Origin: Acidobacteriota bacterium | GTDB taxonomy: Bacteria; Actinomycetota; Thermoleophilia; Gaiellales; Gaiellaceae | Length of the DNA stretch: 46,822 nt | Reading direction: 5' to 3' | Assembly: GCA_028876365.1 (NCBI GenBank) | Contig: JAGWRZ010000026.1 | Location: 1 to 46,822, forward strand | Part shown: in pieces, positions 1 through 46,822 of the stretch | Numbering within the stretch: the stretch's first letter is position 1 | Layout: every line of letters starts with the position of its first letter | Notes under the pieces: model-generated | Told to the model about the DNA's origin: nothing | The model's database searches: none | What the model saw: only the letters and a program-made list of their open reading frames with translations | Made by a program: the position numbers and the translations under genes

Positions 1-148
1 CGAGGCGTGCGCCTCCGAGGGTGAGCACCGAGCGCGACAGGAAGCGCGTGTCCGATGCGAAGAAGCCCGACGCGGTCGCGACGCCGTCGACGTCGCCGCG
101 CTCGTCGCAGACGCAGAAGGTCGAGCCGTCGAGGACCGTCAGGGGCAA
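1..148 (-). CDS. Amylo-alpha-1,6-glucosidase / glycogen debranching-type protein, N-terminal fragment (GDE_N_bis-like), runs off the left edge
   Basis: Reverse strand reads (TTG)LPLTVLDGSTFCVCDERGDVDGVATASGFFASDTRFLSRSVLTLGGARL, matching the typical GDE_N_bis start (VLDGSTFxVxDxxGD...GxFxxDTRxLS). Absent from the ORF track because it is truncated and uses a non-ATG start. Confidence 0.72.
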   Translation of the reverse strand, partial: MPLTVLDGSTFCVCDERGDVDGVATASGFFASDTRFLSRSVLTLGGARL

Positions 149-150
149 GG

Positions 151-1172
<1,022 letters not shown>

Positions 1173-1173
<1 letters not shown>

Positions 1174-1805
1174 CAGCGACTCTCCTTGGGAAGGGCGAAG
1201 TGCGCGACCGCGACGAACGAGTACGCCACCGTCAAGGTCAGAAAGGGCATCACCGCGGCTGCGACGCCGGCGAGGTTGACGAAAAGGAGCGCGAGGCCGA
1301 GCAGGAGGGTTGCGCCCGGCCTCCGCGCTCCCAGCACGGCCGCTTCTCGCGCGGCGAGCCGCAGCGGCCGTTCGGGCTCGGCGATCGCATAGGTCGCCAG
1401 CACGACCGCATAGATCCCGAGCAGCACGAAGAGGTAGACGGTGAGGAAGACGAAGGGCCATCCGAAGGACGACCGCGTGTAGAAGCGGACGGCGAAGACC
1501 GCGAAGACGACGAGCGCCGTGCCGGCTGCGCCGAGCTGGAGCCCGCGGCGCCAGTGGAGCCGCAGCCCGTCCAGCGCATCCGTGAGCGCGACGTTGCCCG
1601 TGCGCACGAGCGTCACCGAGCAGTGCACGAGCGCGGCCGCGAGGGGGCCGGCGAGCACGGCGAGGACGAGCGCGGCGTGAACGGCTGCGGTGAGGACCGC
1701 CACCGCGACGAGCACGGCGCCGAGAGCGGCGTTGACGGGAACGAGCCGCCACGAGTTGTGGAACACATCGCGCCCCGCGGCCCCGAGCGCTGCGCGGGCG
1801 CTCAT
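1173..1805 (-). CDS. Polytopic membrane protein, DUF624/YesL-like, linked to sugar ABC transporter
   Basis: MSARAALGAAGRDVFHNSWRLVPVNAALGAVL...; about five hydrophobic segments; ATGA overlap with the ATPase gene; DUF624 proteins commonly neighbour sugar ABC permeases. Confidence 0.65.
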
Positions 1806-2671
1806 CCCTTCACCCCCGCCGACACGACACCGGAGACGAAGTAGCGCTGGAACGCGAGGAAGATGGCGAGGATCGGCAGGATCGCGACGATGCTGCCGAC
1901 GCAGATCTGGGGCCACAGCACCGTGTACTGGAAGTCGAGCTCCGCCAGGCCCAGCTGGACGGTGTAGTGCGCGGCGTTCCCCTGACCGAAGAGGATCAAG
2001 GGCCAGAAGAAGTCGTTCCACGTGCCCTGGAACTGGAGGATGACGAGCGCGGAGATGGCCGGCAGCGCGAGCGGCAGCATCACGCGCCAGAACGTCTTGA
2101 GGTAGCCCGCGCCGTCGAGCTTCGCCGCCTCCTCGAAGTCCTTCGGGATCGTCAGGAAGTACTGCCGCATGAAGAACAGGTTCGTCGCGGTGACGAGGTT
2201 GATGAGGATGTAGCCGCTGAAGTTCCCGATCAGGTGCCAGTTCGTCAGCATCACGAAGACCGGGATGAGCCGCAGCTGGTCGGGCATCATCAACGTCCCG
2301 AGGACGAGGAAGAACAGCAGGTTGCGTCCCGGGAACCTGAGGCGCGCGAACGCGTAACCCCCGAGCCCGGCGAGGAAGATGTTGCAGACGGTGATGACGA
2401 CCGCGAGGAAGACGCTGTTCTCGATATAGGTCTTGAAGTCGTACTGCGTCCAGATCGTGCGCCACGCGGACGTCGTCCACGGATGCGGAATGAGCGTGAT
2501 GTTGGCGCTGTCGGGAATCGTCTTGAACGAGGTCGCCAGGGTCCAGACGAACGGGATGAGGAAGACGGCCGCGACCGCGAGGATGACGGCGTAGAGGAAC
2601 ACCCTGCGCGCGACATCCGAGCGAGCGCGCCGGGGGACGAACGGCTCGGCCGCGACCGTCTGGAACGTCAT
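1802..2671 (-). CDS. Carbohydrate ABC transporter permease (MalG-like)
   Basis: MTFQTVAAEPFVPRRARSDVARRVFLYAVILAVAAVFLIPFVWTLATSFK...; EAAKLDGAGYLKTFWRVMLPLALPA EAA motif. Confidence 0.92.
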   Translation of the reverse strand: MTFQTVAAEPFVPRRARSDVARRVFLYAVILAVAAVFLIPFVWTLATSFKTIPDSANITLIPHPWTTSAWRTIWTQYDFKTYIENSVFLAVVITVCNIFLAGLGGYAFARLRFPGRNLLFFLVLGTLMMPDQLRLIPVFVMLTNWHLIGNFSGYILINLVTATNLFFMRQYFLTIPKDFEEAAKLDGAGYLKTFWRVMLPLALPAISALVILQFQGTWNDFFWPLILFGQGNAAHYTVQLGLAELDFQYTVLWPQICVGSIVAILPILAIFLAFQRYFVSGVVSAGVKG

Positions 2672-3579
2672 GCCGCTTCCTGGCGTCCGATGGTCAGCCA
2701 CTGAACGACCGTGAAGGCGAAGATCACGAGGAAGAGGATGACCCCGGCCGCGGCGGCGACGCCGAAGTCGAACTGCGTGAACGCCTCGCGGTAGATGTAG
2801 AGGACTGCCGTGTACGTCGAGTAGTTCGGGCCGCCCTGACCCGCCGACACGATGAACTGCTGGTCGAAGATCTTCAACGCTCCGATCCCGAAGACGACGA
2901 GGATGAAGAAGTGGGCGGGTCGCAGCAACGGGAAGGTGATCCTCCAGAACGTCCGCCACGCGCCCGTGTTGTCGACGGCCGCCGCCTCGTACACGTCCGT
3001 CGGGATGGACTGGAGCGCGGCGAGGTAGAAGAGCATCGCCGTCCCCGCCGACGTCCACGAGTTGAGCCCGACGATCGCCCACGTCGCCGTGCTCGCATTC
3101 TGGAACCACGGTGTCCTGCTGCCGATGATGTGGTTGAGGAGGCCGTTCGCGTTGAAGATGTAGAGCGCGATCGTCGTGATCGCGACCGACGACGCGATCG
3201 AGGGGAAGTAGAACGCGGAGCGGAAGAACTCGCGGCCGCGGATCTTCTGGTTGATGACGAGCGCCAGCGCGAGGCCGAGCGCCATCGTCAGCGGGACGAC
3301 GCCGACGGTGTACTCGAGCACGTTCTTCAGCGCGGTGTGGAAGATCGGGTCGTGGATGACCTTCGCGTAGTTGAACATCCCCCCGCCGCCGGCCTGCTTC
3401 CCGAGGATCCCCCAGTGGAAGAAGCTGATGTAGAACGCGTAGCCGAAGGGGTAGAGAAAGAAGAGCCCGAACACGGCGAGCGGGACCGAGACGAAGCCGT
3501 ATCCCCACGCGGCCTCCCGGATGCGCGCGCCGAGCATCGTCGAGTGACGCTGACGGACTGCTCGGCTCGCGGTTGCCAT
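2668..3579 (-). CDS. Carbohydrate ABC transporter permease (MalF-like)
   Basis: 303 aa; FLYPFGYAFYISFFHWG..., EAAAVDNTGAWRTFWRITFPLLRP EAA motif. Confidence 0.92.
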   Translation of the reverse strand: MATASRAVRQRHSTMLGARIREAAWGYGFVSVPLAVFGLFFLYPFGYAFYISFFHWGILGKQAGGGGMFNYAKVIHDPIFHTALKNVLEYTVGVVPLTMALGLALALVINQKIRGREFFRSAFYFPSIASSVAITTIALYIFNANGLLNHIIGSRTPWFQNASTATWAIVGLNSWTSAGTAMLFYLAALQSIPTDVYEAAAVDNTGAWRTFWRITFPLLRPAHFFILVVFGIGALKIFDQQFIVSAGQGGPNYSTYTAVLYIYREAFTQFDFGVAAAAGVILFLVIFAFTVVQWLTIGRQEAA

Positions 3580-3640
3580 GGCGTGGATGGGTGGTGCCCT
3601 CGCGCAGTCTCCTACGCGAGGGCACCCGTCGATCGCTCGA

Positions 3641-4834
3641 TCAGCCCTTCAGAGCCGCTGCGACGTCGGAGAGCATCGACGACACCGACTTGCTGCCCGA
3701 GATCACGGCGGTGAGGTCGTTGTTCATCACCGTGTATGCAGTCGAGAAGTTCGGGTTGCCGAAGCCCCAACCGACCGCGTACGGCGCGGCGGCGAGGAAG
3801 TTCTGCCGGCCGCCGATCGCCTTGACGTCCTTCCGGGACGGCAGCGCGAGGCCCTTCGACATCCAGAGCGTCTGGCCCTGCTTGCCGACGAGCCAGGAGA
3901 GGAGCGTCCAGGCCGCCTGCTTGTTCGGCGAGTCCTTCGCCATCGAGTACGAGACCGTGAAGGCGAGGTTGCCGCCGGTCTTGTCCTTCACCATCGGGAA
4001 GACGCCGTACTGGATGCCCGGGTAGGTCGACTTCATGAACGGGAGCAGCCAGTTGCCCTCGAAGATGATCGCCGACTTGCCCTTGCCGAGCGCGGTCCCG
4101 CACCAGTCGACGCCGAGCTGCGTCGGGGTCTCGGCGAGGCCCTTGTTCAGGAGGCCGACGTAGAAGTTCACCGCGGCGGCAGCGGCCGGCGAGGTGATGT
4201 TCGAGAGCGAGCCGCCCGCCTGGTAGACGAACGCGAGCATGCGCGCCCAGTCGGGAGACAAGCAGATCGGCGCGCCGCCCGGGGTGAGGTTCTTCGCCTT
4301 CATCGTCTCGGCGACCTTGAGGAGCGTGGACCAGTTGGTCGGCGCCTTGCCGCCCGCCTTGCCGAGCAGGCCCTTGCTGATCTCCATCGCGAGCGGCGAC
4401 CAGTCCTTCGGGAAGCCGTAGATCGTGCTGCCCGACTCGAAGGCCCCGAGGAGCTTCGGGAAGAACGCGTTCGTGTCGAACTTCGTCGCCTTGACGTAGC
4501 TGTTGAGCGGCTGGACGACGCCCTGCCGCTCCCACGCGCCGATCACGCTCGAGTCGACGTAGAAGACGTCGGGCGGGTTGTGCGCGGCGAACCGGGCCGT
4601 CATCGCGGTCGGGTAGTCGCCGTTGATCACGGTGAAGGTGGCGTGGATCGTCGGGTGGGTCGCGTTGAACTTCGCGATCACCTGGTTGAGCAGGGTGTCC
4701 TCGTCCGGGCCCGACGACCAGCCGGCCAGGGTGACGTTCGTGACTTTCGTCCCCCGCGTGCCGGCCTGTGCCGTCGCTGCCAGGAGCACCACGGCGATCA
4801 GCAGGCCGAGGACGACTCCCAAGCGCTTGCGCAT
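3641..4834 (-). CDS. Extracellular sugar-binding protein (SBP_bac_1-like)
   Basis: MRKRLGVVLGLLIAVVLLAATAQAGTRG signal peptide followed by a typical sugar-SBP body; first gene of the ABC operon. Confidence 0.92.
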   Translation of the reverse strand: MRKRLGVVLGLLIAVVLLAATAQAGTRGTKVTNVTLAGWSSGPDEDTLLNQVIAKFNATHPTIHATFTVINGDYPTAMTARFAAHNPPDVFYVDSSVIGAWERQGVVQPLNSYVKATKFDTNAFFPKLLGAFESGSTIYGFPKDWSPLAMEISKGLLGKAGGKAPTNWSTLLKVAETMKAKNLTPGGAPICLSPDWARMLAFVYQAGGSLSNITSPAAAAAVNFYVGLLNKGLAETPTQLGVDWCGTALGKGKSAIIFEGNWLLPFMKSTYPGIQYGVFPMVKDKTGGNLAFTVSYSMAKDSPNKQAAWTLLSWLVGKQGQTLWMSKGLALPSRKDVKAIGGRQNFLAAAPYAVGWGFGNPNFSTAYTVMNNDLTAVISGSKSVSSMLSDVAAALKG

Positions 4835-4853
4835 GACCTATACCCCTCCTGTT

Positions 4854-4867
4854 TGGAACCGGTTTCA
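4854..4867. promoter_or_regulatory. LacI-family operator upstream of the sugar ABC operon
   Basis: TGGAACCGGTTTCA, 14-bp palindrome (6 of 7 base pairs symmetric) with central CG, between the SBP gene and the divergent LacI regulator. Confidence 0.75.
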
Positions 4868-4963
4868 GACCGGATGGGCGGCGAGATTACGCCGTCTTGC
4901 CTGGAAAAGCAAGAAACCCATCCACTTGACTCTCAGACGACGCCGAGGGATGGTTGGTTAGCG

Positions 4964-5995
4964 ATGGAACCGCTACCGGGGTCTGGAGGCGCGGCGCGGA
5001 TCGCCGACGTCGCCGCCCGCGCCGGCGTCGGGGTCGCGACCGTCTCCCGCGTGCTCAACGGCCGTGCGAACGTCCGCCCGGCGACCCGCGACCGGGTGCA
5101 GGAGGCGATCCGCGCGCTCAACTACCGGCCGAGCTCGGTCGCCCGGAGCCTCTCCCTCCAGCGGACGATGGTGGTCGGAGCCGTCCTCCCGTGGTTCACG
5201 AATCCGTCCGCCGTCCAGCGGGTGCGGGGGATCGTCGAGGGACTGAGCGGCTCTCCCTACGACCTGATGGTCTTCGACGTCGAGTCCGAGGACCGCCAGC
5301 GCCGCGCCTTCGAGCTCTTCGACCGCGGCGACCGCGCGGACGGGCTCCTCGTCGTGTCGACGCTGCCGCCCGATGCGGAGGTGGAGCGGATCCGGAGCGC
5401 CGGGCTTCCCTGCATCCTCGTCGACGGCGTCCATCCCTCGCTTCCCTCCATCGCCGTCGACGACGCCGGGGGCGGCGAGACGGCGACGCGCCACCTGATC
5501 GAGCTCGGCCACCGGCGCATCGCGCACATCGGCGACACGCCGCCGGAGTTCCGGTTCGACTGGAGCAGAGACCGTACGCGCGGATACGAGCGCGCCCTCG
5601 AGCGCGTCGGGATCGAGGTGCGCCCCGAGTACGTGCGCGAGGGCACGCGGCTGTTGCACGTCGCGCGCGGCATCGCGACGGAGCTCCTCACGCTGCCCGA
5701 CCGGCCGACGGCGATCTTCGCGGCCTCCGACACGCAGGCCTTCGGGACGCTCGAGGCCGCCCGGGCGCTCGGCATCCGCGTCCCCGAGGAGCTGTCCGTG
5801 ATCGGCTTCGACGACATCGAGGTCGCCTCCCATGTCGGGCTGACGACCATCCGGCAGCCGCTGTTCGAGAGCGGGCGCCGCGGCGCCGAGCTCCTGCTCA
5901 GAGCGCTGTCCGGGCGCCGCGTGGACGTGCGAACCGAGCTGCTCCCGCTCGAGCTCATCGTGCGCGCCACCACGGGCCCGGCGCCTAGGACGTAG
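4964..5995 (+). CDS. LacI-family transcriptional regulator
   Basis: MEPLPGSGGAARIADVAARAGVGVATVSRVLNGRANVRPATRDRVQEAIRALNYRPSSVARSLS; the ORF-track start at 3578 is spurious. Confidence 0.95.
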   Translation: MEPLPGSGGAARIADVAARAGVGVATVSRVLNGRANVRPATRDRVQEAIRALNYRPSSVARSLSLQRTMVVGAVLPWFTNPSAVQRVRGIVEGLSGSPYDLMVFDVESEDRQRRAFELFDRGDRADGLLVVSTLPPDAEVERIRSAGLPCILVDGVHPSLPSIAVDDAGGGETATRHLIELGHRRIAHIGDTPPEFRFDWSRDRTRGYERALERVGIEVRPEYVREGTRLLHVARGIATELLTLPDRPTAIFAASDTQAFGTLEAARALGIRVPEELSVIGFDDIEVASHVGLTTIRQPLFESGRRGAELLLRALSGRRVDVRTELLPLELIVRATTGPAPRT

Positions 5996-6875
5996 GCGGC
6001 TTCACGGCGAGCGCGGCGTCGAACGAGCCGTAGCGCTCGTGCATGAAGTGGGCGGCCGTGATCATGCGCAGGTCCAGCGTGTGCAGCGTCCGCCTGTCGA
6101 CGACGATCGCGAACCATGCCGGCGTACGCGGGTCGTAGAACGTGATCCGGAGCGTGCCGGCCGTCTCGCCGACGACGTGCGCATCCCTCGCCGACTGCCA
6201 CAGCGGGACGGGCTGCGTCACGGGAGCCGTCTGGGGCGACTCGACCCACTTCCCGTGCGGCGCACGATCCCAGCGGCGCCCGCCGACGATGACCGCGCTG
6301 TATCCGCCGCGCACGCTGTATGCGATGCGATCGGGCGCGACCGCGCGCCAGTCGCTGAAGACGACGTGCGTCGCGTCCGAGCCGAGCCGGTCGGTGAACG
6401 CGACCGAGCGGAGCGCGCGCCAGACACGCGCTGCGCGCGCCACGAGGGCGGTCGCGTCACGCGCCTCCGGAATGCGAACGAGCCAGCGGGTCGAGCCGAC
6501 GCGAACGTCGACCGTGTGCACGCGCGCGGCGGCCGCGCGATAGCAGCCGGCGCCGCACGATGCAGCCCGCACGCCGTTCGCCGACACCGCCAGCCCGGAG
6601 ACGCCGACGCTCTGCTGTCCGACGATCGACACCTGGACGGAGGACGCGGTCACCGCGAGCGCGAGCGCGTCGGGCCCGTCCTCGCGTGCGAACACGATCG
6701 CCCCCGCCGGGGGCGCGGGGAAGGTCGGTGCGGGCGGCGGCGCGGGCGCGAGCGGCGTCGGCGCGGCGCCGAGCGAGGCGGGCCCGGGCGTGTCGTGGAG
6801 AAGAAGCGCGGCGAGCGCGACCGCGAGCACTCCTGCGACGAGCGCGAGGAGAGCGCCGATGAGCTTGACGGGCAT
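5985..6875 (-). CDS. Secreted/membrane-anchored hypothetical protein
   Basis: 296 aa; N-terminal hydrophobic anchor, Pro/Ala-rich linker, globular C-terminal part (RWDRAPHGKWVESPQTAPVTQPVPLW...). Overlaps the end of lacI by 11 bp convergently. Confidence 0.7.
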   Translation of the reverse strand: MPVKLIGALLALVAGVLAVALAALLLHDTPGPASLGAAPTPLAPAPPPAPTFPAPPAGAIVFAREDGPDALALAVTASSVQVSIVGQQSVGVSGLAVSANGVRAASCGAGCYRAAAARVHTVDVRVGSTRWLVRIPEARDATALVARAARVWRALRSVAFTDRLGSDATHVVFSDWRAVAPDRIAYSVRGGYSAVIVGGRRWDRAPHGKWVESPQTAPVTQPVPLWQSARDAHVVGETAGTLRITFYDPRTPAWFAIVVDRRTLHTLDLRMITAAHFMHERYGSFDAALAVKPPTS

Positions 6876-6891
6876 CGCCCGCTGAAAGTAG

Positions 6892-9027
6892 CTACCCGGC
6901 TTCGTACGAGGGCCGCTCGCCGCCGCCGACCCTCAGGACGCGCGCGAACGACGTCGGAAGCCACCAGTTCCACCGCCCGAGCAGACGCATGAGCGCAGGC
7001 ACGAGGAGCGCGCGGATGACGGTCGCGTCGAAGATGATCCCCGCTGCGAGACCGATGCCGAACTGCTTGATGTCGGTGCCGGGGCTAGAGGAGAGCACGA
7101 GGAACGCGAACATGAGGATCAGCGCGGCGCTCGTGACGAGCTTGCCGGTGCGCGCAAGCCCGAGCGCGATCGCCTTCGCCGTGTCGCCGGTCTCGTCGTA
7201 GGCCTCCCGCATGCGCGTGAGCATGAAGACCTCGTAGTCCATCGACAGGCCGAAGAGGAAGGCGAAGATCATCAGCGGGATCCAGGGAATGATCGACTGC
7301 GTCGCCGGGACGCCCCAGATCGCCTGCGAGCCGTGACCCTGCTGGAAGATGAAGACGATGATTCCGAAAGCCGCGCCGAGCGAGATGAGATTGAGGATCG
7401 CGGCTTTCAGCGGCAGCACGATCGAGCGGAACGCGCGCATGAGCAGGATCACCGTCAGCAGCACGACGAGCCCGAGGACGTACGGGAAGTTGCCGTAGAC
7501 CGCATGCACGAAATCGCGGTCGGCGGGAGCGATGCCGCCGAGCGTCGCGTCCGTCCCGTTCAGCGCCGTGTGCACCCGAGTGACGATGCTCTGAATGCGC
7601 GTGCTCGAGCCGTCGACCGAGGGGAACGCCTCGATGATCGCGTCGTTGCCCCTGCGCCAGCCCGGGCCGGGCGGCGCGACCGCGCCGTCGATGCCGGAGG
7701 TCGCGCGCAGCTTGGCGACGATCGGGCCGGTCGCCGCGCCGTGCTCGACGAGGACGTCGAAGGGCTTGATCACGCCGGGCGAGATCCCCGCCGCCGCGAG
7801 AGCGTCGCGGCCGACGATCGCATCGCCGCTCCCAGGCATGTCCTTCGCCTGCGCCTCGCTCGGGTTCATCTGGACGCCGAAGAAGACGAGGACCCCGACG
7901 ATCGCGAGGCCGGCGACGGCCACCTGCCAGGGACGGCGCATGACGAAGCTCGCCCAGCGGCCCCACGGCCCGTCCTCCGGATGCCCGCGGTCGACGAGGC
8001 GCTTCGGAAGCAGGCGCAGGCTGTTGATCCGCTCGCCGAGCACGGCGAGGAGCGCCGGCAGGAGGGTGATCGCGGCGAGCACCGACACCGCGGGGATGAG
8101 CAGGCCGCCGAGCCCGATCGAGCGGATGAACGGGAGCGGCAGGACGATCATCGACATGAGGCCGACGGCGACGGTCGAGCCGGACACGATCACCGACCGT
8201 CCGGCGTGCGTCATCGTCTCGACGAGCGCGGTCTCGACGTCCTCGCCTTCGCGGAGCTCGTCGCGGAAGCGGAAGATCATGAGGAGCGCGTAGTCGATGG
8301 CGACGCCGAGCCCGACGAGCGCGATGAGGAACTGGACGATGATCGAGACGTTCGTGACGTAGGTCAGCGCCCACACGAGCGAGAACGTGTTGAGGATCGC
8401 GGCGACCGCTACGACGATCGGCATCAGCACCGCGGGCAGCGTCCCGAAGACGAAGAAGAGGATGACGAGCGCCCCGGCGCCGCCGATCAGCCCCTCGGTG
8501 AGGACGCTCGGCCCCTTGCCGCCGCCCGATGACGCCTGCTCGAGCGCGTCGCGACCGGTGAGGTACGCCGTCACGCCCTTCGGCGTCGCCGTCTTCAGCG
8601 CCGCGCGGACCTGCTTGACGCGCGTGTTCGAGCTGAAGGTCGGCGAGCCGGGCGGATAGATCTCCGCGAACGCGGTGTGGCCGTCCTTCGACACGTACGC
8701 GCGGCTTCCGGTCGACCAGTAGGACGAGGTGCGCGAGCCCTTGTCGACGGCGGCCGCCTTCGTCACGGCCCGCTCCAGACCGGCGACCTTCGTCACGTCG
8801 CCGCTCGTGTGGAAGACGGCGACGAGCGGCGCCTGCTGCCCGGTCCCGAACCGGTCGAGCGTGCGCTGGTTCGCCTCGTAGGCCGAGTACCCGGGGATGG
8901 AGAAGCTCTGGAACCAGCGCTTCGACACCTGCGACGACGAGTAGGCGCCGAACAGGGTGAGCACGATCCAGGCGCCGATCACCAGGCGGCGGCGGCGGAC
9001 GATCACGTGTGCGAGGCGGGCCAGCAC
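6892..9027 (-). CDS. MMPL/RND-family transporter
   Basis: 711 aa; two sets of TM segments, DYALLMIFRFRDEL and GLSMDYEVFMLTRMREAY MMPL motifs; GTG start. Confidence 0.93.
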   Translation of the reverse strand: MLARLAHVIVRRRRLVIGAWIVLTLFGAYSSSQVSKRWFQSFSIPGYSAYEANQRTLDRFGTGQQAPLVAVFHTSGDVTKVAGLERAVTKAAAVDKGSRTSSYWSTGSRAYVSKDGHTAFAEIYPPGSPTFSSNTRVKQVRAALKTATPKGVTAYLTGRDALEQASSGGGKGPSVLTEGLIGGAGALVILFFVFGTLPAVLMPIVVAVAAILNTFSLVWALTYVTNVSIIVQFLIALVGLGVAIDYALLMIFRFRDELREGEDVETALVETMTHAGRSVIVSGSTVAVGLMSMIVLPLPFIRSIGLGGLLIPAVSVLAAITLLPALLAVLGERINSLRLLPKRLVDRGHPEDGPWGRWASFVMRRPWQVAVAGLAIVGVLVFFGVQMNPSEAQAKDMPGSGDAIVGRDALAAAGISPGVIKPFDVLVEHGAATGPIVAKLRATSGIDGAVAPPGPGWRRGNDAIIEAFPSVDGSSTRIQSIVTRVHTALNGTDATLGGIAPADRDFVHAVYGNFPYVLGLVVLLTVILLMRAFRSIVLPLKAAILNLISLGAAFGIIVFIFQQGHGSQAIWGVPATQSIIPWIPLMIFAFLFGLSMDYEVFMLTRMREAYDETGDTAKAIALGLARTGKLVTSAALILMFAFLVLSSSPGTDIKQFGIGLAAGIIFDATVIRALLVPALMRLLGRWNWWLPTSFARVLRVGGGERPSYEAG

Positions 9028-9033
9028 GGCTTG

Positions 9034-9063
9034 ACCCTAGCCACTCCAATGGTAGGATGTCAA
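9034..9063 (-). promoter_or_regulatory. Promoter of the MMPL gene, predicted leaderless
   Basis: Reverse strand TTGACA (9063-9058), 18-bp spacer, TAGGGT (9039-9034), then 6 nt to the GTG start at 9027. Confidence 0.5.
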
Positions 9064-9555
9064 ATCATCTCAACTCCAAGTACCAGCCCGGAGCCGATCG
9101 GTCGCGATCTCGTCTTCACCGCCAAGATCCTGCGGGAGGCGTTCGAGGGCGTCATGGCCCAGGCCGGCGGGTCGCTCGGGACGTGGATCGTCCTCAACGC
9201 GATCAGCGCCGAGGGCTTCGTCTCGCACAGCATCCTCGCCAGTCACGCGCACGTCGACGGCGCGACGATCACCTACCACGTCGACCGCGCGGAGAAGCTC
9301 GGCCTCGTGCAGCGCGAGACCGATCCGGACGACCGCCGCGTCAAGCGCCTTCGCCTCACGCCCGAGGGCGAGCGCGTCCACAAGGAGCTGTGGTCGGCCG
9401 CCCGCGCGTTCGAGGCGCGGGTGATGGCGGGCGTCACGGACGCGGAGCAGGCTCGCCTGCGGCGGACACTCGCGAAGCTGCGCGCGAACCTCGCCGCTCC
9501 ACCTGCCGAAGGACGAGCGAGCCGATCAGGAACAGGAGCACCTCGACGACGGTGA
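9049..9555 (+). CDS. MarR-family transcriptional regulator, divergent from MMPL
   Basis: ...SHSILASHAHVDGATITYHVDRAEKLGLVQRETDPDDRRVKRLRLTPEGERVHKELW: MarR wing motif DPDDRRVK. Start codon uncertain. Confidence 0.85.
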   Translation: MVGCQIISTPSTSPEPIGRDLVFTAKILREAFEGVMAQAGGSLGTWIVLNAISAEGFVSHSILASHAHVDGATITYHVDRAEKLGLVQRETDPDDRRVKRLRLTPEGERVHKELWSAARAFEARVMAGVTDAEQARLRRTLAKLRANLAAPPAEGRASRSGTGAPRRR

Positions 9556-10429
9556 TCGCGACGCGGTTGAGGAGCGTCGCCGACAGCGCGGCGCCCGGCG
9601 CGACGACCGCGAGCATCAGGCCGTACATCGATCCTTCGCGGGCGCCGAGCCCGGACGGCGCGAAGAATGCGAGCACGGCGACGATCGCGCCGACGGCTGC
9701 CGTCCCGCCGAGGAAGACGATCGTCGACGCAGCCGGGTGCGCGCCGACGGAGCGAAGCAGCAGCCAGAGGCCGGCGCCGCCGATCACCCACGTGCCCGCG
9801 TAGAAGAGGAGCAGCGAGACGAGCGTCGACGGGCGCAGCGGCGGCAGCTCCTCGTAGCCGAGCCGGCGGAGGAAGCGCGCGGCGAGCGCCTGGAAGATCC
9901 GCGGATAGAGCAGCACCGCGACGACGATGCCGAAGATCCCGATCGGGATCACCGGCCCGCTCACTCCGTGGACCCACGCGAGCGAGATCGCGAACACGAG
10001 CACGCCGGACACGGCGGACAGTCCCGCCTCGACGAGCATGGCGGCCGTGACGAGCGACGCGTCGGTCACACCGGCTCGGCGCATCGCGACGACGCGCGCG
10101 GCCGGCGTCCACACGCCGCCGGGAACGTACTTCGCGAGCATCGAGATGATCTCGGCCTGCAGCGACGTCGGGTAGGAGATGCGCACGCCCCAGTCGGAGA
10201 GGATGCGGATCCAGCCGATGACGAAGACGAGGTAGTACGCGGCGACCGCGGCGCACGCGAGCACGAACAATCCCGGGTTCGCGTTCCTCAGGTCCCTGCC
10301 GGCGGCATGAAGCGACCCGCGGACGCCCCACGTCAGCAGGCCGAGGAAGATCGCGAGGAGGGTGAGCTCGACCGCGACGCGAAGCCGCGGATGCCCCCTC
10401 AGCTCAGATGCGACTCGAGAAACTCGCAC
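9434..10429 (-). CDS. Lysylphosphatidylglycerol synthase TM region/UPF0104-like integral membrane protein
   Basis: VELTLLAIFLGLLTWGVRGSL...YVPGGVWTPAARVVAMRRAG...FFAPSGLGAREG motifs typical of the LPG_synthase_TM family; GTG start at 10429 assumed (31-bp overlap with upstream gene). Confidence 0.75.
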   Translation of the reverse strand: MRVSRVASELRGHPRLRVAVELTLLAIFLGLLTWGVRGSLHAAGRDLRNANPGLFVLACAAVAAYYLVFVIGWIRILSDWGVRISYPTSLQAEIISMLAKYVPGGVWTPAARVVAMRRAGVTDASLVTAAMLVEAGLSAVSGVLVFAISLAWVHGVSGPVIPIGIFGIVVAVLLYPRIFQALAARFLRRLGYEELPPLRPSTLVSLLLFYAGTWVIGGAGLWLLLRSVGAHPAASTIVFLGGTAAVGAIVAVLAFFAPSGLGAREGSMYGLMLAVVAPGAALSATLLNRVAITVVEVLLFLIGSLVLRQVERRGSRAASRVSAAGEPAPRP

Positions 10430-12198
10430 GTCAGCTTGTACGCACGCATCTCGTTCGCATAGCGCGTGAACCCGTGACCCTCGTCGTCGAACACGACGTA
10501 GTCGACCTCGCGCCCGAGCTCGCGCAGCCGCTCGACCATCTGATCCGACTCCGACTGCACGACGCGCGGGTCCTTGGCGCCCTGGATGACGAGCATCGCC
10601 GCGCGCACGTCCTCGACGTAGGTGATCGGAGACCGTTCGCGCAGGAAAGCCTCCTCGGTGTCGGGGTCGCCCACCCATTCCGCCATGAACCGCAGCCACT
10701 GCGGCGGGACGGCCCGGACGAACGTGACGAGGTTCGACGGCCCGAAGATGTCGACGGCGGCGCGCCAGTATTCGGGCAGCCGCGTCACGCACGTGAGCGT
10801 CGCGAAGCCGCCGTAGGAGCCGCCGAAGACGGCGAGGCGGCCGCCGTCGACGAACGGCTGCGCCTTCAGCCACTCCGCGGCGGCGCGCCAGTCCTCGAGG
10901 TCGCCGCCGCCCCAGTCGTGGTGGATGAGCTTCTGGTAGCTCTTGCCGTAGCCGGTGGAGCCGCGGATGTTCGTCGCCAGCACGCCGATGCCGCGCGACA
11001 GGAGGTACTGCACGTAGGAGCGGTAGAGCGGCTTCTCCTGCGCCTCCGGGCCGCCGTGGATGAGGACCGCGAACGGCGCTGCGCCGTCTCCGTCGGGCCG
11101 GTACAGCCAGGCGGGAATCTCGCGGCCGTCGAAGCTCGCGTAGCGGATGAGCTCGGGCGCGCGCATCTCGAGCTCGAGCAGCGCCGGCTCGCGGCTCTCC
11201 GTCACGGGATGCGCCTCGCCGGTCGCCGTGTCGACGACGTAGACCTCTCCCGGCCGCGTCGGCTGATCCCAGACGAGGGCGAGCGTCGCGCCGTCGTGCG
11301 AGAGGTTGAGGCCGGAGCCGAAGACCGCGATCGTCCCGTCCGGGAGCCTCGGCTCGGGGAGGTCGACGCCGCGCTCGACGTCGCGGAGCCGGAGGCGGGC
11401 CCATCCGTCGTCGTTCTCGATCCACGCGAGCACACGACCGTCGCCCGAGCCCGCGAGCTCCTCGATGTCGTGCTCGGGCGTCACGAGCCATTCGACCGGT
11501 CCGTCGAGCGGTTTGAACGCGAGGCCGCTGAACTCGCGGCCCTCGTCGGTGAGCAGGAAGAAGCCGGAGCCGTCGCTCTTCCACGGTCCGGGGGAGTTCT
11601 TCACCTCGCCCTCGTGCGGCGTCCGCTCGGTGGCCTCGCCCGACTCGATCTCCACCGTCCAGAGCGAGACGTCGGTGTTCGAGCGGAACTCCGCGACGAG
11701 CAGCTGCGAGCCGTCGGGGGAGAACCCGAACGCAAACGTGTACTTCCCTTCGCCGAAGAGGTACCGCGGCTCCGCCTCGTCCTCGGCCCAGACGAAGACC
11801 TCGCCGTCGGTCGGCGTACGCGAGTTGGCGGAGAACGCGAAGCTTGCGCCGTCCGGCGCCCACGCGGAGGGCGTGATCCCGTGCTGGACGTGCGCGAGGT
11901 CGGTGACCTGCTCGACCGCGCCTCCGGGTGGGATGCGGTACAGCTGGTAGAACTCGTCGCCGTCGCGATCGGCTGCGAAGAGGATCGTGCCGTCGCCACG
12001 CACCGCGACCGTCCGGACGGCGTGGTCGTCGAAACGCGTCAGCTGCTCGGCCTCGCCCCCGGCGATCCCGACCGACCACAGGTTGAACTGACCGGACCGG
12101 TTGGTCGAGAAGAGCACGCGCGAGGCGTCGGGCGTCAGCTCGGCGACCGGCAGGAAGCGCCGGTACGCGAGGTAGTCCTCGAAAGGAGCCCGGCCCAC
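10399..12198 (-). CDS. S9-family (prolyl oligopeptidase-like) serine peptidase
   Basis: 599 aa; N-terminal beta-propeller-like repeats, catalytic GGSYGG motif, C-terminal DDEGHGF His motif. Confidence 0.92.
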   Translation of the reverse strand: MGRAPFEDYLAYRRFLPVAELTPDASRVLFSTNRSGQFNLWSVGIAGGEAEQLTRFDDHAVRTVAVRGDGTILFAADRDGDEFYQLYRIPPGGAVEQVTDLAHVQHGITPSAWAPDGASFAFSANSRTPTDGEVFVWAEDEAEPRYLFGEGKYTFAFGFSPDGSQLLVAEFRSNTDVSLWTVEIESGEATERTPHEGEVKNSPGPWKSDGSGFFLLTDEGREFSGLAFKPLDGPVEWLVTPEHDIEELAGSGDGRVLAWIENDDGWARLRLRDVERGVDLPEPRLPDGTIAVFGSGLNLSHDGATLALVWDQPTRPGEVYVVDTATGEAHPVTESREPALLELEMRAPELIRYASFDGREIPAWLYRPDGDGAAPFAVLIHGGPEAQEKPLYRSYVQYLLSRGIGVLATNIRGSTGYGKSYQKLIHHDWGGGDLEDWRAAAEWLKAQPFVDGGRLAVFGGSYGGFATLTCVTRLPEYWRAAVDIFGPSNLVTFVRAVPPQWLRFMAEWVGDPDTEEAFLRERSPITYVEDVRAAMLVIQGAKDPRVVQSESDQMVERLRELGREVDYVVFDDEGHGFTRYANEMRAYKLTCEFLESHLS

Positions 12199-12207
12199 GC
12201 GGTGAGC

Positions 12208-13152
12208 CTACAGACGCAGGACGGCCGCGCCGCGCACTCCGCCGGCACGCATCCGGTCGAGCGCCGCGTTCGCGTCCTCGAGCGGGAACACCTCGATCTC
12301 GGCGCGCACGGGCACCTGCGGCGCGAGCGCGAGGAACTCCTCGCCGTCGCGACGGGTGAGGTTCGCGACCGAGCGAACGCTGCGCTCCTCCCACAGCAGC
12401 TCGTACGGGAACGACGGGATGTCGCTCATGTGGATGCCGGCGCAGACGACGGATCCGCCCCGGGCGAGAGCGGCGAGCGCGGCCGGGACGAGCGCGCCGA
12501 CCGGCGCGAAGACGATGGCGGCGTCGAGCCGTTCCGGCGGAAGCTCGTCCGACCATCCGGCCCACTCGCAGCCGAGCTCGAGCGCGAAGGCCCGGCCCTC
12601 CTCGTCGCCTGGACGCACGAAGCCGAACATGCGGCGGCCCTGATGTCGCGCCACCTGCGCGACGATGTGCGCCGAGGCGCCGAACCCGTAGAGGCCGAGT
12701 CGCTCGGCATCGCCGGCGAGCCGCAGCGCGCGGTAGCCGACGAGCCCGGCGCAGAGGAGCGGCGCCGCGTCGAGGTCGGAGTACCCGTCGGGGATCGGAA
12801 GGCAGTAGCGCTCGTCGGCGACGACGTAGTCCGCGTAGCCGCCGTCGAGGTCGTAGCCGGTGAAACGGGCGTGCTCGCACAGGTTCTCGCGGCCCCTCGT
12901 GCAGTACCGGCACGTTCCATCCGTCCAGCCGAGCCAGGGGACGCCGAGGCGGCGGCCGTCATCGGCTTCGCCGACCACCTGGTGGCCGGGAACGAGCGGC
13001 AGCTTCGGATGGGGCAGATCGCCGTCGACGACGTGGAGGTCGGTGCGGCAGAGACCGCACGCGCGCACGCGCAGGCGGATCTGCCCGGGGCCGGGCTCCG
13101 GCTCGGGCAGCTCGCGCAGCTCGAGGGGCTCGCGCTGCGCGGAGAGCACCAT
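12208..13152 (-). CDS. Zinc-binding alcohol dehydrogenase family protein
   Basis: RVRACGLCRTDLHVVDGDLP...VPGHQVVG...CRYCTRGRENLCEHARFTGYDLDGGYADYV: catalytic and structural zinc motifs of MDR alcohol dehydrogenases. Alternative in-frame GTG at 13161. Confidence 0.9.
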   Translation of the reverse strand: MVLSAQREPLELRELPEPEPGPGQIRLRVRACGLCRTDLHVVDGDLPHPKLPLVPGHQVVGEADDGRRLGVPWLGWTDGTCRYCTRGRENLCEHARFTGYDLDGGYADYVVADERYCLPIPDGYSDLDAAPLLCAGLVGYRALRLAGDAERLGLYGFGASAHIVAQVARHQGRRMFGFVRPGDEEGRAFALELGCEWAGWSDELPPERLDAAIVFAPVGALVPAALAALARGGSVVCAGIHMSDIPSFPYELLWEERSVRSVANLTRRDGEEFLALAPQVPVRAEIEVFPLEDANAALDRMRAGGVRGAAVLRL

Positions 13153-13176
13153 CGCGCGCACGAGTAGATTCTGGCG

Positions 13177-14214
13177 GTGCAGAGCACCCTGCCGTACGGG
13201 TGGTACACCGATCCCGAGATCCTCCGACGCGAACAGGAGCGCATCTTCCGCTCCGCCTGGCAGTACGTCGGGCACCTGGGGCAGCTGCCGGAGCCCGGGA
13301 CGTTCTTCGCCGGGAGGGCCGGCCGCACGCCTGTCGTGGTGACGCGCGCGCGTGACGACGTCGTGCGTGCGTTCGTGAACGTGTGCCGCCACCGCGGGTT
13401 CGTCGTCGCTTCGGGCGAGGGCAGGCGCGAGACGCTCCAATGTCCGTATCACGCGTGGACGTACGGGCTCGACGGCCGCCTGCGCAGCGCGCCGCGCTCG
13501 GATGAGGAGGATGGATTCCCGCGCGGGGAGCTCGGGCTCGTTCCCGCAGAGGTGGGGACGTGGGGACCGTTCGTGTTCGTCACCACCGCCGCCGACGCGG
13601 AGCCGCTGTCGGACGCACTCGGGTCGATGCCGGCGCAGGTGGCGGAGCTCGGGCTCGACGTCGACGACCTCGTGTTCCACTCGCGGTGGGAGGCGGAGCT
13701 CGAGGCGAACTGGAAGATCGTGTGCGAGAACTTCCTCGAGTGCTACCACTGCCAGGTCGCGCATCCTGCGTTCGCCGAGGTGATCGACACCTCGACGGAT
13801 GCGTACGCGCTGGCGACGGACGGCCGCCTGTCGAGCCAGCGCGGGCCGGTGCGGGCGGACGTCGGGGTCGAAGGCGAGCTCCAGCGCTCCCAGTTCCACT
13901 TCCTCTGGCCGAACCTCGGCGTGAACATCTTCGCCGGGCACGCCAACCTCTCGATCGGGCCGATGGTGCCGCTGACGCCGGACCGGACGTACCGGTTCCT
14001 CGACTACTTCTTCGGCAGCGGCGTCGACCGGGCGTGGATCGACGACCTGATGGCGTTCGATACCCAGGTCGGGAACGAGGACCGCGCCCTCGTCGAGGGC
14101 GTCCACCGCGGGATGGCGAGCGGCGCTCTCGACCACGGCGTCCTCATGGGCCGGAGCGAGCAGCTCATCTCGCACTTCCAGGGCCTGACGGCAGCCGCGC
14201 TGGACATCGGCTGA
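13177..14214 (+). CDS. Rieske [2Fe-2S] aromatic ring-hydroxylating oxygenase alpha subunit
   Basis: CRHRGF...CPYHAWTYGLDGRL Rieske motif; ENFLECYHCQVAHPAF mononuclear-iron motif; GTG start. Confidence 0.92.
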   Translation: MQSTLPYGWYTDPEILRREQERIFRSAWQYVGHLGQLPEPGTFFAGRAGRTPVVVTRARDDVVRAFVNVCRHRGFVVASGEGRRETLQCPYHAWTYGLDGRLRSAPRSDEEDGFPRGELGLVPAEVGTWGPFVFVTTAADAEPLSDALGSMPAQVAELGLDVDDLVFHSRWEAELEANWKIVCENFLECYHCQVAHPAFAEVIDTSTDAYALATDGRLSSQRGPVRADVGVEGELQRSQFHFLWPNLGVNIFAGHANLSIGPMVPLTPDRTYRFLDYFFGSGVDRAWIDDLMAFDTQVGNEDRALVEGVHRGMASGALDHGVLMGRSEQLISHFQGLTAAALDIG

Positions 14215-14222
14215 AGAGGGCG

Positions 14223-14365
14223 CTACCGGGGACAGTCCCCATCACGGGATCGCGAGGATCTCGTCTCGCCTGCGCGACACGTCCGGGGGCTTGCGCCCCC
14301 GGTGCGCGCGTCACGAGAGCGTCGCGACTTCCAACCGGTCTCGTGACGGGGACTGTCCCCGGTAG
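14223..14365. repeat. Palindromic repeat element with 24-bp terminal inverted repeats
   Basis: ctaccggggacagtccccatcacg (14223-14246) and cgtgacggggactgtccccggtag (14342-14365) match at 23 of 24 positions as inverted repeats; internal perfect hairpin ccgggggc-ttgc-gcccccgg (14283-14302). Confidence 0.8.
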
Positions 14366-14450
14366 TGCCCCGATCAGCCGGGGCGGCCCTGGAGACTGGG
14401 CCCGCGCCGCGATAGATTCGACCCTTCCTGCAACTCAGAGGAGGGCAACG

Positions 14451-15254
14451 TTGAAACATCTAGTCGCGGCCGTCCTGCTCGCGGCTCTCGTCGCCGTTCC
14501 GGTGGCGACCGCGAAGCCGGCCGCCGCCCCCACGCTCAAGCCCGGCCAGCTGACCGTCGGGCTCAACCCGCCGGCCGTCGGCTTCCAGATCGGGACGCTG
14601 CGCGGCAACGACGTCATCAACCCGAGCGGCTTCGAGATCGACTTGGCGAAAGACATCGCGGCGAAGCTCGGCATCTCCGCGGCGAACATCAAGTGGATCA
14701 ACATCCCGTTCGACACGCTCTTCCGCCCCGGGTCGAAGCCGTTCGACTTCGCCTTCGAGGAGTCGACGATCACCGCCGCGCGCGCGAAGGCGGTCGACTT
14801 CACCGCGCCGTACTTCAATGCGAACCAGGGCGTGCTCCTCAAGGTCGGAGCGACGGTCCCGCACAGCCTCGCCGACCTGAAGAAGATGACGATCTGCGCC
14901 CAGTCGACGACGACCGGGCTCGACTACGTGCAGCACCAGCTCCACGCGTCCAAGGTCCAGATCTACAACACGACGGCGGCGGCGTTCGCGGCCGTGCAGG
15001 CCGGCCGCTGCGACGCCTTCGTCATGGACGTCCCCATCATCGCGTCGCAGAAGAAGACGAAGCCGTCGGCATACGGGCCGATCGCGGGCCAGATCGAGAC
15101 GCACGAGCAGTACGGCGGCGTTCTCGCGAAAGGCTCGAAGCTGACGCCGTTCGTCTCGAAGGCGATCAGGGCCCTGACGGCGGACGGGACGATCGCGAAG
15201 CTCCAAAAGAAGTGGTTCGCGATCGACGTGGCGAAGATCCCGGTGCTGAAGTAG
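14451..15254 (+). CDS. Amino-acid (polar) ABC transporter substrate-binding protein
   Basis: TTG start after GAGGAGG RBS; (M)KHLVAAVLLAALVAVPVATAKPAAAPTLKPGQLTVG signal peptide; SBP_bac_3-like GFEIDLAKDIAAKLG. Confidence 0.9.
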   Translation: MKHLVAAVLLAALVAVPVATAKPAAAPTLKPGQLTVGLNPPAVGFQIGTLRGNDVINPSGFEIDLAKDIAAKLGISAANIKWINIPFDTLFRPGSKPFDFAFEESTITAARAKAVDFTAPYFNANQGVLLKVGATVPHSLADLKKMTICAQSTTTGLDYVQHQLHASKVQIYNTTAAAFAAVQAGRCDAFVMDVPIIASQKKTKPSAYGPIAGQIETHEQYGGVLAKGSKLTPFVSKAIRALTADGTIAKLQKKWFAIDVAKIPVLK

Positions 15255-15264
15255 GGACGGCGAC

Positions 15265-15972
15265 GTGCACCGCGTCCTCCAGGACTTCGCCGACCCGTTC
15301 TACTTCAGACAGGTCCTGCCGGACATCTGGTCGGGCTTCCTGATCAACGTCCACATGATGGTGATCGCGGAGGCGCTGGTGCTCGTCCTCGCCCTCGTGC
15401 TGGCGATCGTACGGGGCTTGCCGGGCCGCGGAGCGAAGCCGTTCCGCGGCCTGGCGATCGTGTACACGGACTTCTTCCGGGGCACGCCCCTCACGATCGT
15501 CGCGTACGCGTTCATCCTCGGCGTCCCCGGTCTGCGATACGCGGGGATCTCGAACTACTCGAACGAGGTGTACGGGATCATGGCGCTCACCGTCGTGTAC
15601 ACCGCCTATGTCACCGAGGTGTATCGCGCCGGCATCGAATCGGTGCACGGAAGCCAGCGGATGGCGGCCCGCTCGCTCGGGCTCTCGTACGGCCAGGCAA
15701 TGCGCTACGTCGTGCTTCCGCAGGCGATCCGCCGGGTTGTGCCGCCGCTGCTGAACGACTTCATCGGGCTGCAGAAGGACACTGCGATCATCGGCGCCAT
15801 CGGCGTCACCGAGGCGGCCGCGCAGGGTCAGAACTTCGCGAGCAGCTACTTCAACTTCACGGGCTTTCTCGTGGGCGCCGTCTTCTTCATCTACCTGACG
15901 ATCCCCCTCGCGCGGTTCACGGACCACCTGATCAAGCAGCGCGAGCTCCGCGAGCGTGCGGCGATGGTGTGA
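15265..15972 (+). CDS. Amino-acid ABC transporter permease
   Basis: 235 aa; [13 protein letters not shown] and [42 protein letters not shown] motifs. Confidence 0.93.
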
Positions 15973-16724
15973 ACGCGAACGGCCATTTCGTCGCGCTCGA
16001 AGGAGTGACGAAGCGGTTCGGCGATCTCGAGGTCCTCCGTCGCGTCAACCTCACGGTCGAAGAGCACAACGTCGTGTGCCTGATCGGAGCCTCCGGCTCG
16101 GGCAAGTCGACGCTCCTGCGCTGCATCAACCTCCTCGAGAAGGTCGACGAGGGGCGGATCGTCGTCGACGGCGAGGAGATCACGAACGGCCAGGTCGATG
16201 TCAACGCCCTCCGGCGCAAGATCGGAATCGTCTTTCAGGCGTACAACCTGTTCCCCCACATGACGGTCCTCCAGAACGTCTCGCTCGCCCCGCGGAAGGT
16301 GCGCGGCCTCGACCGCGAGACGTCACGGGAGGTCGCGATGGAGCTCCTCCGGCGGATCGGCCTGGAGGACAAGGCGAACGAGTTCCCCGATCGCCTCTCG
16401 GGCGGACAGCAGCAGCGCGTCGCGATCGCGCGCGCCCTGGCGATGAATCCCCGGCTGCTGCTCCTCGACGAGATCACGTCGGCGCTCGACCCACAGCTCG
16501 TCTCCGAGGTGCTGAACCTCGTTCGCTCGCTCACCGAAGTCGGGATGACGATGATCATCGCGACCCACGAGATGACGTTCGCGCGGGAGGTGTCGGACCG
16601 AGTCTGCTTCCTCGACGGCGGAGTCATCTACGAACAGGGGCCGCCGGAGCAGATCTTCAGCAACCCGAGCGAGCCGCGCACGCGCGAATTCCTCGCCCGC
16701 ATTATCGAAGCGGGGCGCCTGTGA
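15969..16724 (+). CDS. Amino-acid ABC transporter ATP-binding protein (GlnQ-like)
   Basis: [51 protein letters not shown]. Confidence 0.95.
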
Positions 16725-17287
16725 GCGCGGGACGGCTGATCCGGTCGCGGGCCCCCCTCGCGGTCGGCGCCCTGATCGCGGTGCCGCTGTACTTCGCGAC
16801 GCTGATGGCGACCTCGCTCGCCCTCGACAAGCCGCACGTCGTCAGGGGGCATCCGGGGCCGAGCTCGACGGGCACCGAGCTCGCGATCTACTCGGCCGCG
16901 CTCATCGCGCCCGCGATCCTCCTCGCCGCCGGCGCCGCCGGCATGGTCGTGCGGAGGGTCGGCGTCGCTCTCCCTGCGATCGCGGGGATCGTCTGCTGCC
17001 TCGTGCTGCCGGGGATCTCCCGCGGCTGGATCGCGCGGCACGAGCGGCGCTTCCCGCTCGGCGTCGACTTCATCGCGGACAACAACGCCTCGAACCTGAG
17101 CAACCGCGGCGAATGGGAGCACGCGGCACAGGCGACCGTGTCGAGCATGTGCCACTGGACGACGGGTCTCGCGGTGGGCGCGATCGTGGTCGCCGTGCTG
17201 CTCGAGATCCGGCGGTACCGCGGGAGCGACGCGATCGTCGTCGGGCCACCGCCCGACACGACAGGCGGCGCGCCCCAGATCACCTAA
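16721..17287 (+). CDS. Hypothetical membrane protein, last gene of the amino-acid ABC operon
   Basis: GTG start overlapping the ATPase stop; 188 aa with several TM segments. Confidence 0.7.
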
Positions 17288-17715
17288 TCGCGCGAGAGGA
17301 GCGTGCGCGCGGTGTCGTGCGCGGCCTCGTCGCGCTCGGCCCACAGGCGCTCCGCGAGGAAGCCGAGGACGTCGCGGATCGAGACGACGCCGACGAGGTT
17401 GCCGCCCTCGACGACGGGCAGGTGCCGCAGATTGCGCGCGCCCATCATCTGCGCGGCGTCGAGGATGGTCACGTCCGAGGAGACGCTCAGCGGTCCGGGC
17501 GTCATCACGTCGCGCAGCAGCACGGTCCCGAACGAGGCCCCGGCGCCGGCGAGCCGCAGCACGTCGCGCTCCGTGAAGATGCCGACGAGCTCCGGTCCTT
17601 CCACGACGAGAACCGAGCCGACGCCCGCATCGAGCATCGTCCGGATCGCTTCGGCCGCGCTCTGATCCGGGCGCGCCGTGACGAGCTTGACCCGCATGAC
17701 GCCGCCGATGTGCAT
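17284..17715 (-). CDS. CBS-domain-pair protein
   Basis: 143 aa: MHIGGVMRVKLVTARPDQSAAEAIRTMLDAGVGSVLVVEGPELVGIFTERDVLRLAG...LRHLPVVEGGNLVGVVSIRDVL; two CBS motifs. Confidence 0.93.
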   Translation of the reverse strand: MHIGGVMRVKLVTARPDQSAAEAIRTMLDAGVGSVLVVEGPELVGIFTERDVLRLAGAGASFGTVLLRDVMTPGPLSVSSDVTILDAAQMMGARNLRHLPVVEGGNLVGVVSIRDVLGFLAERLWAERDEAAHDTARTLLSRD

Positions 17716-17823
17716 CCTCGACCTCCCGTCTCGCTGGTGACGATCGGCACGTTACTCGACCGGAGGGCCCCGTGTCTTCCAGGATCGGTCCCGGGAAAGC
17801 GATTCGGGAGGGTCCCGCACGCC

Positions 17824-18003
17824 GGAAGCACCGCCCTCCGCATGGTCGCCGGGCTCGAGGAGATCTCGAGCCGCGTGCTCAGGATCGGCGACCGCACAGT
17901 CGGCAACGTTCCCTCGCGCGACGGCGCCATCGCCATGGTCTTCCAGAGCCACGCGCCCTACCCGCATCTCTCCGTGCACGACAACATCTCGACTCGTCGA
18001 TGA
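17824..18003 (+). pseudogene. Truncated relic of a sugar ABC transporter ATPase (UgpC/MsmK-type)
   Basis: [59 protein letters not shown] aligns with [56 protein letters not shown] of the intact ATPase at 151-1173; most of Walker A, the signature motif and Walker B are missing. Confidence 0.75.
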
Positions 18004-18052
18004 CCGAAGCGATCGAGAGCTCCGAGGTGCGCGCGACCCACTGAGCTTCAGC

Positions 18053-18075
18053 TATCGTTAACCCGGTTAACGATA
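18053..18075. promoter_or_regulatory. Perfect palindromic operator overlapping the MarR start codon
   Basis: TATCGTTAACC-C-GGTTAACGATA: 11-bp perfect inverted repeat with 1-nt centre, ending on the A of the ATG. Confidence 0.8.
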
Positions 18076-18521
18076 TGCCGAAGACCGCAGTCGACACCGT
18101 GGCCCTCGCCGACGCCCTCCGGCCGGCACTGCTGCGCGTCGGCCGGGAGCTGCGCCACGAAGCCCGGGCGCTCGGGGCCTCTCCCGAGCAGGTCGCGCTG
18201 CTCGTGGGCATCAAGTACGCGCCCGGAATCGGCATCGGCGAGCTGGCGCGACGCGAACGGGTGAGCGCGCCGGCGATGACGAAGCACGTCGACCGTCTCG
18301 AGCGGGACGGCCTCGTCGAGCGGACGCAGAGCGAGGACGACCGCCGCCGGGTCGGCATCACCCTGACCGACGAGGGCCAGCGGCTCCTCCGCAGCGTCCG
18401 CTCCCGCCGCACGGCCTGGCTCGCCCAGCGGCTCGGCGAGCTGAACCGGTCCGAGCTCGCGGCGCTCGAGGCCGCGGTCGACCCGCTCTCACGGCTCCTG
18501 CACGAGGGCGAAGGACGATGA
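18075..18521 (+). CDS. MarR-family transcriptional regulator
   Basis: IGELARRERVSAPAMTKHVDRLERDGLVERTQSEDDRRRVGITLTDEGQRLL. Confidence 0.94.
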   Translation: MPKTAVDTVALADALRPALLRVGRELRHEARALGASPEQVALLVGIKYAPGIGIGELARRERVSAPAMTKHVDRLERDGLVERTQSEDDRRRVGITLTDEGQRLLRSVRSRRTAWLAQRLGELNRSELAALEAAVDPLSRLLHEGEGR

Positions 18522-19759
18522 AGAGCACGTTCTCGAGCCTCCGCTACCGCAACTACCGGCTCTTCTTCGCGGGACAGCTCGTGTCGCAGACCGGCTCGTG
18601 GATGCAGCGGATCGCGCTCGGCTGGTTCATCCTCCAGCTCACGCACGACGACGCGTTCGCCGTCGGCTTGATGGCGTTCGCGCAGTTCCTCCCGTTCACG
18701 ATCTTCGGCCTCTTCGCCGGCGTTCTCACGGACCGGATGGACGCGCGCCGGCTCGTGATCGCGACGCAGCTCGCGCAGACCGCGAGCGCCGCCGTCCTCA
18801 CGTGGATCGCCCTCGGCGGGCTCGCGCGCCCGTGGATGCTCTACGTGATCGCCTTCGTGAACGGCACCGTCCTCGTCCTCGACGTGCCCTCGCGCCAGCA
18901 GCTGACGTATCGCATGGTCGGCCGCGAGGTGCTCCCGAATGCGATCGCGCTCAACTCGAGCCTGTTCAACGCGTCCCGGATCTTCGGCCCGTCCGCCGCC
19001 GGTCTCCTCCTCGGCTTCGCCGGCGTCGGCGTCTGCTTCCTCGTCAACGCGATCAGCTTTCTCGCGGTGCTGCTCGGCCTCCTCGCCATGCGCACCCGGG
19101 ACTTCTTCCCGCTCGAGGAGTTCGAACGGCCTCGCATCCTCGCCGGCACGCGCGAAGGCCTCGCCTACGTGCGGCGCCAGCCGCGCATGCTCGCCGTGCT
19201 CGGGCTGACCGTCGTGCTCAGCACGTTCTGCTTCAACTTCAACGTCACGCTGCCGGTGCTCGCGAAGATCACGCTCCACGGGCACGGCGCGGTGTACGGG
19301 TTCCTGTCCGCGGTCTTCGGCGCGGGCGCGCTCGCCGGGGCGCTCGTCGCGGCCTCGCGAGCGCGCGCATCCGTGCGCGTGATGCTCATCGGCGCCCTCG
19401 TCTTCACCGGTGCGGAGCTGTTGCTCGCGCCGGTGCGAAACGCGATCGCGGCGGGCCTCCTCCTCTTCCTCGTCGGCGCCGGGTTCACCGCCTGGTCGGC
19501 GAACTCGAACGCCTCGATGCAGCTCGCTGCGCCCGACGCGCTCCGCGGCCGGATCATCGGCATCTACTTCTACGCGTTCAACGGGACCGGGCCGGTCGCC
19601 GGCATCCTCACCGGCTGGCTGTGCGCCCGCGGCGGGACAGAGCTCGCGTTCGCGGTCGCAGGCATCGTCGGGATCGCGGGAGCGCTCGCCGCCGGGGCCG
19701 CGCTCCGACGCCGTCCGCCGATTCAGATCCCGCGCCGGGCCGAGCACGCGCGCGCGTAG
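18518..19759 (+). CDS. MFS transporter (MFS_3/enterobactin-exporter-like)
   Basis: 413 aa; SSLRYRNYRLFFAGQLVSQTGSWMQRIALGWFILQLT typical N-terminus; 4-bp overlap with marR. Confidence 0.94.
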   Translation: MKSTFSSLRYRNYRLFFAGQLVSQTGSWMQRIALGWFILQLTHDDAFAVGLMAFAQFLPFTIFGLFAGVLTDRMDARRLVIATQLAQTASAAVLTWIALGGLARPWMLYVIAFVNGTVLVLDVPSRQQLTYRMVGREVLPNAIALNSSLFNASRIFGPSAAGLLLGFAGVGVCFLVNAISFLAVLLGLLAMRTRDFFPLEEFERPRILAGTREGLAYVRRQPRMLAVLGLTVVLSTFCFNFNVTLPVLAKITLHGHGAVYGFLSAVFGAGALAGALVAASRARASVRVMLIGALVFTGAELLLAPVRNAIAAGLLLFLVGAGFTAWSANSNASMQLAAPDALRGRIIGIYFYAFNGTGPVAGILTGWLCARGGTELAFAVAGIVGIAGALAAGAALRRRPPIQIPRRAEHARA

Positions 19760-19812
19760 AGCCTCGCCGCCGACGAGGCGCAAGTTTTTCGCCGGCGAAG
19801 CATCTGATCAGC

Positions 19813-19847
19813 GAGGCCGGGCGGTGGGCCGCAGCCCGTCCGGCCTC
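19813..19847. terminator. Hairpin between MFS and hydrolase genes (possible terminator without U-tract)
   Basis: gaggccgggcg (19813-19823) ... cgtccggcctc (19837-19847), 10 of 11 pairs Watson-Crick, remaining pair G-T. Confidence 0.35.
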
Positions 19848-19860
19848 ATATCCTCCGTTC

Positions 19861-20715
19861 GTGCCCGCGATTCACATCGAAGGGCAGCGCATGCACTACC
19901 TCGACGAGGGCGCGGGCGCGCCCGTCCTCCTCGTGCACGGCGAGCCGACCTTGTCGTACCTCTGGCGCAGGCTCATCCCGCCGCTCGTCGCGCACGGCTA
20001 CCGGGCGGTCGCGCCCGACCTGATCGGCTTCGGCCGCTCCGACAAGCCGGCAGAGGTCGAGTGGTACTCGTACGACCGCCACGTCGCCTCGATCGCCGGC
20101 CTCGCCGATGCGCTCGACCTGCGCGGCATCACGCTCGTCGTCCACGACTGGGGCGGCCCGATCGGCCTTCGGTACGCGGTCGAGCACGAGGAGCGCGTCG
20201 AGCGCCTCGTCGTCCTCGACACCGGAATCGGCGGCGGCCGGCCGCCGAGCGAGCTCTGGCTCCGCTTTCGCGAGGTCGTCCGCGCCCTCGGCGCCGACGT
20301 CGACCCGGTGCGCCTCGTCGAGTCCGGGACGGTCGGCGGGTTGAGCGACGAGGCGCGCGCCGCGTACGCGGAGCCGTTCCCGACCCCGGAGTCGAAGGCG
20401 GGCCTCCGTGCCTTTCCCGAGCTCGTGCCCGCCGAGGCCGGCCATCCGAACGCGGAGCCGATGAACCGCGTGCGCGACGCTCTTCGCTCGTGGACGAAGC
20501 CGGCGCTCGTCGTCTGGGGTGCGCAGGACGCCGTCCTCCCGTCCGCGCTCGCGCACGCGTTCGCCGACCTCGTCCCCGGCGCAGGCGACCCGGTCGTCCT
20601 CGAGGGCGCAGGGCACTTCCTGCAGGAGGACCGGCCCGACGAGCTGGCGGAGGCGATCCTCCGCTTTCTGCCGCGCGGTCTACAGTTGACGGAAGGCGAT
20701 GGACGTCTCCCGTGA
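19861..20715 (+). CDS. Alpha/beta hydrolase, haloalkane-dehalogenase-like
   Basis: LLVHGEPTLSYLWRRLIPPLVAHGYRAVAPDLIGFGRSDKP ... LVVHDWGGPIGLRYA; nucleophile elbow carries Asp (HDWGG); GTG start. Confidence 0.8.
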   Translation: MPAIHIEGQRMHYLDEGAGAPVLLVHGEPTLSYLWRRLIPPLVAHGYRAVAPDLIGFGRSDKPAEVEWYSYDRHVASIAGLADALDLRGITLVVHDWGGPIGLRYAVEHEERVERLVVLDTGIGGGRPPSELWLRFREVVRALGADVDPVRLVESGTVGGLSDEARAAYAEPFPTPESKAGLRAFPELVPAEAGHPNAEPMNRVRDALRSWTKPALVVWGAQDAVLPSALAHAFADLVPGAGDPVVLEGAGHFLQEDRPDELAEAILRFLPRGLQLTEGDGRLP

Positions 20716-22399
20716 CTTCCGGCTCGGCGCCGGCATCCTCGCGGCCGAGCTCGCGCTGAGCGGCGCCTACTTCCTCGTCTCGAGCACGAACGCCCAGGAC
20801 GCGATCTACGAGCTCTTCGGCGGCGGCTGCGTTCTCGCCGTCGCCTGGTCGATCCGGCACGTCGGCCCTCGCTCGCGCCTTCCGTGGATCGTGTTCGGGA
20901 TCGGGAACGTGCTGTTCGTCGCCGGCGACATCGCGTTCGACATCTCCCCGAACGCGACGCCGCCCGCGACCGCCGACTATCTCTATCTGATCGCCTACCC
21001 GCTCTTCGCCGCGCTGCCGGTGATGCTCGTCGTCTCGTCCGGGAGCCATCGCCGGATCGGCGCGCTCACCGATGCGGCGATCGTCACGCTCGCGTTCGCG
21101 GTCTTCGAGTGGATCTTCGTCATCGAGCCCGCCCTCCACCAGCACTGGCCGCTCGGGGAGCGTGTCGTTCTCGGCGCCCTGTACCCCGCGATGGACATCG
21201 TTCTCCTCGGCGCGTTCGCCGGCTTCTTCGTCTCGCCCGCGTGGCGCTGTCCCTCCTTCGGCTTCCTCGTCGCCGGGGCCGCGAGCCAGCTCGTGGGCGA
21301 CATCGCGAACACGATCGACGGATCGGCGTACTCCGGCGCTTCGTGGATCAACTGGCCGTGGATGGCGTCCTACATCTTCTGGACGGCCGCCGTCCTCCAC
21401 CCGTCGATGCGACGGTTGGCCGGGCCCGCGCGTGAACCGGATACCCCCATCGGCCGCTGGCGCCTCGCCGCGCTCTTCGGCGCTCTCCTGACCGTCCCGG
21501 TCGCCCGCCTCGTCGCGGACGCCGACCACAGGATGATCGGCGTCTGGGTCGTCGGCACCCTGCAGGCGGCGATCGCGGTGCTCGTCGTCGCGCGGATGGG
21601 AATGATCCTGCGCTCGGTCGACCGCATCCGCGGCCGCCTCGCCGAGCAGAACGAGGAGCTCGTGCAGGCCGACCGTCTCAAGGACGAGTTCATCGCGCTC
21701 GTGTCTCACGACCTGCGCACGCCGCTGACGTCGATCATCGGCTACGTCGAGCTCGCGCTCGACGAGGACGGCTCCGAGCCGCTCGACGCCGAGCGGCGAC
21801 GTTACATCGAGGTCGTGGCGCGCAGCTCCGACCGGCTCCTCCGGCTCGTCGACGACCTGCTGCTCGCCGCACGGCTCCAGTCCGGCCGATTCGTGCTCAA
21901 CGTCGACGAGACCGACCTCGAGTCGATCGCCGCGGACGCTCTCGACGAGATGCATGCGCGCGCCCAGCGAAAGGGCGTCTCGCTCTTCCTCGCCTGCGAC
22001 GGCCCGGTCCGCGTCGAGGCCGACCGGCGGCGCATCCTGCAGCTGCTCGACAACCTCGTCGGCAACGCGGTCAAGTTCACGCCGGAGGGCGGCCGCATCG
22101 AGCTGCGCGTCGAGCGGACGCTCGCGGGCGCGGCCATCGAGGTGTGCGATACCGGCATCGGCCTCACCGAGGGCGACGAGGAGCGCATCTTCGACCGCTT
22201 CTACCGCTCGCCGAGCGCGGTGGCCGAGCACGTGCCCGGGACCGGCCTCGGCCTTTTCATCGCCCGGGCGATCGCCGAGCACCACGGTGGGAGTCTCAGC
22301 GCGCGTGGGCGCGAGGAAGGCGGCAGCATCTTCAGGCTGGAGCTGCCGACGGCGGCCCCGCACACGGCCGACGACCCGGAGACGGAGCTCGTGGCATGA
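20699..22399 (+). CDS. Membrane sensor histidine kinase
   Basis: 566 aa; multi-TM N-terminus; H-box FIALVSHDLRTPLTSIIGYVELAL; N box LLDNLVGNAVKFTPEGG; G boxes GIGLTEGDEERIFDRFYR, GTGLGLFIARAI. Confidence 0.95.
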   Translation: MDVSRDFRLGAGILAAELALSGAYFLVSSTNAQDAIYELFGGGCVLAVAWSIRHVGPRSRLPWIVFGIGNVLFVAGDIAFDISPNATPPATADYLYLIAYPLFAALPVMLVVSSGSHRRIGALTDAAIVTLAFAVFEWIFVIEPALHQHWPLGERVVLGALYPAMDIVLLGAFAGFFVSPAWRCPSFGFLVAGAASQLVGDIANTIDGSAYSGASWINWPWMASYIFWTAAVLHPSMRRLAGPAREPDTPIGRWRLAALFGALLTVPVARLVADADHRMIGVWVVGTLQAAIAVLVVARMGMILRSVDRIRGRLAEQNEELVQADRLKDEFIALVSHDLRTPLTSIIGYVELALDEDGSEPLDAERRRYIEVVARSSDRLLRLVDDLLLAARLQSGRFVLNVDETDLESIAADALDEMHARAQRKGVSLFLACDGPVRVEADRRRILQLLDNLVGNAVKFTPEGGRIELRVERTLAGAAIEVCDTGIGLTEGDEERIFDRFYRSPSAVAEHVPGTGLGLFIARAIAEHHGGSLSARGREEGGSIFRLELPTAAPHTADDPETELVA

Positions 22400-22758
22400 C
22401 GGCCACCGTGCTCGTCGCCGAGGACGACGAGGACATCCTCCTCCTCGTCACGACTCGCCTCCAGCGCGACGGCTACGACGTCGTCACCGCCCGCAGCGGC
22501 GCCGAGGCGCTCGAGCTCGTGCGCGAGCGCCGACCGGCGCTCGCCGTGCTCGACATCGGCATGCCGCCGCCGGACGGCCTCGAGGTCGTGCGGCAGATCC
22601 GCGGCGATGCCGAGCTGCGCGCGATGCGGCTTCTCCTGCTCACCGCGAAGGCGCAGGAGTCGGACGTGCGGCGCGGCCTCGAGGCCGGCGCCGACGCCTA
22701 TCTCAGCAAGCCGTTCTCGCCGGCGGACCTCTCCGCGCGCGTGCGGGCGTTGCTCTAG
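22396..22758 (+). CDS. Single-domain response regulator receiver
   Basis: MTATVLVAEDDEDILLLVTTRL...ALAVLDIGMPPPDG...LLTAK...DAYLSKPF; ATG overlaps the kinase stop. Confidence 0.94.
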   Translation: MTATVLVAEDDEDILLLVTTRLQRDGYDVVTARSGAEALELVRERRPALAVLDIGMPPPDGLEVVRQIRGDAELRAMRLLLLTAKAQESDVRRGLEAGADAYLSKPFSPADLSARVRALL

Positions 22759-23465
22759 GCCGTCGGCTTCGGCGGCGGCGCGGTGTAGCGATAGCCGAAG
22801 CCGCGCACGGTCTCGATCGGCACCGCGTCGGGGGCATCCGGTTCGAGCTTGCGCCGCAGGTAGCCGATGTAGAGCTTGACCTGGTCTCCGCCGACGCCGT
22901 AGGTGTCGCCCCAGACGAGCTCGAGCAGCTGCTCGCGGCTCAGCACCTGGCGCGGATTGCGGACGAACGTCGAGAGGAGCCGGAACTCGAGCGGCGTCAG
23001 CTGCACGTCGCGGCTTCCGACGGTGACGCGGTGCTGGCCCCAGTCGATCGTCAGGTACCCGTCGCCGTACGAGTCCGCCTCGCGCGAGCGGTCGCCGCGC
23101 GAGGCCCGTCGGAGGAGCGCCTGCACGCGGGCGATCAGCTCCTGCTTGCCGAACGGCTTGACGACGTAGTCGTCGGCCCCCGCGTGCAGGCCGCGGACGC
23201 GCTCCAGCTCGTCTGCGCGCGCGGTGAGCATGAGGACGGGCACGTCGGACATGTCGCGGATGCGGTCGAGCATCTGCCAGCCGTCGAGCTCGGGCATGGA
23301 GACGTCGAGGATGACGAGGTCGGGGCGCTGCGCGTGGAACTCGCGGAGGCCGTCGCGCCCGTCGGGGGCCTCGAACACGACCGCTCCGGCGCGCTCGAGG
23401 AGCGTCCGGACGAGCGAGCGGATGTCGTCGTCGTCGTCGACGACCAGGACCCGGGCGGCGGTCAT
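22755..23465 (-). CDS. OmpR/PhoB-family response regulator
   Basis: Receiver VLVVDDDDDIR...LVILDVSMPELDG plus winged helix VQLTPLEFRLLSTFVRNPRQVLSREQLLELVWGD...VRGFGYRY. Confidence 0.95.
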   Translation of the reverse strand: MTAARVLVVDDDDDIRSLVRTLLERAGAVVFEAPDGRDGLREFHAQRPDLVILDVSMPELDGWQMLDRIRDMSDVPVLMLTARADELERVRGLHAGADDYVVKPFGKQELIARVQALLRRASRGDRSREADSYGDGYLTIDWGQHRVTVGSRDVQLTPLEFRLLSTFVRNPRQVLSREQLLELVWGDTYGVGGDQVKLYIGYLRRKLEPDAPDAVPIETVRGFGYRYTAPPPKPTA

Positions 23466-23524
23466 ACCGATTTCATACCACGCTCAGCCGCCGTTCCCTC
23501 GGGCCTGGACGATGTTTCCGGCCT

Positions 23525-23884
23525 GTGGCGACCATCCTGATCGTCGATCCTGATCCGGCCAACCGGTCGCTGCTCGAGCTTCTCGTCTTGCGGCTCGGTC
23601 ATCGACCGATCGGCCAGCGCGAGCTGACCGAGGGCGAGGAGCCCGACCTGATGCTGCTCGAGCCGGCCTCCGAACCGGGTCTGCGGCTTGCCCACCGGTT
23701 GCGGCAACGGCTCCTGCGGCTGCCGATCCTCTGCGTCAGTATCGAGCCGCCTGGCGAGGACACGTCCAGCCTGGACGCGGTCGACTACGTGATGAAGCCG
23801 TTTCGCCGGTCGACCCTCGAGCATGCGCTCGAGCGGGCTCTGATCCAGTCGCGAGACGGCGAAGAGGTTCGGCAAACGGCATAG
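23525..23884 (+). CDS. Stand-alone degenerate receiver-domain protein (pseudo-receiver)
   Basis: GTG start; MATILIVDPDPANRSLLELL...EPDLMLLEPASEPG...PILCVSIEPPG...DYVMKPFRRSTLEHALERAL; receiver fold motifs retained but phospho-acceptor position is Glu. Confidence 0.8.
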   Translation: MATILIVDPDPANRSLLELLVLRLGHRPIGQRELTEGEEPDLMLLEPASEPGLRLAHRLRQRLLRLPILCVSIEPPGEDTSSLDAVDYVMKPFRRSTLEHALERALIQSRDGEEVRQTA

Positions 23885-23912
23885 GCCGGGTGCGTTCCCC
23901 CGCGCGCCCGGC
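23885..23912. terminator. Hairpin between the convergent pseudo-receiver and korB genes
   Basis: gccggg (23885-23890) and cccggc (23907-23912) plus inner GCG/CGC pairing; located in the 37-bp convergent intergenic space. Confidence 0.45.
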
Positions 23913-23921
23913 TTAGGCCCA

Positions 23922-24914
23922 CTAGCCGATATCCCAGGTCTCGCCGCTGTGGAGCAGCGCGGCGAGGTCTCCTTCGCCGCGTTTCGCCGTCGCGGTCGCG
24001 AGCTGCTCGGCCATCAGATCGTCGTAGACGGGCCGCTCGACGTCGCGGAAGACGCCGACGGGGGTGCCGCCGAGCGAGTCCTGCGTCACGCGCGAGAGCG
24101 CAAAGGCGAGCGCCGCGCTCTCGTGGCGGGCGTCGTGGACGAGAACGCCGTCCTCGGCCGCGTCGCACACCTCGATCGACCCGTCCGAGCGCTGGCGCAG
24201 CGCCTTCTCGCCGCCCGCTCCCCAGGTGATCGGCTCACCGTCGCGGAGCGGGATGCGATTGGCTCCGTCCTTGTCGTCGCGGACGAACGCGAAGGCGTCG
24301 TCGTTGAAGATCGGGCAGTTCTGGAAGATCTCGACGAAGGCGCTGCCGCGATGCTCGGCCGCAGCGCGGAGCACCGCCGTCATTCCGGCCTTGTCGGTGT
24401 CGATCGCACGCGCGACGAAGGTCGCCTCGGCGCCGATCGCGAGCGAGAGCGGGTTGAAGGGCCAGTCGAGCGATCCCATCGGCGTCGACTTCGTCACCTT
24501 GCCGAGCTCGCTCGTCGGCGAGTACTGCCCCTTCGTCAAGCCGTAGATGCGGTTGTTGAAGAGGAGGATCTTCACGTTGACGTTGCGTCTCAGCGCATGG
24601 ATGAGATGGTTGCCGCCGATCGAGAGCGCGTCGCCGTCGCCGGTGACGACCCAGACGGAGAGGTCGGGCCGCGTCGTGGCGAGCCCGGTCGCGATCGCCG
24701 GCGCGCGCCCGTGGATCGAGTGCATCCCGTACGTGTTCATGTAGTAGGGGAAGCGCGCGGCGCAGCCGATGCCCGAGACGAAGACGGTGTTCTCGCGCTC
24801 GATGCCGAGCTCCGGCATGAACGACTGCATCGCGGCGAGGATCGCGTAGTCGCCGCAGCCGGGGCACCAGCGAACCTCTTGATCGGTCCTGAAGTCCTTT
24901 GCGGTGAGCGTCAT
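23922..24914 (-). CDS. korB: 2-oxoacid:ferredoxin oxidoreductase beta subunit
   Basis: VRWCPGCGDYAILAAMQ, VSGIGCAARFPYYMNTYGMHSIHGRAPAIATGLA, TPP motif GDGDALSIGGNHLIHALRRN. Confidence 0.93.
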   Translation of the reverse strand: MTLTAKDFRTDQEVRWCPGCGDYAILAAMQSFMPELGIERENTVFVSGIGCAARFPYYMNTYGMHSIHGRAPAIATGLATTRPDLSVWVVTGDGDALSIGGNHLIHALRRNVNVKILLFNNRIYGLTKGQYSPTSELGKVTKSTPMGSLDWPFNPLSLAIGAEATFVARAIDTDKAGMTAVLRAAAEHRGSAFVEIFQNCPIFNDDAFAFVRDDKDGANRIPLRDGEPITWGAGGEKALRQRSDGSIEVCDAAEDGVLVHDARHESAALAFALSRVTQDSLGGTPVGVFRDVERPVYDDLMAEQLATATAKRGEGDLAALLHSGETWDIG

Positions 24915-26758
24915 TGGTCCGCCAGCGCCTCGATCGCCCGCGCCACCTCGGCCGCGCGCAGCGGCAGGCCGCGAACCCGGTTGTAGCCGACCGCGTCGAC
25001 GAGGAACTCCGCGCGCACGAGCTTCAGCAGCTGTCCGAGGTTCATCTCCGGCACGAGCACCTTGTCGTAGCGCCGCAGCACCTCGCCCGTATTGCGCGGG
25101 AACGGATTGAGGTGCCGCAGGTGCGCGTGCGCGACCGCGCGGCCGTTCTGCCGGACGCGCCGGCATGCCGCCGCGATCGGGCCGTACGTCCCGCCCCACC
25201 CGAGGACGAGGATGCGCGCGTCGCCGCTCGGGTCGTCGACCTCGAGCTCTGGGATGTCACCTGCGATGCCCGCCACCTTCTGCGCGCGGAGCCGCGTCAT
25301 CAGATCGTGGTTGTCGGGATCGTACGACACGTTGCCGGTGCGATCCGCCTTCTCGAGGCCGCCGATGCGATGCTCGAGCCCCGGCGTGCCCGGTACCGCC
25401 CACGGCCGCGCGAGCGTCTGCTCGTCGCGCAGGTACGGGAGGAACTGGTCGCCGTCGTTCGGCTTCGTCGCGAGCCTCGTCGAGATGTCGGGCAGCGTGC
25501 CCACGTCAGGAAGGAGCCACGGCTCGGATCCGTTCGCGAGATACGCGTCGGAGAGGAGATAGACGGGCGTCCGGTACTTGAGCGCGAGGCGGCACGCCTC
25601 GATCGCCGCGTCGAAGCAGTCGGAGGGCGAGCGCGCGGCCACGACCGGCACCGGCGACTCCGAGTTGCGCCCGAACAGGACCATGAGCAGGTCGCCCTGC
25701 TCCGGCTTCGTCGGCATCCCGGTGGCGGGACCGGCGCGCTGGATGTCGCAGATGACGAGCGGGAGCTCGAGCATGATCGCGAGGCCGATCGTCTCCGCCT
25801 TCAGCACGACCCCGGGGCCGGCCGAGGTCGTCACGCCGAGCGAGCCGCCGAATGCGGCGCCGACGGCGGCTCCCGCGGCGGCGATCTCGTCCTCCGCCTG
25901 GAACGTCCGCACGCCGAAGTTCTTGTAGCCCGCGAGCTCCTCGAGGATCGCGCTCGCCGGCGTGATCGGGTACGCCCCGAGGAAGAGCGGCAGCTTCGCG
26001 AGCTTCGCCGCCGCGACGAGCCCGAGCGAGAGCGCCTGGTTGCCGGTGATGTTCCGGTACGTCCCGGGCTCGAGCTTCGCCGGCTTCACCTCGTAGGTGA
26101 CCGCGAACGTCTCCGTCGTCTCGCCGAACGCGTATCCCGCCTGCAGCGCCTTCACGTTCGCCTCGGCGATCTCCGGCCGCTTCGCGAACTTCGACTCGAG
26201 GAACTCGATCGTCGGGTCGATCGACCGGCCGTACAGCCACGACATGAGGCCGAGCGCGAACATGTTCTTCGAGCGCTCCGCCTCCCGCGGCGTGACGCCG
26301 TCGATGCCCTTGAGCGCGCCGACCGTGAGCGAGGTCAGCGGCACCGAGTGCAGCTGGAACTCGTCGAGCGAGCCGTCCTCGAGCGGGCTCGCCGCGTATC
26401 CGGCCTTCTGCAGGTTGCGGTCGTTGAACGCGTCCGAGTTGACGATCAGCGTCCCGCCCTTCGGCAGGTCCTTGATGTTCGTCTTCAGCGCGGCCGGGTT
26501 CATCGCCACGAGCACGTTCGGCGCGTCGCCCGGCGTGAGGATGTCGAAGTCGGCGAAGTGCACCTGGAAGCCGGAGACTCCGGGGAGGGAGCCGGCCGGC
26601 GCCCGGATCTCCGCGGGGAAGTCGGGGAACGTCGAGATGTCGTTCCCGAGCAGCGCCGTCTCCGAGGTGAACTGCGAGCCGGTCAGCTGCATGCCGTCGC
26701 CCGAGTCGCCCGCGAAGCGGACGATGACCTGTGACAGCTGTTCGACCGGCTTGGCCAA
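24911..26758 (-). CDS. korA: 2-oxoacid:acceptor oxidoreductase alpha subunit (fused gamma-alpha)
   Basis: 615 aa; VIVRFAGDSGDGMQLTGSQF gamma domain, GAYPITPASAILEELA alpha domain; TTG start. Confidence 0.93.
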   Translation of the reverse strand: MAKPVEQLSQVIVRFAGDSGDGMQLTGSQFTSETALLGNDISTFPDFPAEIRAPAGSLPGVSGFQVHFADFDILTPGDAPNVLVAMNPAALKTNIKDLPKGGTLIVNSDAFNDRNLQKAGYAASPLEDGSLDEFQLHSVPLTSLTVGALKGIDGVTPREAERSKNMFALGLMSWLYGRSIDPTIEFLESKFAKRPEIAEANVKALQAGYAFGETTETFAVTYEVKPAKLEPGTYRNITGNQALSLGLVAAAKLAKLPLFLGAYPITPASAILEELAGYKNFGVRTFQAEDEIAAAGAAVGAAFGGSLGVTTSAGPGVVLKAETIGLAIMLELPLVICDIQRAGPATGMPTKPEQGDLLMVLFGRNSESPVPVVAARSPSDCFDAAIEACRLALKYRTPVYLLSDAYLANGSEPWLLPDVGTLPDISTRLATKPNDGDQFLPYLRDEQTLARPWAVPGTPGLEHRIGGLEKADRTGNVSYDPDNHDLMTRLRAQKVAGIAGDIPELEVDDPSGDARILVLGWGGTYGPIAAACRRVRQNGRAVAHAHLRHLNPFPRNTGEVLRRYDKVLVPEMNLGQLLKLVRAEFLVDAVGYNRVRGLPLRAAEVARAIEALADQ

Positions 26759-26783
26759 ACCCTCAGTACAGGTATAGCACCGG

Positions 26784-27257
26784 CTACTCGGCGAGCAGCG
26801 CGTCGAGATCGACGGGCTTCGTCCACATGGTCGGCTTCCCGTCGGCGTCCTCCGGCCACTCCGCCCGCGGCCGGTCGTAGTACAGCTCGACCCCGTTCTG
26901 GTCCGGGTCGCGGAGGTAGAGCGCGACGGAGACGCCGTGGTCGCTCGCGCCGTCGAGCGGGATCCCCGCCGCGAGCACGCGGCGGAGGGCGTCGGCGAGA
27001 GCCTTCCGGTCGGGATAGCGGATGGCGGTGTGGTACAGGCCGGTCGTGTTGCGGGGCGGCGGCCCGCCCCCCTTGGACTCCCACGTGTTCAGCCCGATGT
27101 GATGGTGGTAGCCGCCGGCCGAGATGAAGGCGGCCTCCTCCCCGTAGCGCGCGAAGACGTCGAACCCGAGAACGCCGGCGTAGAAGCCGAGCGCGCGGTC
27201 GAGGTCCGCGACCTTCAGGTGCACGTGGCCGATGTCGACGCGGGGATCGATGGACAT
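26784..27257 (-). CDS. VOC-family (glyoxalase/extradiol-dioxygenase-like) protein
   Basis: DIGHVHLKVADLDRALGFYAGVLGFDV...YHHHIGLNTW...LYLRDPDQNGVELYYDRP. Confidence 0.93.
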   Translation of the reverse strand: MSIDPRVDIGHVHLKVADLDRALGFYAGVLGFDVFARYGEEAAFISAGGYHHHIGLNTWESKGGGPPPRNTTGLYHTAIRYPDRKALADALRRVLAAGIPLDGASDHGVSVALYLRDPDQNGVELYYDRPRAEWPEDADGKPTMWTKPVDLDALLAE

Positions 27258-27721
27258 CAGCCGTCATTGTGCTTCAGCTGCGACTCCTTCCGCTGGGCCT
27301 CCGCCAGGCTGATCGTCCCGCCGCACACCTCGGCGTTGAGCTCGTTCTCGATCCGGTCGACCTCGGCGGCGCGTGGGTACGGCTCCGGCCAGAGGTTCCG
27401 CGGATCGGTCGGGTCGCCGCCGAGCTCGAGGGAGATGAGGTGGTCCTCCTGGTAGAGGGACGCGCTCCCGGGCAGGCCGTAGGCGTGCATCTGCGTCGCC
27501 TTCAGTGCGTTCGTGTACGCGACCGGCGGGCGTACGGTGGCGGTCCAGCCGTGGACGCAGATGGTCGAGCCGATCGTCGCCTGCGTCACGTCCGCGTTCA
27601 GGACGCCGGGGACGCGCGGCAGCACCGCGCCCGTCGAGACGTGGCCGCTTCGGGCGCGCAGGACGAGCGCCAGGACGAGCAGCGCGAGCGCCGCGACGAC
27701 GAGCACGTGCCGGACGGTCAC
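27257..27721 (-). CDS. Secreted/anchored protein with HNH-like motif (DHLISLELGGDPTDPRNLWPE)
   Basis: GTG start; VTVRHVLVVAALALLVLALVL anchor; HNH-like YQEDHLISLELGGDPTDPRNLWPEPYP; ATGA overlap with VOC gene. Confidence 0.75.
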   Translation of the reverse strand: MTVRHVLVVAALALLVLALVLRARSGHVSTGAVLPRVPGVLNADVTQATIGSTICVHGWTATVRPPVAYTNALKATQMHAYGLPGSASLYQEDHLISLELGGDPTDPRNLWPEPYPRAAEVDRIENELNAEVCGGTISLAEAQRKESQLKHNDG

Positions 27722-29151
27722 GCCGCCGACGGTACGGCCCGATCCTCCTTCGTCGCAAGACGCACGTGCAGACACGTCCCGGCGAGCGCCCAGACGACGT
27801 ATGCGACCCACGGGTCGCCGATGACGTCGGTCTGGATCGCGAGGGCGAGGATCGCGGCGAACGCCGCCGCCATCCGCAGCGCGCCCGCGCGCCAGAGCGA
27901 GACGAGGAGGGCGAGCCCCCACGCGATCCAGAGAACCGAGCCGAGGATCCCGAGCTCCGCGCCCATCTCCGTGTAGTTCGACTCGCCCGCCTTGATCGGA
28001 GTGCCGGTTCGCGACGCGGTCTGACCGACGTTGCCGAGGCCGAAGCCCTGCGGATGGTCGAGGACCGTGCGCACGCCGTCCTTCAGGGATGTCCAGTGCT
28101 CGCGCAGCGACGGCTCGTTCTCGGAGAGGGCGTTGCCGCTCGTCGGCGCCGTCGTCGCCTTCGCCACCTTCTGCTGGTAGACGAGATCGGCCTTCGTCCA
28201 GTGCCCGGTCGGCCCGATCGCCGGGAAGACGTGCGCCCACCCAACCGTAACGACGACGGCGGCGGCGGCGAGCGCGAGCGGGCGCCAGTCGCGGGCGGCG
28301 AGCGCGAGCAGGACGAGAGCGCCGGCGAGCGCGAGGAGCGACGAGCGGGAGAACGTCCACAGCAGGCCGGCGAAGGCGAGGGCGGCGAGCGCGAGCGCGA
28401 CGCGGCGGCGCGGCAGCAGCAGGAGCGCGACCACCATCAGGTAGCCGGACGCGAGCGGGCTGAGGAACGTCGACACGAGCCTCCGCAGAAAGTGCTGCTC
28501 GGAGCCCGTGTTGTAGATGAAGTTCTCCGGCAGGCCGGCGACCTTCGGGTTCTCGCCGGTGCCGTGGTAGTCGTAGCCGAGCTGCTTGTGGAAGTAGTCG
28601 ACGACGCCGTTCGTGCGCCACCAGCCGATCGGGACCGCGTAGAGGTCGACGAGGCCGAGCGTGGCGACGAACGCGGCCGTGCCGAGGATCGTCCATCCGA
28701 TCCGGCGCAGCTCGGTGCGGTCGAGAAGGAGTGAACGCCCGAGGAAGTAGGCGCCGACGGGGACGAGATCGTGCTTCGCGGCGAGCGCGACGGCATGCCG
28801 GTCTGCGACGCCGCCGAGCGCAGACTGCGGGATGAGCGCGTACACGACGACGAGCACGCCGTACGCGAGCGCGAGGGCGTCGACGACACGGGGCCGGAAC
28901 GGAAGACGCCGCTCGGCGGCGGCCTTCCGTATCACGCGCGCGAGCGCGACCGCGAGGAGGATCTCCTTCCACGCCGCGATCGCGGTGAGCGTGGACCCGC
29001 GCACGCCGGCGGCATAGAGGGACGCCATCGCGGCGTTGTGGACCGCGAGCCCGACGACGAACGCATAGAGCGCGACGACGGGGCGGCGCCAGACGGATGC
29101 CGCCGCGACGGCGAGGAGCAGCGCGTAGACCACGAGCTCGAGCGCCGTCAC
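27718..29151 (-). CDS. O-antigen ligase (Wzy/WaaL)-like membrane protein
   Basis: 477 aa polytopic; TFSRSSLLALAGALVLLALAARDWRPL and DHPQGFGLGNVG ligase-type region. Confidence 0.8.
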   Translation of the reverse strand: MTALELVVYALLLAVAAASVWRRPVVALYAFVVGLAVHNAAMASLYAAGVRGSTLTAIAAWKEILLAVALARVIRKAAAERRLPFRPRVVDALALAYGVLVVVYALIPQSALGGVADRHAVALAAKHDLVPVGAYFLGRSLLLDRTELRRIGWTILGTAAFVATLGLVDLYAVPIGWWRTNGVVDYFHKQLGYDYHGTGENPKVAGLPENFIYNTGSEQHFLRRLVSTFLSPLASGYLMVVALLLLPRRRVALALAALAFAGLLWTFSRSSLLALAGALVLLALAARDWRPLALAAAAVVVTVGWAHVFPAIGPTGHWTKADLVYQQKVAKATTAPTSGNALSENEPSLREHWTSLKDGVRTVLDHPQGFGLGNVGQTASRTGTPIKAGESNYTEMGAELGILGSVLWIAWGLALLVSLWRAGALRMAAAFAAILALAIQTDVIGDPWVAYVVWALAGTCLHVRLATKEDRAVPSAA

Positions 29152-29178
29152 GGCGGCAAACCTACAACGCGAGGTCGA

Positions 29179-29277
29179 CTAGCCCGGGCCCCAGGGGAAC
29201 TCGCCCGCAACCGCGGCGAGCGCGGCCAGTAGCGCCAGGATCAAGAAGAGCTTGATCGCGAAGCTGCTCCGCAGCAT
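29179..29277 (-). CDS. 32-aa signal-peptide-like microprotein
   Basis: gagaggaggaggacATG: strong RBS; MLRSSFAIKLFLILALLAALAAVAGEFPWGPG: positive N-terminus, hydrophobic core, AVA|GEFPWGPG possible signal peptidase site. The ORF track reports only longer versions of this frame. Confidence 0.6.
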   Translation of the reverse strand: MLRSSFAIKLFLILALLAALAAVAGEFPWGPG

Positions 29278-29356
29278 GTCCTCCTCCTCTCGGTATGAGT
29301 TGGGTCTGACAAGGGACAGCGGAGAGAATGAAGCCTGGGCAAGACGGACAGGCCCA

Positions 29357-29385
29357 TTGACGACCGGCCCGGGACCGGCCAAAAT
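29357..29385 (+). promoter_or_regulatory. Promoter of the XRE-TPR gene, predicted leaderless
   Basis: TTGACG (29357-29362), 17-bp spacer, CAAAAT (29380-29385), then 6 nt to the ATG at 29392; spacer contains GACCGGCC twice. Confidence 0.55.
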
Positions 29386-29391
29386 CGGTCA

Positions 29392-30702
29392 ATGCCGCCG
29401 GAAACCCCGTCGCCTGCGGGCGAGACGATCGGGCAACGGCTCAAGCGACTGCGGCTGGAACGAGGGCTGTCCCAGCGCGAGCTCGCCGCTCCGGGGGTCT
29501 CCTACGCCTATATCTCGCGGATCGAGGCGGGCACCCGGCAGCCCTCGGTCAAGGCGCTGCGAAAGCTCGCCGGCAAGCTCGGCGTCACCGCCGATTACCT
29601 CGAGAGCGGGTCAGAGCTCGACGCCGAGAGCGCGCGGGAGCTCCGCCTCGCCGACCTCGAGCTGGCCATCCGGCTCGGGGACGCAGACGGATCCGAGCCC
29701 GCCCTGAAGCAGATTCTCGCCGATGCAGAGGCCGCGGCCGACGCGCCGTCGGCGTTCCGCGCACGCGTCGCGCTGGCGGCCGTGCGCGAGGAGCAGAATG
29801 ACCTCGCTGCCGCTATCGAGCTTCTCGAGGCTGCCGTCGGGCAGGAGTTCGTCCAGCCGACGGAACACGTCGACGTGTTCTCGCAGCTCGGACGCGCGTA
29901 TTCGGCGGTCGGCCGGACAGCGCAAGCGGTCGAGCTATTCGAGATGTGTCTCGACGCGTCCACGAACAGCCCGTCCGCGGAGGCGCGGTTTGCGCTGATG
30001 CTGAGTTATGCGCTCACCGACGCCGGTGAGGTTGCCCGCGCTGAGGACGTCGTTCGGGATGCCCTTGCGCACGTCGGAGACACGGATGATCCGTACATGC
30101 GAGTGCGCCTGTACTGGTCCATGGCGCGAGTTGCGGATGCCGAGGGACGGCCGTCGCTCGCTCTGGCGAACATTCGCAAGGCGATTGCATTGCTGGAGAT
30201 GACCGAGGACGCTCTCAATCTCGGCCGCGCGCACTCCGTCGCTGCGCGACTCCTCGTCGAGCGCGGCAAGGGACCGGAGGCCACCGAGCATCTCGATCGC
30301 GCCGAGCGACTTCTCGGCGTCTCGCCTTCGCCCACCGACATCGTCGAGCTGAAGATCCAGCGCTCGCGGATCGCCCGTCTCGATGGCGATACCGAGGGCG
30401 CGATCCTGTTCGCGCGCCAAGCGCTCGCGATCGAGTCGATGCCGGCCGACCGCGGCTATGCCTTGGCGGTTCTCGCAGACGGCCTCGCGCTCAAGGGCGA
30501 GGCGGCGGAGGCGGATGCCGCATACAGAGAGGCGGTCGAGATCCTCGAGGCGGAGGGCCGTTTCCGTCCCGCCGCGAACACCGCCCGCTCGTGGGGGAAC
30601 ATGCTCCGTGCAGGCGGTGACGAAGCGCGGGCTCTCGATGCGCTCGACCGCGCCGCCGAGCTCGGCATGCGCGCTGCGCCGCAGCACACCCGCAACGGGT
30701 GA
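29392..30702 (+). CDS. XRE-family HTH regulator with C-terminal TPR-like repeats
   Basis: ETIGQRLKRLRLERGLSQRELAAPGVSYAYISRIEAGTRQPSVKALRKLAGKLGV HTH; about 350 aa of helical TPR-like repeats (e.g. VDVFSQLGRAYSAVGRTAQAVELFEMCLD). Confidence 0.92.
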   Translation: MPPETPSPAGETIGQRLKRLRLERGLSQRELAAPGVSYAYISRIEAGTRQPSVKALRKLAGKLGVTADYLESGSELDAESARELRLADLELAIRLGDADGSEPALKQILADAEAAADAPSAFRARVALAAVREEQNDLAAAIELLEAAVGQEFVQPTEHVDVFSQLGRAYSAVGRTAQAVELFEMCLDASTNSPSAEARFALMLSYALTDAGEVARAEDVVRDALAHVGDTDDPYMRVRLYWSMARVADAEGRPSLALANIRKAIALLEMTEDALNLGRAHSVAARLLVERGKGPEATEHLDRAERLLGVSPSPTDIVELKIQRSRIARLDGDTEGAILFARQALAIESMPADRGYALAVLADGLALKGEAAEADAAYREAVEILEAEGRFRPAANTARSWGNMLRAGGDEARALDALDRAAELGMRAAPQHTRNG

Positions 30703-31559
30703 GCGTCGAGCTCGCGGTCACCCCGCGCGGCCCGTTCTCGCTCGCGCTCTCCGCGCGCCACGCGAGCGACGCGACGAGGACGTTCCGCGACGGCGTCTTC
30801 ACGCAGGCGCTGGCGGTCGGCGACGGGATCGAGCTTGCGCGCGCCCGGCAGTCGCCTTCTGGCATCGTCACGATCCGGTCCGAGTCCGAGACGGGGGCCG
30901 AGCGCCTGCGCTGGCTCCTCGCCCTCGACGACGACCACTCCGAGTTTCTCGCGCGCGTCCGCCGAGACCCAATGCTCGGACGCGCGTCCCGCGAGCTGCG
31001 CGGACTGCGGCCCATACGCGTGTCGAGCGTCGCCCAATCTCTCCTGCGCGCATTTTGCGGCCAGCTGATCGAGGCGAGGCGCGCGCGGCGCACGGAGCAG
31101 ACGATCATCCGCGCGCTCTGCCCGGCAGGGCCCGAGCGCCTGCACGCAGCACCGACGGTCTCCGATCTCGCATCGCTCGCACCGTCGCGGCTGCGGAGCC
31201 ACGGCCTGCACGCACGGCGTGCGGCCGCACTCGTCCGGCTATGCCGATCGATCGACCTCGAGCGGCTGCACGAGCATCCGACCGAGGCGATCGTGCGACG
31301 GCTCGTGCGCGAGCGCGGCCTCGGACCGTGGTCGGTCGGGGTCGTCTGCCTCGAAGGGCTCGGGCGCTGGGATCACGGGCTCGTCGGCGACCTCGGCCTC
31401 GTCAAGCTCCTCCGCACCCTGCGCGGGCGCGAGGTCGAAGGGTGGGAGACGGCCGAGCTGCTCGAGCCCTATGGCGAGTTCTCCGGTATCGCAAGCGTGT
31501 ATCTGCTCGCCGGGCTCGGCCGCGGGCTGCTCCCGCTCGACGCCGCCGCCGCGGCGTAG
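30699..31559 (+). CDS. HhH-GPD DNA glycosylase (AlkA/3-methyladenine glycosylase-like)
   Basis: SVAQSLLRAFCGQLIEARRARRTEQTIIRAL ... LVRERGLGPWSVGVVCLEGLGRWDHGLVGDLGLVKLL: HhH and GPD Asp region; GTG start overlapping the XRE stop. Confidence 0.8.
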   Translation: MSVELAVTPRGPFSLALSARHASDATRTFRDGVFTQALAVGDGIELARARQSPSGIVTIRSESETGAERLRWLLALDDDHSEFLARVRRDPMLGRASRELRGLRPIRVSSVAQSLLRAFCGQLIEARRARRTEQTIIRALCPAGPERLHAAPTVSDLASLAPSRLRSHGLHARRAAALVRLCRSIDLERLHEHPTEAIVRRLVRERGLGPWSVGVVCLEGLGRWDHGLVGDLGLVKLLRTLRGREVEGWETAELLEPYGEFSGIASVYLLAGLGRGLLPLDAAAAA

Positions 31560-31574
31560 GCAGACTCAGCGGCC

Positions 31575-32372
31575 ATGATCGCGATCCTCGGGTGCGGTCG
31601 CATCGGCGAGGCCCTGCTCGTCGGCCTCCTCGACGCAGGCTGGACGGACATCGTCGTCACGACGAAGTCGGAGGCGCACGCGGCCGAGCTTCGCGAGCGA
31701 CACGGCATCGACGCCTCGACCGACAATGCCGCCGCCGTCGCCAAGGCGAGCCTCGTCGTCGTCGCCGTGAAACCGCAGGACATCGACGCGCTCCTCGCGG
31801 AGGTCGGGCCGCTCCTCACGCGCGAGCAGACGGTGCTGTCGATCGCCGCGGCGATCCCGACCGCGCAGATCGAGGCGCGCGTCGCCGACGGCGTCCCCGT
31901 CGTGCGCGCGATGCCGAACGCCCCGTCGACCGTGCACGAGGGGATGGCCGGGATCTGCGCCGGCGCGCATGCGGGCGAGGAGAGCCTCGCGCTCGCCGAG
32001 GACGCTCTCGCGCACCTCGGCCGCGTCGTCCGTGTGCCCGAGTCGGCGATGGATGCGGTGACCGCGCTGTCCGGATCGGGCCCGGCGTACTTCGCGCTCC
32101 TCGCCGAGGCGATGATCGAGGCCGGCATCCTGCTCGGCGTCTCCCGGGAGATCTCGACGACGCTCGTCGTGCAGACGATGCTCGGAACGGCGAAGCAGCT
32201 GCGTGACCGCGGCATGCATCCGGTCGAGCTGCGCGAGTCGGTCACATCTCCCGGCGGGACGACGATCGCCGCCATCCGAGAGCTCGAACAGGCGGGAGTC
32301 CGCGCCGCGCTCCTCAACGCGGTTCAGGCAGCGATGACGCGTGCACGGGAGCTGGCGAGCGCGCATGAATGA
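31575..32372 (+). CDS. proC: Pyrroline-5-carboxylate reductase
   Basis: MIAILGCGRIGEALLVGLL ... VRAMPNAPSTVHEGMAGIC ... ALSGSGPAYFALLAEAMIEAGILLG ... TSPGGTTIAAIRELEQAGVRAALLNAV. Confidence 0.95.
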   Translation: MIAILGCGRIGEALLVGLLDAGWTDIVVTTKSEAHAAELRERHGIDASTDNAAAVAKASLVVVAVKPQDIDALLAEVGPLLTREQTVLSIAAAIPTAQIEARVADGVPVVRAMPNAPSTVHEGMAGICAGAHAGEESLALAEDALAHLGRVVRVPESAMDAVTALSGSGPAYFALLAEAMIEAGILLGVSREISTTLVVQTMLGTAKQLRDRGMHPVELRESVTSPGGTTIAAIRELEQAGVRAALLNAVQAAMTRARELASAHE

Positions 32373-33042
32373 GATCGAGATCGTCGTCGACGAGAACCCC
32401 GCCGCAGTCGTGGCCGGGATGCTCGCGGCGGCGGCGCGGGACGGCGGTCACGTCGTCCTCACCGGCGGCTCGACGCCCGCGGTCGCGTACGCGCTCGCGG
32501 CGGAGCGCGAGCCGGACTGGAGCAGGACGGAGCTGTGGTGGGGCGACGAGCGGTGCGTCGCGCCGGAGCACGAATGGTCGAACTACGGGATGGCGAAGCG
32601 GACGCTGCTCGACAACGTCGCCGTGCAGCCGGCGGCGGTCCACCGGATGAAGGGCGAGCTCGGCCGCGACGCCGGCGCAGGCGATTACGACAGAGAGCTC
32701 GGCGGCCTCGCCCGCTTCGACTTTCTGCTCCTCGGGCTCGGCCCGGACGGCCACATCGCCTCGCTCTATCCCGACCAGCCGACGCTCGACGAGAGCGAGC
32801 GCCGCGTCCTCGGCGCGGAGGCGCATCTCGAGCCGTTCGTCGACCGGATCACGTTGACGCTGCCGATGCTGCGCGCCGCGCGCGCGATCGTGTTCCTCGT
32901 CGCCGGCGCGGACAAGGCGGACGCGTGCGCGCGTGCGTTCGCCGGCCCCCCGGCGCGCTCGACGCCCGGAAGCCTCGTCCGCGCCGTCAGCGGGACGACG
33001 ACGGCCGTGCTCGACCCGGCCGCGGCTGCCCAGGTGCCCTAG
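32365..33042 (+). CDS. pgl: 6-phosphogluconolactonase
   Basis: HVVLTGGSTPAVAYALA...WWGDERCVAPEHEWSNYGMAKRTLLD...FDFLLLGLGPDGHIASLYPDQ. Confidence 0.94.
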   Translation: MNEIEIVVDENPAAVVAGMLAAAARDGGHVVLTGGSTPAVAYALAAEREPDWSRTELWWGDERCVAPEHEWSNYGMAKRTLLDNVAVQPAAVHRMKGELGRDAGAGDYDRELGGLARFDFLLLGLGPDGHIASLYPDQPTLDESERRVLGAEAHLEPFVDRITLTLPMLRAARAIVFLVAGADKADACARAFAGPPARSTPGSLVRAVSGTTTAVLDPAAAAQVP

Positions 33043-33731
33043 CGGGGACAGTCCCCATCACGAGACCGCGTGGGTGCGGTGACACCGTCGTTACACGGCG
33101 GTGGTAAGAGCTCCGACTCGGGCAGCTCGACCGCCATGTCGCGCCGCGCCGCCAGGATCTGGAGGACGAGGACCGTGTCGGCGACGCGACAGTCCTCGAG
33201 GAACTCGTCGCGCCGCTCGAACGACTCGAGCACGCTCGACACGTCGGCCGCATATTCGTTGCGGTCGAGCCCGGCGATCATGAGCAGCGCGTCGGCGACG
33301 TCGCGCGGAAAGTCCTCTCGCTCGACGAGCGCCTCCGCGGCGATGCGGGCGTCGACGTCGCGGCCGAGCACGAGGAAGGCGAGGACGGCCGCGTACGCGC
33401 CGATCGCCGATGCCGACTCGGCGGCGCCCGCGTCGAGCGCCCAGCGCGCGGCGTCCGACGCGTCGTCGCCGGCAAGGAGCAAGGCCTTCATCGCCGCGAT
33501 CGGCCGACCCCACGAGCCGGGCGGCGCGCCGGCGTCCCAGCTCTCGCGGTAGCGCTCCGCCGCGCGGCGCAGCCAGCCGCCCGCCTCGTCGCGCCGCCCG
33601 TCCATCAGCAGGCACACCCCCGCCGCCCACGCGGCGTTCCCGAGCTGCGTCAGCTGGCGCTGGTCGAGCTCGCGACTCTCGCCGCTCCGGTACCGCGCCT
33701 GCGCGTCCGCGGCCCGCTCCCTCCAGGTCAT
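33039..33731 (-). CDS. Hypothetical protein, helical/TPR-like; C-terminus encoded by the palindromic repeat
   Basis: 230 aa; ELDQRQLTQLGNAAWAAGVCLLMDGRRDEAGGWLRRAAERYRESWD; ends TRSRDGDCPR from the repeat at 33043-33067. Confidence 0.7.
   Translation of the reverse strand: MTWRERAADAQARYRSGESRELDQRQLTQLGNAAWAAGVCLLMDGRRDEAGGWLRRAAERYRESWDAGAPPGSWGRPIAAMKALLLAGDDASDAARWALDAGAAESASAIGAYAAVLAFLVLGRDVDARIAAEALVEREDFPRDVADALLMIAGLDRNEYAADVSSVLESFERRDEFLEDCRVADTVLVLQILAARRDMAVELPESELLPPPCNDGVTAPTRSRDGDCPR
33043..33067. repeat. Second, partial copy of the palindromic repeat end
   Basis: cggggacagtccccatcacgagacc matches the left arm at 14227-14246 and the reverse complement of the right end of the 14223-14365 element (extending into gagacc, one mismatch). 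Confidence 0.75.
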
Positions 33732-33751
33732 CCCGGCAGTCTACGAGCGTG

Positions 33752-33769
33752 TGATTGACTAGTCAGTCA
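33752..33769. promoter_or_regulatory. TetR-type FadR-like operator upstream of beta-oxidation genes
   Basis: TGATTGACT|AGTCAGTCA: 18-bp palindrome, one mismatched pair, overlapping the thiolase ATG. Confidence 0.6.
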
Positions 33770-34947
33770 TGCGCGAGGCGCGCGAGGTCTTCTTCGTCGA
33801 CGGCGTGCGCACGCCGTTCGGAAAAGCCGGCCCGAAGGGCCAATTCTGGCGAACGCGCGCCGACGACATGGCGGTGAAGGCCGTGCGCGAGCTCCTGCGC
33901 CGGAACCCGGAGATCCCCGCCGAGCGCATCGGCGAGGTCGTCTTCGCCGCCACCGCGCAGGTCGGCGACCAGGGCCTGACGCTCGGCCGCGACGTCGCGC
34001 TCCTCGCCGGCATCCCCGACACGGTCCCGGGCTTCGCCGTCGACCGCATGTGCGCCGGCGCGCTCACCGCCGTCACCGCCGCCGCGGGGGAGATCGCCCT
34101 CGGCGCGGCCGACGTCGCGCTCGCCGGAGGCGTCGAGCACATGGGCCACCACCCGATGGGCGCCGACGTCGAGCTCAATCCGCGCTTCGTCTCCGAGCGG
34201 CTCATCGACGAGTCGGCGGCGGTGATGGGCAAGACGGCGGAGAACCTCCACGACCGCTTCCCCGCGATCACACGCGAGCGCGCGGACGCGTTCGCGCTCG
34301 CGTCGCAGCAGAAGGCGACGGCGGCATGGGCGAACGGCGTCATGCGCGAGACCGTCGTCCCCATGGCCGTCTTCACCGACGACGGGTGGAGACTCGCCGA
34401 GAGCGACGAGTTCCTGCGGCCCGACACGAGCCTGGAGGGCCTCGCCGCGCTCGCGCCGGCGTTCCGCGCGGGCGGGCGCGTCACCGCCGGCAACTCCGCG
34501 GGGCTGACAGACGGCGCCACCGCCGCGTTCCTCGCCGCCGAGGACACCGTCGCCGAGCTCGGTCTCTCGCCGAAGCTCCGCCTCGTCGCCTACGCGTACA
34601 CGGGCGTCGAGCCGCACCTGATGGGGATCGGCCCGGTGCCGGCGACGAGACGCGTCCTCTCGCAGGCGGGGATCGAACTCGACGACGTCGACCTGTTCGA
34701 GCTGAACGAGCCGTTCGCCGCGCAGGTGCTCACCTGGTGCGACGAGCTCGGCGTCGCGGAGGACGATCACCGCCTCAACCCGTACGGAGGCGCGATCGCA
34801 TGCGGGCATCCGCTCGCGGCGACCGGCGTCCGCCTGGTCGCGCAGCTCGCATACGGCCTGCGAGAGCGCCGCGGACGATACGGCCTCACCGCGCTCTGCA
34901 TCGGCATGGGGATGGGCGCCGCGATCCTGTGGGAGAACGTTGGCTGA
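33769..34947 (+). CDS. Thiolase (acetyl-CoA C-acyltransferase, FadA-like)
   Basis: VFFVDGVRTPFGKAGPKG, VDRMCAGALTAVTAAAGEIALG, NEPFAAQ, CGHPLAATGVRLVAQL, ALCIGMGMGAAILWE. Confidence 0.94.
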   Translation: MREAREVFFVDGVRTPFGKAGPKGQFWRTRADDMAVKAVRELLRRNPEIPAERIGEVVFAATAQVGDQGLTLGRDVALLAGIPDTVPGFAVDRMCAGALTAVTAAAGEIALGAADVALAGGVEHMGHHPMGADVELNPRFVSERLIDESAAVMGKTAENLHDRFPAITRERADAFALASQQKATAAWANGVMRETVVPMAVFTDDGWRLAESDEFLRPDTSLEGLAALAPAFRAGGRVTAGNSAGLTDGATAAFLAAEDTVAELGLSPKLRLVAYAYTGVEPHLMGIGPVPATRRVLSQAGIELDDVDLFELNEPFAAQVLTWCDELGVAEDDHRLNPYGGAIACGHPLAATGVRLVAQLAYGLRERRGRYGLTALCIGMGMGAAILWENVG

Positions 34948-36751
34948 CACCAGGTTCACGCTCAACCGCGCCGGTTCGGTCGCGCTCGTCACGATCGACA
35001 ACGGCGAGGATCACCGCGTCCCGACGACGCTCGGCCGGTCCGCGTTCGCGTCGGCGGTGGCGGTGATGGACGAGCTCGAGCGCGGCGAGTGGTCTGCGGC
35101 CGTCTTCACCGGCAAGCCGTTCGTCTTCTGCGTCGGAGCCGACATCGACGAGCTCGGGCGAATCGATGACCCGCGGGAGGGAATCCGCGCCGGCCATGGC
35201 CTCTTCACGCGGATCCGCGCGCTCCCGTTCCCCACCGTCGCCGCGATCAACGGCGCCTGCCTCGGAGGCGGCCTCGAGCTCGCACTGCACTGCACGGCCC
35301 GCACGATCTCCTCCGACGTGCGCCACGTCGGCTTCCCCGAGGTCGCGCTCTCGATCATCCCCGGCTGGGGCGGGACGCAGCTCCTGCCCCGCCTCGTCGG
35401 CCCGGAGAGGGCGGCCCGCGTCATCGTCCTCAACCCCCTTCGGCAGAACAGGTTGCTCAAGGCAGCGGAGGCGGTCGAGCTCGGGATCGCCGACGCGCTT
35501 CTCTCCCCGGTCGAGTTCGTCGACGAGTCGATCACGTTCGCGCGGTCGCTCTCGCTCGACCGCCCCGCGCCCGACTGGTCCGACCTCGAGACCGTCGTCC
35601 GTAAGACGCGCGCGAAGATCGACGACGCCGTGCACGGCGCGACGCGTGCGCCGTACGTGGCGCTCGAGCTCATCGCCGCCGCGCGCGACTCGTCGCTCGA
35701 GGAGGGCTACGCGGCCGAGGAGGATGCGATGGCGGAGCTCCTGAGAAGCCCGCAGGCGCAGGCGGCCGCGTATTCGTTCACCGTCGTCGAGCGGCGGTCG
35801 AAGCGGCCGCCGAACCTCCCGGAGGCGAGGCCGCGCGCGATCGGCAAGGTCGGGATCGTCGGCGCCGGCCTGATGGCGACCCAGCTCGCGACGCTCTTCC
35901 TCGAGCGCCTCGAGGTCCCGGTCGTCCTCCGCGACGTCGACCAGATGCGCGTCGACGACGCGCTCGCCTCCATCCGCGCGAGCGTGAAGCCGTTCCTCGC
36001 GTCCATCGTCGAGGGCGGCACCGGTTGGGAGAGGTTCGCCGGTTGCGACCTCGTGCTCGAGGCGGTGTTCGAGGAGATGGAGGTCAAGCGCGAGGTGCTC
36101 GCAACGGTCCGCGAGATCGCGCCCGGCGCGATCCTCGCGACGAACACGTCCTCGCTCTCCGTCGAGGCGATGGGCGCCGACGTCGGCCTGCACTTCTTCA
36201 ACCCCGTCGCCGTCATGCCGCTCGTCGAGATCGTGCGGACACCCCGGACGACCGACGAGCAGCTCGCGACCGCGTGGGAGGTCGTCAAGAATCTGCGCAA
36301 GCGCGGCGTCCTCGTCGGCGACGCTCCCGGCTTCGTCGTCAACCGGCTCCTGACGCGCATGACGACGGCGCTGATGGGGAGCTCGGCCGCGGACGCGGAC
36401 GAGGCGATCCTCTCCCTCGGGATGCCGATGGCGCCCTCCGTCCTGCGCGAGATGGTCGGCCCGGCGGTCGCCCAGCACGTGCTCGAGACGATGCATCGCG
36501 CCTGGCCCGACCGCTTCCCGCTCGAGCCTCCCGCCGGCCGGGAGGAGCGAGGCGTCGAGGAGATCCGGGAGGACGCGCTCGCCGCCGTCGCGGACGAGGT
36601 GCGGCACATGCTCGCCGACGGCGTCGTCGCCGATCCGGCCGACGTCGACGCCTGCCTCATCCTCGGTGCGGGTTGGCCACTCTTTCTCGGCGGCGCCGTC
36701 ACGCGGCCTACACTCGTGGCCGATGCGGATGTCGTGGCGGAAGCTCGCTGA
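34940..36751 (+). CDS. Enoyl-CoA hydratase/3-hydroxyacyl-CoA dehydrogenase fusion (FadB/FadJ-like)
   Basis: TTG start; crotonase AAINGACLGGGLELALHC...GFPEVALSIIPGWGGTQLLPRLVG; NAD-binding KVGIVGAGLMATQLATLFLE; HFFNPVAVMPLVEIVR. Confidence 0.94.
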   Translation: MADTRFTLNRAGSVALVTIDNGEDHRVPTTLGRSAFASAVAVMDELERGEWSAAVFTGKPFVFCVGADIDELGRIDDPREGIRAGHGLFTRIRALPFPTVAAINGACLGGGLELALHCTARTISSDVRHVGFPEVALSIIPGWGGTQLLPRLVGPERAARVIVLNPLRQNRLLKAAEAVELGIADALLSPVEFVDESITFARSLSLDRPAPDWSDLETVVRKTRAKIDDAVHGATRAPYVALELIAAARDSSLEEGYAAEEDAMAELLRSPQAQAAAYSFTVVERRSKRPPNLPEARPRAIGKVGIVGAGLMATQLATLFLERLEVPVVLRDVDQMRVDDALASIRASVKPFLASIVEGGTGWERFAGCDLVLEAVFEEMEVKREVLATVREIAPGAILATNTSSLSVEAMGADVGLHFFNPVAVMPLVEIVRTPRTTDEQLATAWEVVKNLRKRGVLVGDAPGFVVNRLLTRMTTALMGSSAADADEAILSLGMPMAPSVLREMVGPAVAQHVLETMHRAWPDRFPLEPPAGREERGVEEIREDALAAVADEVRHMLADGVVADPADVDACLILGAGWPLFLGGAVTRPTLVADADVVAEAR

Positions 36752-37295
36752 CTGGGTCGTCACGATCGGGCTCGCGGTCGGCTTCGTCCTCGTCTTCGAG
36801 GCGGAGATCGCGAAGCCGTACCGCATCCCCTCGTCGTCGATGGAGCCGACGCTGCACTGTGCGCGGCCCGGGCCCTGGTGCCTCGGCGGGTCGAACGACC
36901 GCGTGCTCGTCAACCGGCTCGCCTACGACTTCGGAAGCCCGCAGCGCGGGCAGATCGTCGTCTTCACGACGCCGCCCGCCGCGGCGAGATGCGCTCCCGG
37001 CGACGGCGGCTCGACCTTCGTCAAGCGGCTGATCGGCCTTCCCGGCGACACCGTGACAGAGCGCGACGGCTTCGTCTCCGTCGACGGAAAGCCGCTGCAC
37101 GAGGGCTACGTCGACCCCGCTCTTCGCGACCACGGATCCGGGACATGGCACGTGCCGGCGGGCGGCTACTTCTTCATGGGCGACGACCGGATCCACTCCT
37201 GCGACTCGCGCGTCTGGGGAACCGTCCCGCGCCACGACCTCATCGGGCCGGTGCTCCTGACGTACTGGCCGCCGGACCGGATCTCCCTCCACTAG
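36723..37295 (+). CDS. lepB: Signal peptidase I
   Basis: AKPYRIPSSSMEPTL (catalytic Ser), GSTFVKRLIGLPGDTV (catalytic Lys), FMGDDRIHSCDSRVWG. Confidence 0.94.
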   Translation: MRMSWRKLADWVVTIGLAVGFVLVFEAEIAKPYRIPSSSMEPTLHCARPGPWCLGGSNDRVLVNRLAYDFGSPQRGQIVVFTTPPAAARCAPGDGGSTFVKRLIGLPGDTVTERDGFVSVDGKPLHEGYVDPALRDHGSGTWHVPAGGYFFMGDDRIHSCDSRVWGTVPRHDLIGPVLLTYWPPDRISLH

Positions 37296-37304
37296 GCTCG
37301 ACCC

Positions 37305-37889
37305 GTGGCAGACGACTGGCGCATCCGCATCGAGGTCGAGGGCTCCCACGCCGGCGGCCTGCTCGACCGCCTCGGCGCCGAGCTCGACGAGGAAGCCCGC
37401 GAGCTCGCCCGCGCCCTGGAGCAGAAGCGGCTCGCCGTCTCCCGCGACGGCGACGAGATCTTCGTGTACGCCTCGACCCGCGCGGAGGCGGAGAGCGCGC
37501 ACGCCGTCGTCGAGTCCCAGCTCCGGAGCCTCGGCGGCGCGGCCAAGGCGAGCCGCGTCGAGCACTGGCTCGAGGACGAAGAGCGCTGGGACGACGAGCC
37601 TCGGGAGGGGACGTGGGAAGAGGAGGAGGTCGACCACGGCTACGCCCCGTGGGAGGTCCGCGTCAGATGCGAGTCCCGCGACGCGGCCCGCTCGCTCGCC
37701 GAGGCGCTCGAGTCAGAGGGCTATCGGCCGGTCCGCCGCTCCCACTTCCTCATCGTCGGCGCTGCCTCCAAGGAGGACGCAGACGCCCTCGCGCAGCGCC
37801 TCCACGGCAGCGTCGAGCTGGGCGGCGAGGTCGTCTGGGAGGCGACGCCCGCGAACCCCTTCGCCATCTTCGGCGGCCTCGGAGGCTAG
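37305..37889 (+). CDS. Hypothetical protein (conserved-looking, acidic, soluble)
   Basis: GTG start; VADDWRIRIEVEGSHAGGLLDRLGAELDEEARELARALEQKRLAVSRDGDEIFVYA...; 194 aa. Confidence 0.7.
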   Translation: MADDWRIRIEVEGSHAGGLLDRLGAELDEEARELARALEQKRLAVSRDGDEIFVYASTRAEAESAHAVVESQLRSLGGAAKASRVEHWLEDEERWDDEPREGTWEEEEVDHGYAPWEVRVRCESRDAARSLAEALESEGYRPVRRSHFLIVGAASKEDADALAQRLHGSVELGGEVVWEATPANPFAIFGGLGG

Positions 37890-37904
37890 GTCCAGGCCCG
37901 TCAG

Positions 37905-37932
37905 TTGACGCTCCGGCCGCGCGGGGTATGCT
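37905..37932 (+). promoter_or_regulatory. Sigma70-type promoter of the helicase gene
   Basis: TTGACG (37905-37910), 16-bp spacer, TATGCT (37927-37932). Confidence 0.55.
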
Positions 37933-38011
37933 TGGTGGAGCGCGGCTCGCCCAGGGGACTCGTCGAGCGGCGCCACCTTTGGAAGTCTGCAGCGCGTCGT
38001 GCGCTGCGCAT

Positions 38012-40651
38012 ATGCAAGAAGCCACTCAGCAGACGACGACCTTTGCGGAGGCGACCGACCCGCTCGCCGCCGCGGCGTACCGCGCAGAGGCGTGGGCAGG
38101 CGAGCCGTTCCTCCGGGACGGCGAGAGCCCCGATCAGGCGCTCGCGGCCGGTACGGCGCGCCGCCGCGCGCTCGACGAGGCGATCGCCGAGATCGACGAC
38201 GGCAAGCGCTCGCCGAGCACGCAGTGGAAGGTGCGCTTCGGGCTCATGCTCGGCCTCGAGCGCGTCCTCGCCGAGCCGGAGCCGCGAACGAAGGCGGGCA
38301 CCGCTCTCCGCAGGCACCAGGTCGACGCACTCGCCGGGATGCTCACCGAGCTGATCGCGGCGACGCAGCGCGAGGAGGAGAAGGAGAACGGCAACGGGCA
38401 CGCCGTCGTGGCCGAGGTCGAGGAGGAGGACGACGAGGACGAGGTCGTCGAGGGCGACGACGAGGACGAGCCGATCGAGCTCACGCCCGAGCAGGATCCG
38501 GGCGCGGTCCGCCGCTATCGCTTCCGCCACCCGACGGCGTCCGGCAAGACGATTGCGGCTGCGGGCTTCGTCGAGGCGGCGCGCACCCTCGGCGTCCTCA
38601 TCCTCACGCACCGCCGCCTCCTCGTCTCGCAGTTCGAGCGCGACCTGAAGACGGAGGGCTACGCCGACCGCTACACCGACGCGATCGAGCGTGGACGTGA
38701 AGGGAAGCGGACGAACCCGCTCACGATCCAGACGTACGCGTGGTTCGCACGCCACGTGGACACGCTGAGCCGCGACGCGTACCAGCTCGTCATCTGCGAT
38801 GAGGCGCACACGGCGCTCGGAGAGAAGACGTCGGCTGCGATCCGCTCGTTCCCGGAGCCCATCTACATCGGCATGACCGCGACCGAGCAGCTGATCGCGA
38901 AGCAGGTCTCGGACGTCTTTCCCGCGTCGGTCGACGATCTCCCGCTGCAGGACGCCGCCCGGCGCGGGCTGATCGCTCCGCTTCGCTGCCTGCGGGTCCC
39001 GCCGGTCGCCGCCATCAACTCGGTGCCGATCGTCGGCGGCGACTTCGACCAGGAGATCCTCGCAAAGACGCTCGACCATCAGGCGCTGAACCAGGCCGCA
39101 GCGAGCCTCTACCGCGATCGCTTCGACAACACGCCCGGCATCGTCTATGCGGCCGGCGTCGACCATGCGTACAACCTCGCCCAGGAGTTCCGTGCTGCGG
39201 GCCTCAAGGCCGAGGCGGTGTCGGGGCGCACACCGCCGGTGCGCCTGGCCGAGACGCTCGCCGCCTACGAGCGCGGCGAGATCAACGTTCTCATCAACGC
39301 GCAGCTGCTCGCGGAAGGATGGAACTCACCGCGCGCGACGGTGTGCATGCATCTCGCGCCCACGGCGTCGCGCCGGGTCTATCAGCAGCGCGTCGGCCGC
39401 ATCATGCGCATGCATCCGCGCAAGGAGGCGGGCATCGTCGTCGACTTCGTCCCGAAGGGCGCGACGCACAACGAGCGCGTCGTCTCGTTGCACTCCCTCC
39501 TCGATGCGGACTTCTACCGCGAGGGTGCGCGGGTCACGCCGGCGCCGCGCCGGCGTGCGCAGCGCCGAGCGCGCCGTCGCCTGACGCCCGCGCCGTGGCT
39601 CGTGCCGGTGACGCCCGACGTCCGGCGTCGTATCGCCGTCATCCAGCGCGAATGGCAGCGCGTCGATCCGCGCTTCCTCGACGACGACGAGCAGCGGTAC
39701 TGGGCGGCGATCGCCGGCCGCCAGATCCGTTTCGACGAGCGCGCGTCCTTCGTGCTGAAGCTGACCGAGGGCCGCGCCAGCAAGGGCGCGCTCGAGCAGT
39801 TCCTGTCCACGTGCGCAGCCGAGAACCCGAACAGACGCTTGCGCCTGATGGCGCTGCAGGACCGCGTGTCGATGCGTGTCGAGCGCGCCGACTTCGACGA
39901 CCTGGTCACACTCGTGACGCAGGCGCCGACATGGGAGAAGGAGCGGCTGGCGGGCATCCGCGTGCTGCTGCGTGCGATCGCCGACGGCAAGCCGGATGCC
40001 CCCGACCAGATCCTCGCGCGCTGGACGTGGCGCCTCGCACGCGCGACGCGCAAGGTTCAGGACCGGCGCGCATCGACCGAGCACCCGGAGGCGAAGCGGC
40101 TGCTCGGCGCGCTCGCCAACTCCCGCGGGCACCGGCACGAGGAGAACGCGGCGAAGCTCGTGCAGACGGCGCTCGAGGTGCCGGCCCAAGTGGGGGCGGC
40201 GCTGCTCGCGTCCGCCGAGGGCTACACGCCGCGTGCGACGAAGCTCCTCGACGACGCGCGCGAGCGGCTCGGCACGGTCCAGGAGGTCGCGCTCGCGCTC
40301 TCGGAGAACCTCCCCGCGCCGAAGCAGGCGTCCGGGTCGCGCCGGCGGAGGCGGCGGCGCAAGAAGAAGCCGGGCGAGGAGGGAGCCGCGGTGACGACAC
40401 CGACGGCCGCCGAGGGAGAGGCGTCTACGCCGAAGCGGCGGCGCAGGCGGCGCAAGCCGTCAACGCCGGGCGAGAGCCAGCAGGCCGAGGCCGCCGAAGG
40501 CGATGCAGGGCCCGGCGAGGGCCCAGGTGACGCTCCCGCTCATGAACGACCCGCCGAGCACGCCGATGCCCTGAAAGAAGAACACGGCACCCGCGACGAC
40601 GCACACGAGACCGAGGCCGCCGGCGGCGGCGCGCAGGAGGAGCACGGGTAG
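38012..40651 (+). CDS. DEAD/DEAH-box SF2 helicase with acidic insertion and polybasic C-terminal tail
   Basis: PTASGKT Walker A, ICDEAHTA DEAH box, GMTATE, LLAEGWNSPRATVCMHLAPTASRRVYQQRVGRIMR motif VI; EEEDDEDEVVEGDDEDE insert; RRRRRRRKKK tail. Start at 36878 in the ORF track is spurious. Confidence 0.9.
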   Translation: MQEATQQTTTFAEATDPLAAAAYRAEAWAGEPFLRDGESPDQALAAGTARRRALDEAIAEIDDGKRSPSTQWKVRFGLMLGLERVLAEPEPRTKAGTALRRHQVDALAGMLTELIAATQREEEKENGNGHAVVAEVEEEDDEDEVVEGDDEDEPIELTPEQDPGAVRRYRFRHPTASGKTIAAAGFVEAARTLGVLILTHRRLLVSQFERDLKTEGYADRYTDAIERGREGKRTNPLTIQTYAWFARHVDTLSRDAYQLVICDEAHTALGEKTSAAIRSFPEPIYIGMTATEQLIAKQVSDVFPASVDDLPLQDAARRGLIAPLRCLRVPPVAAINSVPIVGGDFDQEILAKTLDHQALNQAAASLYRDRFDNTPGIVYAAGVDHAYNLAQEFRAAGLKAEAVSGRTPPVRLAETLAAYERGEINVLINAQLLAEGWNSPRATVCMHLAPTASRRVYQQRVGRIMRMHPRKEAGIVVDFVPKGATHNERVVSLHSLLDADFYREGARVTPAPRRRAQRRARRRLTPAPWLVPVTPDVRRRIAVIQREWQRVDPRFLDDDEQRYWAAIAGRQIRFDERASFVLKLTEGRASKGALEQFLSTCAAENPNRRLRLMALQDRVSMRVERADFDDLVTLVTQAPTWEKERLAGIRVLLRAIADGKPDAPDQILARWTWRLARATRKVQDRRASTEHPEAKRLLGALANSRGHRHEENAAKLVQTALEVPAQVGAALLASAEGYTPRATKLLDDARERLGTVQEVALALSENLPAPKQASGSRRRRRRRKKKPGEEGAAVTTPTAAEGEASTPKRRRRRRKPSTPGESQQAEAAEGDAGPGEGPGDAPAHERPAEHADALKEEHGTRDDAHETEAAGGGAQEEHG
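40460..40645 (-). CDS. Small (61 aa) two-TM membrane protein, antisense to the helicase 3' end
   Basis: MLLLRAAAGGLGLVCVVAGAVFFFQGIGVLGGSFMSGSVTWALAGPCIAFGGLGLLALARR; coherent hydrophobic segments and a GSFM(S/T)G loop resembling small actinobacterial membrane proteins; start lies 6 bp after the PAC2 stop. Confidence 0.7.
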   Translation of the reverse strand: MLLLRAAAGGLGLVCVVAGAVFFFQGIGVLGGSFMSGSVTWALAGPCIAFGGLGLLALARR

Positions 40652-41539
40652 CTACCCGGCGGGGCCGTCGGCCCCGCCGTCCTGCTCCTCGCGCTCGCGC
40701 AGGAAGCGCGTCAGCTCGGCCGCGAGCGTGTCGCCGGAAGGCAGGTCCGCGTCCTCGGGCGCGAGCGCGTCGACGCGCTGCTCGAGCTCCTCGACGTAGG
40801 CCGCCGTCTCCGCGTCCGTCGACACCGCCTCGCTCACCTGCTCCGCGTATTCCGCCGCGGCCTGGTCGAGCTCGCGCAGATCGACGTCGACATGCAGGAG
40901 CTCCCCGAAGCGGCGCACGAGCGCGAGCGCGGCACGCGGGCTCGGCGCCAGCGAGACGTAGTGCGGAACAGCCGCCCATAGGCTGACGGACGCGATGTCC
41001 GCCTCGCGACAGCGGTCGTGGACGATGCCGACGATGCCCGTCGGCCCCTCGTAGCGCGACGCTTCGAGCCCGAGGCGTGCGACGAGCCTCGGATCGGTCG
41101 CGGCCGCGGTCACCGGGGCGGGACGCGTGTGCGGCACATCCGCGAGCAGCGACCCGAAGGTGACGACCATCTCCACGCCGAGGTCGCGCGCGAGCTCGAG
41201 CACGAGCGACGAGAAGGTCTGCCAGCGGAGGTTCGGCTCGATGCCGAGGAGCAGGACGGCATCGCGGTTCGCGCCTGGAATGGACGCATGAAAGAAGCCG
41301 TTGTCCGGCCAGTCGACGCGCCGCGTCTCTCCGTCGACGAGCGACACGTGCGGCCGCACCGCCTGGAAGTCGAAGAACCCCTCGGGCTCGATCTCGGCGA
41401 AGCGCGCCGCGTTCCATTGCTTCGCCAGGTACGCGGCGCCGAGCGACGCGCCCTGCCCTCCGTCGTTCCATCCGCGGAACGCGGCGATCAGCACCGGCCG
41501 CTCGAGCTCGGGCCTGAACGAGACGTTCAGCTCGGACAT
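40652..41539 (-). CDS. PAC2-family protein
   Basis: RPVLIAAFRGWNDGGQGASLGAAYLAKQW ... LLLGIEPNLRWQTFSSLVLELARDLGVEMVVTFGSLLADVPHTRP. Confidence 0.9.
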   Translation of the reverse strand: MSELNVSFRPELERPVLIAAFRGWNDGGQGASLGAAYLAKQWNAARFAEIEPEGFFDFQAVRPHVSLVDGETRRVDWPDNGFFHASIPGANRDAVLLLGIEPNLRWQTFSSLVLELARDLGVEMVVTFGSLLADVPHTRPAPVTAAATDPRLVARLGLEASRYEGPTGIVGIVHDRCREADIASVSLWAAVPHYVSLAPSPRAALALVRRFGELLHVDVDLRELDQAAAEYAEQVSEAVSTDAETAAYVEELEQRVDALAPEDADLPSGDTLAAELTRFLREREEQDGGADGPAG

Positions 41540-41548
41540 TCCCGGAGT

Positions 41549-42478
41549 CTAGTGGCGTACCGGTCGCCACAGCCGCGCGACCAGGCCCACCGTCCACGCG
41601 AAGAGGAGGGCGGCCAGAACGACATGGGCGACGACGAGCCACCACGGCACGGTGCCGTAGTTTCGGTACTGGTACTCGCCGATTCCCATCTGCACGAGCA
41701 GGATCGCGAGCAGCGCGCCGCACGCGCGGATGAGCCACGGCCACGCCGCACGCTTCGTCCACGACCACACACCGAGCACGAGAAAGACGATCCCGAACGC
41801 TGCGACGGCGCGCACGAGCAGCCAGACGGCCGTGTGGAACACCCAGATCCGTTCGACGACCTGCGTCCCGGAGCTGCCGGGGAAGCGTCCCGACGCGGTC
41901 GAGAGCGTGCCCGTGACGACGAGCGCCGCCACGGCGACGACGAGCACGGCGCCGCCGAGGCGCGCGATCGCCGGCAGCGGGGCACCGCCGGGCGCCGCGG
42001 AGAGCAGGGTGAGGACGCCGAGCCCGAGCACGGTGAGCGAGAGCAGCAGGTGCGTGATGACGAGATACGGATCGAGGTGGTAGTAGACCGTGACCGCGCC
42101 GAGCGGCGCCTGGGCGAGCGTTCCGGCGAAGACGGCGGTTGCGAGCCACGTGCCGCGCCGGCCGAGCGTCGGCGTCCGCCACGCCGCGACGGCGAGCACG
42201 AGCGTCGAGATGACCGTCACCGCGGAGACGACGCGGTTCGAGAACTCGATGTCGGAGTGATAGCCCTTCGGAAGCGCATGGGTCGCGTTGCACGTCGGCC
42301 AGTGCGGGCACCCGAGGCCGGAGCCGGTGAGGCGGACGGTCGCGCCCGTCCCGACGATCACGACCAGGCACCCGACCGCCCACCAGGCGACCCGCCGGAA
42401 CGCGGCGGGCGAGAGCGTCAGCCGGTCCGCTAAGCTAACGTTGACGTAAGAATGAAGTTTCTTCGCAGTCGCAGACAC
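41549..42478 (-). CDS. ctaA: COX15/CtaA-family heme A synthase
   Basis: VVIVGTGATVRLTGSGLGCPHWPTCNATHALPKGYHSDIEFSNRVVSAV ... TGTLSTASGRFPGSSG ... HTAVWLLVRAV. Start uncertain (GTG at 42478 would overlap the divergent MFS gene). Confidence 0.88.
   Translation of the reverse strand: MSATAKKLHSYVNVSLADRLTLSPAAFRRVAWWAVGCLVVIVGTGATVRLTGSGLGCPHWPTCNATHALPKGYHSDIEFSNRVVSAVTVISTLVLAVAAWRTPTLGRRGTWLATAVFAGTLAQAPLGAVTVYYHLDPYLVITHLLLSLTVLGLGVLTLLSAAPGGAPLPAIARLGGAVLVVAVAALVVTGTLSTASGRFPGSSGTQVVERIWVFHTAVWLLVRAVAAFGIVFLVLGVWSWTKRAAWPWLIRACGALLAILLVQMGIGEYQYRNYGTVPWWLVVAHVVLAALLFAWTVGLVARLWRPVRH
42435..42450. promoter_or_regulatory. Dyad in the ctaA/MFS divergent region (candidate MerR site)
   Basis: CTaACGTtgACGTaAG; imperfect palindrome just upstream of the MFS ATG at 42452. 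Confidence 0.4.
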
Positions 42479-43927
42479 AGTCGTCAGTTCAAGTGGTGGG
42501 TGCTCTCCTGCACCAGCCTGGGGATGCTCCTCGCAACCGTCAACTCGGGCACCCTCATCATTGCGCTCCCGGACCTCGAGCGCAGCCTCCATACCACTCT
42601 GCTGCAGCTCGTCTGGGTCATCCTCGTGTACATGATCGCCTCGACCGTCCTCGTGCTGACGGCGGGACGGCTGTCCGACCTCTTCGGCCGCAAGCACGCC
42701 TACGTGCTCGGCTTCGTCATCTTCTCGGCCGCCTCGCTCGGCGCCGGCTTCGCCGGCAGCGGCACCGTGCTCATCCTCTGGCGCGTCCTCCAGGGCGTCG
42801 GCGGCGCGTTCCTGTTCGCGAACGCGGCCGCGCTCGTCACGGACGCCTTCCCGAGGGAGGAGCTGGGCCTCGCCATGGGGACGAACACGATGGTCGCCGC
42901 CGTCGGCCTCGTCATCGGGCCGGTCCTCGGCGGCGCGCTCGTCGCGATCGACTGGCCGTGGGTCTTCTGGTTCAACGTCCCGCTCGGCCTCCTCGGCTCC
43001 CTGTGGGCGTACCTCGTCCTGCACGAGATCTCCGGGAAGGACGAGGAACGCGGCCTCGACCTCGCCGGTACGACGAGCTACGTCGTCGGCCTCACGGGTC
43101 TCGTCCTCGCTCTCTCGAAGGGAGGACTGACGGGGTGGAACGACTGGCTCGTCATCGCCGGGTTCGCCGCCGCGCTCGTGCTGCTGCCCCTCTTCGTCCT
43201 CATCGAGCGGCGCGGGCGCGCCCCGATGCTCGACCTGGCGCTCTTCCGGAGCAGGCTCTTCGCCGCAGCGTCCGGCGCCGCGTTCATCAACGGGCTCTCG
43301 CGCTTCGCGCTCATGTTCCTGTTCGTCTTCTACTTCCAGGGCCCGCAGGGCGCGTCGCCGATTCGCGCGGGGCTCGAGCTCGCCCCGATGGCGATCGGCA
43401 TGCTCGTCTCCTCGCCGCTCGCCGGAATCGCGGCCGACCGTCGCGGCTCGCGAGGGCTCGCCGCGCTCGGGATGCTCGTCTCCGCCGCGGGCCTCGCCGG
43501 CATGACGACGCTGCAGGCGCATACGGCCTATGCCTGGAGCGCGCTCTGGCTCCTGCTCGTCGGCATCGGCTCGGGCATGTTCAACAGCCCGAACACGGCG
43601 GCGATGATGGGCGTCGTCCCGGTGCATCGCCGCGGGATCGCGGCCGGCGCGCGCGTGATGCTCCAGAACACGGGCGCGGTCATCTCGATCGCGTTCGTGA
43701 TGGCGATCGTGACCTCCGCCGTCCCGACGACCGTGCTCTTCAAGATCTTCTCCGGCATCGCGTCCGGCCTCTCCGCCCGCCAGCTCGATCCGTTCATCGC
43801 GAACATGCACATGGCGCTGTGGGTGCTCACCGGCATCTCGCTTCTCGGCGCCGCGGTGTCGCTGCTGCGACCCGCGCACGCCGAGACCGCCGACGCCCCC
43901 GAGATCTACGAGGCGGAGGCGGCATGA
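42452..43927 (+). CDS. MFS transporter, DHA2/EmrB-QacA type
   Basis: 491 aa, about 14 TM; NSGTLIIALPDLERSLHTTLLQLVWVILVYMIASTVLVLTAGRLSDLFGRKHAYVLG. Confidence 0.94.
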   Translation: MKFLRSRRHSRQFKWWVLSCTSLGMLLATVNSGTLIIALPDLERSLHTTLLQLVWVILVYMIASTVLVLTAGRLSDLFGRKHAYVLGFVIFSAASLGAGFAGSGTVLILWRVLQGVGGAFLFANAAALVTDAFPREELGLAMGTNTMVAAVGLVIGPVLGGALVAIDWPWVFWFNVPLGLLGSLWAYLVLHEISGKDEERGLDLAGTTSYVVGLTGLVLALSKGGLTGWNDWLVIAGFAAALVLLPLFVLIERRGRAPMLDLALFRSRLFAAASGAAFINGLSRFALMFLFVFYFQGPQGASPIRAGLELAPMAIGMLVSSPLAGIAADRRGSRGLAALGMLVSAAGLAGMTTLQAHTAYAWSALWLLLVGIGSGMFNSPNTAAMMGVVPVHRRGIAAGARVMLQNTGAVISIAFVMAIVTSAVPTTVLFKIFSGIASGLSARQLDPFIANMHMALWVLTGISLLGAAVSLLRPAHAETADAPEIYEAEAA

Positions 43928-44346
43928 TCCGCATCGGCGAGGTGGCGGAGCGAACGGGCCTGACGCCGCGCACCATCCGCTACTACGAGGAGATCGGCCT
44001 GCTTCCCGGCCCGCCCGAGCGGCCCAAGGGCGCTCACCGCGCGTACGACGACGGCGACGTCGAGCGGCTCACCGAGCTGACGCGCCTGCGCGACCTTCTG
44101 AACCTGTCGCTCGAGGAGCTGAAGCAGCTCGTCGAGGCGGAGGAGGCCCGCGCGGCCATCCGTGAGCGCTTCCACGCGAGCGAGTCGACGCGCGAGCGTG
44201 TGCAGCTCCTCGACGCGGCGCTCCCGCACGTCGACACGCAGATCGAGCTCGTGCGCCGCCGCATCGACGAGCTCGGAAAGCTCGAGCAGGAGCTCGTCGA
44301 GAAGAGGAAGGCGATCCTCGCGCGCAGGCGCGAGCTAAAGCACTGA
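43924..44346 (+). CDS. MerR-family transcriptional regulator
   Basis: MIRIGEVAERTGLTPRTIRYYEEIGLLPGPPERPKGAHRAYDDGDVERL; ATG overlaps the MFS stop. Confidence 0.95.
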   Translation: MIRIGEVAERTGLTPRTIRYYEEIGLLPGPPERPKGAHRAYDDGDVERLTELTRLRDLLNLSLEELKQLVEAEEARAAIRERFHASESTRERVQLLDAALPHVDTQIELVRRRIDELGKLEQELVEKRKAILARRRELKH

Positions 44347-45327
44347 CACGCCGGCGCCGTCCTCGACGCGGCCGATGCGCGCGATGAACAGGTCGCGTGC
44401 CCGAAACTCGCTCTCGAGCGAAAGCGCCCTGTCGGCCGGAAGCGAGACGAGCAGGCCGCCGGCGGTCTGCGCGTCGTAACCGAGCGCGAGCACGGCTTCG
44501 TCGACACCATCCGCCTCGACCGGGGCGAACTCGCGGTTGCGGCGATCCCCGCCGGTCCGCACGCCCGCCGCGGCAGCTTCGAGCGCCCCCTCCATCGCAG
44601 GCACCGCGTCGATGACGACGCGCACGCCGCTCCGCGACGCCATCTCGTGCGCGTGCCCGAAGAGCCCGAAGCCGGTCACGTCGGTGACGGCGTTCGGCGA
44701 GAACGGCCGCAGCGCGTCCGCCGCAGCGGCGTTGAGCGTCGTCATCCACCTGATCGCTTCGCCGGCGTCTCCCTTCGCAGCGAGCACGAGGCCGGTGCCG
44801 AGCGGCTTCGTCAGGAAGAGCGCGTCGCCCGGATGCGCGCCGGACTTCGGCCAGATCCCCTTCGGATGCACCGTGCCGACGACGGCGAGTCCGTACTTCG
44901 GCTCGCTGTCGCGGATGGTGTGGCCCCCTGCGAGCACGGCCCCGGCCGCGCGCACCGTCTCGTCCGCGGCCGCGAAGACGCGCGCGGGGACGTCCATCGG
45001 CAGCTCCTCCGGGAACGCGGCGATCGAGAGCGCGAGCAGAGGGATACCGCCCATCGCGAACACGTCGTTGAGCGCGTTCGTCGCGGCGATGCGCCCGAAG
45101 ACGGCCGGGTCGTCGACGAGCGGCGGGAAGAAGTCGACCGTGAAGACGAGGGCGCGCTCGTCGTCGAGCTTGTACACGGCCGCGTCGTCGGCGGGGTCGA
45201 GCCCGACGAGGAGGTTCTCCACCTCGGCCGGCACGAATCCGCGGAGCAGCTCCTCCAGCCGGGCCGCCGAGTACTTCGCGGCGCAGCCGCCGCCCGCCGT
45301 GAGGCTCGTGAGCGCGGTGGCTTCCAC
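44335..45327 (-). CDS. selD: Selenide, water dikinase (selenophosphate synthetase)
   Basis: LTSLTAGGGCAAKYSAARLEELL (catalytic Cys and Lys), DDAAVYKLDDERALVFTVDFFPPLVDDPAVFGRIAATNALNDVFAMGG, AGGHTIRDSEPKYGLAVVG, NAVTDVTGFGLFGHAHEMA. Confidence 0.94.
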   Translation of the reverse strand: MEATALTSLTAGGGCAAKYSAARLEELLRGFVPAEVENLLVGLDPADDAAVYKLDDERALVFTVDFFPPLVDDPAVFGRIAATNALNDVFAMGGIPLLALSIAAFPEELPMDVPARVFAAADETVRAAGAVLAGGHTIRDSEPKYGLAVVGTVHPKGIWPKSGAHPGDALFLTKPLGTGLVLAAKGDAGEAIRWMTTLNAAAADALRPFSPNAVTDVTGFGLFGHAHEMASRSGVRVVIDAVPAMEGALEAAAAGVRTGGDRRNREFAPVEADGVDEAVLALGYDAQTAGGLLVSLPADRALSLESEFRARDLFIARIGRVEDGAGVSVL

Positions 45328-45333
45328 CCGGAT

Positions 45334-45340
45334 TACTGTA
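45334..45340. promoter_or_regulatory. Symmetric bidirectional -10 element (TACTGTA) between selD and the SDR gene
   Basis: TACTGT on + (45334-45339) then 7 nt to GTG 45347; TACAGT on - (45340-45335) then 7 nt to GTG 45327; 19-bp intergenic region. Confidence 0.55.
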
Positions 45341-45346
45341 CGCGCG

Positions 45347-46045
45347 GTGGAGAGGGCAGCGCTCGTCACCGGCGGCTCGTCCGGGATCGGCCTCGCGATC
45401 GCGCGCATGCTGCGCGACGAGGGGTACGCGCTGACGCTCGCGTCGCGCCGCGTCGAGAAGGTGCAGGCGGCGGCGGACGAGCTCGGGGCCGTCGCCGTCG
45501 CGGCCGACGTCTCCGACGAGGGCGACTGCGCGCGACTCGTGGCCGAGCACGAGAAGCGCGTCGGCCGGCTCGACGTGCTCGTCAACTCCGCCGGCATCGG
45601 CATCGGCGGCCGCGTCGAGGACCTGCCGGCGAAGCATCTCGACCTCCAGCTCGGCGTCAACCTGCGCGGGCTCTTTCTCGTGACACAGGCGGCGATCCCG
45701 CTCCTGCGGCGCTCGCGTGGCTGGATCGTCAACCTCGCGTCGATCGCGGGAACGCTGCCGACGCCGGGCCTCGCGACGTACGGCGCGACGAAAGCCGCGG
45801 TGATCGCGCTCACGCGCTCGCTCAACGGGGAGCTCGACGCCGACGGCGTGCGTGCGATCGCGATCTGCCCGGGCTTCGTCGACACGCCCATGGCGCAGTG
45901 GTCCGGCATCGCGCCGGACGCGATGATCCGGCCCGAGGACTGCGCCGAGGTCGTGCGCATGGCCCTGCGGCTCAGCCCGAACGCGCGCGTGCCACAGGTC
46001 GTCATCGAGCGAATGGGCTCGTCGAACGGCGACGTTCCCGGCTAG
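45347..46045 (+). CDS. Short-chain dehydrogenase/reductase (SDR)
   Basis: AALVTGGSSGIGLAIARML...DVLVNSAGIGIGGR...YGATKAAVIALTRSL. Confidence 0.93.
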   Translation: MERAALVTGGSSGIGLAIARMLRDEGYALTLASRRVEKVQAAADELGAVAVAADVSDEGDCARLVAEHEKRVGRLDVLVNSAGIGIGGRVEDLPAKHLDLQLGVNLRGLFLVTQAAIPLLRRSRGWIVNLASIAGTLPTPGLATYGATKAAVIALTRSLNGELDADGVRAIAICPGFVDTPMAQWSGIAPDAMIRPEDCAEVVRMALRLSPNARVPQVVIERMGSSNGDVPG

Positions 46046-46048
46046 CCG

Positions 46049-46822
46049 TTGGCACTCGACGATTTCCCCCGGGTCCCGCTCCTGTACGGCCCCTCCCCGA
46101 TTCACCCGCTCGCGCGATTGAGCGAGCACCTCGGCGGCCGGGTCGAGATCTGGGCGAAGCGCGAGGACTGCAACTCCGGGCTCGCATTCGGCGGCAACAA
46201 GACGCGCAAGCTCGAGTACCTCGCCGCCGACGCGCTCGCGCAGGGATGCGACACGCTCGTCTCCATCGGAGGGGTGCAGTCGAACCACACGCGCCAGGTG
46301 GCCGCCGTCGCGGCGCACCTGGGGCTGAAATGCGTGCTCGTGCAGGAGCACTGGGTCGACTGGGACGACCCCGTCTACGAGACGGTGGGGAACATCCTGC
46401 TCTCTCGGATCATGGGCGCCGACGTCCGCGTCGTCGACGCCGGCTTCGACATCGCCTTTCGCCCGAGCTGGCAGGACGCACTCGATTCGGTCGTCGCCGC
46501 GGGCGGGAAGCCGTATGCGATCCCGGCGGGCGCATCCGACCATCCGCTCGGCGGTCTCGGCTTCGCCGGCTGGGCGCAGGAGGTCGCGGAGCAGGAGGCG
46601 GAGCTCGGCGTCTTCTTCGACACGATCGTCGTCTGCTCCGTGACCGGCTCGACCCAGGCGGGGATGATCGCCGGCTTCGCCCTGCAGGACGAGGAGCGCC
46701 GGATTCTCGGCATCGACGGCTCCGCGAGGGTGCAGCAGACGTGGGACCAGGTCGCGCGCATCGCGCGACAGACGGCAGAGGCGGTCGAGCTCGGCCGGCC
46801 GCTCGCAGACGATGAGATCGTC
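46049..46822 (+). CDS. acdS: 1-aminocyclopropane-1-carboxylate deaminase / D-cysteine desulfhydrase family, truncated by the right edge
   Basis: TTG start; [103 protein letters not shown]...; closely resembles known AcdS N-termini. Not called in frame in the ORF track because no stop lies within the window. Confidence 0.85.

Follow-up and report, generated by a model that had tools for sequence, protein, structure and literature searches.

In the RRNPP systems of Firmicutes, such as PlcR-PapR, Rgg-SHP, and RopB-SIP, a returned peptide binds the TPR groove of the regulator and alters its DNA binding. The SHPs of streptococci have a short basic N-terminus, a hydrophobic core, and the mature peptide at the extreme C-terminus, and are often encoded divergently from the regulator; in Rgg-SHP systems, export is of the PptAB type and cleavage of the Eep type. 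RopB of Streptococcus pyogenes is an HTH-TPR receptor whose ligand SIP, a secreted peptide of eight residues, is made leaderless (PMC6565748). Two surveys of RRNPP systems concern Firmicutes and viruses (PMC10075063, PMC9765709). One of them, the large RRNPP_detector survey, was restricted to these groups and states that Actinomycetota typically signal with small molecules that enzymes make (PMC10075063); a 2026 review also places RRNPP in Firmicutes (PMC13220807). No RRNPP system of Actinomycetota was found in the literature searched, which lay largely outside subscription papers and preprints.

The window analysed here, the whole stretch of 46,822 nucleotides from a bacterium of the order Gaiellales (Actinomycetota), carries a gene for a short peptide divergent from a gene for an HTH-TPR regulator (Table 1). 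These two genes probably constitute a ligand-receptor pair, that is, an RRNPP-like cytoplasmic peptide receptor and its adjacent ligand gene. The small ORF, its Shine-Dalgarno sequence, its coordinates, and the 114-bp divergent spacing were all as described in an earlier note on this DNA.

Table 1. Coordinates of the genes and candidate control elements at the locus
Feature	Position	Strand	Basis
Wzy_C (O-antigen-ligase-like) gene	27718..29151	-	Pfam Wzy_C, E 2.8e-11; 27 bp behind the peptide stop
Peptide precursor gene, 32 aa, MLRSSFAIKLFLILALLAALAAVAGEFPWGPG	29179..29277	-	translation of an ATG-started ORF, read from 29277 down to 29179; conserved beside homologous regulators, Trp tail
Shine-Dalgarno region of the peptide gene, gagaggaggaggac	29278..29291	-	sequence; Shine-Dalgarno at most homologous ORFs
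Divergent intergenic region, 114 bp, proposed autoregulation site	29278..29391		sequence
Weak candidate promoter of the peptide gene, TTGCCC-17-CTGTCC	29314..29342	-	by-eye alignment with TTGACA-17-TTGCGT of relatives
Sigma-70-like promoter of the regulator, TTGACG-17-CAAAAT	29357..29385	+	consensus scan
HTH_3 (XRE type) and TPR regulator, 436 aa, proposed cytoplasmic peptide receptor and transcription factor	29392..30702	+	Pfam, AlphaFold, PlcR matches
DNA-3-methyladenine-glycosylase-like gene	30699..31559	+	HhH-GPD and glycosylase model matches, both below cut-off

The gene pair and its resemblance to described systems

The Pfam search of the regulator detected an HTH_3 domain at residues 17-70 (E 1e-14) and several TPR matches over approximately residues 100-420, and the AlphaFold model was an all-helical superhelix with a mean pLDDT of 93.6 and a pTM of 0.80. 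The regulator family profile matched PlcR over both the HTH and the TPR region with an E value of 4.6e-16, as one match among many generic TPR proteins. A Foldseek search returned the PlcR:PapR7:DNA complex (E 1e-6), with pLS20 Rap and RapF also within the top 50, again amid generic TPR proteins. Among the Pfam and NCBIfam models, none specific to RRNPP proteins matched the regulator, and the Rgg-type C-terminal domain model was absent from its matches.

Of the characters that mark RRNPP(A) systems, a TPR domain with an N-terminal XRE HTH and an adjacent small propeptide gene were found here, the latter at most related loci as described below. Formal membership is not claimed, and the likeness is one of anatomy. 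PlcR-PapR of the Bacillus cereus group shares with the window's pair an XRE-HTH and TPR regulator, an adjacent precursor gene, and a ligand formed by the last few residues, but it belongs to another phylum and is distantly related in sequence; the window's peptide gene is divergent, its putative ligand carries Trp-Gly-Pro, and its receptor, at 436 aa, exceeds PlcR (293 in 2qfc) by about 100 residues. The precursor has the layout of an SHP and is divergent from the regulator gene as in Rgg-SHP, although the regulator matched no Rgg-specific model. Bare ORFs of 6-9 codons in several Gaiellales clades resemble the RopB-SIP system; the differences are that the precursor in the window carries a leader and that a single receptor family here is served by leaderless, leader, and multi-copy forms. 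Likeness to the Rap-Phr systems of Bacillus was seen in the Rap structures among the fold matches and in a second receptor family with the peptide gene directly downstream; the window's receptor differs in having its own HTH and in showing no Rap-specific sequence match.

The proposed ligand is the C-terminal tail of the precursor, approximately EFPWGPG. The earlier note had suggested that an octapeptide, GEFPWGPG, is released at a signal-peptidase-like site between AVA and G and may be the ligand of the adjacent regulator. The conservation of the tail beside the regulator supported the part of this suggestion concerning the ligand, while the cleavage yielding GEFPWGPG was not borne out, as the nearest relative (L033) has FAGELPWGPA in this region and others have NGSLPWGP or GGGLFWGP. 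A fixed signal-peptidase site was thus rejected.

The consensus scan found one promoter for the regulator, compared with a mean of 0.0 in shuffled sequences. As this predicted promoter is located very near the ATG, the regulator mRNA would be nearly leaderless if it is used. The candidate promoter of the peptide gene was not recovered by the consensus promoter scan. Inverted repeats of the form GTCAA...TTGACA, and the palindrome TGACAACaGTTGTCA at one related locus (L034), were considered as operators; no operator is claimed because these elements also serve as back-to-back -35 boxes.

Conservation of the pair and forms of the precursor

Relatives of the regulator came from related genomes, from the order and the class, and from the GTDB contig collection. 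A profile built from 52 regulators placed 119 non-identical loci. The receptor tree contained 91 receptors of the window's type, two of which had no upstream DNA, leaving 89 loci with readable flanks. A peptide ORF adjoined the regulator in 77 of them, and no peptide was recognised in the other 12. Leader ORFs with a PW, WP, or WGP tail were present in 38 of the 89 flanking 300-bp stretches, as compared with 0 of 5,728 stretches elsewhere in the same loci and 0 of 4,450 shuffles; with any tail allowed, the values were 44 of 89 and 0.1%, respectively. The presence of homologous ORFs in the corresponding position next to related regulators, together with the empty controls, indicated that the small ORF is not a product of chance. 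The earlier note would have taken a lack of conservation of the small ORF beside homologous regulators as a refutation, and the pairing withstood this test. Tryptophan was found among the last seven residues of 74 of the 77 peptides, a count in which Trp had been one search criterion for weaker matches; the unbiased figure, for leader-type ORFs found without requiring Trp, was 41 of 44.

In the usual layout, the small ORF is preceded by a Shine-Dalgarno sequence and lies about 65-150 bp from the regulator on the opposite strand, in some loci further away. In one clade (L031, L032, L143, L187, and L191), the orientation is flipped with adjacency kept, the ORF lying upstream on the same strand as the regulator. 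Leader-type peptides without a tail Trp were seen at two loci (SADLIDPH in L071 and CAELTVGP in L104), where the inner groove residues were mostly kept. In the class sample, receptors of the window's type were detected at high scores only within the same order. Phage origin was considered and rejected, as viral contigs gave only two short HTH-level matches.

Three forms of precursor were found beside this one receptor family: a leader followed by the tail, a bare ORF of 6-9 codons, and a multi-copy precursor. A basic and hydrophobic leader was present in 58 of the 77 peptide forms. Bare ORFs with a good Shine-Dalgarno sequence occupied the same place in some clades (MHPWGS, MAPWGC, MWPWGE, MYPWGC, MAPWGS, and MLPWGS), and further bare ORFs occurred in others (MRDKWPWW, MREKWPIW, MRSKLPWW, MLRSRLGWF, and MYGGRIWP). 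The multi-copy precursors carried TRSGVWPWGS twice in one ORF (L059) or GSAGWGP four times, the copies being separated by short spacers and a hydrophobic leader being absent (L120). Neither the leaderless nor the multi-copy forms had an evident export signal. Scans requiring a hydrophobic core or a minimum length miss the leaderless and long precursors, which came to light when the translations were read. On the receptor tree, a quick tree with long-branch warnings, about five changes are needed to account for the leaderless state, and the two multi-copy forms stand apart from each other. Several loci carried two or three peptide genes in tandem, each with its own Shine-Dalgarno sequence. The leaderless and multi-copy precursors single out the tail as the putative functional unit.

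Codon comparison of ten groups of close copies or orthologues showed 32 synonymous and 5 nonsynonymous differences in the tail (dN/dS of about 0.04), compared with 120 and 112, respectively, in the leader (dN/dS of 0.33), these figures being descriptive as the pairs overlap. The difference points to strong purifying selection on the tail rather than on the leader. Tail distance was correlated with receptor distance (Mantel r 0.52, reached in 0 of 2000 permutations), a correlation that is consistent with co-evolution and is also expected under joint inheritance, as co-inheritance alone would give the same result.

On the receptor side, the earlier note had made a conserved peptide groove in the TPR domain a further test of the pairing, which it withstood. 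Conserved polar or aromatic residues were concentrated on the inner (A) TPR helices, at 7.5% compared with 0.8% on the outer helices, and included R199, F200, D210, R237, R239, Y241, W242, and R246. The positions of R199, R237, R239, W242, and R246 on the inner helices fit a putative peptide groove. All 77 receptors that have a peptide keep W242; of the 14 without one, 4 have another residue there, three of the four being a single clade. In that clade of related regulators (L018, L024, and L025), which has no recognised peptide gene, the otherwise invariant W242 is replaced by Tyr; these regulators possibly have other ligands or are orphan receptors.

Proposed signalling and alternative explanations

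The sequences thus show two genes kept adjacent, a tail under selection, alternative precursors that share this tail, and conservation of the inner TPR surface, and the pair is more strongly supported than the earlier note had claimed. Export, cleavage, import, binding, and the genes controlled are steps that we infer. The hydrophobic leader probably carries the peptide to or through the membrane, where it would be cut, and re-import by oligopeptide uptake is probable for the leader forms. The window's genome encodes six SBP_bac_5 oligopeptide-binding proteins, which make import possible, and an M50 protease, both families being widespread and unspecific. The returned tail peptide would bind the TPR groove of the cytoplasmic HTH-TPR transcription factor, and this would alter how the receptor binds DNA, at least within the divergent promoter region that the two genes share, giving autoregulation.

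The peptide might instead act within the cell that makes it, as a self-sensing or translation-coupled effector of the TPR regulator rather than as a secreted cell-cell signal. The bare ORFs and the four-copy precursor, with no evident export signal, agree with such a ligand. We consider it unlikely, as most of the peptide forms carry the basic and hydrophobic leader, oligopeptide-binding proteins are present in the genome, and even the leaderless SIP of S. pyogenes is secreted and re-imported (PMC6565748).

The surroundings of the pair bear on a further explanation, in which the small ORF acts in cis as a leader peptide whose PWGP-stop stalling controls Wzy_C, with no free ligand. The common layout was VOC - (Wzy_C) - peptide / receptor - glycosylase - proC. 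In the window's clade, the peptide and Wzy_C genes are co-directional, with the 27-bp gap and no hairpin between them, and in this clade only, Wzy_C is possibly cotranscribed with the peptide gene. The conserved Trp and Pro near the stop, and the 6-codon ORFs as possible leaders, would also suit stalling. With an attenuator, one and the same regulated gene would be expected immediately behind the ORF, on a shared transcript, whereas the ORFs were followed by Wzy_C, VOC, or unrelated genes. Wzy_C adjoined the pair in 22 loci and was absent in many, including some loci of the common layout (L039, L040, L047, and L048). Hairpins were predicted behind many of the peptide ORFs (mean z -2.5), the motif is internal and far from the stop in the multi-copy precursors, and the duplicated ORFs have their own Shine-Dalgarno sequences. 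The orientation of the ORF relative to the regulator flips, and the constant partner is the TPR regulator. These observations make control by stalling improbable. Wzy_C was also rejected as a general target of the receptor, since many loci lack it and have VOC or unrelated genes in its place, and a hairpin often intervenes; for the window's clade it is a possible target. That the ORF encodes a small membrane protein or hydrophobic toxin checked by the HTH regulator in a toxin-antitoxin-like manner, as a hydrophobic core and an XRE-type neighbour could suggest, is very improbable, as the same receptors are served by leaderless 6-codon and multi-copy forms without a hydrophobic core, the tail and not the hydrophobic part is under selection, and no Pfam or NCBIfam model matched the ORF.

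In favour of the ligand-receptor reading, none of these neighbours was present in the flanking DNA examined of the paralogous pairs (L046, L054, L059, L062, L066, L067, L068, and L070), and what persists across the differing neighbourhoods is the peptide-receptor pair. The start of the glycosylase-like gene overlaps the regulator stop and the gene is kept directly downstream in most loci; it is therefore likely cotranscribed with the regulator, so that a DNA-repair gene may share the regulator transcript.

Additional receptor types in the same genome

A second family of HTH-TPR receptors was represented in the window's genome (L002/L193, G000:C8:22136-23458) by a protein 27% identical to the window's receptor, with a leader-type ORF ending in GMSDGGYW approximately 12-22 bp downstream. 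In this family (L002/L193 and L148-L165), the peptide ORF lies directly downstream of the receptor gene at a distance of about 12-28 bp, and the tail mostly contains D/N-G (x-DG-x). A strict scan for a downstream leader ORF was passed by 18 of 19 loci, and all 19 had a small ORF there. One precursor (L181, SMFDGGSAFDGGSMFDGG) carries the motif three times, as FDGG repeats behind a normal-looking signal peptide. The groove residues of the second family differ from those of the first. The class and phylum samples gave weak matches of the second family in one other family of the class, with no recognised peptide.

A broader reading is that Gaiellales possess several parallel TPR receptor families with encoded short ligands (the WGP type, the DG type, and a TPR-only protein encoded next to a response regulator), apart from or long split from the RRNPP systems of Firmicutes, with the ligand gene repeatedly switching between leader, bare 6-9-codon, and multi-copy forms; we regard the arguments for and against it as evenly balanced. 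If it is true, the bare ORFs would rank with the smallest known signal genes and would escape ordinary gene calling, the 6-codon genes illustrating the signal genes that annotation misses. Conservation of such a pair in a soil order that is abundant and mostly uncultured would widen the range of RRNPP-type signalling, and the pair provides exact peptides for synthesis. The switches between leader, leaderless, and multi-copy forms within one receptor family constitute a natural experiment on the evolution of peptide signals and their exit from the cell.

A TPR-only homologue was also seen in the window's genome (L200, G000:C192, 1390-3422, minus strand), flanked on one side by a response regulator carrying a LuxR-type HTH and on the other by a small leader ORF, MHRYALPALTLVMVLAHWKLGSPLGFSSGN. 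The layout of this neighbourhood is like that of Rap-ComA-Phr.
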